The notes beneath the pieces were generated by a model. That model ran no database searches. It saw only the letters and a list, made by a program, of their open reading frames with translations, and was not told the DNA's origin. The position numbers and the translations under genes are program-made. From the NCBI GenBank assembly GCA_028583605.1, contig CM053328.1, forward strand, positions 16,117,107-16,181,106: a stretch of DNA of 64,000 nt. The letters run 5' to 3'. Source of the stretch: Dastarcus helophoroides. Lineage: Eukaryota > Arthropoda > Insecta > Coleoptera > Bothrideridae. Shown one piece after another: positions 1 to 64,000 of the stretch (within the stretch, counting starts at the first letter, position 1; every line of letters starts with the position of its first letter).

Positions 1-739
1 TTAACATTGAATATTTATTCGTGTAACGTGAAATATCTAACAATCTAACATTAGAAATTACTCTCATATTAATGCACATTATCCGTCTTAAAATATTTAA
101 CTTCTAGAGAGGTCAACAAGGCACACTTGGGTATAAGTCATGGGAAAGTCGCTCCTAATAAAATTCTTAGAATGTTCTGAGAATTAGGTTATTTAAAGGA
201 AATCATGCACGTTACGATTATTAATAAATATTTTAAATACTATATAGTTTGTTATAATATTTTTGGTTTTTTAATAATAATTATTGTTTTTTTGGTATTA
301 TTATTATTATTAAAAGTTATGGTACTTGCATCGCCAACTATAATTTTTTTGTTTAAAAATAAAAAATTAGTTCATTTAACCCACTTTATCACATTTAAAG
401 AATGGCAATATGGCGTCCATAAGAAATAACAAAGTTGACATAATTTTCTCGGAAACAATTAAAATTAGAAAAAATTAACTTACATTAATGTAAAGGCTCT
501 AAAAAAAAATTAATTATAGTTTTTGAATTTTTTCAATCGGACTTCAAATAAACAAGTTACATCTGATTTTTAAAAATGGCGATTTTCAGTTTTGTCTAAA
601 TAAAATCAAGACGAATTGTAATTCAATTGTTTTCTCACTTTTCCCATTTAAGATTCCTTGTAATTCTCATGGTTTACGAGATCCTCTGTAATGGAAATTA
701 AATTTGGTTCAATCTGTATATATCATTTTTTTTTCTTAC
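1..739. other. AT-rich sequence, nothing recognised
   Basis: I see no gene here. The one small frame at 205-429 reads as a low-complexity hydrophobic string rich in Ile, Leu and Phe and matches no family I know. The stretch around 680-725 resembles the end of a small inverted-repeat element, but no partner end is visible. Confidence 0.5.
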
Positions 740-1960
740 TGGTAAATGTTAACTTTATTAAGAAATTTTGTACCCCTTTAGAACGCTTTAAATTTTCAAA
801 ATTTTGCCTTTTTTAAAATTTTGATTTTTGGAAATTTTTAGAATTGACCTTTTTTTTAAGTTTTGATTTTTTTTTGAAAATTTTGACTTTTGAAACTTTC
901 AACTATGAAAAATAGAATAAACATATAGAGTTTAAAATCTAAACTTTCAATTTAGTTTCGAAAAAAATTCAAAATTTTAAAAACATTTCACAATATTTTA
1001 GAATTTTTTCGAATGTTTATTACCAAAACGAAATTAAAAGTATGAATTGTTAATTGTTGAAAAATTTTACTTTAAAGTCGATAATAAAGTAGAGAGTTCT
1101 TTTTCTAAATTTTGAGATTATAAAGTCAAAACTTCGGGAAAAAAAATCAAAATTTTTAGTTGAATTCGCAGTGCTTTGATATTTTAATTTTACCGCTAAA
1201 ATTTCGCCAAAAAAGTTGAGAAATGGTTATAATTGAATTATTTTTTAAACCTCCATTTTTATAAATTAAATATAAATAAAAATGTCGAAATTTAATATTT
1301 CCGTTTTTTTAAAAATATGTATCGATCTTTTTTTTGAGATATCTATTTTAAACATGGAGTGTTGGATTATTTTTATCAAATTATGATTTTAAAATCAAAA
1401 ATTGAAAAATACATTAGAAGTTTCCAAAAGAAATCAAGGAAAAATTATGGGATTTAGAAAAAATGATCTCGAAATTTCTAGTTTAAAATTAAAACTTTAC
1501 ATTTAAAATTATTGTCGAATTTGAAGCCAAAAATTCGAATTTAAAGTCAAACTGTACGAGTTTCCGACTTTTTACAAAAATTCTTTTTGAAATTTTGCTT
1601 AAAAATTAAAATTTGGAATATAAGTAGAAAACTTTTAGCTACTTGTTTCAAATTTTGATGCAACAATCGTAATTTTTTTTAATCGTATGTTTATTTAGAA
1701 ATTGTTACCTTTCTACTCGAACTTTTGGTTTTACTTTTAGAATTTACAAAATGAATTTTTGAATTTTCTAAGTGAAACAATTCAAGTTTAAACTCCGAAT
1801 TTAAAGTAATGATTCAAATTTCGAAAAAATTCAAAATGTTTAAAAAAGAAATTTTATTTTTACCAGGATATTTCGAGAAAAAATCAAAATTTTGATTAAA
1901 TATTGACATTTATAAAAGAATTCTTAAACAGTGGGGTTTAAAAATTTTGTTTAAACTGGG
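740..1960. repeat. Degenerate A/T-rich block of short imperfect units
   Basis: The block is made of irregular repetitions of runs like AAAATTTTGA and TTTTTTC with frequent isolated CGAAA or TCGAA words. It has no reading frame of note. The same texture recurs at 6350-9070, 11690-12690, 20600-22800, 26440-28230, 32490-34020, 35472-35945, 46440-47385 and 48660-49850. In at least one of those places it is the interior of a hAT-type element, so I read this block as the interior of a similar element whose ends are lost. Confidence 0.55.
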
Positions 1961-2514
1961 AAATTTGATAATATATTATTCGACTCATTTAAATTTAGGG
2001 AACAAATTAAACGCTCCATATTTTATTTCCACTGCCTGTTACATGTTCCAGTTAATTTATTTAAAAGCATGATAGGAAACTAAATATTCGATAAAAATAA
2101 TAAATAAAATAATTTCCTTGTATGAAATTCATATGGTTTCAAAAATTTATAAATATTCGTTAAAAAATTATAGAAGCTTGATTAATTTATAGAAATGCTT
2201 AGTGACAAATTCTAATGCTTCCTGAATTATTAAGTATTCCGTAAAAATATTAACCGCTAGACAAAATGATGTTGTATAATGAATGTTCAATAATGAAAAG
2301 TGATCGTAAAATAGTACATACCCTTCAATAAAAGTCATGATTTATACATAACGTTCAAATGTCCCACATAATTTTCGTATTTTTTTTTAACAAAACACCC
2401 AATGAACACAAAATAAACATTTATTGGAAAAAAAAGAAACAAAATATGTAACAATAATGAAACAATAAACTCGGTAAGAAGATGGAAAGATTACCTAAAA
2501 CAAAAAATGTAACA

Positions 2515-3985
2515 CCGCGCGTGCACCCCAATTGGGATTGATTTTGCTTCAAGATGTGGTGTGGTAAGTTTTAACCGTATGGCCAATCCCACAAGGTGTT
2601 ACAAATCAGCATTTTAAAATAATTCGGACAATTACATTCTCCATTAATCCGGTCATCTTGTCGGAAATGTTTACTGTCCATACACTAAACGCATTTGTCT
2701 TATACTCATCAAAACTATGAAAGTCTAGATTTCTAAACTTTTCAAAATCGTCCAGGTTCACATCGGTCATACTTTTTAAAGGGATAAGGTGAAGCTTGCC
2801 CCATGGAGTCGCATTACAAATACTCTTTTTTTGGGCTTTAACTCGCTGATAAGATTTTGTCCACAAATCTAGGTTGATAACCGGTTTTAACTACACTTCT
2901 TTTAGTTGGGACGAATAATTTCGTGACCAAGTAGTTACCTACATACTCCTTTAGAATCACAGAGAATCGAGATAGCGGAAGCCGTTCTCTTAGAGAATCT
3001 TCGTCCTTCATTAATCTGTTGAAAGCCTATACAACATTGTTAGTGCTAGGACTTTTCTTATCAACCCCTTCATACCAATTTCTATGCACCTGTAGCCATT
3101 CACTTTCAAAATAACATAAAAATTCATGTTGTTCTTTCCATTTTGAAAGAAACATCACAGATGCTCTATCGAATATTGCTCGATTTTTACTTAATTGAAG
3201 ACAATCAATATCTCCCAGGATTAGAAGTATGCTTTTCTTTGGTTGGGCAAGTTGATCAGCTTTTTTTCTTACGTTTTGCTTCATATGAGCCCAGCACATC
3301 TTTAATGTGACCGTACCACCAAATACTTTGAAAGCATTTTTTATACTATGCGCATATTACTACAGAAGGATTGATGGTTGCACCAAAAATGTTGTCAGTG
3401 CCTTGAAGGCAAAAAGAAAATCTTCAGCTCAGTCATTTGCACAAACCGCTACTCCAAAGCTATGAAATGTTCTGACCTTGTCTGTTGTTCCGAACAATAA
3501 TAACGGAAAACCTTGCCATATAAGCTTATATGTGACATCAGCATGGACATGGCAAAGATTTTGTGATTGTCTGATTAAGTTTTTAGTTGATATAAAGAAT
3601 CGAAAAGAAGGAACATCGCCGTAATCTATTTGGTGAGATACAGTAAAAGCTTTATCTTCATTTTCTGGAACTGGAGAGTGGTCGATTCAAAATTGTTCCA
3701 ACTCCCCAAGACTTATCGGGTTAGAGCCAAATTTTAAAGTTTTTAAAGAAGCCAAATAATTATTTAATCGATGCTTTTTAGGAACTGGTATATACTTCTT
3801 TGTGTTTTATTTTTGAACCCTGTTCAAACAGGCTATTGGTCTTTATTTTAGTACGTCCGCTTATTTCAACTGTTGTTTTGGACGGTATATTTTTGCAAGC
3901 ATGAAGCAATTCCGATTGATATAAAACTACATTTGTATTTCTATAAAGTGCATTAGCATAAAAGGCAAAATATCATTTAATAGCT
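2515..3985 (-). pseudogene. MULE-type transposase relic with SWIM zinc finger
   Basis: Read on the minus strand from about 3985 to 2515, the pieces follow the order of a MULE transposase. First comes an N-terminal part (3970-3700). Next is a long in-frame piece (about 3660-3430) with HADVTYKLIWQGFP and FHSFGVAVCAND. Then comes the CWAHMKQN piece (3299-3027) ending in WYEGVDKKSPSTNN. Last is a C-terminal part (2866-2515) that holds a SWIM-like CNC spacer ICN pattern, where the expected His has become Asn. The frame is broken by a TAA near 3800, TGA stops near 3690 and 3430, a TAG at 3027, and several shifts. It is therefore inactive. MULE transposases cut and paste DNA in the nucleus. I saw no flanking TIR pair or target duplication, so the limits are those of the recognisable protein. 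Confidence 0.85.
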
Positions 3986-4026
3986 AACATAAATTTATCG
4001 AGCATTTATATTTTTATTCAGAGCAT

Positions 4027-4470
4027 ATTTAGTAACGAAGGCTTCCACGGCCAGAGTCAGTACATGATATGCTTCTTACGGGATTGCACCGTGTCAAAGA
4101 ACTACTAAAAGTATTCGAGGTTTTGCCCACCATTGGCTTCTTCAGGAACAAAGAAAAGAGTTTCGCCTCTAGTATGGTGGACATACTAAGTTACCGTGCT
4201 CTTCTGTCTAAACTTTTTTATCCTTTGTGCCAATTTTCAATTCAGAAAAGTTTCGTCTCTGGTATGGTGGATATACTGAGTTACCGTGCTCTGAAGTTTT
4301 GAAATTGGCCTTTTCATTCTTTCATTTTTTCATATTCCCTTATATTTCTCTTTTTATTTGTTATTTCTTTTCTTTGTTCCTAAAGAAGCCCCCTACAATG
4401 GTGGGCGAAACGTCGAACACTTTTAGTAGTTCTCTGACACGGTCCAATCCCAGAAGAAGTATATCCTGTA
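4027..4470. mobile_element. Penelope-like palindromic repeat, copy 1
   Basis: The left arm (about 4069-4160) and right arm (about 4375-4465) are inverted copies of each other. Each carries the word CTTCAGG or CCTGAAGAAG next to a short hairpin and GGCGAAACGTCG. Between them lie two direct copies of a roughly 100 bp unit that begins near GTTTCGTCTCTGGTATGG. A second copy of the same family is at 31854-32397. Its right end (ACTCTGGCCGTGGAAGCC) is the inverse of the left end here. An 8 bp duplication CAGAGCAT flanks the insert at 4019-4026 and 4471-4478. The short reading frames across it look non-coding. Assignment to Penelope rests on the hairpin-GAAAC motif, which also follows the GIY-YIG frame at 10064-10666. 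Confidence 0.6.
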
Positions 4471-4559
4471 CAGAGCATGTTGGATTAAAATACCAACCAC
4501 AATGTAGCGAGCAAATTTTATATTTTATAATGTAATTTTAATAAATATATAAGACATTT

Positions 4560-5212
4560 TCTAATATTCTATTCTGCGTTTTTAAATTTTTTATCGAGCA
4601 TTTAGTATTTTTTTAATCTGCAAATTGCATTAAAATACCGAGTTTTAATTACGATCCTTAAATTTATTCCTACGTACGCACATTGCCCCCATCTTGTACT
4701 ATTATAAACATACTTCTTGTCAATAAAGCTAATTTTATGACATAAAATTTCCTACTCTAAATATCAAGCAATGTTTCGGGCTCGTGAGGATCGAACTCTT
4801 ATGTGAATAGCTCTGTATATTGCATGATGCAACTTTCTGACTGAATATTAATGAACTAGGATTTGAAGAAAAAAACAGGACCTTTAACTAGCCACTATGG
4901 CTCCATGTTCCCCTAGAATTAAAAAGTGACTCTATGCTAATCAAAATTCTATTACTTCGTTTGGAACCTTCGCGCGCTTTATTGTTAGATTTAATTGGTG
5001 CTGCACTTTCCGCGCTCTCTGAAAATCCGTTTAAAATTTATTTTCTGTTCCAACTTATAAACTAGGACTCAAAAATACAAAATAAAATTTATGTTTTTGT
5101 CAAGTTCGGAATTACTTTATTCATTGTTTTTGAATTTATTAATTATAGTTGTTATAAACCAGTTCATATGTAGGTGTAACTTATTCTGTTATTACAATAA
5201 TTAAAAAGAAGT
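4560..5212. other. AT-rich spacer with a possible tRNA-like relic
   Basis: Mostly featureless. Around 4775-4850, read on the minus strand, AGTTCGATCCT matches the internal B box of tRNA genes, but I could not fold a convincing cloverleaf. It may be a decayed tRNA-derived repeat. Nothing else is recognised. Confidence 0.35.
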
Positions 5213-5285
5213 TGTTTCCGCCCGGGATCGAACCGGGGACCTTCCGCGTGTTAGGCGGATGTGATAACCACTACACCACGGAAAC
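5213..5285 (-). tRNA. tRNA-Val (anticodon AAC)
   Basis: The 73-nt sequence folds into a full cloverleaf. The 7 bp acceptor stem pairs GTTTCCG with CGGAAAC perfectly. The D arm contains GTGGTTATCAC, the anticodon loop reads CT-AAC-AC on a CCGC/GCGG stem, and the T arm contains GGTTCGATCCC. The discriminator base is A. Both internal promoter boxes are intact. A run of five T lies just downstream on the minus strand (5202-5206) and can serve as the RNA polymerase III terminator. The tRNA decodes valine codons GUU and, after A-to-I editing of the first anticodon base, GUC and GUA. It looks functional. Confidence 0.96.
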
Positions 5286-5613
5286 CACATTTTCGAAGCA
5301 CAAATAACGTCTTTGCGAATTTGACTGACATACCAGTTTGACTATAATAGCACAAATTATCAAAAACTTAAAGAAGAAAGCGATAATAATTATTATCAAA
5401 TAAATATTTTACATTATAATTTTGGAATAATATTTAAATTGTTTAAATAAACGAAAATTATTTACAGTTTGTTACAAAAAAAGAGACATCCTTAATTCAT
5501 GGCATCTGATAAATCGGTTAAATGTTTTACATACAATATAAAAACAAAAATTAACATAATAGAGAAATAAAAATTAAACAAGGCAATCTAAAATAACATA
5601 GAAGGAAAATATA

Positions 5614-6165
5614 CAGGATGAGTCATTAGTACAGGAAAGCCCTGTAGCTCCTACAATTATTTTGGTATCAAAAACCTTTTTAATACAAAGGTACATTACC
5701 ACGAGGCGCACATTTTAAAATTATTTTATCCTATACAGGCTGAATATATACACAGTGGTGCACTAAAGTTGCCTTTTGTAAATAGAACTCCCTGTATATT
5801 ATAACATATTTAAATGCTATACAAAATGCTGATTATTACGATATCAAACAATAGGGGTCTGCGATTAATAGTTTTTGAGATATTTAGAACAAGCATGAAA
5901 TTTCAGTCTAATTTTGAAGTTCGTTTGAAAGATCATGCAAATAATTACAATATGTCCTTTTCTTGAAAATTAACGTAATTTTGTTTAAATAGTATTTGAT
6001 ATTATACAGGGTGGTTAGCAAACACAAGATTACATTTTTGTCAAAAAATTCAAATAGCACAGCCTTTATATTATTTTTATTAAGCAACAACTAAGCGTTG
6101 ATTTAATGTCAAAATTTGTGAGTCTAGCTCTTATAGTTTAAGAGTTATTTAACTTTAAATGTGAA
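5614..6165 (+). repeat. Left terminal inverted repeat of the 5614-11457 element
   Basis: It matches the reverse complement of 10905-11457 over its whole length with scattered differences and small gaps. Shared words include ACAAAGGTACATTA, CACAAAATGCTGATTA-like text and TTTTTGAGATA. A second CAGGGTG word lies inside it near 6006. Confidence 0.8.
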
Positions 6166-6198
6166 AAATAAAAATTGTCTACATTTGAATGTTTCAAA

Positions 6199-9100
6199 CA
6201 GGGCTTCGAACCGGAACTGAACCGAAAACCGGAAACCGAAAAAAACCGTTATTTTTGTCGGAACGAAAACCGAAACAGAACTGGAAAAAAATAACGGTTT
6301 ATTTCGGTTCGTTGAATTTGTACGTTCTTAAAATAATCTTTACTTTACCCTAAAATTTGGGATTTTTTTTAAAAATTTTTCCTTTTCAAAATTTTACACA
6401 AATTCATGCAACTTTCATTTCAAAATTATGAGTTTACTTTAAAGAACATTTTTTTTGAATGTTGGATTAGAAACTTCAATTTCCACACTTTCTAAGAAAA
6501 TGTTGATTTTGTCCTCAAAATTTCAAGCCAAATTGAATTTTAAGTTGTATAACTTGAATATCCTTTTTTCAAAATTTTCGACTCTTTTTTGAAATTTGGA
6601 CTTTTTTCTCGAAATATTTCTAATCTTTTCCTTAACATTCAAGTTTAAAATAAAAGTTTTATGTGCTATTGTCAATTTGGACTAAAGCTGTGGAGTTTTT
6701 TCATTGAAACCCAATTTCCTGGTAATTTTATTTGCAAATTTGAATTTTTCCGAAAATTCCAACTTTTTCTTCAGAACAAACACTCAAAATTTGTTTTTTT
6801 TTAAACTTGGATTTTTTCTTTTATAATCTGATACCCCTATTTTTGAAGTTATTAATAAAAATTTCGAGTTTTCTTAAATTTTTTCCTTCAAATTTCACTT
6901 TAATTTCAATATGCCAATATTTTTCTGGAAATTTTAAATTCTAATGATTTTTTACGATGCCAACTTCCTAAAACTTCCCAAAAGTCCAGGATTTGGCTTT
7001 TTTTTCTCAACATTTACGATAAAATCTTGCTATTTCTAATTTTTCCTAGAAATTGGGACAAAATTTGAAGAGAAAAGTACATTTACACTCCAATTTAAAG
7101 CCGGGATCTTGAAATGGAAGGCGAAATTTTGAGGGTAAACTTGAAACGATCACATATTAGAAAATGTCTAATTTAAATTTACAATTTTTATCTAGTTTTC
7201 TTTACGCCATACTCGAATTTTTTCTTAAAATTTCGAACTTAAGTCTCAAAACTGCGATTTTTTTTCAAATTGTTTTGAATTTAGGCAGCTTTAAAATCGA
7301 AATTTAGTTAAGTCTTGAATTCGTTTTGTAAAATTCGTTCAAAATTTAGAAATTCGTAATCTGGAAAATTAGATTCTTCAGAAAAATTGAAACAATTCTG
7401 AAACGGGTGAATTTTGAAAATAGTCGAAGGTTTCATTCACAAAAAGTCGAACTTTGAAAAAAAAACTGAAATTTCGAAAGAAACTTTAAATTTTGAATGA
7501 AGCTATGCTGAACTTCGAAAAAAGTCCCAATTTTGATAACAGGTAAAAATTTTCAGATTAAAATCCAGAAAAAATTCAAAGATTTCAAAACGTTGCAATT
7601 TTGAAAAAAAAAATCGAATTTTTCAAAAAAGTGAGAATTTTCGGGAGAGTCCTAATTATCAAAAAAAAGTTAAAGATTTTGTAAATAAATATCTCAACAA
7701 CCAGATTATAAAAAAAAACCAACATTTTGAAAAAAATCGAAATTGTGAAAAAAACTTTGCGTTAATTTTTTTACAATGAAATCAAAATTTTGAAAAAAGG
7801 ATAAATTCTCCAAAAAATCAAATTCTGTAAAAGTTAGAGCTTCGAGAAAAAATCAAAAATTTGATGATAAAAGGTCGAAATTTTCAAAGAAGGTCTAAAT
7901 TCTGAAAAAGGTTCGAAAATATTGAAAATGTCGAAATTTTGAGAAAAATTTAATTTTTCAAAAAAAACAAAAATTAAAGGAAAATCTAATTTTTCAAATA
8001 AAAGTTCAGTTTACTGCAGAAAAGCCGAAACCTCGAGAAAAAGTCGAAATTTAAAAAAAAGAGGTCCTAATTTTCAAAAAAGATCAAAACTTTTGAGAAA
8101 ATGTCAAAAATTGGACCAAGGTGAAAATTTAAAAAAACAGGGGTAGAAGTTTTCAAAAACCAGTTTTTCAACATGATTAAATTTACAGAATAAATCATAA
8201 TTAAAAAATAATAACAATTTTGAGAAAAGATCAAACATTTTCAAAAAATTCAAAATTTGGAAAATAAATTAAAATTCCAAAGAAAGGTCAAACTAAAAAA
8301 GTCTTGCTGATTAAGAAAATAAATAAACATTTAAAAAAGTGGAAGCTAAAAACAGGACATTTGAATTTCAAAGTTTTCAAATTATAAAGACGAAATGCTT
8401 TAAAGAAGTCGAAAAATGTTTGAGAATTTTGAATAAAAATTGAAGGCAGACTTTTCAAAAAGTAATCATGTTCAGGAAGTCAGAATTTTGTGAAAAAGGT
8501 GAAAATTGAAAAATAGTTGATTAAGAAAACAAATACTCACAAGAGTCTATATTTGAAAAAAGTTAAAACTTTGAACAAATTAATTTAAAAAAAAAATGAA
8601 ATATATTGCAGAAATCGAATTTAAAACTAGTTAGATTTGCAAAAAAAATGAAATTTCCAGTCTGAAGTTTCAGAAATGGTCAATATTTACAAAAACAAGG
8701 TCAAACTTTAAGATCAATTCAAAATATTCAAAAAAAATTGAAATTTTCAAGAAATAAAATCTTTAACAAGGACAAAAGTTATAAAAACGTAAATGTTCCA
8801 AATAAATCGAAACCAACCAAATAAGACACAATTTTAAGGAATTTGGAAAATTCAAGAAATCAAAATTTTAGAAAAAGTCGAAATTTTCAAAATCAAGTTA
8901 AAATTTCGAAATTTTGGAAGTCGAAGGAGAAAAGATCGACTTTGTAAAAAAGTAGGGTTTTTATGTCGAAATTTTCGAAATAAGTCAAAATTTTCAATAA
9001 AAATGGAATTCTTCAGAAAAGTCGAAACTTTCAAAAAAGTATTATATACTTTTTTGGAAGTATATAATACTTTGGGTTTTTTCACCTAGGCGAAAGCGTA

Positions 9101-9485
9101 GCTATCAGCTAACTTTTTTTATAAAGTTCAGGGTTTCTATGAAGTTTGAAACTCAAAATGAACCCAGAATTCAGAGTTTCAGTGTGAAATTTTTAAACTA
9201 GAAAAATCGAGAAATATTTTTTTCAAATTTTCAGCATTACCAAATTAGTTATATGCTGTAATATTTAAAAAAAAGAGAGAACATTTCCTAAATTATGTTA
9301 GAAAATCAATTCTAAAATCAAATAAAAACTTTTTAAAAATTAAAAAATGACTCACTCGGAACTGAACCGCAAACCGGAAAAAACCGTTATTTTTATTGGA
9401 ACGAAAACAGGAACGAAACCGATATGATTTTTTCCCGGAACGAAAACCGAAAACCGGAACGAAAAAATAATGGTTCGGTGCCCTG
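6199..9485. mobile_element. Non-autonomous hAT-type element with foldback interior
   Basis: The ends are CAGGGCTTCGAACC and GGTTCGGTGCCCTG, an imperfect inverted pair starting with CAGGG as in many hAT elements. A perfect 8 bp duplication GTTTCAAA flanks the element (6191-6198 and 9486-9493), which is the hAT target-site length. Subterminal sequence at both ends is rich in AACCGGAA and ACCGAAAAC words. The interior has no transposase. It is T-rich for the first third and A-rich for the rest, built of degenerate units such as AAAAAAGTCGAAATTTTC. The two halves are therefore loosely complementary, as in foldback elements. It lies within the larger 5614-11457 element and must be younger than it. 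Confidence 0.88.
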
Positions 9486-10063
9486 GTTTCAAATCCATCT
9501 CTGATTGAAGTTGTTGGAAATTTATTTCTTTACGGTAATGAAAAACCCTAATAAATAAACTTTTTACCCCATAATTTTGAAAAAAGTTTATAAAACCAGA
9601 AATTCGACATATCTCGGTCCAACTGCGATCTTATTAATTTAAGGTAAAATACACAACTGTTATTAGAGTACTTTAGCTTGATTAGGCCACAGTGCAGGTT
9701 TAGCGTACTTTCTTTTTGAAAACATGCTGCATAAAATATATTTATTAGTATTTTTTTATTGTCGTTGTGGGAAATGGGTTTGTTTTGTTAATTTTTCTCA
9801 CCAAAACAAACGTAAAAGTGACTAGAATAAACGAATGTTGTACCATGCACTAGTTTTAACCTTATTTGCTTAAATAATGTGAACAGTGCAAAGAACATAG
9901 GGTATAGATGCTTAAAATTTAGGTATAGATGATAAGCAGCATCTAAACCAATATATTTTCTAATTAAGAGTTCATATTTTTAAAAATGTATATGATTAAA
10001 ATTCGAACAGTGAATTAAATTAGTGCATTTTAAAACATTATTTTTGTTCAAGTCTAAAAAAAT

Positions 10064-10666
10064 ATGAGAAAAAACGTATTTACTAAAATAAATCTAGAGA
10101 ATTTGATTTTTTTTGATACGAAATTAAATATCTCGCGAACTATAAGAAAATGTAGATTTAAGAAAATAATTCAGGATTGCTCTAAGCTTGACCAATCTAA
10201 AGATAACACTCCTACAACCGTTGTGAAATTACCATTTTACCCAAATATCACTAATAAAATTAATAAAGTTTTAAAAGAAAACAACGTAAAAGTAGTTTAT
10301 ACAACCAACAACAGTCTCCGCAATAATTTGGGTAATGCTAAAGATAAATTGGACAAGCTTGAGAATTCCGGAATTTACGAAATAAGCTGTAACAATTGTA
10401 ATGTATCATATGTTGGACAGACCAAGAGATCCATTAAAACCAGATTTAAAGAACATATCGCTCATTTCAGATACAATAGAGAAGAAAAATCAAGTGTCGC
10501 CCTACATATGATAAATACAGGACTCAAAATTAACATTGAAAATTTAAAATTGTTAAGATCGGTCACAAATAGCAGAGAACTTGATGCATACGAAACAATT
10601 TATATCAATCAGAGGCCAGTTACCCTTAAGGAGATAAAGGACCATTGGCGGCCTCCAGTTTATTGA
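10064..10666 (+). CDS. GIY-YIG endonuclease domain protein of a Penelope-like retroelement
   Basis: This intact 200-codon frame corresponds to the C-terminal endonuclease of Penelope-like elements. Residues 55-100 match the linker that precedes the nuclease (LPFYPNITNKINKVLKENNV). The GIY motif is at residues 103-105 in NSGIYEISC, and YVG at 116-118 stands for YIG in VSYVGQTKRS. The catalytic-type Arg is near 127 in TRFKEH, and the conserved Glu near 177 is in ELDAYETIY. A Cys pair (CNNC) lies between GIY and YVG. In the family this domain nicks DNA to prime reverse transcription. The reverse transcriptase that normally precedes it is absent, so this is either a 5'-truncated copy or a surviving domain. 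The ATG chosen is the first in the open frame and may not be a real start. The frame is followed by a hairpin-GAAA motif at 10824-10842. Confidence 0.85.
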   Translation: MRKNVFTKINLENLIFFDTKLNISRTIRKCRFKKIIQDCSKLDQSKDNTPTTVVKLPFYPNITNKINKVLKENNVKVVYTTNNSLRNNLGNAKDKLDKLENSGIYEISCNNCNVSYVGQTKRSIKTRFKEHIAHFRYNREEKSSVALHMINTGLKINIENLKLLRSVTNSRELDAYETIYINQRPVTLKEIKDHWRPPVY

Positions 10667-10815
10667 AGGCTATTTGTGGCAGGTCAAAATTGCATGCACC
10701 AGATGTGTTAAACAATTAGAAATAGGAAAGAAAGCAAAAGACCGCCAGTATCGATTTGAATCTCAATGCAGATGACGTCGATGCATCTTTTGCTAATCTT
10801 TTAAGATTAGTGCGC

Positions 10816-10850
10816 TTGAAAATGCCAGTTCTGCTGGCGAAATACGTATC
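10816..10850 (+). other. Penelope 3' hairpin motif
   Basis: GCCAG (10824-10828) pairs with CTGGC (10834-10838) around a 5-nt loop and is preceded by TTGAAAAT and followed by GAAA. The arrangement recalls a hammerhead core (CUGANGA, stem, GAAA) but the first box is TTGAAAA, so it is degenerate at best. The same layout with a better first box, CTGAAGA, occurs in the palindromic repeats at 4027-4470 and 31854-32397. Confidence 0.5.
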
Positions 10851-10904
10851 GCGTAATTATTTATTTAATTGCCGATGTGGTAAAGGGGTGAAACCTTCTT
10901 TGGA

Positions 10905-11457
10905 CTTATAAAAATTAGCCACAAATGTTTACATCAAAGCAAATCTTAGCTCTTAGTTAACATAAATAAGAAATAATATACAAGGTGTGCCATTTGAATT
11001 TTTTGAGAAAAATGTGATTTTGCGTTTCCTAATCACCCTGTATAACTGCAAATTTTATTTAAATAAAATTTTATCATTTTTTAAAAAAAGGATGTTCTGA
11101 AATAATTCGCACTAAAAATAAAATCATTTGGGCGTTTCCCGAATTTTAAGCGACCTTGCAATTTAGGCTTAATTTTCATGATTTTTCTAATTATCTCAAA
11201 AACTGTTAACCACAGACCCTACTGTTTGATATTATTTTAATCAGCATTTTGTGAGAAACCTAAATATGTAAAAATATATAGGGTGTTTTATTTAAAAAAA
11301 AATTAATTTTACTGCACCACTCTGTATATGTTTACCCTGTATAGTAAAAAATAATTTTAGACTGTGCGCCTTAATGTACCTTTGTACCAAAAATATTTTT
11401 GTTAGCGAAGAATCTGTAGGGAGCTACAGAGTTTTACCCTAATAAAGACTCACCCTG
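10905..11457 (-). repeat. Right terminal inverted repeat of the 5614-11457 element
   Basis: This is the inverted partner of 5614-6165. It is followed by TA at 11458-11459. It contains an internal CACCCTGTATA word (near 11034) that mirrors the internal CAGGGTGG word of the left repeat. Confidence 0.8.
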
Positions 11458-11459
11458 TA

Positions 11460-12690
11460 TAAAGGGCTGGGGCGGATAATTGTGCAAAAAATAATTAACG
11501 ATAGTCTAATTTAAACACTTGAATGAATCTGGAAGTGTTATTTAATAATTTTACAAGTTATGAATTTAGAAAAGAAATGAAAATAAAAGATATTTTCACA
11601 TTAGAAGAGAAAGAAAATGAGAGGAAATCAGAAAGTCATACAGAAAAAAGAAAGAAAGAAAGAAAAAGAGAGAGAGATATTGACGTAAACTTAAAATTTC
11701 GCAATGTCTGTCGGAATTTCGAGCTTAAAGTTTACGAGGCAAAATTTTGCTAAAAACGAAAGGCTACAAAGTTAAAATTTTCTTAAAAAAAGTAGAATTT
11801 TTGAAAGTGCAATAAAAGTTGATCACAGAAGGGACCAAAAAATGTTAATCATGAAATTAAAATCATGTTAAAACCTAACTCGAAATTACCAATCTAAAAT
11901 TAAAAAGTGAGCCACAAAAAATTAAAATTTTAAAGCCAGACTAAAAATTGCTGCCAGTAGTCATAGAAAGTTCAATTTTTGCAACAAGTCTTAAAAAGTT
12001 TAACGCTAAAGTCAACATATTAAAAAAAAAGTAATATGAAAGTTATTTTTCACTAAAAAGTTTAATATGCAAAGTTACAATTAAAATAACGTAAAAAGCT
12101 TGTAACCATTTTGAAAGGAAAGGCCCAAATTTGAGCTTGGAGTTTAAAGTTGGCAAAAAATAATCCAGTGACAATTTTGCTAGTGAAGGTCAAGATTTTG
12201 ATAAAATGTTGACAGAAAAAGTCAAAACTTTAATCTTGAAGTTAAAACTTTGAAACATCAATTTAAGGTGAAAAGGTTGAAATTTTGCTAGTACCTGTTC
12301 GAATTACCAGTATAAAGTCAAAATGTTGCTGGAAAAAGTAGAAATTCTAAAATTGGACGTAAAAATGTTACCCACAGAAATCAAAATTTCCGATTAGAAA
12401 ATACATTTTTACAAAAATGAATATTAACGGCAAGGTTAAAATGTTGGAAAAATTTGTTATTTGAAAATACAAATTGTGGTAAAACGTTTGAAATTTAAAG
12501 TTAAATTTAAGATTTTGCAAAAAAACTCAAATGTTTTAACTCACAGTTTAAATTTTGCAAGGAAACGTGGAAATCAAGGTTTAAAACCATGAAAAAAAAA
12601 TAGAAATTTTAGTCACTTTAGTTACTTTAAAATTTTGCCAGGAAAAATCAACATCTTGAAACTAAATTCAGTCAGAGGTTCAAAAGTCAA
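11460..12690. repeat. GA-rich stretch followed by degenerate A-rich block
   Basis: A GA-rich simple stretch at 11600-11680 is followed by about 1 kb of the A-rich degenerate texture seen elsewhere in the window (AAAATTTT, AAAGTC and TTAAA words). The small frame at 11523-11753 is a product of the GA-rich run (KERKRERD) and is not a credible gene. Confidence 0.55.
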
Positions 12691-12739
12691 AAATCACAGT
12701 AAAAAATAGTATATAGGCTCAAGTTGAATCTTTGCGAAA

Positions 12740-13247
12740 AATTCGGAAAAGACAAAGGGGCAGGAAGACAGGAAGAAAGTAACTCAGGAAGATAGAAAAT
12801 GAAAAGATGGAAAGACAAAGAACCAAAAAAAACACGAAAATAGAAACGCTGAAAGATATAAACAGAATGAAAGAAAAACAGAAAAACATAAAGACAGAGA
12901 GAGACAGTGAAATAGAACGGCAGGAAGTAAGAAATAGATAAAGACACAAAAACAGAAAGACAAAAAACTAAAAGAAGAAAAACAGACAGCAAAACAGAAG
13001 AATAGAACAATAGAAGGCAGAAATATAGAAAGACAGACAGACAGAAACAGAAAGACAAAATCCAGATATACAAAAAAGACAGAAAGAATGAGATAGAAAA
13101 ACAAAATATAGAAATACAAAAAAGAGAAATGTGCAGACAGAATGATTAAAAGACAGTAATACAGAGATACAGCGAGACGGAAAGATGGAAGGACAGAAGG
13201 ATAGAAAAATAGGGAAGAAATGCAAAAAGCAGAAACATGGAAAGATT
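12740..13247 (+). repeat. Degenerate GACA/GAAA simple-repeat field, left part
   Basis: Units related to GAAAGACA recur with many substitutions. The antisense frames here (Phe, Ser, Leu, Cys-rich) are artefacts of the repeat. The field continues beyond the RTE insertion at 16542-17810, and the 11 bp word ATGGAAAGATT at 13237-13247 is repeated at 16542-16552, so the two parts were once continuous. Confidence 0.85.
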
Positions 13248-13382
13248 TCTTCTTCTTCTTATTCGTCTTCTTCTTCTTCGTCTTCTTCTTCTTATTCTTC
13301 TTCTCCTTATTCTTCTTCTTCTTCTTCTTCTTCTTCTTCTTCTTCTTCTTCTTCTTCTTCTTCTTCTTCTTCTTCTTCTTCA
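13248..13382 (+). repeat. (TTC)n microsatellite, the expanded 3' tail of the RTE element
   Basis: About 135 bp of TTC with a few ATTC, GTC and TCC interruptions near its outer end, then pure repeat up to the element body. Poly-Ser and poly-Phe frames across it are artefacts. Confidence 0.93.
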
Positions 13383-13539
13383 GGTGCCTTCTCCATTTTG
13401 AAAGTTAGCAATTATCAAGACTATCTTAATTTTGATACGGCTGATCTAAATAGCTGGTTATTGGAGCAGTTATACCAGTATTTTAGATTTTTTAACCAGG
13501 ACTGTCGCCTTCTGCCTATAGTTCTTTTTCTTGCGATTT

Positions 13540-16100
13540 TCCCCTCTTTTATGAGTTGCAGCAAGCGATATTTTTTCCTCTCATGATATGTCCCAAATAC
13601 TGTCGTTTTCTTGTTTTGATTGTTAGCAAGACCTCCCTCTGCTTTCTCATCTTTGTTAGTACGCTTTCATTAGTAACCTTTTCTATCCATGGTAATCTCA
13701 GGAGTCGACGGTACATCCACAATTCAAAACTCTCTAGTCTCTGAGTATCCTTCTTCCTCATTGTCCATATCTACATTCCATAATAAAGCACCGACAGTAC
13801 ATAGCATCTCATCAATCGAATTTTCAGATCAAGACTTAAATCTCGGCCGCACAGTGCTTTTTTTTATTTTCATGAATGTACTTCTTGCTTTTGTCATTGT
13901 TCTCGTTTACGCAGGTTCCTAGGTAAATATATTTCCTCATATAATTAATTCCCTGGTTGTGGATGTATAAGTTGCCGATATTTTGTCTTAACTTTGTTAT
14001 AAACATGAATATTGTGTTCTTAATGTTTTTCGAGAGTCCATATTCTTCGCTATATTCCACTATCTTGTCCATTAGTACCTGTAGGTCTTCCAGAGATTCT
14101 GAGGGTCAGACTGTATCATCGGCATACCTTAGATTGTTTATTGGTGTGCCGTTGATTTTGATGCCTAGGTTGTGGTCTTCTACTGCTTCCAATGCTCTAC
14201 TGATTATTTTCTCTGAGTAGCGATTAAATAGGGTAGGTGGAAGCACGCATATTTGCCTCACGCCTCTTTTTATTTCAATTTTCCTCGATGTACTTTTGTC
14301 TATTTTTATTTAGGCTTTTTGATTACAATACAACCTCAATATTATTCTGATATCTCTACTGTCTAAGCCCTTGTCTTTCAGTAGTCTCATCAGATAATCA
14401 TATTTGACGTTTGACTTTATCAAGTGCTTTGTTGTAGTCTATAAAGCTTGCATAAATATCTTGGTTTACATCCAGACATCTTTGTGACAATACATTAAAA
14501 GCAAATAGAGCCTCTCTGGTACCTACACCTCTTCGGAATCCGAACTAAGTTTCATTTATATCTTGCTCAAGTGTTTTACATAATCTGTTGTCTATGATCT
14601 TTAAAAAGGTTTTCATTGTTTTCTTAGTAAGTCTCACAAAAGTCGATTGTAGCTATTCTTCAGGTGTAGTTCCGCTCGAATATATGGCAATGAACAGATT
14701 CACTAGTACATAGATCTTGTCTTCTTCTATAAGTTTTAGAAGTTCCGTTGTGAGTTCATTTGGGCCAGCTGCTTTTCTATTTTTCATACTTCTTATTGCG
14801 TGCAGGTTTCTTCTTTTGTTATATATGAACCCTCATCTGTGTTGGTGTTCTCGAGGTAGGCTTTATTTCTTTGATCTTCAAAAAGTTCCTTTATATAACT
14901 TTCCCAAGTTCGCAACTTCTCTTCTGTGTTTATCATTACCACTTCCGTCTACCGAGATTTGTTGTTGTCTGCGTTTTTGTGCATTTGTGAGTTCTTTAAC
15001 TTTCTTATGGATGTAATATGCCTGGCTTAAAGTTTTTCTATCTCTTCATATTTTTTTCGAAAAAAGTCTTCCTTCGCTAGTTTAATTCTTATTCGTATTT
15101 CCCTCTGTATTTATCTATATTTGTCATTGTTTTCTTTATAATATCTTCTTTCATCCATAAGTTGCAATATCTCATCTGTCATCCATTCTTGTTTATGGTT
15201 ATTTCTTTCTTTTTGTAATAATGTTTTGGTTGGTTCCATTACTGCTAGTTTGAAGAGTTTCCACTTTTCCCGTATGTGTGTATTTCTTTCATCATCTTGC
15301 GATTCAATATTGGTTATGTTGTAGTTGATCCGTTTTTAAAGCACGGTTCTTATCTCCGGTTTTTGCAATTTGTACATATCAATTTGATGTTGGTAGCCTT
15401 TGTGCTTAATCTTCTTTAGTCTGATGAGTACTTTAGTCATTAAAGCATTATGATGTTCCTGGAAATGCTTTAATTGATTTGACTGCATTTCTGTATAGCT
15501 CCTGTATTAGGATATCTGATTTCTGACTACCTCTGTAGTGCTATCTTGTAGAGATTTCCAAGTGTATAGTCCCCGTTTTGAAAGTTGACAAAGTGTATTA
15601 GTTACAATCATGTTTTTCTCTTGACAAAACTGTATTAATCTGTCTCCCCTCTCGATTTTCTCTCCTAGTCCATATGCACCTACATGTTTTCCACATTGTC
15701 CTTTTTTTATTTTCGAGTTAAGGTCGCCTAACACAGTTGACTGTAGAATGATTCAATTTCTTCGTCTGTTTTGTCTGCAGCGGGAGCATAAACTTGGACA
15801 ATATTATTTTTACATGTTTCGGTTTGTAGGAGACCCATAACCCTATTTGACAGGGGAACAATGTCTGTCACACAGCGCGCGGCTCTCTCAGTTATCATTA
15901 CAGCTACTCCATTTCTATAGTGTGTCTTTCCAGAGAAATATATTGATCCGCATGAGGTTTGTAGTTGTCAGGAATTTGTGTTGATTCCTAAGATGTCCAG
16001 TTTGCGTCTATTCATTTCTTGGACAACATTCTGTATTTTTTTTTGGCTCAAACGTGATTGTAACGTTCCATGTGTCAATTCTTAGTGGTTTTTTTAAAGG
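13540..16100 (-). pseudogene. RTE-type endonuclease and reverse transcriptase, decayed
   Basis: On the minus strand the protein starts near 16090 with the endonuclease signature TWNVT, then NVVQEMNRRKLDILGI. Next comes GDLNSKIKKGQCGKHVG (15734-15507) and IERGDRLIQFCQEKNM. The reverse transcriptase follows, with NKALDK-like text near 14450 and the catalytic YADD box at 14115-14126. The C-terminal region (13761-13549) reads ESFELWMYRRLLRLPW and RKRQYLGHIMRGKN, typical of the family end. Many stops and shifts break the frame, including a stop just after YADDTV. In the family this protein nicks target DNA and copies its own RNA there. This copy is inactive. Confidence 0.88.
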
Positions 16101-16541
16101 ATTTTGGTATTTGTTTGTATCTGCAGGGATTTCGCTGGATGACGGCCCTGCAACCTTTCATCTATCCTCTCCTGTCGGATCTTGGCCTCCGACTGCCCTG
16201 ATCAGTACTTTTATCCGAATTTTTTTTTGTCGCCATGATGACAAACTAAGGATGCTCTTATGAGCCTTTAATGCAATGGTTTCCAGTTGCCTTCTGCATC
16301 TCCATACCGTTGATCTGTAATTGATTCATCCGCTTTTAGAAGCAATTTTTTACTTCAAGGACAAGATGGTGGCCTGCCTCTTATCAATTCTTCCATCAGA
16401 AGCTGTTGGTTGATAAGAGGGGACGGTTTATGTCGACCTTCATTCGGTCAATAGAGCCTCGTTTGTTCTCTACCAGGGTACACCACGTGCAGGCGAGAAT
16501 GTCATTTAGATCAACTGTCATGCTGTCACCCCTTATACTCT

Positions 16542-17810
16542 ATGGAAAGATTGCAATACTGAAAAAAAAATGAAGACTGACAGAAAGACAGATGGAGATA
16601 CTAGAACCGAAAAACAAGAGATATTAATACAAAAAAAAAGGAAAGACGAAAAAACAGAACAGAAATACTATAAAATAGAATTGCAATACAGAAAGATAAA
16701 AGACAAACACACAAAAAATATAAAAAACAGGACAGAAAGTAAGAAAGGTTGAAAGACCGAAGGACAGATATCAGAACAAAAGATAGAAATACAAAAAATG
16801 CAGAAGATAAGAATATAAAAAAGACAGCAAGGCAGAAATACACAAAGGCGGAGAGCCAGGAAACAAATATAAAAGAGGCAAAAAACAGAAAGACGCAAAG
16901 AAGCAAAGACGGAAAGACGGAAAGACTGAAAACCGTAGGCACAAAAAGATGGAAAGACCGAAACACAGAAAGACAGAAAGTCAGAAAGATAGAAAGACAG
17001 AAAGACAGAAAGACAGAAAGACAGAAAGACAGAAAGACAGAAAGACAGAAAGACAGAAAGACAGAAAGACAGAAAGACAGAAAGACAGAAAGACAGAAAG
17101 ACAGAAAGACAGAAAGACAGAAAGACAGAAAGACAGAAAGACAGAAAGACAGAAAGACAGAAAGACAGAAAGACAGAAAGACAGAAAGACAGAAAGACAG
17201 AAAGACAGAAAGACAGAAAGACAGAAAGACAGAAAGACAGAAAGACAGAAAGACAGAAAGACAGAAAGACAGAAAGACAGAAAGACAGAAAGACAGAAAG
17301 ACAGAAAGACAGAAAGACAGAAAGACAGAAAGACAGAAAGACAGAGACAGAAAGACAGAAAGTCAGAAAGATAGAAAGACAGAAAGACAGAGACAGAAAG
17401 ACAGAAAGTCAGAAAGATAGAAAGACAGAAAGACAGAAAGACAGAAAGGCAGAAAGGCAGAATGACAGAAAGACAGAAAGACAGAAAGACAGAAAGACAG
17501 AAAGACAGAAAGACAGAAAGACAGAAAGACAGAAAGACAGAAAGACAGAAATGCAGAAATACAGAAAGACAGAAAGACAGAAAGACAGAAAGACAGAAAG
17601 ACAGAAAGACAGAAAGACAGAAAGACAGAAAGACAGAAAGACAGAAAGACAGAAAGACAGAAAGACAGAAAGATAGAAAGACAGAAAGACAGAAAGACTG
17701 AAAGACTGAAAGACAGAAAGCCAGAAGGACAGAAAGACAGAAATACAGAGAGACAAAAAGATAGAGACAGAAAGATCGAAAGACAAAAAGAAAAACAGAA
17801 ACAATGACAG
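16542..17810 (+). repeat. (GAAAGACA)n satellite, with degenerate flank
   Basis: From about 16960 to 17760 the 8 bp unit AGACAGAA repeats almost without error, with short breaks near 17341-17460, 17551-17562 and 17671-17730. 16542-16960 is a degenerate version. All six frames stay open because of the 8 bp period, giving spurious proteins (KTERQKDR on the plus strand, FLSFCLSV on the minus strand). These are not genes. Confidence 0.96.
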
Positions 17811-18890
17811 AAAGACGAAAGTTGATAAATATATTTCAGCTTACTCATAATTTTTTTCAAGGTAGAATCAAATTCGATTGGATTCTTATTCGAGTAATAA
17901 ATAAAGCCACAAAAAAAAAACTAGCGGCTGCCCATCTCGATCAGAATAAGATAATACGGACGATAAATTTAGTGGCAATAAAATGCTCAATCTACAAATA
18001 TTCTTTTTCTCTTGGGTCGCCACACTAAGGGTGGGTGTTTTCATTCTCCGAACGGGGCGCGATTTTCCTTGAAGAAAAGCAGACGGTTTGGCTGCGAATC
18101 GAACAGCATAAATATTCGATTTGAATGTCTTTCTGAGTGAGCGTATGCGTGTGTGTGCGGTGGCACAACATTGACCCAATACAAGTGAACATCCGATATT
18201 GGGGTCTCTATATAAACACTTCGATTTCCAAAGGGCTAAAATATAAAATACGCCCGAGGATTTCATTTGCATGACAAATTGCACGATGATCGTTGGTCCA
18301 GGATATGATAACTTTTATGAAAACGTACAAATGTCAACCTAATATTTCTTTTAAAAGCTTATGTTTATCGAAGAAAATTAGGACACATTTTTAATGAAAA
18401 AAGAAGATATAATCAGAACAAAACTGAGAGGTATTGAAGATAATAACGCTTGTTAGAATTAAAAAGAAAATAGAAATTTTCTCTCCTGAAAGTAAAGAGA
18501 AATGAAGAATAGGAAATATTGCATTGAAAAATATATGAAAAGGTATTGAATAATTTTTAACCTATTATAGAAGCAAACAAAATGTGAACATCTTTCATTA
18601 TTCAACTCTCTAATTATCTGACTATCTGACTGACTTAAGCGAAAGACCACTGCGGATTTATACCGTTTTGGTTTTCAGAACAGATCTCCATATAAATCGG
18701 ACTATCGCTTACGGAAACGTCTAAAATGTTTATCTGCCGTATGATTCATTCTCGCGGTCGCTTCCTATTAACAAATGTTTTCAGAGATATCCTTAACTAC
18801 ACACTTACTAATACAAATTCGTTACAATGTTGTCCTCTTAATCTGATACATTTATTACATCAAACCTGCGGAGCCAACTCTGATCAATAA
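17811..18890. other. Mixed-composition spacer, no recognised gene
   Basis: 17990-18290 is less AT-rich than its surroundings and keeps one antisense frame open for 132 codons (18284-17886). I recognise no domain in it and do not call it a gene. A GTGTGTGCGGTGG run occurs near 18150. The rest is AT-rich. Confidence 0.4.
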
Positions 18891-18894
18891 GAAG

Positions 18895-19685
18895 GGTGTT
18901 TCAGAAATTCGAACCCCAAATCGCGAACTGTTTGCACAACAACATGCTATTTCTGTGCAAATGCATTGTCCTGCCATAACAAAGCAACGTTGGACAACTT
19001 TCAGGGTCTGTCCTTAATTTTTCCTCGTAAAGTGGCCAGTAACGTCAAATAATAATCCCCAGTTATTGTTTTACCCGTATGATTACTCCTTAGTAATCCT
19101 AAAAAAACTAAAGCAAAAACGTTTCCTGCAGATCTTTGAACACGAAATTTCTTAGGCCTCAGAGAATCAGAGTATCTCCATTCAATCGCTTGCTCATAGA
19201 AATGTAATCAAGCTTCATCCATAGTAACAACGCGATTTAAAAAGTCTGCATATTTTTCAAACCGAGCACAGAACAACCTGACCGCGATGCTTCACCCTTG
19301 AACGCTTCTGGTCAACATGTAGATGTTTGGGAATTCATTGTGCAGAAATTTTTCTTATATCCAAATCTACGTAAACTATATGATGGAAGCCTCAAATATT
19401 CGTGTTAGCCCAATTCTACGGTCTGATTAAACCATATAATGAACTGCTTCGATATTTTCAGGGAGGAACACAAAAACTGGTCTTCCCATCGCTCTTTATA
19501 TTAAATGGAAAATTTATATCTTTTTTGAAGCTTGTAATGTAACTATTCACGATCACATACGAAGCACATTGATCGCCGAGGGTGTTAAGTATATCTTCAT
19601 AAATCTGTTTAACCGTCTTAACCTCTTCACATAAGGTACTCGATGATGGCTCGATGCTCCAATTTTTTGATTTTCACAATTTCGA
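18895..19685 (-). pseudogene. Mariner transposase relic, 3'-truncated
   Basis: The minus-strand reading from 19680 gives KIKKLEHRAIIEYL, then an HTH region with VKTVKQIYEDILNTLGDQ. PPENIEAVHYMV follows, then the first catalytic box VTMDEA near 19225, where the usual Trp is a stop. GKTITGDYYLTLLATLRGKI comes next, and the second catalytic box LLWQDNA lies near 18965. The sequence ends at DLGFEFLKP near 18895. The third catalytic Asp region (SPDLAPSDYH in the family) is missing. Several internal stops show it is dead. Mariner transposases excise and reinsert elements at TA. I did not find intact inverted repeats around it. Confidence 0.85.
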
Positions 19686-19699
19686 TCGACATCCTTTTT

Positions 19700-20532
19700 T
19701 TTTAATTTTATTGCACCTAACAAGTTATATTTTTGACTTAAAACTTTACACTGACATTTCTAATAATTTATTGTTCGTTGCTGTGGTACCGCAATATTAG
19801 TTTATCCGTGGAACCGGTCTTTGCTAACTAGATATCAATGCATCCTGGTACAAGAAAAGCTTCTACAAAAAAAAAGAAAAGAAAAACATTGTTAACAAAT
19901 GTTCGAAACTACTAAAGAATGCTTAAAAACCACTGGAAGTGAAAAAAACAGAAAATTAACGAAAACTTACTAGATAATTGACGGAATCTTACTAGGATTG
20001 TTATTTTTTTAATCCGGAAACATTAAATGAGAGTAAAAATAATTGAATTATCGAGGCGTCCGAGTGTTTTCGAGGTAATTATATTTTCGTTTGGGGATTT
20101 TCCGGCCTTTCACTTCGAACTTCCAGCTCTCCTTTTGTTTTGTACACAGTTGTTTAAATGTAGTTGATCTTCTCATATAAACACGCGGCGAGGGTATGGT
20201 TTGATCGTTTTATTTGGGAATTTATTTGCGCGCCAGATCCCCGGGGAAATTTATAATGCATGTTAGGGGTTTGTCATCTTATACGCCGCCATGGTAGAGG
20301 CGAATGCCGACTGTAGACTTTATATAGCGACTATTATTTATACCGAACGTATTCTAACAAACCCCGAAGAAAATTACTATACCGCACATTTGACATGAAA
20401 AGCGACACATGTATACGTTAGAAAGCATTCGGGTAAATTTTGGGTAAAAACCTTGGGGTTTCTGTGGGGTAGTACCTTTAGTAATGTGTTAGTAGTGCCT
20501 TTGATCAATTTGCATCAGATTTAGAGCAAAGC
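19700..20532. other. Complex spacer, possibly host single-copy DNA
   Basis: 20040-20345 stands out by higher GC and lack of simple-repeat texture (for example CACGCGGCGAGGG and GATCCCCGGGG). No open frame of useful length and no recognised motif is present. Confidence 0.35.
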
Positions 20533-22810
20533 CAGGCCCGGATTTAAGGTGATTGGAGCGATTGGACCCAATCGGGCTCCGCACTACCAAAATTAACAAA
20601 AAGTTATTTTTCGAAGTTTAAAGCAAACTGCTTTTGACGATAAAAAAGTGAAATTTTTCAAAGGTCGATTCGTGTTAAAAAAGTGGAAATTTCCATAACA
20701 AGTCAAATTTAGATAACAAAATATTGCAACTTTCAAAAATATCTTTCTCAGAATTTTTATTTTATTTCAATGCTAACACATTCTTGAAATTTACAAGAAA
20801 ACTTTTTCTCAATATCTCCTTTGGTGGAACGGACTGGTCCTTGGTTATTTTTAAAAATTGAAATACAGAACTTGTCCCCTGAAACAAAGAAAAATTAAAA
20901 AACACAACAAAGGTTGCTCCAACGCGTTTCATATTTCAATTTTTTAACATTTCCTAAAAATATTGTTGTCAGACTTACATAGATTCCTATTAAAATTTCG
21001 ATCCAATTTTTAAAAAATAAACCAATGATCTGAAAAAGTCGAATTTTTTTAAAAAAAATTCAATTTTAAATGGAAATGTCCAAAAACAAAATATTTCGAA
21101 TTTTGAGATAAAAGTCAAAAATTTACAGAATAAGATGAATTTCGAACAATAATTTGAAGTTACTGGGAATCAAATTTAAAAAAGAAAAACAGACAATTAA
21201 CAGAATGGACATTGAAAAAGACACGATTTTTGAAAAATACGTACAATTTAGAGAAATTAAGAGAAAAAGATCGCACTTTCTAGAAAATATTTCAGCTTTC
21301 CAAGACAAATCCGATTTTAAGATCAAAATTGGAATTTTGAAAATAAACTAGTAATTTCGAAAAAAATGAATTTTGAGGAAAAAAATTTGAAAAAGTCGGA
21401 GTTTTCAGTAAATCATATTAAAAATAAAAACCTAACCTTTCCCAGAAGCTCTAAAAATGTCCAAAATTCAAAATAGTTAAAATTTTCCATGGTCTAATTT
21501 TGCGAAAAAATCGAATTATCATTGTTCTCAAAATTTAATTTTAATTTAAAATTTAGTAAAGATGTTGAATTTATAAATCTATAATAAATCTTTTTCTCTA
21601 AATCCCAAAAAATATTTTTCTCTACATTTTTACTAAGATTCCGATTTAATTTGACAACCACGAAACATCACATTTTGAGATAAAAGTAAAAATTTGTCGA
21701 AAAAGACAAATATTAAGAAAATATCCAAATAAATAAACGATTTTTGAAATAAAAGTTCTAAAAATAGAATTTTGACAATAAAATCGAAATTTCAAAAAAG
21801 TCCAATTCTTAGGAAAAGGTAAATTTTAGGAAAAAGACTACTTTCAGAGAAAAATTAAAAGTTTCGAGAAAAAAGACGAATCTACCAATAAAATATTAAA
21901 TATCGAATATTGAAGTAAAACTCAACATTTCATAGAAAAAAACCAGTCGAAATTTTCAAAAAATCGTATTCTAAATTTTCAAAAATAGCTAAATGTTGAG
22001 AAAATTACCGATAGTTGATAAAAACTAAATTTCCAAAAAACTTTGAAATGGACAAGAATTTCAAGATGTTCCAGAAAAAGTTAAATTTGAAGAAAAAAGT
22101 TGAAATTTTGAAAAAAAAAATCTAAACTCTGAGAAAAAAAGAAATTACCAGAAATTGATCGAATTTCTGCAAAAAAGATCTAAATTTTGAGAAAAAGCCG
22201 TTTTTTTGGTAAAACTTTGAAATTTTCCAGAAAGAGTTAGATTTTATCAAAATTTAGAAAATAAAGCGAACTAAGAAAAAGAAATTTTAAGCAAAAAATG
22301 GAAATTTACTGGGTGAATATTTATTATCTCTTGACTGCTCGAGTGAGAGGAAGATAGACGCCCTACCTGCCTCATGTGGCATCAGAAAATGTCCAATATC
22401 GTGATACACATCGAAATTTTGACAAATTGAAACTTCTAGAAAATTTTTTCGTAATTTTGTCACAAAAATGTCAAAATAAAAAAAACATACTTTTTTATCA
22501 GAACATTGACCAAATTTCGAGGAAAAGGCAAATTTTAATAAACCAGCTGAAATTTGTAGAATCAAAAAAGTCGAAACTTTCAGAAAAAGTTGGATTTCTA
22601 GAAACGGCAAATTTTGCAAAAAATGACAAAACGACGAAAAACTTGAAATTTTGATGCAAGTTATGTTTAATAAAATAAGTGGAATTTATGAATAAATGTA
22701 GGATTTCAAAAAAAGACACGTTTTTTAAAAAATACCAAATGTGAGAAAAAGTCGAAATTTCGAAAAAAATATTTCAAGGAAAGACGGAATTTAAAGCTAG
22801 AAAGAAAAGT
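20533..22810. repeat. Degenerate A-rich block with a hAT-like left end
   Basis: The block opens with CAGGCCCGGATTTAAGG, a start typical of a common hAT family. The next 60 bp include CCCAATCGGGCTCC, also seen near such ends. The interior is degenerate A-rich repeat. No matching right end or 8 bp duplication was found. Small frames such as 22376-22654 are low complexity. The end near 22895 (GCTACGCCTATGG) looks like the terminus of a different element. Confidence 0.55.
20822..20935 (+). repeat. GGAACGGACTGGTCCTTGG repeat, copy 1
   Basis: A 110 bp unit running from GGTGGAACGGACTGG through CAACAAAGGTTGCTCC. Other copies are at 27252-27360 (inverted) and in palindromic form at 40678-41566. Confidence 0.75.
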
Positions 22811-25800
22811 TTTGGTTTCCCAGTTAAATACATAAAGTTTTGGTTTGCTGCATGAACTAGAGGGAAACAAGCGCCCCCACCCAGCTCTATTCTTGCTACG
22901 CCTATGGTTAGCTAGGATATGTTCTTTAATATTACGTATAAAATGTGATAAAACAAAACGATAAAAAAACAGGTAACAATTAAAATTTTATATAATCAGC
23001 TCTCCAAAGTTGCAAACAGTTTTGCAATTTCATGGTTTGTTGAATTAAAAGAGTTCGATTTGTTTTGTTTTACATATGAACTCGATAACACCACAAACAT
23101 TATTTTATTTCTGCTAGCTGCTCAGCCAAAGCAAAAACTAGAAAAAATAGAGAGCCCCGCAAAGGAAAATCATGAGCAAAGCTTACCAAAATTGATTTCA
23201 CGTTCAAACTTTTTCTACAATTTTCTTATTTTTTTTTAGTAGGTTTTAATTCAATTTGGTTAGAAAATTTTGTCTTTAATTTGCCTAATTGACTAAATTT
23301 GAAACATTTTGCAATTACTCAATTTGAATCCAGGTAATTATTAACGGAGACACTCAGAAAAAAGGAAAAGGTAATAAGTATAAAAACCAATAAAATAATG
23401 ACCCTAAATTCACTGAAAAACGAATGAATGAAATAATAATTAATGACAATTTAATGATTATGAAACTTGAAGCACTTGATTAAAAGTAAGAAACTACTCT
23501 TCTCCGAGCAAATAATAATTTAAATCATTTACTAGTAATTTCCAGTAGATGCATCAAAATTTTCAGTTCTTAAATAATAATTAAATAATAGTTTCTCTAG
23601 TCACCAGTCATTCTTTGGCATTTTTACGTTAAAATTAGTCTTCAGAAATGCAAATATGTCAATTACATTTGAATTCATACCGCGTGTTAGTTATCACCTT
23701 GCTTTTTAGCGAAAATATCGCTTTTGCCAATATTTCCAATTGGATTTCCTCCTTAAGTAAACGAGTCGGACTACCAACTTACTGACTAAGCTAGCAGCTT
23801 ACCAGCGGAACTACTTCGGGCCAAACGAACATTTACGTGAATTGTACAAATTCCGACGTCGATAAACAAAAAAAAAAAACGACTGAATAGAATTCCGGGG
23901 GCCGCTAACTCGGTTAAGAATCCAGAACGGAGACGAGCCACTCTGATATTGAGCTTAGAAAATGGAAAAGGACTAATGGAAGGGATCTGCTTTGCATTCA
24001 TAAAGTCTCGTTTACGCGAAGACGAGTGCCGCTGTCACGACTGCATTAAGAGTCTTGTTTAGAAAACAATATTCCACTTTTGCTAACGTTTCGCTTGTTG
24101 AATTAGGACGGCCCCCCTTTTGGTTTAAGCGCCGTCAGGACTGCTTCTTCGTTTTTCCTTTGTTTTAAAAAGGGGAAATTGGGAAAAGTGTAAAACTCTA
24201 TTTTGCTAACTAGAATCGGACGGTTGGGGGGTATACTTAACTCAATCACAAGTCACAAATGGTGTGTACAGAAAATTCAATCGCTATATATGTCGACTAG
24301 AGACACAATAACAGCATCATATTAAGGCTTCATACTACGTAATTTCTATTTCTGCGTCTCCTTATTTAAAATATGAAACATGCTAGTCTAGCTGTCCTTG
24401 GCGTTAAAACACTTTGAAGTTAATAAACAAAACGCGACTTCACTAGCTCGGAAAAGAGAAACACTTTTGACACTATCGTCGATGGAAAATAACACAATTA
24501 GTTTGGAAAACCGAGAAAAGAACGAAACGGGAAACGTTTATTTGCTGACGCTTTGTGAGCCGAAAGAATTATAACGGATTTGCTTGGGGCAATGTGAAAC
24601 TTGGAGATGTATTTTTTTTTTGTAAAAATGGCAAAAAAGAACGTGGGAAAATAAATGTGGTCGGCGGCTATCCAGATTATTGCAGGTTGCCCGAGAATCG
24701 ATCAAATGACACACGACACCCTTCAGTTGGATTTTCACGAACAAGCGGCCGAGGTTTTCAACACGAAGCACAAAAGAATAACCGATAATTAATGATTCGA
24801 TGCTTAGTAATGCACTTTGCTTGTATCGGGGCAATTTGTTTTTTTATCCTTGAAATTTCACCGATAAAATTTGTGTAGCAACTTCTTCAAAAATAAAACA
24901 AAAAAATTAACAAAGTAGTCCTGTTACATCACGATAAAATTAAAAATACATAGTAATTCAAAGGCATTTTACATTAAAAAAATTATCCTAAGTTCGTTCT
25001 TTGCTAAGAACTCTTTTTGGTATTGAAAATACACATTTAGATTACACAGTTCTGCAAAAAAAAAAAAATGTTTGGTGCCGCCGAAATCTAAACCTAAGTT
25101 GAGCGCATAGTTTGTAGCACTTCAGTAATTTAATTATCAAAAGTACATGGGTATTCAGTATCTTTTTAGTAGCCATTTAACCAATTTGTTTCTGTGGTTG
25201 GTTTAATTAAAAAAAATTGCAAATAAAACCAGCAAGATACCATCGTCGAAACGGTAGTATTTAAATGATCCCTACACTTTTTACGCCTGTTGTAAGTATG
25301 GTGTGAAATCGTTTCGAAAACCGATATCTAAAATGCACATTTCCTTACTTTAACTTGAAAATCAAAGAGTTTATAAACCATGAACTCCAAACAATGTGTG
25401 CAAAATAGTTAGTGAACATTTAAGGCAATGGATGAATGGTAAAAGAAATCTAATGAAGTTCGATGATTTGGAGGGAATCAAAAAATTACTATTATGGACT
25501 GTTATTTTTTTAGTCAAGATATGTAGTATACCGTATATGCCCTAGATCATGTTTTTGGGTTAATAGCTATAGTTATTAACTCAAAAACATAATCTATGCC
25601 GTTCTAGAATCTGGTAAAAAACTAATTCTTATTCAGAATACTTCCCTGTTCCTACTTTTCGTGGTTTTTTAGGTCTTTCAGAAGTAGAATTTAGTGCATT
25701 TGATGATAGTTAAGCTTGTAGGGGCGAAGAGAGTAATCGTTTTGAAGATACGTCACCAAAATCTATACTTTTTGTTCAAGATGCTTCAAATGGCCTTTAT

Positions 25801-26440
25801 AAGAGACCTCGAACTTTAAAAAAAAAGATTCAAAACGTTGGCATTCAGAGTCAAAGAAAGCAATTTGCTTTCTTCATATATTAAATCGTGCTCAAAAAAA
25901 CAGAACTGCTTTCATTTTTCACCTAAAAAGTGTTGTTTTTTGTAATTGTCTTAGTGGTTTTTTATTAAACATGGGTTCCTCGAACTACTGAATTACCAGT
26001 CAAATGATTGAAAACTTTTAATAGACAGTTACAAGCGATAAAAAGGGGCTAATTTATCAGAACCTAAAAAAGAATGAGAAAAGGTACCAGGGTCGACTGA
26101 AATGAACACAAAATAGTTGACTACTGCTGGAGTACTATGCGTCGGTGTCTGGAAGAAACTCAAGTGAAGAAATCAAGAAAAGGAAGCTTTCTTCAAGTTC
26201 AGTGATAGGTATAATGAAGGGTCGAAATAATCTTATTTTTCGACACATATCAAACTTGAAAACTCCATTTGTATAACCAATATTTTATATACCAAAACAA
26301 GAATAAGGAGCCTACATAAAATCAGTTTTAATCTTTTCTTCATCAAATCCAGTGTAGATCTGTGTTATTCTAGAAATGATTACTTTTACACTAATCAAGT
26401 CAAATCTCGATTCTAAAAATATTGCCTTCCTTCACGATTT
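22811..26440. other. Long spacer of mixed composition
   Basis: No reliable gene. 23750-24830 is moderately complex and may be host single-copy sequence. Its short antisense frames (24001-23786 and 24834-24538) match nothing I know. 25680-26240 gives short peptides on the plus strand that could come from an old transposase, but stops are frequent and no motif is decisive. Confidence 0.35.
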
Positions 26441-28230
26441 TGAGTATACTTTTTGAAATTATTTTCCTTTTCTCGAAATTTTCACTTTTCTTGACCAATT
26501 CATAATGTTTAAGAACATAATTCATTTTGAAAATTTGAAATTTTTTCGAAAATTATGCCTTTATGAATGATTTGATATTTTTAAGTGAAAACTATTTGCG
26601 TTATCTACAAGCACTAATGTTAACAGTATTATATAGCTGATAATCGCGTCTTCGTCTGCGTTAAAGAAAAGAAGGAATTATTGGTTCACCTATTTAAAAA
26701 TTCATACTTTTTTGAACAATTCAAATTTTTATTGCAAATTTTGAATTATTTTGAAAATTTCGAACTTTCCCTTAAACTGTTGACTTAATTTTGAAAATCT
26801 AGACATTTGACTTTTTTTGAAAATCTCAACTTCCTTAAAATTTTGGTGATTGTGTTCATATTTTGAATATTTTTGAAAACATTTTTGATAATAAAATGTT
26901 TTGATTGAAATGTTTGTTTTTTTATTGGACTTTTCTTTTAAATTTCTTAAAATTTTGACTTTCTGAAAATGACGATTTTCTAAAACAATCTGGCCTTTCA
27001 ATTTTTATTGAAAATCTTGAATTTCGACTTTGTATTTTAAAAATTGAAAATTTCCAATATTCGGCTTTTTATTTCCGCTTCTTTCTAATTTTATTTTATA
27101 TCTTTCAAATTTCCACCCTTTCACAATTTCACCTCTTTTTAGAATTTGTTCTAAATTTGAACTTTTTTCTCAAAAATTTGATTTTTTTTTTCATTTTTAA
27201 ACTAAACCTAATTATATTGAAATATCGTTTTTTGAAAACTTTTATCTATCGAAAGGCGTTAAAGCAACCTTTGTTGTGTTTTATAATCCTTCTTGGTTTC
27301 AGGAGACAAGATTTGAATTTCAGTTTTTGAAGACAACCAAGGACCAGTTCGTTCCACAAAAAAAACTTATTTTAAACATGTTCACCTTTGTTTAAATCTT
27401 TGACTATTTCCCAAAGTTATGACATATTGGGAGTTTTTTTAAAAATTTTTGACTTTTTCGAAAAAGTGTAAAGTTTAATTTTTTTGTTGAAAATTTTCAC
27501 ATTTTTGAGAAATTGTTTTTTTTTTCAAAATTTCGACTTAGAAATTTTTGCAGTTTTTTCATAGTTTTTAAACTTTTTTCTGAAAATGTCTACCTTTTAT
27601 CATTTTTTGACTGGTTCTTTAATTTATGATTTTTTTCAGAATTTAAGCTTTTTCAAAATTTCTATTTTTTTCAAAATCTTAACTTTTTTGTGAAAACTTC
27701 GACTTTTTTTCAACATTTTTTTTTTCAAATGTTGGTATTTTACTAGAAACTTCGAAATTTTGTAACTTTGATTCATTGAAAAATTTGCATGTTACTGAAT
27801 ATAATTTTTTTTTTTTTTCAATAATCTAACTTTCTTATTTAGAGCTTTAAAACAAATTGAATAAAAGAAATCTTAGCTAAATTTCCATTTTAAATTTCGT
27901 ATTTTAAAAACGATTATTTTTCAAGTTTTAGCTGAAAAGTTAAAATAGTCAAAATTAAAATGAATTTTCAAGATTAAAATCAAAACAGGAATTTCGGAAA
28001 AAAGCACAAAGCAAAATGTCGACTTTAATTTAAAAATTTGAATTTCCACAAAACTGTTCCGAGAAATTTTAAGTTCCAAGGCAAAATTTGGAAAAGATGT
28101 CGAAATTTTGATAAAAATACTTCAAAATATCTGTTCCTCAACATTTAGACAAAAACATCCAAAGTGTCAAATTAAAGCCGAAATTTCATGTTTAAGACCT
28201 AAATGTTTAGAAGTTTATATTAAAAAAAAG
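26440..28230. repeat. Degenerate T-rich block, turning A-rich at its right end
   Basis: The same texture as the other A/T blocks, mainly T-rich (GAAAATTTTGACTTTTT-like units) to about 27880 and then A-rich. It contains the inverted copy of the GGAACGGACTGG repeat at 27252-27360. Confidence 0.6.
27252..27360 (-). repeat. GGAACGGACTGG repeat, copy 2 (inverted)
   Basis: This is the reverse complement of 20822-20935 with a few differences. It shows GCAACCTTTGTTGTG and ends GGACCAGTTCGTTCC. Confidence 0.75.
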
Positions 28231-28689
28231 GACGCGTAAAAATACAAAATATGTACAGATCATCTGGAAAAAGGAAGAACTAGTGTGCAGACACATTCAT
28301 CAACAGCGTCAGCTCTCAATGCGTATAGACAACTTTAAATACAATCGCGTGTACTCTTCATTGCACACATTTTAAGTGATTTTGAATGCCCACTTTTACC
28401 ATCTCAGAGGTTGAATTTTGAAGAATTTCCTCCTACCTATTACGGCGAACATGTGTGTAAAATTTCGTGCTCCTAGACCTACTGGTTTAGAGTGCAGGTT
28501 GTCTGTCAGTCAGTGTTTAGAGATTACCTTTATATCAATTTATGAATTTATTTATATTATGTGAAGTTTTTTTATGTGTTAGGTATTCTAGTTATTGGGC
28601 AGATAGTCAATAGTAAAGTAGAAAAATAGAATATTTATTTACTTCGATTTTTGAGACTAAAAAAATGCTTATTAACTTATTTCCTTTAA

Positions 28690-28900
28690 CCATCTACAGA
28701 AGTCAGAAGTAATTTCTTTTAGTCCACAACCACATAGGGCGCTTGCCGAATCATGAAAATTAAGTGGGACGTGATCGCTAGATATTTATGAGTAAGACGT
28801 GTAATAGAATTGAAAAACGCATGATTGACAGCGACGTTTGAACCCTCGAGCTATGAAGCCAAATCTGCCGCCTTAACCAACTTAGCTATGCTGACCAGCA
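28690..28900 (-). repeat. Possible tRNA-derived SINE or tRNA relic
   Basis: On the minus strand, starting at 28899, TAGCTAAGTTGG matches the RNA polymerase III A box consensus exactly. About 35 nt later GGTTCAAACG nearly matches the B box. The spacing is that of a tRNA. The following 130 bp have no tRNA homology. A SINE head is the simplest reading, but only this one copy was noticed. Confidence 0.45.
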
Positions 28901-29775
28901 AAGAGTAAATAATATTCTTAGTGAAAACTGCAATTAATGATTAAAAATTGTTACAGGATCTACACTAGATACTTATTTAGATTGAAATAAATAGTTATCT
29001 TAATCCTTATTATTACTATATTTGGTTATTTATGCTATAATTACTACTGTAAGTTAACCCTTTCAGTTATGGCGTCCGCATATGAGGACGTACCATATGT
29101 AGGGTTATCGACTATTTGGTCATTTTTACTATTTTTTAAATTCCATCCCCAACTTAACTGAAACAATGGAGAAGTTTCATAATGTTATTAATACTATGTT
29201 TAATATAATGAGATTAAAATATTGATCAAAACTAATAAATCACTGCCAAAATTTTTGAAATCCGTTAATAAATGACTGAGAAACGTGACGTGATTTGACC
29301 TGTCCCGAGATCATCGCATCACAAATCACTGAACAAGAAGAAAAGCTTGTGGATTTTGCTAGATTTTGAATATGATTTAGACGACCGAAATCTGAGAAAC
29401 ACGTATATTTTTATCGACTGATAAATGGTTTTAAGGGTAGTTTACCCCTGTGGATTAGGTCAAATGACGCCACACGCGTATTCTTACAAGCGCAAATTCA
29501 AAGGTTCATAACTTTTTCATTTCTAGAGATATTTTAATGATTCTTTCAGATATTTGTATCATTTCACTTAAATATTTATAATTAATTAATAAGAAAAAAA
29601 TGGAAACTTCTCCATTTTCACAATTTTTTATCAAGTTGTGTAGCTGCCAAAAAAATGTGTTTTCACTCATTCACTGGGACCCTGTTATACCATCTTAATG
29701 TCTTTTGCAAATCTAGGTAGAACTGTTAATTTACAAGTAAAATTATATTTTAAGTAGACAAATGTCTTCTTAATA

Positions 29776-31061
29776 CGAGGGTAAATCAAATATGAACCGG
29801 AGTTTCTGTCATGTCACCATGAGGGCGTAGGGAGTGTACGCATACTCTTAGACATGTTAGATGGGGATGTCACAAAACTTCCTTCCTTAATTACGTTCTC
29901 GTCGTTCTTCAGTGGTAAATACAATGAGTGAGCAAGAGGTTCATCCGCACGTTGCGCAGCGCATTATTATTAAATTTCTTGCCGTTGAAGGTGTCAAGCC
30001 CACCGAAATTTTTCGTAGACCAGAGACACAGTTTGGGGATACTTGTCTGAAGAAAACTCAAGTCTTTGAATGGCACAAAAAATTTTTGGAAGTACGAACT
30101 AAAGTTGAAAATAAATCCCATGCCCGTCATCCTCGGACCAGTGTTGAATGCGGACAAAATTAACGCTGTACAACGCCTTTTGGAAGGTGATCGCGGTTTA
30201 ACTGCTGGTGAAATTGCACCTCAGATAGGGATAAGCTTTGGGAGAACTCAATCCATCATTTCAGATGAAGGTTTTGAAAAATTTTTGCCAGGTGGGTACC
30301 TTGTCTTTTGACTGAAAAACAGAAACAACAACGTCTGAAGATTTGTCAGAGCCATCTTGATGTTTTCAACGTAAGGGTGGTGGTTTTTTGCAATGTATCG
30401 TTATGTGTGATAAGATTTGGATCCCCTGTTACACCCCTGAATCTAAACAAACAAGCATGGAGTGGAAAAAAAGGGAGAAAGTTCACCCGTCAAGGCAAAA
30501 ACCCCCCTCTCAGCTAAAAAAGGTTATTGCGACAGTGTTTTGGGTATTTAAAGGAGTTGTTTACGTCTATTTCCTGCATGAACGTCGTACGGTTCATGCT
30601 ACTACTACTGCCAGCTATTAGATGAATCAAAACGTGCATATCGGCAGAAGAGGTGCCAATTTTAGGTCAGAAATGTGATTTTGCTTCACGACAATGCCCG
30701 GCTCCGCTCAGCCAATCTGACACATCAAAAATTAGAACAAATACATCGGGCAACATTAGAACAGCCTCCTTATAGTCCCTACTTATCACCATGAGATTAT
30801 CATATCTCTGGGCCACTGAAAGAAGCCCCATGAGGTCAGCGATTTCATAATGATGCTGCTGTTGAGAAATTTGTGCGCAACTGGCTGCAAACACGCCTCC
30901 CTTTTTTATGATGATGGCATTAAAAAACTCCCAATCCGTTGGGAAAAATGCATAGCAAAATCGGACGATTATGTAGAAAAATAGTTAATAACTTTTATAT
31001 ATGTATTTTGTACCAATAAATTTTTAAAAACAAATTCCAGTTAATATTTGATTCACCCTCG
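29776..31061 (+). mobile_element. Mariner element, 1286 bp
   Basis: The element is flanked by TA (29774-29775 and 31062-31063). The ends CGAGGGTAAATCAAATATGA and the inverse of ATATTTGATTCACCCTCG form about 30 bp imperfect inverted repeats. Length and layout are normal for a mariner with one transposase gene. It sits inside the piggyBac-like shell. Confidence 0.92.
29924..30984 (+). pseudogene. Mariner DD34D transposase, frameshifted
   Basis: The start ATG gives MSEQEVHPHVAQR. The HTH region reads FLAVEGVKPTEIFRR and KKTQVFEWHKKFLE. After a shift near 30140 come LLEGDRGLTAGEIAPQIGIS and LTEKQKQQRLKICQSHLDVF. The first catalytic box is CDKIWIP (Glu to Lys next to the Asp). The second is LLHDNARLRS. 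The third, SPYLSPCDYH, lies 34 residues after the second Asp, the mariner DD34D spacing. The protein ends WEKCIAKSDDYVEK. At least three shifts or deletions make it inactive. The reading order and length are those of a complete mariner gene. Confidence 0.92.
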
Positions 31062-31113
31062 TAATATGTACAACTTAACTTTATGGTGGTCCTCATTTGA
31101 GGATATTGCGGGG

Positions 31114-31839
31114 TAAAATTCGTGATACCACAAACACTTTTTTATGTGTTTGTCATTTGGTTTTTGTAGGCTTATTGTGTAGTAATTTCGCAATGTTTAG
31201 AGTTCGAAGGCGCCCTTACGGAAGAAAAATTTTACTTTACTAACAATTTATTCAAAAGTTAAGATCTGGTTAATGTTTTAGACGATCATTTTAAAAAAAG
31301 CTCCATGGCACAGGTAATATCACTACTTCAGTTTTCTTTTTGTGCAGTTTTTTTGTAAATGTTGAGAGGAACTATTGAATGTTTTGAACACAAAACAAAC
31401 CAAAAATAATTAAACCAGAAAACCTTCTTTCGAACAACGATTTTAAAAATATTATACAAGCAAATAACTAAAAAAACACTAGAAAGAGCAGAATACTATA
31501 ATTTTATATAATATTAAGAAAATCATTAAATGGATTAAATAAAAATGAGACAATTTATCTGTTTTAAAACGTTGCAACTAACGGCACTTTTGACTACTGA
31601 CATTTGCAATAAGCGGCCAATAATTGATATAAACAAAGATGAATAACATCAAACATCATGAAGTTGTGATAAAAATGGAAAAAGGTATGTATGTGGAAGA
31701 GAAACATCCACAACTGAAACAGATAATAGGCAAACATTAAGTCAAATATATTCGTAAAGTTATAAATCATCTAACTCACCTCCAGTGCCACTCAACCTCG
31801 ATCTAAACAAGGTAAGCAATGTGCATCAATTTTGATTAA
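31114..31839. other. AT-rich spacer
   Basis: No gene or repeat family recognised. No reading frame of note. Confidence 0.4.
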
Positions 31840-31853
31840 TATCTATTTTAATA

Positions 31854-32397
31854 CTACTTCTTCCGGGATTGGACTGTGTCAAAGCACTAATAAAAGTGTT
31901 CGACGTTTCGCCCACCATCGTAGGAGGCTTCTTCAGGAACAAAGAAATAAAATACAAGAAAATATACAAAAATGAAAAATGAATGAAAAAAATTTCAAAA
32001 CATCAGAGCACGGTAACTCAGTATGTTTACCATACCAGAGGCGACACTCTTCTAAAGAAGAGTTTTGCCTCAGCTATGGTGGACATATGTATGGTGGATT
32101 TACTCAGTTACCGTGCTCTTCTGTCTAAACTTTCTTACCCTTTGTACCAAATTTTCAATTCAGAAGAGTTTCGCCTCTGGTATGGTGGAATACTGAGTTA
32201 CCGTGCTCTGATGTTTTGAAATTGGCCCCTTTTTTCATTTTTTATTTTTGTATATTTTCTTGTATTTTACTTCTTTGTTCCTGAAGAAGCCCCCTACGAT
32301 GGTGGGCGAAACGTCGAACACTTTCAGTAGTCCTTTGACAAGGTCCAATCCCGGAAGAAGTATATCCAGTACTGACTCTGGCCGTGGAAGCCTTCGT
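31854..32397. mobile_element. Penelope-like palindromic repeat, copy 2
   Basis: A 14 bp duplication TATCTATTTTAATA flanks the insert exactly (31840-31853 and 32398-32411). The inverted arms (31855-31945 and 32275-32365) carry TTCTTCCGGGATTGGAC, the hairpin word with CCACCATCGTAGG, and CTTCTTCAGGAACAAAG. The middle shows inverted and direct copies of the TATGGTGGA unit found in copy 1. The right end extends 33 bp beyond the palindrome to GGAAGCCTTCG; the left end stops at CTTCTTCCGGG. Variable-length target duplications fit Penelope-type retrotransposition. No protein is encoded. Confidence 0.75.
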
Positions 32398-32483
32398 TAT
32401 CTATTTTAATAAATTACTAAAATTAATTTGAAAATAAAAAAAAAACAATCTTATTTTTTAGTCTAAGTTTTCACTTGTGTCAG

Positions 32484-34050
32484 CGGTCACCAGACTGCCT
32501 ATTTTTTTTTAATTACAAGTTTTTTATTTAAAAACTATTAAGTTTTTGAAAAGTTCATTTTTTTGGAAATTGGGGCATTTAAAAATTTTCAATTTCTAAA
32601 CATTTTGACTTTCTCTCAAAATGCTGACGTATTTGGGAACTTTCGGTTTTCAGAAAGTTTGCTTTTTTAAAGATTTTGATTTAGTTTCAAAATTTTGAAA
32701 CTTCCAAAAATTATCATTTCAAAAGTTTTTTTTGACCTTTTTCTTTAAAAGATTTTTTCCATAATGTTGTTTCCTTTTGCAAATTTTGACTTTTCTCAAA
32801 ATTTCCATTTTTTTTTTGAAAATACAATTTTATTTCGAATTATAAATTTTTCACTAAATTTCCAACAAAATTATGTTTTAAAAATTTTTAATTTTTTCAA
32901 AATTGTGACATTTGAAAAAAAAATTGATTTTTCTTTAAAATTTCGTATTTGTCTTTATATGTTGACTCCTTTTGTAAGATTTGATCATTTTTAAAACATC
33001 ATATAATGCACTAATTTTAAAAATTTTCTAAATTTTATTTTTGACTTTTGAACATTTTGTCTAATTTTTTAGAATTCTTCACTGATCTTTTAATGTTTTC
33101 AAAATTCTGATTTTCTAAAATAAATAATATTTTCACAAAATTCTAAAATTTTTTGAACAACTTGGTTTGTTAAAAATCTCGAAAGTTTCTAAAAATTTTA
33201 ACCCTTTTCAAAATTCTGAATTAGTTTGAAATTTTTGACTTGAAAATTTTGACTTTTTTTGAAAGTTACAAGTCTTTCAAAATTTAGACTTTCTCAGAAT
33301 TTTCCTTGAATCTAAACTTTGTTGAAAATGTAAACCTTTTTTTCAAAACTTCGATTCGTCTCTAAAAATTTTCCTATTTTTGTAAATTTTGACTTAAAAA
33401 CTAAAACTGTTTTGAAAATTTTGAATTTTTAAGAATTTACATCAGGTCAAAATTTTAAAAAGGTTCTAAATTTAGAGAAAACGCCTAAAATGTCAAAGTG
33501 TTCTGTTCAATTGTGACTAATATAAATATTGGAGTGTTCTGAAGACAATTTTCAAAAAAGGTGGAATTTTGAAAAAAGTAAAAATTTTGAAATATTCGAT
33601 GTTTTAAGTCAAGTTTTAAGAAAAATTAAACATCTTTAGTAAAAATAAAAAAAATATCAAAATTGTAAAATATGGAAATTTAAATAAATGAAAATGTTAA
33701 AAAAGTGTAATTTTTAAAATGTCAATTTTCAAAATAAATTAAAATCTTCAAAAAAATAAAAATTAAAGAGAGAAAGAAATTTTGATAAGAAAAGTAAAAT
33801 AAAATCGAATTTCAAAAAGAGCCCATCAGAAAGTCGAAATCCTCAAAAAGTCGAAATATTTAAGTGATCAAAATTTTCAAAAAACGTCAATAATTTGACA
33901 AGGTAAAAATGTTCATAAAACAATCAGACATTCTAAGTAAGGAAATTTAAAAAATATTTAAATTTCTAAAAAATCTAAATTATCAAAAAATCTGTTTGCC
34001 TTTGCAATATAATTTTTAAAAACATTTGGCAGTTGTGGGAACTGTCGACA
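32484..34050. repeat. Foldback-type A/T block with hAT-like ends
   Basis: It starts CAGCGGTCACCAGACTGCC and ends GGCAGTTGTGGGAACTG, an imperfect inverted pair resembling hAT termini. It is T-rich to about 33460 and A-rich afterwards, so the halves are loosely complementary. No exact 8 bp duplication was found. The right end is nearly the exact inverse of the left end of the block at 35472. Confidence 0.6.
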
Positions 34051-34071
34051 AAAAACTATGCTTGTTGTTGT

Positions 34072-35115
34072 TAAAATCTTCCATATTTTCAATTAGATTA
34101 TTTGGCAAGTACTTCAAAGTGGCATTTTTTGGTAACGCGAAACCATTCGTTTGTCCCATATCTTTAGTCACTTAACGCTCCTAAAGAAGTTTCCACTTCA
34201 AAAAAAGTCTTATGCCCAAGAAAATTGCTACTAATTTTCAACAACTTTACACTAAAAAAAGTCAAAAATGGAACTTACGTTCTCTTTAAATAAAAATGAT
34301 ACACATATAGAGCATAAATACATATATCCCTTTAAAAAGCAAGTCTTAGCATATATTCTTTAAAGAAAAACTTATGTAATGTTTTCTGAACTGCTATCTT
34401 GCAACTTGGAATTTTCCCAATTACAAGAAAAAATAAGTGAAACGTTTAACTATTAGTCGTAAGTGAAGGTGGCAGGGGTTAGGGATTGAGTTTAAAAACT
34501 GCGGAGGGCACTGAAAGGAATTTAAGTTGAAAATCCCAAGATAAAACGGGAAGGAAAACATATTTTGCAACTGACATAATCGAATATCTCACTTAAAACT
34601 TCTTATTAAAGGTTAAAGAGGCATCTTTGTAATCTACTAAATCTAATTTTTGAAGCTGACCTGCCAATACCACTCGAATCAGACGGCCTGCTACCTTATA
34701 TAACATTATAGATTTTCTCTTTCTTCTTAACTTGAAAATACTTACGACGCAAGCTGGGAAAATTATCGAGGACATTCGTAAACTCCACGCCCTTTCTTTA
34801 TAAGGCCTGAATAGCAAAGTGTAAGACTAATTTTTTTATTAAGTATTTTTAGAATTTCGAAATTCGTCTTTTTCTACAAATTACAACATTTTTTTCTCGA
34901 AACTAGATTCAGATTTCATTAAGAAGGGTTATAATTTCTCCTGATGTTTTAATTTTTCTGAAGGGGACACTTCTTTAGGGCGCTAAGCGACTAAAGATAA
35001 AAGACAAACGAATGGTATGGTCATATATACGTAATCACATTTATGGGTATTGAATTACCAAAAGAGGCTACCTGCCAGATAATCTAATCGAAAATATGGA
35101 AGATTTTAACAAAAT
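34072..35115. repeat. Inverted repeat with 170 bp arms
   Basis: 34072-34240 and 34950-35115 are inverted copies. Shared text includes ATCTTCCATATTTTC, TTAGATTAT, CCATTCGTTTGTC and ATCTTTAGTC. The 700 bp between them has no gene. Confidence 0.75.
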
Positions 35116-36190
35116 TGCAGTTTTTTTTTAGAATTACTGCATAATTCCGGTAATCCAACGCCCCGCTAATCGAAACCTCGCTAATCTGACTTCCTGCGAA
35201 TCCGAAAAGCAGTAAATTGAAAACATATTTTTTTGAAATATGTTGAAACTTGCTATGCAAATATAAAATTTAGATACAGTGGGACAGGGGTTTTTTAATA
35301 TGCAGTAACTCAAAATAGATAAGATCAAAGACTGACTAGATTGTATACAAATATAAAAGGTATAAAAACTAGAAGTAATAATTATAATTTACAAATTACG
35401 AAATTTTTATTTTTGATGTTACAATTTGAAAATTAAAAAAAACCTGTTATATCATAGTTTTAAGTATTCACTTCTATCGGCAGTTCCCATAACTGCCCAT
35501 TTTTTTTCTCAAAATGTATTCTTTTTGTTTCCGGAAATTTTGACTTTTTCCACAAAATTTGCCTGTTTTTGGAAATTTCAGATTTTTTTCTCAATATTTA
35601 TCTTTTTTTAAAATTTGATTTTATTTAAAAATTTAACAATTTTTCAAAATTTGACTTGTAAAATCTTTTTTTTAGGTTTAGTCTCTTTGTGAAAATTTAG
35701 GTTTTTTTTTTCTAAATTCAACTTGGTGTTTTTCTCGAAAAATTGATTGTAGTTTCAGTCTTTTTTCAAAATGTCTAATTCATGCTTTTTTATTGGGAAA
35801 ATCTAACTTTTTTCTTAAAATTTCGATCTTTTAATGGAAATTTCGATTTGTTTTAGAATCTACCGTTGTCTTTTTCATCATTTTCTCAAGGTTTAGCTTT
35901 TTCTGAAAATGTTGCATTTTATTCCAAAATTCGACATTTTCTGTTTGGTGGAGTGCCTGGATCATTAAAAATTTAAAAACCTCGGATTGTAGTTAGTGAC
36001 AAAGACTGAAATTAAAAAAATATATATGAGATGTTTAGCTAATAATATCTATAAAAAAGTTTACCTATTAAAAAATTGTAATCTTGATTAAAAAAATTTT
36101 ATATATTATCAAGATTCTCATCTACAATTTCGGGTGTACAGAGTTTAAGTACATTCCATTTTAGAATATTACAATTTGCTATAGCAATTA
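35116..36190. repeat. Fragments of inverted-repeat elements and a T-rich block
   Basis: 35140-35200 (GTAATCCAACGCCCCGCTAA) resembles a pogo/Tigger-type terminus with no visible partner. 35472-35945 opens with CGGCAGTTCCCATAACTGCC, then runs as T-rich degenerate block and stops without a right end. The remainder is AT-rich filler. Confidence 0.45.
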
Positions 36191-39100
36191 TTTGTACACA
36201 AATCCTGCCTATCTCTTCTTGTCCAATGTTAGTTTTCTTGTGTCACTTCAAGACAGGCCCCGTTCCAGTTTCCGAGAGGTCTTCCTCTTCGTCTATTTGC
36301 GTGTATTCGGGCTTCCCAGATTCTTCTCACTTGTCTTTCGCCGTGCATTCTTGTCATGTGGCCCCACCATTTTAACTGATTTCTCTCTGTAGTTGTTACA
36401 ACGGGTTCGTTTTCTAGCTCATGTCTGATGTTCTCATTTCACTTTCGGTATCTTCTCAATATCCCTAGTACGCTATTTCATTTCCGTCGCTTGTAATTTC
36501 TTATCTTATTTCTTATTTCTAATTTTTTGTGCTCTAGAAAGTACCTATGATTCACTTTTAAAAGTAAGTATTGGCCAAAATATTGTTTTATAGATTGACA
36601 TTTTTGTCTTCTTTGATTCTTCTTTCTTGCTTGTGTAGGTCTTGTTTAGAGCATAGTACAGCGTCGCTGCTGATGAGATTCTTTCATTTATTTCAGTTTC
36701 ATTTTTCTCTTTCTCGTTTATTGGCACCCCTAGGTATTTATATTCTCGAACTTTTTCTAATTTTTAGTCTCCCATTTTAACGTTTATATCTTTATTCTGA
36801 TTTGAGATGATCATTATCTTCGTTTTTACTAAATTAATTTTTATATTGAATTCTTTCACAGCTTCGTGCCAGATATTTAAATTTCTTTTTATTACTCATG
36901 CGGGATAAGTAATATCTTTGCGCCCGTTGTTACGGGTGATAAGTCGCTATTTGCCCATTTTAAAATTACAACATGAGTTTTGAGTAAACCACACTTCATT
37001 TGAGTGCGACAAGTAAACTTGGAGCATGCAGATTTTCCTTGTCTTGCACAAATTTTCCTTGGCGCACGCAAATTGACGAGAAAAAAAAATGAATAACTAA
37101 AAAAAAACAATCCTAGTTAACCTGTCACATCTAAAAAAGTGAGATTGACAGTTACAAATTTCATCTTAACATTAAAAAAACAGTTAAAAAAATCTGTAAA
37201 TGAGTGCTAATCCCGACCTGATCCCAGAAACTGATGAGAGTGCTGATTAGGAGTCCATACCACCTGAGATTCTTGCGAAAGCAAATAAAGTAATAAATAA
37301 TTTAACTCCTGTCACATCACGGCCAAAATACGAAGCGGCATATAAAAAATTCAAAAAAAAATCGTAATAAAAAATAGTATCTGCAACTCGTGCGATGTTG
37401 TCGATTGTTCGCTCTCGTGGGCAATCGACAACTTATCGCACTAGTTGCACAATATACTATTATAGATCTTCTTCACTGGAGCCAAATATCAAAAGGTCGT
37501 CTGCAAACGCGTATTCCAAAATCATTACTGGTGTCATGTTCAGGTAGCCCAATTTCACTTTCTTTACTTTTTCTTATCTTCTTTGCTATGTCGCCTATCA
37601 TTATTATAAACAGTTAAGGGGCTTAACATTCCATTTTGTCTTAAACTATCTCGTGTATCAAAATTTTGGAATTTGCCATTTCTACATCTTACATAATTTT
37701 GTGTTCTCGTGTGTACACTTGTTATTGCTTCGATTAGCTTTGGGTCTGCGTTTCTCCTTTTCAGGCTTTTCCATACTATTTTTTTAGATACTCTATCGAA
37801 AGCTTTTTCAAAATCGATAAAAGCCATATATATCTCCAAATTTTTCTGTAAGGTTTTGTGTCAACTCTTTAATTGTAGAGATGTGGTCTTGTATGCTATG
37901 CCCTTTTCTAAAGCCGCTCTGACTATCTAGTATTTCTTCATCCACTTCTATTCCTAATCTGCTTTCTAGTATTCTTTCATATATTTTCCCCACAACGCTT
38001 AAGAGTGTTATACCTCTGTAGTTCCTACATACCATGCAATCTCCATTTTTGTAAATTGGCAGAATAACTCTCATTTCTTAATCTTTAGGGACTGTTTCTT
38101 CAGCCCATGCTCTTTTGAAAACTGTTAGTAATAATTGCATACCATTTACTTCTAAGTATTTACTCATTTCAGGTGTGATTTCATCGTGTCCTGCTGCCTT
38201 TCCTGGTTTCATACTCCCAATTGCTTCTCTAATCTCATCGATCTTTATTTCTTTACTTAAAATTTCTTTTTAATTTTTTTTTTCTCACTGGCGTGTTAAT
38301 TTCCATATTGTTGTCATCACATTTAATTGGGTTTAGCAAATCTTTAAAATATTCTTTTCATCTCTCCATTTATAATATTCATCAGTTCTCCTTTTCTGGA
38401 TTTGATTTCAGTTACTTGTACATGGTTTTTCTATTCTGAGATTTTTCAGTATTCCGTACAAGAATTTTTGATTACCTTTTTTGTTATCTTCCATTTTTCT
38501 TCCAAAATCTTCCCATTATTTTTTCTTCGCATTAATTATTAGTTTTTTAACTTATTTCCTCTACTTTTTGTAGTCAGCATAAGCTCCTTCCGTTTTCCTA
38601 GATAAGTAATTTTTCCATTTTTCTTTCTCGGTTATAACTTGTACATTTTTTTTGTTCCACCACGGCGCTTGTTTCTTGTTTTCATTTTCTCTACTTGTGC
38701 CATATGTTTGTTCTTTTTGCGGCGTCTTGGATTATAGCCTTAAATATTTGCCAGATTTCCTCTATGTTCATATTTACTCGCTGCTCTGTTATGTTTTTAA
38801 TTTTTCCATTTACATAGGCTTTATACTTATTTGCAATTTCTTTGCTATCTTTTAATTTATACGTTTTAACTTTTTCGTATTCAATCACCCTATTTTTTCG
38901 TCGGTTTGTCCTTATTTCTTTTCCTTTCTGTCCTTCTAATTTGGCCATGAGCATATAATGGTCGATATATAATTCAGGATCTCTCTTCACTTTTGTATCC
39001 TTTATTGCTCTTTTTTTTTACTTTTCTCTATTACTATGTAGTCTATTATTGATTTTACTGCTCCGGTTGCTGCCTCCCTAGTGATTTTGTAAATTTCTTT

Positions 39101-39780
39101 GTGTTGGCAGAATGTATTTGCGATAATTGGCTTATTTTCGTTACAGAAGTCGATTAAGTCTCTACCATTTTTGTTTCCGGCAGTTTATTCTTCTTTTTCT
39201 ATAACTTCCATAGTAGGGCCATTCATTGTTACCACTCTAGCATTTAGATCGCCGACGATAATTATGGTGCTGTTACTATTTTTTACTGATATTGCCATAT
39301 CTTTCCAAAATTTTACTTTTCCTTTAACTTTCTCATCTTCATTTGGACCATATGCAACAATGATCGTTTTCACAATGGTATCCTCTTTTACTTCGATTAT
39401 TGGTATTCTTTCTGAAACATAGTTCCATTTAGATATCTTTTTTGTCCATTTTGGACTCAAAAGGCATCCCACTCCGGCTCTTACTCTATGTTCGTTGGCT
39501 ACTCCGCTATATATTAGTAACTAATCACTAGCTACTAAAATGATTTCATGCCCCTTTTTCTTTGTTTTTGTAATTACCAAAACATCATTTTCTGCTTTGA
39601 TACATTCTTACACTAGTTCTATTTTTTACCGTTTAGTCCCTTAATATTTCATGTTGTCAAGTTCCAGTAGCTCTTTGTTTCATATGTCTAAAAGTCTTAA
39701 ACCAATTTCATTCCTTGTTGTCATCATAGTTCCATTTTTGTTTTCTCTTTTTACTACTTTTTTGAATCTCTCGATTTCAC
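36190..39780 (-). pseudogene. Non-LTR retrotransposon, endonuclease plus reverse transcriptase, decayed
   Basis: The minus-strand order is an endonuclease start near 39660 (TWNIKGLNG) and GVGCLLSPKW. IIVGDLNARV (39472-39185) follows, then the linker region (38990-38691). The reverse transcriptase reads YRGITLLSVVGKIYER and DSQSGFRKGHSIQDH (38074-37808), then FIDFEKAFDRV and SLRQNGMLSP (37839-37564). The catalytic FADD box is at 37496-37507. A 563 bp insertion (36895-37457) follows, and the frame resumes with NLNIWHEAVKEFNIKINL. The end reads LKWWGHMTRMHGERQ and ANRRRGRPLGNW near 36330, as is usual for these proteins. Many shifts and stops make it inactive. I do not assign the clade. Confidence 0.87.
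36895..37457. mobile_element. Short insertion inside the reverse transcriptase relic
   Basis: Homology to the reverse transcriptase stops at FGSSEED (about 37465) and resumes at NLNIWHEA (about 36885). The word TATTA flanks the insert on both sides (36890-36894 and 37458-37462), suggesting a 5 bp duplication. The right end is a strong hairpin (37372-37462) with arms containing GTTGTCGATTG and CAATCGACAAC. Both ends share GATAAGT. No protein is encoded. The family is unknown to me. Confidence 0.65.
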
Positions 39781-39788
39781 TAATTTAA

Positions 39789-39809
39789 ATAATAATAATA
39801 ATAATAATA
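39789..39809 (+). repeat. (AAT)n microsatellite
   Basis: Seven AAT units next to a TA-CAGAGTAAGTG word (39810) that resembles a TIR start of the CAGGGTG type. Confidence 0.85.
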
Positions 39810-40677
39810 TACAGAGTAAGTGAAAATAAGCTGCTAATACTTAAGGAACATAATCCTTATGCGTTCATAAAAAAAACAGTTTATATCAACGTAGGGCCGG
39901 AACCGCTTAATTATTAAAAATTCAAAAAAAATGTAGTTATTCCTTAAATACTATGAAACCACTCAACATCTTTTTTCAAGTTTTGGTAGATACTAACTAG
40001 GCGTAAAGATGCATTTTTTTGCAGGAAAATTATCTGCTATTCTTCCATCAGTGACGTTCGTGCTAATATGTTATCGAGTATTCTTAACGAAAAAAAAGGG
40101 TGCGTCACTCCCTTTTTTTAAATTAAGTACCAATTTCATAAACAACCTTCATTTCTTGATAAAAAAGTTTCGTTGATTTTTTTCATCGGAAAAGCGGTTT
40201 TCGATTAAAAAGGTTATTTAGCTGTAACTTACTTCGTAAAATTTATTAATTATTAAAAATAGTTATTTCCCAAAAGCATATACATCTAACTTATTTAATA
40301 TAACTTTTCATAAAGAAATAACAATTACCAAAATTGCCTTAAAATGAGACATTAAATTTACAGAAAAGAATATAAAACTTCCTTCGAAATGCAAAGAAAT
40401 ACATTTAATTTTTTTCCTCGAAAACCATTCGTTAGGTGAAAAAAGTAAGATTAACTAAGAATAAGAATTACTAAGAAATAAACAGTCCTAATAAAGGCCA
40501 CATTTATTTTGAAAAAAAGACAATGGTGTGATTTATTTTAATTAAAAATATTCAAAGATATGTTAATCGATTACCGTTTGCCGCATAAAAAAAAGTTAGG
40601 GGACATAAAAATGCCCCTTCAAAAAGGTATGCTAAAAATCAAAAAATGAAGGCTGTTTATGCAACTAGTACTTTTTT
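39810..40677. other. AT-rich spacer, possible element fragments
   Basis: It starts with a possible TIR fragment (CAGAGTAAGTG). No matching right end or protein was found. Confidence 0.35.
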
Positions 40678-41566
40678 TTTGTGGAACGGACTGGTCCTTG
40701 ATTATCTTTAAAAATTGAAATACAAATCTTGCTCCCTGAAACCAGAGAGTTACTTACTTTCTAAAGATGATAACTTGGCTAAAGAAACGCGTTAGAGCAA
40801 CCTTTGTTGCGTTTTTTAATCTTTCTTGGTTTTAGGGGGTAAGATTTGTATTTCAACTAGTACCTACTTATTTAAAAAAAAGCGTTGGCGTGAAATTGTA
40901 ATTTAGCTATCTTATGCAGATTGAAGAGTTTAAGACGTTAGGTAAGGTGGACTTAGTGAGGTAAGTTAGCCTAAATTGAACCCCTTAATTTTTTTTAATG
41001 TTTGAGAAAATAAAAAAAAAATAAGGGGTTCAATTGAGGGGGCGGTTCACTTTGGGCTAACAAACCCATAAACACATAAATATTGCAGCTGCACAAGAAC
41101 TAAGCCGCGCTTCACGTTTACTGCCACTGTAAGCTCCTTATGACCCTTCATACATACACGCATTTTTGAAAGATGTTCTTCTATGTCTATTTAGGCCAAA
41201 TTCTACCTATACATAAAACAATTCAATCCAAAAAAAAAAAATTGAAATACAAATCTTGTCCCCTGAAACCAAGAAATATTAAAAAACACAACAAAGGTTG
41301 CTTTTAGAGCAACTTTTGTTGTGTTTTTTAAGTTTTTTAATCTTTCTTGGTTTCAGGGAACAAGATGGTCCTTGGTTACCTTTAAAAATTAAAATACAAA
41401 TCTTATCCTCTAAAACCAAGAAAGATTAATAAATACTCTAATGCTCTACGAGTAACCTTTATTGTGTTTTTTAAGTTTTTTAATTTTTCTTGGTTTCAGG
41501 GGACAAGATTTGTATTTCAATTTTTAAAGATGGTCAATTACCAGTCCGTTCCACCAAAAGAAAATT
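40678..41566. repeat. Palindromic GGAACGGACTGG repeat
   Basis: The left part (40680-40862) and right part (41238-41566) are inverted relative to each other and end GTGGAACGGACTGGTCC and CCAGTCCGTTCCAC. The right part itself contains three alternating half-units joined at GTTGTGTTTTTTAA. Between them, 40975-41030 forms a hairpin with arms TTGAACCCCTTAA and TAAGGGGTTCAA. No protein is encoded. Confidence 0.7.
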
Positions 41567-41610
41567 ATGTGCTCAAATAATAACTTTTTATAGCTTTTTG
41601 TTTATATATA

Positions 41611-44245
41611 CAGGATGGCCCACACTGAACGCTGCGGCCTCTAGGAGGTATGGGGTAACATATTGTAAAAAATAAATATAGCAGTTAAATATTGGACGCT
41701 AAGGTGTACATGCTAAAAATATTTTCAAATATACAGGGTGTTTCAGAAAATTGCTACATATCAAAGTTGTGATTTTTTAAAGGAGACTATGTTTTCTTTC
41801 TCATTTTTAAATTCAGTGCAAAAAAGTACGTCAGTTTTATTCAGGTTTACCTGCACCAAAACCTTACCCTTTTTAAATTAATCAGGTTTTTTTTTAAAAG
41901 ACGAGTTTTGCAAAATGTTAATCTTACTCCCGAAAGTGAAAAATTTTAATGGTGGCGTATTCAAATTTTTATATGGCATACCTCTTGCTAGAAAATGCAG
42001 TTGGGGCAAATACCTAACTTTATAATAGGACGTTTCAAATTTACCGAAACATTTACTCCAAGTTGGGATTTCAATTTCTTTGTAAATTTAAATGCAACAC
42101 CCAGTATATTTTTATTTTAAATACTAAAAAATTTAATTCTCTTTCAGATGATATGCACTTTTTCCACTTAAGTTCAATGGTTTGAGAGATAAAACTCATT
42201 TCTGACGAATTATGCTGATATCCAAGATAAAATAACATTTGATTATAGTTGGCAGACGTCAGTGAGCTGACTTAACTCTTATAATAAGTTAAATTGCACT
42301 TTCTTAATTCAAGAGAGTTTATGTGACTTCTTTATTAAGTTAGTAGTTGAATTTGCTAAAATGGGAGGATATTCTGTTGACGAAAAGGTCAACAGGATTT
42401 TGACAATAGGTGAAAGTTACGAAAACTGTTTATTAGCATCCAGAGCATACGCTTAAAAATTTCCGGATAAAAGGCATCCAGATAAAAATGTCTTTCAAAG
42501 ACTGTTAGCAAGATTTCGTGAATCAGGTACCATTGGTTATCAAACCCGTAAAATGTCAAAACCTGTTGCGGGAAACGAAGAAAATGAGTTTCTTATAATG
42601 CAGTTAATTACTGAAAACCCTAATGTAAGCAGCAGAATTCTTGAAAAAGAAACTACGATACGGAGAACAAGTATACGAAGAATACTTAAGAAACATCAAT
42701 ATCATCCATATCACTATGAAATGCACCAACATATGTACGGAAGAGATTTTGAAAGACGTTTGGAATTCTGTGTATGGTTTCTTGAGAAAGTTGGAGAAGA
42801 ACCTGACTTTTATGGTTCTATTTTATTCACAGATGAATGGACGTTCCATAATACTGGCCTAGTTAATCGTCACAATTTTCATTATTATAGCACTGAAAAT
42901 CCACATTTATTTCGTAGTCAGGATTATCGTTGGAGCGTTAATGTCTTTGGTGGAGTTATTGGCAATAACGTCGTTCAGCCATACTTTTTTGATGGCTCCT
43001 TAAGTGGGCAAGTTTTTTTTTAAGATTTCTAAAAACACATTTCTGGATTATACTAGAAAATGTACCCTTAAATACAAGGTCAAAAATGTAGGTTCAGTTA
43101 GACGGAGCTCCTGCCCATTTTCACACATCCGTCAGGGAATATTTAAATAGGAAATTTCAAAATAAATGGATTGGTAGAGGCGGTCCCCATAGCTGACCAC
43201 CCAGATCGCCGGACCTAACCCCAATGGACTTTTTCCTATGGGGGTATGTAAAAAACATTGCATACAATGTTTACCCTACCACCCCAGAGGACATGAAAAA
43301 TCGAATACGAAATGCTTTTGAAACAATTGATGAAAGTATTTTAACAAAGTTAAGAACTCTTTTGAGAAAAGAATAAGACTTTGTGCAGAACAAAATGGTT
43401 CCCACATTGAACATTTGTTGGAGTAGAACATTGTTTTTTATTTCTGTTGGATATTAGTTTCGCAATTTCATTGAATACTACACTAAGTATGTAGTTGTCT
43501 TTTTTAAATAAAACTATTTGTAAATTAAGCTAGGTTAAAATAAAACAAATGAAATTACCTTACATAAGTCACTACAGTTTAGCAAAGCATGCCATCCTTG
43601 ATTAAAATTTGTTTCTTTTTGGATAATGATGAGAAATAGCACAATTCCTGAAAACAGTTATATCTCTTAAACTACTGAATTTAAGCATAGAAAACGTACA
43701 TACCAACTTAAAGACAATTAAATATGTCATTATTTAAAATTAAAAGATACTGGGTATTCCATTTAAATTTACAAAGAAAACGACGTCTGAAGTTTAAGTA
43801 AATGTTCCGGTGAATTTGGAACATCCCGTATAAGTTTTGAAACTTATCCAAGCTGCATTTTCTAGTAAATGGTATGCCAAACGAAAATGTATAGATGACA
43901 CTGTCAAAATTATTTACTTTAAGGGATAAAATATTTCTTTTTGTAAACCTTGTATTTTAAAAAAAAAGTGGATTTTCTCAAAAAAGGTTAGGTTTAGGTA
44001 TAGGAAAACCATATAAAAATTGACTTTATTTTTAGCGCTGAATGTACAAATAAAAAGAACAATATGATGTCCCATTTAAAAAATTACAACTCTTATATGT
44101 AACTATTTCCTAGAACATCCTCTATATTTGAAAATATGTTTGACATGTAGATTCCAGCAACTCATATTTAAACATAATATTTATTTTTAAGAATATGTTA
44201 TCTTATAGCTCCTAGAGGCCGCAGCGTAGAGGTTGGCCCGCCCTG
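41611..44245 (+). mobile_element. DD41D-type element with about 630 bp terminal inverted repeats
   Basis: TA (41609-41610 and 44246-44247) flanks the ends CAGGATGGCCCACACTGAAC and the inverse of GTTGGCCCGCCCTG. The inverted repeats extend from 41611 to about 42240 and from about 43610 to 44245 with many substitutions. A subterminal CAGGGTGTTTC word at 41734 has its mirror near 44112. The gene for the transposase lies between them. Size is 2635 bp. The element abuts the 3' end of the retrotransposon relic at 44270-46310. Confidence 0.9.
42361..43376 (+). pseudogene. DD41D-type transposase, broken by stops and a frameshift
   Basis: The frame starts at ATG 42361 (GGYSVDEKVNRILTIGESYE). The N-terminal HTH domain (DUF4817-like) runs through FPDKRHPDKNVFQRLLARF and RESGTIGYQTRK. 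A TAA at 42454 interrupts it. From 42553 the frame is open to 43023 and holds a second HTH-type region (ILKKHQYHPYHYEMHQH) and the first catalytic box LFTDEWTFHNTG. A run of nine T (43013-43021) throws the frame off by one. Beyond it, QLDGAPAHFHTSV carries the second Asp, and a TGA at 43194 precedes SPDLTPMDFFLWG with the third. I count 41 residues between the second and third Asp. All three catalytic Asp residues survive. It is inactive because of the two stops and the shift. Confidence 0.88.
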
Positions 44246-44269
44246 TATAATCAAAACCTTTTCTACCGC

Positions 44270-46310
44270 CAATAGGTGTAAAGGTAACTCATATTATCTT
44301 GTTTGATATACAACTCTAGCCCATTCCCTCTTATTTTCTGCTAGTTTCTTTCCTTTTTTCCATTTCATGTTACGTTTTTTCAGAACTTTCACTATTTTGT
44401 CATTCCATATCTTCTTAGGTCTTCCTCGTGCTCGTTTGCCTAAACTTTTTGTCTCTTATATCTCCTTTACCGGTCTTTTATCGTTAATTCTGCAAAGATG
44501 ACCGAACCATTTCAATTGCTTTTCTTCTATTTTTTCTAAGACAGGTTTCACTTCTAGTTCGTTCTTCTCTAATTATTTCATTTCGTATCCGATCTCTTCT
44601 TGAACTTCCTAATCCTCTTCCTAAATATAGCATATCCATTGCTTGAATTTTACTCTTCATCCTTGCTGGCAATACCCAACTTTCACTTCCATATTTCGGT
44701 AATGGTCTGAATATTGTTTTATATACAGTCATTTTTGTTTTTCTTGATATTTCATTCCTTCCGATGAAAGTCTGCTTCAATGCATGGTACACTCTGGAGG
44801 CGCTATTCACTCTTTTGTTAATTTCATTTTCCATATCCCCTATTTTGTCTATAATCACTCCTAACTATTTAAATAAACTGACTTGTTCTCCTTTCGCGCC
44901 ACTAATTTTCACATCAATTGTGTTGTCTTGTTTTCCAATTGCCATTACTTTTGTTTTGCATGTATTTATTTTAATATTTCTTTTTTCCAATTCTTCTTGC
45001 CGCATATTTAAATTCTCTTGTAGCTTTTTCTCGTTCGTTGCGCATATCATAAGATCATCCGCAAATAAACATTCGGTCACTTCTACTGCTTTAAATTTTC
45101 TGTATCCAGCTTGCATCTTATGCGCTCTACGTCGTGCTTCTTTTGTTATTTCATCTATTATTATAGTGAACAATATTAGACTTAAAACTGCTTCTTGTCT
45201 CAAAGCATTATTCACTAAAAATTCCTTTGACTGCATATTATCGGTTCTTATGTAATTTTTATTTTCTTTATATACACTTTGTAAGGTTCTTATTAAATTA
45301 TTACTTACTCCTCTCTCCTTCAGAATTTTCCACATAATTTGCCTTTGTACTCTATCAAAAGCCTTTTCTAAATCCACGAAAGCCATTTATATTTCTCTAT
45401 TGGTAGCCGTTGCTCTTTCTATTAATTGCTTCATTGTAAAGATGTGATTCTGGGTGCTTCTGCCTTCTCTAAAACCACTTTGTGATTCTTCCATCTGTTT
45501 TCCTATCGCCGTTTTTAACCTTTTCTCTATTATTCGTTCGTAATTTTTTGTTACCACACTCAGCAGGGTAATTCCTTTATAATTTGTACATAGCCTTTTG
45601 TTCCCCTTCTTCAATATTGGTACAATAATGCTCATCCTCCAGTCCTCTGGCACATTTCCTTCTATCCAGGCTTTCCTGAATATTTCTGTTATCATTATTG
45701 TCCCTTGTTCTCCCATACTTTTTAACATTTCCGAGGTAATGTTGTCGTGCCCAGCTGATTTTCCTTTTTTTGTATTTTGTATAACCTCTGCAACTTTTTC
45801 TACACCGATCACTTCTTCATTTTCTTCTTCATGTACAATCGTCCTTCTTTCTAACTCGTAATTTTCTTGTATACTGTATTCATCCGCACTTAAATCCTGA
45901 AAATATTCTTTCCATGTTTTCATTATTTCCTTATTTTCATACAGAATATTTCTATTTTTATTTTTAATTTGTTTCACTATTGTTATTTTTCCTTTTCTTA
46001 GTGTTTTAATTACTTTGTAAAGTAACTTCTGATTAGCTTTACTATCATCTTTCATTCTCTGTCCAAATTTTTCCCATGATTTTTTCTTAACTTCCTTTAC
46101 CATTTCTTTTACTCTTGTTCTTTGTTGTTTGTATTCTCTATAGGCCTTTTCTGTTTTCTTCCTTAGATATTTCTCCCACTTAACCTTTTTAATTTGAATA
46201 TTTTCTTTTATTTCCGTATTCCACCAGCTTGTTTGCTTTTTTTCTTATCTATGACTGTTATTCTACAGACTTCCTCTGCCAATTTTGTAATAATTTCTTT
46301 AAATTACTGC
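44270..46310 (-). pseudogene. 5'-truncated non-LTR retrotransposon, reverse transcriptase
   Basis: From 46310 the minus strand reads a linker (WWNTEIKENIQ, then YREYKQQRTRVKEMVKE). From 46103 it is a single frame to 44484 with only two stops, a TAA just before MAFVDLEKAFDRV (45386) and one after VSLFK (44865). Motifs in order are GKSAGHDNITSEMLK, VPEDWRMSIIVPILKKGNK, YKGITLLSVVTKNYERII, ESQSGFREGRSTQNHI, LVNNALRQEAVLS and the catalytic LFADDLMIC (FADD at 45054-45065). The end reads RGRPKKIWNDKI and RVVYQTR near 44290. Note LRQEAVLS where the family has LRQGGVLSP. The endonuclease is missing. It is the best preserved reverse transcriptase in the window but still inactive. Confidence 0.88.
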
Positions 46311-47454
46311 CATATTTTGTTTAAATAATGATAAAATCGTGAGTACCAAAAAAACAAAATTTCACTTCCCTTATATAAATTCATTCACTGTAATTATATA
46401 CCGAGGTCAAAACCTCTAGATACTCCACTAATTTCTTGAAATTAGATCCAAATTTTATTAAAAAGGGTAAACATTTCTATCAAAATTTCGCCTTTTTTTC
46501 TTAAAAATTCTTCTTAGCTTATTAGCTTTTATTTAAAATTTAGAATTTTTTAATATTTGCTTTTTTTTCTTCGTGCTCTTTAAAGTTTAGCTTTTTTTTT
46601 CCATCGAAATTTGTCTTTCTCGAAATTGTTTTTTTTTCAAAAACTATATTAAAAAAGGTAAAAGTTTCTCTAAATTTCTAAATTTTGCTTTTTCTCTTAA
46701 AGTCTTACCCTGCATGTTTCTGCAAATTTCAACTTTTTCCTCAAAATTCATCTTTTAATAAATTTTTAATTTTTTCTTAATATTATTTTTTAGTTCTTTT
46801 ATTGTCAAAGTTTGAATTTTTTTCTTAAAATTTGCGTTTCTCTGAGATGTTTTTTTATGTTTAGTCTTCATTTGAAAAGTTGGAGCACTTTTCTAGATTC
46901 GATCTTTTTTAAATTGTCATTTTGCTTAGTTTTAATTTATTTTCAAAATGTCAATTTTCTCAAAATTCGACTTTTTTCGCAAAAGTGACTTTCTATTGGC
47001 AAATGTGACTTTTTTCTTAAAATGTCGATATTTCATTTGAAACTTCGACTTCTTAAAAACTGTCATTTTTTGCTTCATTTTTCTCAAAGTTTGCCTAAGT
47101 TTGTCTGAAACTCTTGATATTTATTACAAAATACGAGATGCTTGTGTTTCTCGCAATTCTACTTTTTCTTAACATTGGTCTACTTTTTAAAATTTGATGT
47201 CTTCTGAAGATTTTGAGTTTCTAAATTCGACTTTTTAAATTGGACTTTTTCTAGAAATTTCAGGCTAATATCAAAATTCGTCTTTTTTCATTTTTTTTGT
47301 ATTTCCATAATTCGACCTTCTTCTGAAGAACTGCCATTACCTTCGAAAATCTGACTTTTTTAGAAACTTAAGAAATGCTATTGGATTATCTCTCTGTTCT
47401 ATAGTCTAACGGGGAGTCCCCGGAGAGCCGCTGTACACAGTTTGGGAACTACTG
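46311..47454. repeat. T-rich degenerate block ending in a hAT-type terminus
   Basis: 46440-47385 has the T-rich texture of the other blocks. The right end, CAGTTTGGGAACTACTG (47438-47454), is the inverse of a CAGTAGTTCCCAAACTG start, typical of many hAT elements. No left end is visible near 46311-46440, where the retrotransposon relic stops. Confidence 0.6.
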
Positions 47455-48660
47455 AATTTTACATATTATTCAAGGTGTATATTAACAATAACTAATAGTC
47501 TTTTGCTGCAGAAATAATATTTTTAAAATAAAGCAACAACCTAACCTTTAAAGAGATGTTTAAATTGGGAAGTTGTAAGGATTGAAGTAATCGACTAACA
47601 GTCAACGAAAATCACAAATATTTAGATATCTTTAAAATTCAAAGGTAGAGGTTACCAAATGAAAACCGGGGGGCGAATATTTAAATAGAAACGGTTTATG
47701 TATTTTATATAACTTGATGTTAAGCTTTTGCTTAATGTAGCAAAAGGGTTTTAAGTGCTACTTATTTATTTAAAACCTCATAACCTAAATTGCGAATATT
47801 CCGATTAACTTTCCTAAATGAAGCATTTAGTAAAAATTCAATTAGCATCCACCCCTATCTTAAAAATGGGTCTACACCTGCTGTTAATCATATATTCATA
47901 GTTTCTCCATTTTATTTCCACAATTTTTTCGTTATAAATAACGCATCTAAGCCCCATTTCTGATCCTTGGCACTTCACACTCGAGATAAAGAAATGCCTA
48001 AATGGAAAATATATTCAAATAAAAACTTCGGCCCCGAAAGCGGCGTCGTAAATCTCAACACACAACTCTCAGAACCTCATATATTCCCGAATAACCCTTA
48101 TTTACCCCCATCTGGTCGAATTTGTTGCTTTTCTGCATAGACACCAGCTCTATCGCAAACATATTAAAAAAAAGTTCGATCGACCCAAAGAGCCGGTAAA
48201 TCGGTTATCGCGCCCCACGAAAGGGGTAATTTTAAACGTTCCGCCGCTAATCAGCAGGTTGTGGCACTCGACGTAATTAAAAATCGAAACCTGCGGAAGC
48301 GCAGAAATTTCGAGAGATTATTGAAAAGCTCTCGGTCGACAGGTCCATCCTAATTAGTTCTTTTCCTCGGCTCGAAACCAATTTTATTTTAACCGATTCG
48401 CTTTCATCTTTCTTATTGGGTGGAGCGTTCTTAGTGATCATCTGTAATTAATTAAGTTTGGACGGAAATGAATTCTGAAGTTTTAGACGCACCGAGACGT
48501 CATTTCTTACATACAAATCGCTGACTGTTTACCGCTTAAGGCTTAAGGTATTAAAAATTGTGAAATTGAAATTTAGAAAGCTGTTTAGCCTTCTAAGGCC
48601 TCAGATTATTGTTATAGTATTTGTTTACGCAAAACTGGCACATGTAATAGTAAAGCTAAA
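47455..48660. other. Complex, relatively GC-rich island, possibly host sequence
   Basis: 48000-48500 has normal sequence complexity and higher GC than almost all else in the window. Words such as CCCCGAAAGCGGCG, GATCGACCCAAAGAGCCGG and several TAATTA sites occur. There is no open frame of useful size and no match to the repeats here. It could be an intron or intergenic control region of a neighbouring gene. This is inference only. Confidence 0.4.
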
Positions 48661-49850
48661 ACTTTCCCTTTTTTTTCAACATTTCGTGTTTAAATTTTGA
48701 TTTTCAATTTTCTTCTTAGAATTTCGAGTTGAATCGCAAATTTTCGGCTTTAATTCCGAATTAAGAGAAAGAAATTAATACATTTAAACATAAATTTTGA
48801 CTTAAAATTTGAAAGTTTGATATTTTTATCGAAATTTTGAATCTTACTAATTAATTTTATTTAACATTTCTGTGGCCCAGTTTTGAAATATTTAAAATTT
48901 TATTAATGAAAGTTGACAATATTCTAAGATATTACTAAAACTTGAAATATTTCCAAATTGGGTCGCAGAAATGTTAAATAAAATTAATAAACATAATGTT
49001 TTCGATCAATAAGAGTCTACCATGAAGAATGATTTTGATAATTTAAGATGAAAAGTTTCAAAAAAAATATTCTGAGAAATAAATAAAATTTTGGAAAGGA
49101 CACTGAAATTTATCAGCAAGTTCCAAATTTAAATTTTGGGACAAATTGGGCCTAAAACAAACTGCTCACAAACATTTTAAGAAAAATTAGATTTGACCAA
49201 AAAAGAATAATTTAAAATTTAAAAAAGAAATAAGAAATTCCGAAATGGAATCAATATTGGTAAAAAGATTAAAGCTCTTAGAAAAAGGGTTGATTTTGGA
49301 TTTAAAGCAAAATATTCAGAAAAAGAAAGAGACTGAAATTGTAAATAAAAATTTTGAAAAATAATATTTAATATTTGGAACAATACTTCTAAATTAATAA
49401 AAAAGAGACATCTGACAATTCGAAAAGTTCTAGAAATTATTTATAAAGTGATTTTGCTATTTGGAGTTTTAATTTTAAAAATAGAAAAAATATCAAAATT
49501 TTGAATTTAAACGTTGAGTAAAAACTTTAAACCAAAACTACCATAAAAAATTCAGATTTTTATAAAAATGATAACAATTTAAATAAATTTGAAAATTCGA
49601 AATGACAAAAAATTTAAAACCCAAGAGAAAAATAAAATTTTGAGCACAAGTTAAAAAAGTTGTTTAGCGAAAAAACAGTTTTAAATTTATAGTCTAATAA
49701 AAAAACGTTGAATTTTTAAACGAAAATTTGAAGTTGCAAAAAAATTAGAGCTCCGAAAAAACAAATTTTTGGTTGAATTGAAAAAATTATTGAAAATAGT
49801 TGCTTAAAAAATTTTTCAAATTGAGAGTCTAATATAAAACTGAGAAAACT
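48661..49850. repeat. Degenerate A/T block
   Basis: The same texture as the other blocks, short T-rich left part then A-rich. An inverted pair (AATTTTATTTAACATTTCTG near 48855 and its inverse near 48967) lies inside. No ends were recognised. Confidence 0.5.
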
Positions 49851-51254
49851 CCCTTGCACCTTTTAAGTCTCTCATGTTTCATGTTGCCTCCCTTTATCTT
49901 ACCAATTCATTAAGTTATGAATAAGGTTAAACACGACACTAGGGCGTTTAAAAATCAATTCACCTAACGCGTCACTGCCCCAATAAAAATTTTCTTTTTG
50001 TGTAAAATCTCCTGCAAAGTTTATTTTTCTCTTCCAAAGTGGGAATATAATTTAGCGCCGTTTCCTCGAGGAGAAAAAATATCGTAAAAGTAGGTAAGTT
50101 TCGAAAGTCCGCCTCATATTCAAAGTTTAACGAAACGCCTTTGTGGCCGCTTATGCTGCGTAAACACAATAAAAAAAAAGAAATTCCTTTGTCGGTTGCA
50201 TCGGAACAAAGTTTATTTTCCGAGGTCTATTCGAAGTGACTTGGTCGATGAAACGAGTTAAGGAAATCATTGTTTCGCCGCTAACTTGGCTACACTACGG
50301 TTGACAGTAACAAATTTTCACTTTACATTTTCAGGACGTTTCCTCCGTTCTATTTTCCCTTGCTTACTCGTTTCCAATAAACATATTTGTCTGGTCTGAC
50401 GGACGGTTAAACGAAAGATGTTTATAACAGTAGTTAGATGCTTCGATTTAAATAAATTTTCAGTTCGATTTCAGTAAGTTTTATGTCACTTTAACTTTAT
50501 TATTGCGATCGTATAAAAGTTTAATACATTTAATTTTACTGAACATTTTTATATTCAACGTTTTCTTACATTCATTTTAAAATGATCGGACTAGGTAACA
50601 ATTTTTTTTAAGTTTCTTGGAGGAATTTTAAATTTTTATTTATTTTGTGAGACAAACTATTGATGGAGATTGGAAATATTTTAATTTTACATATTAAATG
50701 CTTATCATGGAACGTTTTAAAATATAAATTGCTTTAATTGCCTAAAATCACATTCTCGAAACATCAATATTCATTTAAAACGATTCTCGAGAGCACTTTT
50801 ATCTAACATTTTATTTCTGCTAGTAAAAACTGTTTGTGTTATCGCAAAAATATTTTTTGCGGAAATAATATTGCAGGAAAACAAGTTATCTCTAGTCTCT
50901 ATCGCACACAAAATCCTTACTTATACAAGTTACAATTTCTAGTTATAATTTTCTACGAATTGATTTTTTTCCTTGAAATCCATATAAAGTTTGAGACAGT
51001 TGTTTTTATTCTCGATCTGACACCGCAGACGCAATATATTTTAAGTAAGATTTTGTTTGGAAGGTTACTTTAAGTTCCCATCCTCTGAAAGCGGCAAGCA
51101 ATGCAGTCATTATCGTATTAAGTTTAAGTTAAGTTTAAACTTAGTTACTACTTGTTTCGTTTCCACATCACATCTGTACTAAATTTTAGTGAAATTTTCA
51201 ATCTCTATTCCCAAGAATATCTAAAGTTCTTTTTTATTGTACGCCAAATATTTA
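49851..51254. other. AT-rich spacer with a more complex part
   Basis: 49900-50400 is fairly complex and may be host sequence. No domain is seen in the short frames at 49972-50169 (minus) or 50834-51073 (plus). Confidence 0.4.
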
Positions 51255-52130
51255 CATCAGGGGATAATACAACAAACATACTCGTGGACTGTAAAATCCT
51301 CCCGATGGGATCTAATCTGTCTATCCTGAGAGTGAATACAAGCACTAATCTCTCTTGGGACGACCATGTGCGCCCCATTACCAAGTCCACTTCTCAAAAG
51401 CTAAGTTTTCTTTTTAGAGCTAAAAGATCCTTTACATCTTATCAGCTGCTCACTCTATACAAAGCTCAAATTAGACCAACACTAGAATACTGTTTTCATG
51501 TTTGGAGCTGAGCCCCAAAGCACACTTTGGCTCTTTTGGATTTAATTCAAAAAAGAGTGATTCCTCCAATCGACGAAGAGAGTTTGACCAATTCTCTTGA
51601 AACACTGGAGCACAGGCGGATGATTGGTGACTTGTTTCTTTTCTGCAAGTACTTTTATGGGAGATTCTCGCAGGAAATGATAGGATTGATCTCCCAAGGG
51701 CAAGAATTCTGAGGTATACAAGACAGTCAGAGACAGCAATATCCTATTGCGTCCAGTTTGACACAGTAAGGACTTCTATCTTTAGGGATTTTTTTTTCTA
51801 TAGAACTTTCAAGCTATGGAATTCGTTACAGAATAAAATTTTCACTAAAAAATACAACCTCTCTTTGTTTAAGAAGGTGGTTCATTGCCATCTATCCTTG
51901 TTTCCGCATCTTACTCGCGGTGCTTTAAAGGATAATAGGGCTATCCTTTGCAAATGGATTGAACGAATTTTCCCCAAAAATTACAACGTATCCTTATTTA
52001 AAAAGGCGATTCATCGTCATCTATCATCTTCCGCATCGTACTCGCAGTGTTTCGAAGGCATAATAGGGTTGCCCTTTGAGAGTGGATTGAACTTGCGATT
52101 TGGTCGCAAGTATCTCTGTGTCTTAAAATG
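51255..52130 (+). pseudogene. Jockey-type retrotransposon, C-terminal fragment
   Basis: The plus strand reads GSNLSILRVNTSTNLSWDDH, KSTSQKLSFLFRAKRSF and LLTLYKAQIRPTLEYCFHVW, the region after the reverse transcriptase in jockey-like proteins. After a stop at 51509, ALLDLIQKRVIPPIDEESLT and RRMIGDLFLFCKYFYGRFS follow. The final part appears twice in tandem (about 51838-51964 and 51968-52094), each with YN-SLFKK and a repeat of HRHLSS-type text. The fragment is 5'-truncated. A related fragment is at 59330-59808. Confidence 0.87.
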
Positions 52131-52578
52131 ACAAGCAGTATAACCAAAATACGCATTAAATTTTAATCAAAAAATTAGGTGCAGTTGCTTTTGTTTCTTT
52201 TTTAAAATTTAAATAAAATTAGTATAAATACATTGACTTTATATTCCCTATAAATACTGAAGTTTTTTTGCAAGCCAAATACAAATTAAGTTTTAGGTAA
52301 GCTTAACAACTTTAATTATTTCTGAGCTTAAACTAGCATCGCCGATAAAATATGTCTCAAGTCAGCTTCAGTTACATTTAACAGCAAATACTTAAGTTTT
52401 CTAAAAGTGATCAACACTGTAAATAAATCGGTGAGATTAAGAACAATACATGTCCAAAATTTGACATTTTCATCTATTATAGTCGTGTTATTTTAAATAC
52501 GAAATTGCATCGAATTAGTATTAGAAGAGCACTAAATCACAAAGTCTTGTATTTGTTCTATTCTTATTCTCAACACAT
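52131..52578. other. AT-rich spacer
   Basis: No gene or repeat family recognised. Confidence 0.4.
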
Positions 52579-52699
52579 TAATCCGGGCAATAAGCCGAGA
52601 AAAAGGTTAAAATAGATAAAAACAATATAGTAAGTTAGATTTTCAAAATTCCTTCGGCATTCGATTTCTCATGGCCCAAGGATCATTCACTGCTACTAA

Positions 52700-55324
52700 C
52701 AAGGAAAGGTCGCGAAGTGTCCGGCGCCGATTTTGCTAATTTTTGGATATGTTTTAGATGATCAAAATCTAAGAGACATGTATTTTTTTTTATCGGCTGA
52801 TAAACGGTTTTAAGGGTAGTTTTACCCCCTCAAAGTTGGGGCAAAAAATACAGATTTTGCTGTTTTTCACATACCAAAAATGCTATTCGAGTCGTTTCTT
52901 TTTTCAAAAGTTTTGTTTTAATGAGAAATAAAAGAAAAAAAAATTCAAAATTTTCTCACTCCCCTCATGGGGGCAAACTACCCCATTTAGAAGTTTTTTA
53001 ATCATAGAAATGGTAATTACGTCAGTAAAATTTTGAAAAAAATATATGTTATTTTATACACCAAAACTAATTTTACCTGTTTTTGGATTTTGTCGAAAAA
53101 AAAATTTTTGGGGGTAAACACCACTTACACGAATACGTATATGATAGGATGTATTTTTATGATTTTTGTTTTATTTTTTTTTCTGAAGAGAAGTATTTCG
53201 ACGAGAAACTAATAAAATAATTTTTTAAGATTTGTTCGGTAACCCCTCATCCCCTCTCTCCACCCTTCCCTAATAGGAGGCTGAGCTACCTACTTAAAAA
53301 ACCGGAAAATTCAAGATTATTATAATCCATCTACTATCTATATACACCGAAAAAAAATTTACCAAATTTTTTTACCCCCCCCCCCTTCTGATAGGAGTAA
53401 ATTACCCCCTTATGAAATCTTTAATTAACAAGGAAATAGTCATTATAACAGCCCAATTTTGAAAAATAAATGTTATTTTATACATCAAAATTAATTTTAC
53501 CTGTATCTGGGTTTGGGTGAAGGAAAATATTTTGGGGGTGAACACCCTTTAACGCAAATATTTATATATAATAGGAGATATATTTGTATAATTTTCGGTT
53601 CGTTATTTTTGAAACAAAGTATTTTAAAGAAGGTAGAAAAATATTATTTTTAAATTTTGGTTCTATCGTTCCCATCGTTCGTGTTGGCTTACCAGTAGAA
53701 TGAGCCAGTTAGCTATCTACTTGAAAAACTGGAAATTCAAGATCATTGCTGTCTCTCTAGATACCACAAAACAGAGTTTAGAAAGGTTTTACATTTTTGC
53801 ATTTCCCATCCCAGGTAACTTATCCTGATAGAAATAGGACGCGAGGTGTGGCTGGAAAAATTCGGAAAAATTATTTTTATTGTTTCTTGTTGAAATATTT
53901 CGTTCCAAGAAAAAAATAAACGAATATCTTTTTTATAATAATATACACTTAAATGTTTTGGTAAATTCCCATATTTCTCGTGTAGGTATATCTAATATAC
54001 AAAACTTCTCAATTTTTATAAAGTTCAGAGAACTGACCGCAGTTTTTATATAGATATTTTATACACATATTTGCTCTAAAGGGTGTTTACCCCCAAACAT
54101 TTTTTTTCAACAAACCCCAAAAAAATTCAATAAAATAAGTTTTGGTTATAAAATATAGTGTTTTTTTTTTCAAAATTTTGCTGTTATAATGACAATTTTT
54201 TGAATACTTAAAAACCTCAGAAAGGAGTAGTTTACCCCCTTACGAAGGTGCAAAAGCTTAGAACTTTTTTCGGTGTATAAAAAGGGATCGTAATGATATG
54301 GAACTTTCCGATTTTTTAAATAGATGACTCACCCTCTGGTAAGATAAGGTGGAGAAAGGGGAAGAGAGATGACTGGAATAGTTCAAAAAATTAATTTTCT
54401 AATTTCTCGTTGAAATACTTCGTTTCAGATAAAAAACGAATTAAAAATCATAGAAATACATCCTATTATATACGTGTTTGACCTAAAGTGTGTTTACCCC
54501 TGAAATATTTTCCTTGACCAAAACCCAAATAAAAGTAATGTATAAAATAACATTTATTTTTCAAAATTTAGCTGTTATAATGACTATTTTCTTGTTAATT
54601 AAAAAATTCATAAGGGGTAATTTACCCCTATCAGGAGGGGTGGGGTTAAGAAATTTTGGTAAACTTTTCTTTTGGTGTATATAGATAGTAGAGGGATCAT
54701 AATAATCTCGAATTTTCCAGTTTTTTAAGTAGGTAGCTCACCCTCCTATGAGGGAAGGGTGGAGGGTGGGGATAAGGGGTCACCAAAAAAATCTTAAAAA
54801 ATTATTTTTTTAGTTTCTCGTCGAAATACTTCGCTTCAGAAAAAAACTAAAACAAAAATCATAAAAATACATCCTATCATATACGTATTCGTGTAAGTGG
54901 TGTTTACCCCCCAAAAAAATTTTTTTTCGACAAAATCCAAAAACAGGTAAAATTATTTTTGGTGTATAAAATAACATATATTTTATTCAAAATTTTGCTG
55001 ACGTAATTACCATTTTTATGATTAAAAAACTTCTAAATGGGGTAGTTTGCCCCCATGAGGGGGGTGGGAAAATTTTGGAAAATCATTTTTGTTTCATTTC
55101 TCGTCAAAGCAAAAATTTGGAAAAAGGAACGACTCGAATATCATTTGTGGTATTCGAGAAACAGCAAAATCTGCATTTTTTGCCTCAACGTTGAGGGGGT
55201 AAGAGTACCCTTAAAACCTTTTATCAGCCGATAAAAAACAATACGTGTCTCTCAGATTTTGGTCCTTTAAAACACATCCAAAAATTAGCAAAATCGGCGC
55301 CGGACACTTCGCGACCTTTCCTTG
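52700..55324. mobile_element. 2.6 kb palindromic element with TAA target duplication
   Basis: The ends CAAGGAAAGGTCGCGAAG and CTTCGCGACCTTTCCTTG are perfect inverses. Inverted similarity continues for most of the length, with the turn near 54020. TAA flanks both ends (52697-52699 and 55325-55327). The opposite arm of the host element (near 58820) keeps the uninterrupted CTACTAAGACGAAG, so the empty site is known. Internal words such as GGGTAGTTTACCCC and TTACCCCC recur in both halves. No protein is encoded. A 3 bp TAA duplication fits PIF/Harbinger-type mobilisation, but the termini do not prove it. Confidence 0.85.
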
Positions 55325-55945
55325 TAAGACAAAGTTGCTCTACCCTTCTTTACCCCTTAATCTTAAAAACAACCCCCCAAATGGGCGTTTCGCTAAGGAA
55401 TTCCTGAAGTCAGAAAAATTAACGCAAAATGCATCTTAGAAGGTTATTTGTGTCGCTGATCACGAATCCGTGGCTTGTTTACCCGGAAAACTCATTGCTT
55501 GTATGTAGTAAAATTTTAACTCTTAACGGTGTCCTAGGGGTGTTCGGGGTCGAATAAAAATCCGAGATCTGTTTTTCCAAAAAACTCAATTCCAGGCCTG
55601 AAAATCATGAAAATTTTTAATATCTTAGTAGGCTTGTTGGGGTTTTAAGACAACATGATGAACGTTTATTTCGAAATTGTGTCTCATGAAGTATTTTGGG
55701 TCACTGATCTAGAATTGGAGACTCGCTTCGCAAAAACTAATTTTTCGGTCAAAAAATTAGGAAAATTCCCCATTTTAAGTGTTTTGAGACAATGTAGTAA
55801 AATTTTTACCCAAAACGGTGTCCCAGGAGTTTCCGGGGTCTCTGATTAAAAATCTGAGATTTGCTTTCACGACAAACTTATTTTTCTGTCGGAAAATCAA
55901 GAAAATTTGACATTCAATCCAAACACCTTTTCATACATAATTATA

Positions 55946-58180
55946 CAGGGTGTTACAAAAGTCCGGGCCGCTACTTCAGGAGCATATTCTACACATTAAA
56001 ATATGAAAAATGTTGAAATACATTTTTTTCTTTAAATTGCCTCCTAACGGAGATATGACCATTTAAAGATGGCGCCCCTAAAGTGGTTTTTTTACTACAA
56101 AAAGTTAACGGTTAGTAGCAAAGTCATGAAATTGGGCAAGCAGTTAAAGAATTGGATTAGGCATATTCTCATGTAACATATTTTTTAAATAAGCAGTAGC
56201 GTGGTGTGTAGGGGGTTGCCCGCGATTATTTTTTGCCGTAACTTTTTTGTATTGCAATATTTCAACACAAAAGTGCTATAATCGTAAAAAGCAACATTTT
56301 TTATACAAAAAAGGTACTCTTTCTCAAAGTCGCTAAAAGTAACCGTTTCCGAGAAAAAAGCATTTAAACAAAATTGTTGCATTTATTAGAATTCGTTTTG
56401 CAAATTTCTAATTTATCCACTACTAACTGCATTGATATAAAAATAGTACAAAATTAAGAAAAAAAAATCAAAGCAAGTGTTCGAAATTACTGCCCCCTGC
56501 AGCAATACATTGCTCGGCTCGTCTTCTAAGGGAACTCCTTACTCTTTCGCAAATGCCTGGTGTATTGTGAATCTGGTTGAACCCATTTTCAATTCGTTCA
56601 CGAAGATCATTGATATTGTCAACTGGTGTAAAGTAGATGATCTGCTTTAGATGTCCCCATAAGTAGAAATCGAGTGGGTTGAGGTCAGGAGACCTAGCTG
56701 GCCATGGTATCGGACCTCCTCGACCTATTCATCGTTGATGATAGTTTTTATTCAAAAATTCCCTAGCAACTGCACTAAAATGGGCAGGTGCCCCATCGTG
56801 CATTATCCACATTCGCTGTCTTGTTATGAGTGGAACATTTTCAAGTAACACGGGTAACTCTGTTTGCAAAAAATGTCTATATGATGCTCCTGTTAACCTA
56901 TGAGGTAAAAAAAAACGGTCCAATTATAGAGTCCCCTATTATTCCTCCCCAAATGTTAAGTGAAAAATGTTGCTGATGTCTCGACTGAATAACTGCATTG
57001 GGATTTTCAACTTGCCACTGATGCATGTTGTGAAAGTTAAGTATCCCGTTTCTGGTAAAACCCGCTTCGTCCGTAAATAATATGAGCGATGGAAAGTTCT
57101 CATTTTCAGCGATCTTATGCAATAGCCAGTTGCAAAATTCTATTCTTGGAGGATAATCAGCAGCAAGTAACCCTTGCACTCTTTGAAAATGATAGGGGTA
57201 AAATTGGTAAAATTTCAAAATTCGCCAGATAGTTACGTGAGTTACTCCTTCGGCTAAAGCAAGTTGTCTAGTGCTGACACATGGATCTTCTTCAACTCGC
57301 TGAAGCACACGCTCCTCTAAATTAGCATCTTCTGCGTTTGGCCTTCCAACACGTTCGCCTTTGAAAACAAAATTTCCTGTTTCACATAAACGAGCATGAA
57401 TTTTCTGGAACAATTTTTCTCCTGGTAGGTGTCTATTAGGAAAACGTTCAGCATAAAGCCGTCTTGCTTCAGCACGATTACAATTTGCAAGCCCGTACAT
57501 TAAATGCATATCGGCCATTTCTTGATTTGAATAGTCCATTTTATCAAAATAATGAAAAGTTAAAAAACTACTACACTTACTATTGACAACAAAAACTGCT
57601 AAAGTTTACAGCTTACGACCAAATTTTATCAGTGACACAACGTCAATCTCTGGCAGATATTGTCAAGTACAATTGTTTTCTTTACGATCAGTTTGCATGA
57701 CCAACTTATTTTTTCTTATACAAATTAGTTAGAATTTCGAAGACGGGATAGGATTATTTAAACGCCTTTTTCTCGGAAACGGTTACTTTTAGCGACTTTG
57801 AGAAAGAGTACCTTTTTTGTATAAAAAATGTTGCTTTTTACGATTATGGCACTTTTGTGTCGAAATATTGCAATACAAAAAAGTTACGGCAAAAAATAAT
57901 CGCGGGCAACCCCCTACACACCACGCTACTACTTATTTAAAAAATATGTTACATGAGAATATGCCTAATCCAATTCTTTAACTGCTTGCCCAATTTCATG
58001 ACTTTGCTACTAACCGTTAACTTTTTGTAGTAAAAAAAACCACTTTAGGGGCGCCATCTTTAAATGGTCATATCTCCGTTAGGAGGCAATTTAAAGAAAA
58101 AAATGTATTTCAACATTTTTCATATTTTATTGTGTAGAATATGCTCCTGAAGTAGCGGCCCGGACTTTTGTAACACCCTG
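55946..58180 (-). mobile_element. DD41D-type element, copy A (complete), with 424 bp terminal inverted repeats
   Basis: TA (55944-55945 and 58181-58182) flanks CAGGGTGTTACAAAAGTCCG and its inverse. The inverted repeats, 55946-56369 and 57757-58180, are 424 bp each and nearly identical, so the copy is young. The transposase gene fills the middle on the minus strand. It sits in the loop of the large inverted-repeat element. Confidence 0.94.
56468..57539 (-). pseudogene. DD41D-type transposase, copy A: one frameshift and one stop
   Basis: The frame starts at 57539 (MDYSNQEMADMHLMYGLANC). The DUF4817-like HTH region (ERFPNRHLPGEKLFQKIH) is followed by a second HTH (STRQLALAEGVTHVTIWRIL). The first catalytic Asp is in LFTDEAGFTRNG (57069-57071). 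After GPFF a run of nine T on this strand (56907-56915 on the plus strand) shifts the frame by one. The next frame gives LPHRLTGASYRHFLQ and the second Asp in MHDGAPAHFSAV. A TGA at 56729 stands where the element at 41611-44245 has the Trp of WIGRGGP. Beyond it, RSPDLNPLDFYLWG supplies the third Asp, 41 residues after the second. The protein would end EHLL at 56468. Everything else is intact. Confidence 0.9.
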
Positions 58181-58931
58181 TATAAAAATAATTAGTTGTA
58201 TTATTTCCGAAGAACATTAAAACGACAAATTTTCTTGATTTCTCGACCAGAAAATTAGTTTTTCGGAAGAATAGATCTTAGATTCTTAATCAGCGACCCC
58301 GAAACCCAGTTTTAAGTAAAAATTTTACCTTTGTGCATTGACTCATAACACTAAAAATGGAAAATTTTCATGATTTTCTAACTGGTAAATGAGTTTTTCG
58401 GAAAAGCAAGCCTCGGATTCTTGATCAGTAACCTAAACAACTCCCTAAGACACCATTTCGAAAAAAAGGTTCATCATATTGTCTCAAAACCCCAACAAGC
58501 ACACTAGGATTTTTAAAAATTTTCATGAGTTTCCGACCGGGAAATGAGTTTTTTGAAAAAACAGATCTCGAATTTTTAATCAGCGACCCCGAAAACCCCT
58601 AAAAATCCGTTTCGAGTAAAAATGTTACTACATACAAGCAATGAGTTTTTTGGGAAAGCTAACCACAGATTCGTGATCAGCGACCCAAATAACTTCCTAG
58701 AATGCATTTCCGAGACAGTTTGCGTTAGTTTTTCTCGATTTTAGGAATTTTTTAGCAAAACATTTTATTTGGCAGGTTCTTTTCAAGATTGACGGTTGAG
58801 GGAGGGTCGAGCGACTTCGTCTTAGTAGCAGTGAATGATCCTTGGGTTATCAGAAATCGAATGCAGTAGAAATTTTCAAAATCTAACTTACCATATTTTT
58901 TTAATTTATATCCCAGCTTATTGCCTGGATT

Positions 58932-59329
58932 ACACAGCTTTTTGGTATGATTTATCATCAGCTGTTTTAGTGGTATTTCATGCTGCAAAAAAATTAACCA
59001 GCAAATGTGATCGTATATACTTTTTAGAATAATATAAGGAAATGATTAAAATTTTCAGAAAAACCATTTACTACAATTATCACTTCGTATGGAGGTACAT
59101 TTACTTGATTTTACGAATTGTGAATATACGCAGTTTATGTATGGAACATCATTTCCAAGTTACGTTAAATTCCTTAAATTTATTGATGAAGTTAAAACGA
59201 ATATTTTCAAGTTATACTAAAACAAAATCAAAGTCCGTACATCTCTACCTTTAAGTGTATTCTAAACCAGCACCAAAAAAATTGGATAATATAAAGTACA
59301 TCAAAAAATAATACATTTACATGCATAGA
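58932..59329. other. AT-rich spacer
   Basis: No gene recognised. Short frames near 58835-59032 and 59042-59254 match no family I know. Confidence 0.4.
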
Positions 59330-59808
59330 GGAAGAAGAGCAAGGGTGCCTTAGGGGTCTCTCCTATCTCCTACTCTGTTTCTGTTACACATAAACAATCT
59401 CTTAACTTCAACTTTCCAATCCAATATACAGTTACGCAGATGATAGTAGTCTGGTGTCATTTTTTTTCTCAGACAAACCATCATCCGCCGCTGCTTCAGA
59501 TCGACTAAGGGGACAGCAGATACAGATGATTAATCGGGATCTCGAAATTATTCTGGAATGGGGTAAAAAAATCTAGTCGACTTCAACGCCTCAAAAACGC
59601 GGTTTTCTCTAAGAAAACATCAAGGGATAATGCAGCAAACATAATCATGAACGGTAAAATCCTCCAGATAAAATTTAATCTGTTTATCCTAGGAGTGAAT
59701 GCGAGCACTAACTTCTCTTGGGACTATCATGCGCGAGCCATTGTTAAATCCGCCTCTCAGAAGCTAGGCTTTGTTTTTAGAGCTAAAAACTACTTTACAT
59801 CTCATCAG
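59330..59808 (+). pseudogene. Jockey-type reverse transcriptase fragment
   Basis: The plus strand reads QGCLRGLSYLLL, then SYADDSSLVSFF (YADD at 59433-59444), then LFILGVNASTNFSWDYH and KSASQKLGFVFRAKNYFTSH. The last part is homologous to 51300-51440. Homology ends at 59808, where truncated DD41D copy B begins. Stops and a shift show decay. Confidence 0.87.
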
Positions 59809-61740
59809 CTTTTTTGTATTGCAATATTTCGACACAAAAGTGCCATAATCGTAAAAAGCAACATTTTTTATACAAAAAAGGTACTCCTTCTCAAAGTCGC
59901 TAAAAGTGACCGTTTCCGAGAAAAAAGCGTTTAAACAAAATTGTTGCATTTATTAGAATTCGTTTTGCAAATTTCTAATTTATCCACTACTAACTGCATT
60001 GATATAAAAATAGTACAAAATTAAGAAAAAAAAATCAAAGCAAGTGTTCGAAATTACTGCCTCCTGCAGCAATACAGCTCGGCTCGTCTTCTAAGGGAAC
60101 TCCTTACTCTTTCGCAAATGCCTGGTGTATTGTGAATCTGGTTGAACCCATTTTCAATTCGTTCACGAAGATCATTGATATTGTCAACTGGTGTGGAGTA
60201 GATGATCTGCTTTAGATGTCCCCATAAGTAGAAATCGAGTGGGTTGAGGTCAGGAGACCTAGCTGGCCATGGTATCGGACCTCCTCGACCTATTCATCGT
60301 TGATGATAGTTTTTATTCAAAAATTCCCTAGCAACTGCACTAAAATGGGCAGGTGCCCCATCGTGCATTATCCACATTCGCTGTCTTGTTATGAGTGGAA
60401 CATTTTCAAGTAACACGGGTAACTCTGTTTGCAAAAAATGTCTATATGATGCTCCTGTTAACCTATGAGGTAAAAAAAAACGGTCCAATTATAGAGTCCC
60501 CTATTATTCCTCCCCAAATGTTAAGTGAAAAATGTTGCTGATGTCTCGACTGAATAACTGCATTGGGATTTTCAACTTGCCACTGATGCATGTTGTGAAA
60601 GTTAAGTATCCCGTTTCTGGTAAAACCCGCTTCGTTCGTAAATAATATGAGCGATGGAAAGTTCTCATTTTCAGCGATCTTATGCAATAGCCAGTTGCAA
60701 AATTCTATTCTTGGAGGATAATCAGCAGCAAGTAACCCTTGCACTCTTTGAAAATGATAGGGGTAAAATTGGTAAAATTTCAAAATTCGCCAGATAGTTA
60801 CGTGATTTACTCCTTCGGCTAAAGCAAGTTGTCTAGTGCTGACACATGGATCTTCTTCAACTCGCTGAAGCACACGCTCCTCTAAATTAGCAACTTCTGC
60901 GTTTGGCCTTCCAACACGTTCGCCTTTAAAAACAAAATTTCCTGTTTCACATAAACGAGCATGAATTTTCTGGAACAATTTTTCTCCTGGTAGGTGTCTA
61001 TTAGGAAAACGTTCAGCATAAAGCCGTCTTGCTTCAGCACCATTACAATTTGCAAGCCTGTACATTAAATGCATATCGGCCTTTTCTTGATTTGAATAGT
61101 CCATTTTATCAAAATAATGAAAAGTTAAAATACTACTACACTTACTATTGACAACAAAAACTGCTAAAGTTTACAGCTTACGACCAAATTTTATCAGTGA
61201 CACAATCTCTGACAGATATTGTCAAGTACAATTGTTTTCTTTACGATCAGTTTGCATGACCAACTTATTTTTTCTTATACAAATTAGTTAGAATTTCGAA
61301 GACGGGATAGGATTATTTAAACGCCTTTTTCTCGGAAACGGTTACTTTTAGCGACTTTGAGAAAGAGTACCTTTTTTGTATAAAAAATGTTGCTTTTTTA
61401 CGATTATGGCACTTTTGTGTCGAAATATTGCAATACAAAAAAGTTACGGCAAAAAATAATCGCGGGCAACCCCCTACACACCACGCTACTGCTTATTTAA
61501 AAAATATGTTACATGAGAATATGCCTAATCCAATTCTTTAACTGCTTGCCCAATTTCATGACTTTGCTACTAACCGTTAACTTTTTGTAGTAAAAAAACC
61601 ACTTTAGGGGCGCCATCTTTAAATGGTCATATCTCCGTTAGGAGGCAATTTAAAGAAAAAAAATGTATTTCAACATTTTTCATATTTTAATGTGTAGAAT
61701 ATGCTCCTGAAGAAGCGGCCCGGACTTTTGTAACACCCTG
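59809..61740 (-). mobile_element. DD41D-type element, copy B, missing 296 bp of its left end
   Basis: Nearly identical to copy A from 56242 onward. The right inverted repeat (about 61317-61740) is complete and followed by TA. The left 296 bp (55946-56241 in copy A) are absent. The sequence instead passes into jockey sequence within the shared run CTTTTTT. Only the inner part of the left inverted repeat remains. Confidence 0.92.
60035..61104 (-). pseudogene. DD41D-type transposase, copy B: catalytic Asp lost
   Basis: The same gene as at 56468-57539, with six residue differences in the 213-residue first frame (Met8Lys and Gly16Arg among them). It shares the run of nine T that shifts the frame (60472-60480) and the TGA in place of Trp at 60294. 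In addition the first catalytic Asp is Asn here, LFTNEAGFTRNG (60634-60636). This copy could not catalyse transposition even if the frame were open. Confidence 0.9.
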
Positions 61741-61928
61741 TATATAGTTTTTCTAAAATTTTGACCTTTATTTCGAAATTTTTATTTACATAGCTTCTAC
61801 TACCAACATTTCGAATTTTTTTCGAGATTAGCAAAATAGGTTACTTTTTAAAATTTCAACTTTCTTAAATTTTCAGCTTATTTTTAAAAATGTTGACCTT
61901 TTTTTAAATGTTCCTTTTTATTCTATAA
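61741..61928. repeat. Short T-rich degenerate block
   Basis: The same texture as the larger A/T blocks, GAAATTTTT and TTTTTAAAA words, about 190 bp. Confidence 0.45.
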
Positions 61929-61944
61929 TACACAGACCAATAGG

Positions 61945-62048
61945 TTTGAACATTTATTAGATTCGAAGTTTGGAAACCAAATACCGGTTTCGATCTTGTT
62001 AGATCTCATCAGTTTGGTATATCCAACTCGAATGCTAACAAATGTTCC
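61945..62048 (-). repeat. Inverted repeat that forms an extended ribozyme stem I
   Basis: GAACATTTATTAG and ATTCGAAGTTTGG on the left mirror CCAACTCGAATGCTAAC and AAATGTTCC on the right. The centre is the hammerhead motif at 61976-62018. In a type I hammerhead the strands flanking the core pair as an open stem I, which is what is seen here. Confidence 0.8.
61976..62018 (-). ncRNA. Hammerhead ribozyme motif, type I
   Basis: On the minus strand the parts occur in order. ACCAAA is the stem I 5' strand. CTGATGA follows (62006-62012). Stem II is GATCT-AACA-AGATC, a perfect 5 bp stem (61992-62005). Next is GAAA (61988-61991), then CCGG, then U-A as the cleavage dinucleotide, then TTTGGT as the stem I 3' strand (61976-61981), pairing perfectly with ACCAAA. 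Every invariant core nucleotide of the hammerhead is present. Stem III would be A-CCGG-U, which has no loop but is self-complementary, so the expected active form is a dimer, as described for other type I hammerheads with very short stem III in animal repeats and Penelope-like elements. Cleavage is predicted after the A at 61982. Activity is inferred. Confidence 0.82.
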
Positions 62049-62359
62049 AACAAGTAAGTACTAAAATATTCACAGGCGTCAAGCGAGTGACTCTTAGTAC
62101 TACCACCTATTGGTTCATACAGAAACTATGGCCATCGCCAACAATGTCGTACGCAAGAAGAATGCAACCTCGACTACAAATTCATGCAGCCCTCCAGGCG
62201 TGTATAGTGAATCATAGGTAGCTGAACTACCAACAGTTGAAACACTGCCACCTAGCGAAGCGGTTGCTCTCTAGGAGAGTTCCCAGAAGACAGGGATTCT
62301 GTAATGCACAGACCAATAGGGAAAGTTCCTATTAAGAGACTGGTTAGTATCCTCAATTC

Positions 62360-63080
62360 GGATTTGCTGAATTCTAAGTAGACCTTTGTCTTTTCAAGCG
62401 TTCCAGATATACATTTTTTCGCCTATCGCAGTCCTGGAAATAATCTCTAGTGGGAAATTGTTGACTTTGCTTCCCATTTTTTGACCTCATTGTTGATTTG
62501 ACTTTTAGAAAAACCAAAAACCGATTCAGGTCTAAGAAAAGACGATGCGGGTCCTTCTTTAGCGAGTTGGTTCGCAACTGTATTTCCTTGAATTCCTTTC
62601 TGGCCTGGCATCTACTTAAGGTGAATCCTGTTGTGTTTAGCCAGTTGCTTTAGACTTTGTTGGCAGTCCCAAACTTGGATTTGACAATGCAGCTGCTGAG
62701 AGCCTTTATTGCCGCTTGACTGTCAGACTTAATATAGATCTTTGTTCCTTTCAGGTTTCTTTGAAGACACTCGTAGACGCAGAATTTTGTTGCATGCATT
62801 TCAGTTTGAAAGACACTAACGACCTTTTCCTGAGGCTTTAGAGAACCATTCGTTAGGGCCATAAATTCCCACTTCACTCCCATGTGCTGTCTTTGATCTA
62901 TCTGTAAACCAGGTGGATAATTTGTGTTTTTCTTCAGGTGCTGATTGAGCGTCAGTGCGGCTATTTAAGTCCACTTCAACGGAATGATCAAATTCGTACC
63001 TGGGATGCACATAATCAACCAATCTTGCTAAAATCACAAGGCTACTGGAATGGACATTTTTCGCGAAATTGTTGTAACGC
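62360..63080 (-). pseudogene. Non-LTR retrotransposon RNase H domain, decayed
   Basis: The minus strand reads ILARLVDYVHPRYEFDHS, then LSTWFTDRSKTAHGSEVGIYG, where the family has TDGSKT with the first catalytic Asp. The Glu-containing FQTEMHATKFCVYECLQ follows, then YIKSDSQAAIKALSS with the next Asp. WDCQQSLKQLAKHNRIH comes next, then PGQKGIQGN and ANQLAKEG at the C-terminal helix. At least three shifts and a TAG for Trp (LKWMPG) break it. RNase H removes RNA from RNA-DNA hybrids. Among non-LTR elements it is found in R1, I, LOA and related clades. No reverse transcriptase is attached, since upstream sequence past 63080 is unrelated. Confidence 0.87.
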
Positions 63081-64000
63081 ATAACACATTGTCAGCTTTA
63101 TTCTTAGAAACTTTCATAATAGTAGTTAATTTAAATAAACGTGAAATAAAGTTAAAAATATTTCTAAATTTGAATGGAGTGCATTTTTCGCGTGACAAAT
63201 AATTTTTTTGTTTTGAAAATAATATAAGAATTAGATTTCGGTTAAGATCGGATGTATTTGTTTCTACTAATATGGCAGTGTTATTAATCTTTAACACAAT
63301 TTGGGACAATACTGAATTTCTATTCTTAACGAATGTGAAATCGTTTTTTATTGCAAGCAAAATATTACGTAGTATATGTCGGGCAAACAAAACTGCTATT
63401 TGGCAATTACTTTCAGTTTTTATCCTGCACCATTGACAAAATACGTATTAAGGTAAGTCCTCTCGTTCTCTGAAAATAACAAGTTGTCTAGGCAAAATAC
63501 TTATGTTTCAGTAAATTTTAGGCAAAGTAATTTCTACTTTGTATTTAACGAAACATTCCTAGTAAACTTTGGTACAATTTGAACAAATATTTTTATTCGG
63601 TAAGAACGTTTTAGGCAAATTAGGTAATAAGTTTTCCCTGGTTTACTTAGGCATAGTTACTTCTAGTTCAACTAGCGTATTAAAGTTTGTTACAATTTGG
63701 AACAATACCTTCAGTTTCTATTCTCTAAGCGTTATTAGGTTATTTTTAATTTCAAGCAAAATACGTATTGGGTTTAACTTAAGTGTGAACGTAGTTAATT
63801 CTACATTCTAATGAACATAATAACATGTCAAAGTTTAATATAATTCTGTGGATAAATCTGTGTTCTACCTTGTTTGCTTCTATAAAACACGTTGCTAATT
63901 GTAAACTGAATGTCCTTTTTTAATAGTGCATTTCTCGTATTTAATTTTTGATTCGACCTATTTATCTCCTTACTGAATGAATCCTAAAGCTTTATTTATC
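63081..64000. repeat. AT-rich sequence with degenerate direct repeats
   Basis: Text such as GCAAAATACGTATT, TTTCTATTCT, ACAATTTGGRACAATAC and AGGCAAA recurs at 63260-63380, 63430-63450, 63490-63640 and 63660-63780 in the same direction. The copies are diverged and spaced unevenly. No gene is seen. The frame at 63390-63034 is not credible. Confidence 0.5.

Follow-up and report, generated by a model that had tools for sequence, protein, structure and literature searches.

An ORF-less, retrozyme-like element of Dastarcus helophoroides with a loopless, predicted dimer-acting hammerhead and Penelope-type insertion anatomy

Which element carries a hammerhead motif with a loopless, palindromic stem III in a beetle genome, and how would such an element move? 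This question is raised by a locus in a 64,000-nt stretch of Dastarcus helophoroides contig CM053328.1 (GCA_028583605.1, positions 16,117,107 to 16,181,106), hereafter called the window. A preliminary description, made from the letters alone, proposed a dimeric hammerhead ribozyme at this locus; it contained neither the mobile element around the motif, nor its copies, nor the connection with Penelope. We favor, with a probability of about 0.7, the reading that the motif belongs to a non-autonomous, retrozyme-like, ORF-less element of ~377 nt with a loopless, likely dimer-acting hammerhead, which is probably mobilised by a Penelope-like element (PLE).

The motif lies on the minus strand of the window, from 62018 to 61976, as read directly from the sequence. 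In RNA form it is ACCAAA-CUGAUGA-GAUCU-AACA-AGAUC-GAA-ACCGGU-A-UUUGGU; its parts are listed in Table 1. The core boxes, the 5-bp stem II, the GAAA and the UA that had been proposed earlier are all present on this strand, and the two stem I strands are paired over 6 bp. The motif thus contains CUGANGA...GAAA...UH together with three helices, of which stem III exists only as an intermolecular helix. Cleavage is predicted 3' of A17, i.e. between 61982 and 61981. The surrounding 104-nt inverted repeat extends stem I, as already described; its fold has an energy of -39.5 kcal/mol (z -7.3), which was equalled by none of 200 shuffles.

Table 1. Positions in the window of the hammerhead, its carrier element and related features
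Feature	Position	Strand	Basis or remark
Whole hammerhead motif	61976..62018	-	Sequence; Rfam HH9; stem I and stem II covariation with second family
Stem I strand ACCAAA	62018-62013	-	Sequence reading
Core CTGATGA	62012-62006	-	Sequence reading
Stem II GATCT/AACA/AGATC, 5 bp	62005-61992	-	Sequence reading
GAA box	61991-61989	-	Sequence reading
Stem III ACCGGT (ACCGGU), self-complementary, zero loop	61983..61988	-	Sequence reading; second family with ACUAGU
A17	61982	-	Sequence reading
Stem I strand TTTGGT	61981-61976	-	Sequence reading
Imperfect inverted repeat, 104 nt, stem I extension	61945..62048	-	Fold; HH9 alignment
ORF-less element copy, one ~377-nt unit + 25 nt, single arm, 401 bp	61920..62320	-	Border stops of matches
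25-nt repeat, copy 1; class B 3' end at 61920	61920..61944	.	End tabulation
25-nt repeat, copy 2, 92% identical to copy 1; next unit's start in tandem copies	62296..62320	.	
Equivalent of class A 3' end (end of the longer arm elsewhere); no end in window copy	62148..62155	-	
PLE fragment, 99% to L076	10143..10908	+	Overlapped by GIY-YIG ORF 10064-10666
PLE hammerhead-like motif GUGCGC-UUGAAAA-U-GCCAG-UUCUG-CUGGC-GAAA-UACGUA-U-C-GCGUA	10810..10855	+	Deviates at C3 (U) and G8 (A)
Hammerhead-like motifs of the 31860-32360 repeat	31936-31905; 32281-32312	minus; plus	One extra base before stem II

The covariance-model search suggested in the preliminary description did recover the motif: Rfam Hammerhead_HH9 (RF02275) matched 61959-62030 on the minus strand with 37.2 bits and an E value of 4.1e-8 in 301 bases searched, although this is below the gathering score of 52 bits, at which Rfam gives zero matches in the whole window. 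The HH9 model and the motif have the same core and stem II, and, by the HH9 alignment, an internal loop at the same place in stem I, 6 bp from the core; different from the motif, the model has a stem III loop. The bare core pattern CTGATGAN{8,30}GAAAC occurred at least once in 17 of 100 shuffles, and it is weak evidence on its own, because 0.21 occurrences are expected per window. The earlier statement that chance is very unlikely therefore holds for the full motif, on the strength of HH9 and of the genome counts against reversed controls, but not for the bare core.

Having zero loop, stem III cannot close within one molecule and can only pair with a second copy. In the predicted double hammerhead, stems I and III would join two copies, each of which forms its own stem II. 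Explicit energy evaluation gave -81.1 kcal/mol for this dimer versus -79.0 kcal/mol for two monomers (2 x -39.5), a small margin in energies that take no account of tertiary contacts or of the association of strands. The monomer is predicted to fold best with C3-U4-G5 paired to the CGG of stem III; the monomer forced into the hammerhead fold, with stem III open, has an energy of -35.9 kcal/mol. The best reading of the motif is a hammerhead ribozyme with a self-complementary stem III, predicted to act as a dimer; this reading is based on the HH9 match, on a second family with a different helix and palindrome, and on the dimer energy. The dimer already deduced from the loopless palindrome is supported by the same evidence, and its intermolecular stem III stands; however, stem I too would form between the copies in a double hammerhead. 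With its single hammerhead, the window copy is on its own unable to form a dimer in cis.

The second family is found in L010 (4568-4598), L050, L069 and L075, which share flanks; L055 was joined to them by stem II alone. In a blastn search with 300 bases around the L010 motif, flank matches among the loci examined were found only in L050, L069 and L075. HH9 matches the L010 motif with 22.7 bits (E 0.0013, 201 bases). Stem II of this family is GGCC/GGCC or a relative, different from that of the 377-nt family but paired, and the stem III palindrome of the L010 motif is ACUAGU. The pattern CTGANGANNCCN{3,8}GGNNGAAACNNGT, in which the two middle letters of stem III are free, gave 1,457 genome matches and 0 in the reversed control. 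Among the 100 matches listed of these 1,457, which belong mostly to one family by descent, a hand count found 97 strict palindromes (95 ACTAGT and 2 ACCGGT); the remaining three are ACTTGT, ACTGGT and ACGAGT, one each. Many same-sense neighbours of the second family are 465-470 bp apart, which points to a second tandem unit, with ~466-bp spacing.

To compare the helices, 16 sequences of both families were aligned. Paired cells amount to 83.8%, and 14 cells are changed on both sides; none of 500 shuffles was as high in either measure, and the score drops when the partners are slid. Compensatory changes, proposed earlier as a check, are borne out by the 14 cells; two other measures, however, are not unusual: 176 of 500 shuffles reach the number of pairs that change on both sides, and 473 of 500 reach that of further pair types, in which the alignment lies below most shuffles. 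The search that supplied 14 of the 16 sequences required a fixed core and CCGG, and the L010 sequence came from a core scan. Because the core and CCGG are fixed by the search pattern, the alignment tests stems I and II only; since the second family was found by core patterns, retention of the core between the families is partly built in.

The genome search covered the 539-Mb assembly of 50 contigs. The pattern CTGATGAN{10,20}GAAACCGGTA with U7 gave 88 exact matches and its reversed control 1; with N7 free, the same pattern gave 3,299 matches and its reversed control 2. The latter figure counts hammerheads, not insertions, and includes a few of the second family; as the matches are mostly copies of one repeat, it is a measure of abundance and not of independent origins. 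Almost all of the copies that were examined have the hammerhead within a short mobile repeat that lacks genes. Variation within the family was analyzed in 97 blast matches to a 131-nt region, taken from the window and 36 loci. Private changes affect 29 of 799 core positions (3.6%) and 195 of 7439 flank positions (2.6%). The core is no better conserved than the flanks, so no selection on the core is visible within the family. In the preliminary description, core nucleotides varying as freely as the flanks were to count against the ribozyme, and this is what we found; we do not take it as a refutation, because dead retrotransposon copies decay everywhere alike, and core conservation is a weak test for decaying copies, not a strictly defining feature.

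The commonest shared variants inside the 43-nt motif are at N7 (C67/T20/A1 in 88 letters) and H17 (A80/C10/G2/T1). N7 and H17 are permissive positions in hammerheads, and shared variants at these two positions appear to fit catalysis. The core of the window copy had been called exact; all boxes are indeed there, but its U7 is the minority form. The next shared variant is at 61984 in stem III (G83/A6/T2/C2), where a change breaks the palindrome. Among the 81 blast matches that span the whole 43 nt, the core is intact in 68 and broken in 13. ACCGGT is kept in 66 and absent in 15 of them, five of the 15 being ACCGAT; if G.U counts, stem III is self-pairing in 70.

The borders of the window copy, at 61920 and 62320, are the positions where matches to other loci stop. 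Its RNA sense is minus, and its longest stop-free stretch is 60 codons. Tandem units succeed one another every 375-378 bp in L009, L010, L015 and L020, with nothing between the units, and arrays reach up to 3.65 units (L034, within the stretch examined). In many copies two arms are joined head to head, and the RNA 3' end of each arm faces outward. Two classes of 3' ends, set after the first loci were seen, were used for tabulation: class A at ~62150 equivalent (62137-62160 accepted) and class B at 61920, equivalent to 62296 (62289-62306 accepted). Our survey of the window and 60 loci, with duplicates dropped, contained 33 two-armed inserts bounded within their locus. Both ends could be classed in 25 of them, of which 24 are A/B, one is B/B and none is A/A; the other eight have an end outside A and B, and one of these, L020, is A/B in the wider table. 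Seven inserts came from later-added loci, five being A/B (L048, L053, L054, L057 and L063) and two having an unclassed end (L046 and L074). The A arm is ~147 nt longer than the B arm.

Words of 9 bp or longer that are common to both borders, such as TACAATTTCTGAT in L010, are present in 16 of the 33 two-armed inserts versus 2 of 300 mismatched pairings, for which slightly wider windows were used. In the other 17 inserts a 9-bp word is lacking, and in some of the 16 the word is off the exact borders (L038 and L063). Most two-armed inserts with border words can be read as single insertions with target duplications. At the window copy only the 6-bp GTTCCT was found, which is common by chance and is not a convincing duplication. 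No poly(A) was seen by eye at insert ends in the 13 loci shown. The insert 3' ends are located downstream of the predicted cut, by 62 nt for B and about 208 nt for A, and the 5' ends are scattered and do not accumulate at the cut site, as judged from the end tables without a formal test; the insert ends do not mark the cut. As the 3' ends lie past the cut and the 5' ends scatter, the inserted templates would be uncut or circular, which speaks against a part for cleavage in insertion. Like PLEs, the inserts have tandem or inverted pseudo-LTR (pLTR)-like arms, short target-site duplications (TSDs) and a tail on one arm; like metazoan retrozymes, they consist of an ORF-less tandem unit within 170-400 nt that contains a type I hammerhead. 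In L009 (2375-7141), four insert copies occur at a spacing of 1,380 to 1,386 bp, i.e. the hammerhead element is part of a local tandem duplication.

PLEs are abundant in this genome: the GIY-YIG end found in the window gave at least 150 scored matches among 4,191 genome candidates, and by our own reading at least 21 minus-then-plus pairs lie within 3 kb among the 150 matches listed. One locus, L076, has an 800-codon stop-free frame that reaches the end of the stretch and contains RVT_1 and GIY-YIG domains. No significant similarity was found between the 377-nt unit and the L076 PLE, and an ORF for RT plus GIY-YIG is absent from the unit, as judged from the window copy, where no stop-free stretch exceeds 60 codons. 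In a tblastn search with one PLE protein, PLE pieces near units were found only in the window, L013 (= L024) and L016. With this one PLE family as query no attached PLE ORF was found, whereas PLE-type insertion anatomy is present. In L013 (5218-5325), a GIY-YIG fragment, 47% identical to PLE over 36 residues, lies on the strand opposite to a unit arm, 3 bp away from it; the insert that it abuts is the single B/B case.

The PLE has a hammerhead-like motif of its own, located upstream of the PLE ORF, with the palindromic and loopless stem III AUACGUAU. In all four copies of the motif that were examined (window, L076 and two in L016), C3 and G8 are replaced by U3 and A8, a Watson-Crick-compatible swap of the C3-G8 pair. 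The inner part of the motif has 1,199 exact genome matches and 0 in the reversed control; Rfam identified no hammerhead in region 2300-2800 of L076. One possibility is that the ribozyme is dead while its element has been successful; the other is a variant with a swapped core. The PLE motif would be cut at 10850, and the PLE fragment of the window ends 58 nt farther on, at 10908; the B end of the unit is 62 nt past its cut; the end-to-cut geometry is similar, the sequence is different.

Other hammerhead-like motifs were also observed. The window contains a head-to-head inverted repeat at 31860-32360 with one motif per arm, CTGAAGA-A-GCCC...GGGC-GAAACGTC-GAAC, and Rfam gave no match in this repeat (31.7-32.5 kb). 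The motif CTCT-CTGAAGA-T-GATAGC..GCTGTC-GAAA-CGCG-TT-AGAG, which likewise has an extra base before stem II, is present in L009, L011, L015, L016, L017, L019, L033 and L070 (13 rows, 10 distinct places); the palindrome is ACGCGT at seven of the 10 places, ACGTGT at two and ACGAGT at one. On the ACGCGU motifs in L009, Rfam gave only weak microRNA-family matches and no hammerhead. Separately, two near-identical 213-codon ORFs are located on the minus strand of the window (56898-57539 and 60463-61104), in repeats that are ~98% identical; the former encodes a DUF4817 helix-turn-helix, and we take the pair to resemble a DNA transposon.

The alternative that survives best is that the hammerhead is a passenger, retained because its structure also serves for protein binding or for the start of RT, and does not cleave during the life cycle. 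This would agree with insert ends that do not mark the cut site, with a core that changes as often as the flanks within the family, and with U3 and A8 in all four PLE copies examined. According to a study of a lizard PLE (PMC11167929), hammerhead mutants insert in vitro, where insertion is independent of the hammerhead, RNA-seq shows no cut ends, and the hammerhead cleaved only with protein present. However, two families with unrelated flanks have the catalytic boxes together with helices that are different but paired, both families having been found through these boxes, and the variants that copies share at N7 and H17 are consistent with catalysis. We consider the passenger explanation unlikely, while giving it real weight.

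According to a second alternative, the element is the pseudo-LTR of a full PLE that has lost its coding part in the copies examined, and is not an independent non-autonomous family. The insertion anatomy is that of a PLE, the diverged GIY-YIG fragment of L013 abuts a unit arm, and minimal type I hammerheads without helix III are described, in PMC7761336, both in PLE pLTRs and as dispersed copies that may act as dimers, their in vivo role being called 'still a mystery'. On the other hand, the units form direct repeats with a period of 375-378 bp and without intervening sequence, the PLE pieces in L013 and L016 are on the opposite strand to the nearby units, and the one PLE family examined, in a single-family query, has a different spacer. 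These features make a pseudo-LTR improbable. In comparison with published PLEs, for which PMC3846280 gives inverted pLTRs, one of which carries a 31-bp tail, together with a 9-bp TSD, and PMC11167929 describes the lizard tail as the stretch between two internal reverse-transcription starts, the 377-nt element resembles endonuclease-bearing Penelope in its inverted arms, ~9-bp TSD, one longer arm and partial tandems, and resembles the lizard element in having a hammerhead. Different from Penelope, the unit has no RT/EN ORF, and its tail equivalent is ~147 nt instead of 30 to 40.

The carrier looks like an animal retrozyme that is inserted the Penelope way. Metazoan non-LTR retrozymes, as portrayed in PMC7229834, are ORF-less tandem units of 170-400 nt with a type I hammerhead, co-existing PLEs and, when present, TSDs; here too, an ORF-less tandem unit within this range has a type I hammerhead, and PLE is found in the same genome. 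In that paper, the invertebrate retrozymes have a short capped helix III, whereas stem III is loopless here, and the words 'inverted' and 'target site' are absent from its text, whereas inverted arms and border duplications are found here. PLEs are only proposed there as the engine of animal retrozymes; this proposal also appears in PMC11722881. In the open-licence literature, we found the proposal that PLEs move retrozymes but not PLE-type anatomy for an ORF-less hammerhead unit. If the retrozyme were moved by a LINE or by some enzyme other than that of a PLE, its size, tandem layout and type I hammerhead would be the same, and LINEs are named beside PLEs as candidates in PMC7229834. The head-to-head arms, the two fixed and different 3' ends and the ~10-bp duplications are more in keeping with PLEs than with simple LINE insertion, and no poly(A) was seen by eye at the ends in the 13 loci shown; movement by a LINE is highly improbable. 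Chance resemblance inside a palindrome, for which only the 0.21 expected occurrences of the bare core speak, is negligible in view of the HH9 match, the helix covariation and a second family with a new palindrome.

Small PLE-linked hammerheads with a reduced stem III were reportedly described by Lunse, Weinberg and Breaker in 2017 and by Cervera and de la Pena in 2014, with cleavage as dimers. The hammerhead of the 377-nt unit has the same type I core and no stem III loop, and its dimer cleavage is predicted where theirs was reported; different from them, it resides in an ORF-less tandem unit of ~377 nt, and its long self-complementary stem I contains an internal loop. Because loopless PLE-linked hammerheads are already published, the ribozyme would be a new member and not a new type. 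In newt-type hammerheads, helix III has a small loop, which is absent from stem III of the 377-nt unit. The newt satellite hammerhead, as presented in PMC6155905, has a weak helix III, occurs in tandem repeats and acts as a dimer; weak stem III and tandem repeats are seen here as well, and the dimer is predicted. The axolotl hammerhead, according to PMC7229834, also has a small loop in helix III.

Under the favored reading of a non-autonomous, retrozyme-like element, a transcript of tandem units, or two transcripts, would form a double hammerhead by pairing at the ACCGGU palindrome and along the long, self-complementary stem I. Each ribozyme would cut 3' of A17, and unit-length RNA would be released, which may be circularised. 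A PLE protein, acting in trans, would nick both target strands. Reverse transcription would start at two internal sites, B at 61920 and A at 62150 equivalent, and two 5'-truncated arms would meet head to head between the target duplications.

A further and more speculative suggestion, which we regard as doubtful, is that stem III may act as a kin tag. The families have different self-complementary words, namely ACCGGU in the 377-nt family, ACUAGU in the ~466-nt family and AUACGUAU in the autonomous PLE. Because each family's palindrome word differs, only RNAs of the same family might build an active double hammerhead. The ORF-less families might then be a direct link between retrozymes and Penelope, their RNAs being copied by the PLE enzyme in trans.

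With an ORF-less hammerhead element, PLE-type insertion ends, many recent copies and abundant PLE in one genome, Dastarcus helophoroides would provide a natural test case for two questions: whether the unit is inserted by the PLE protein in trans, and whether this requires cleavage or circularisation.
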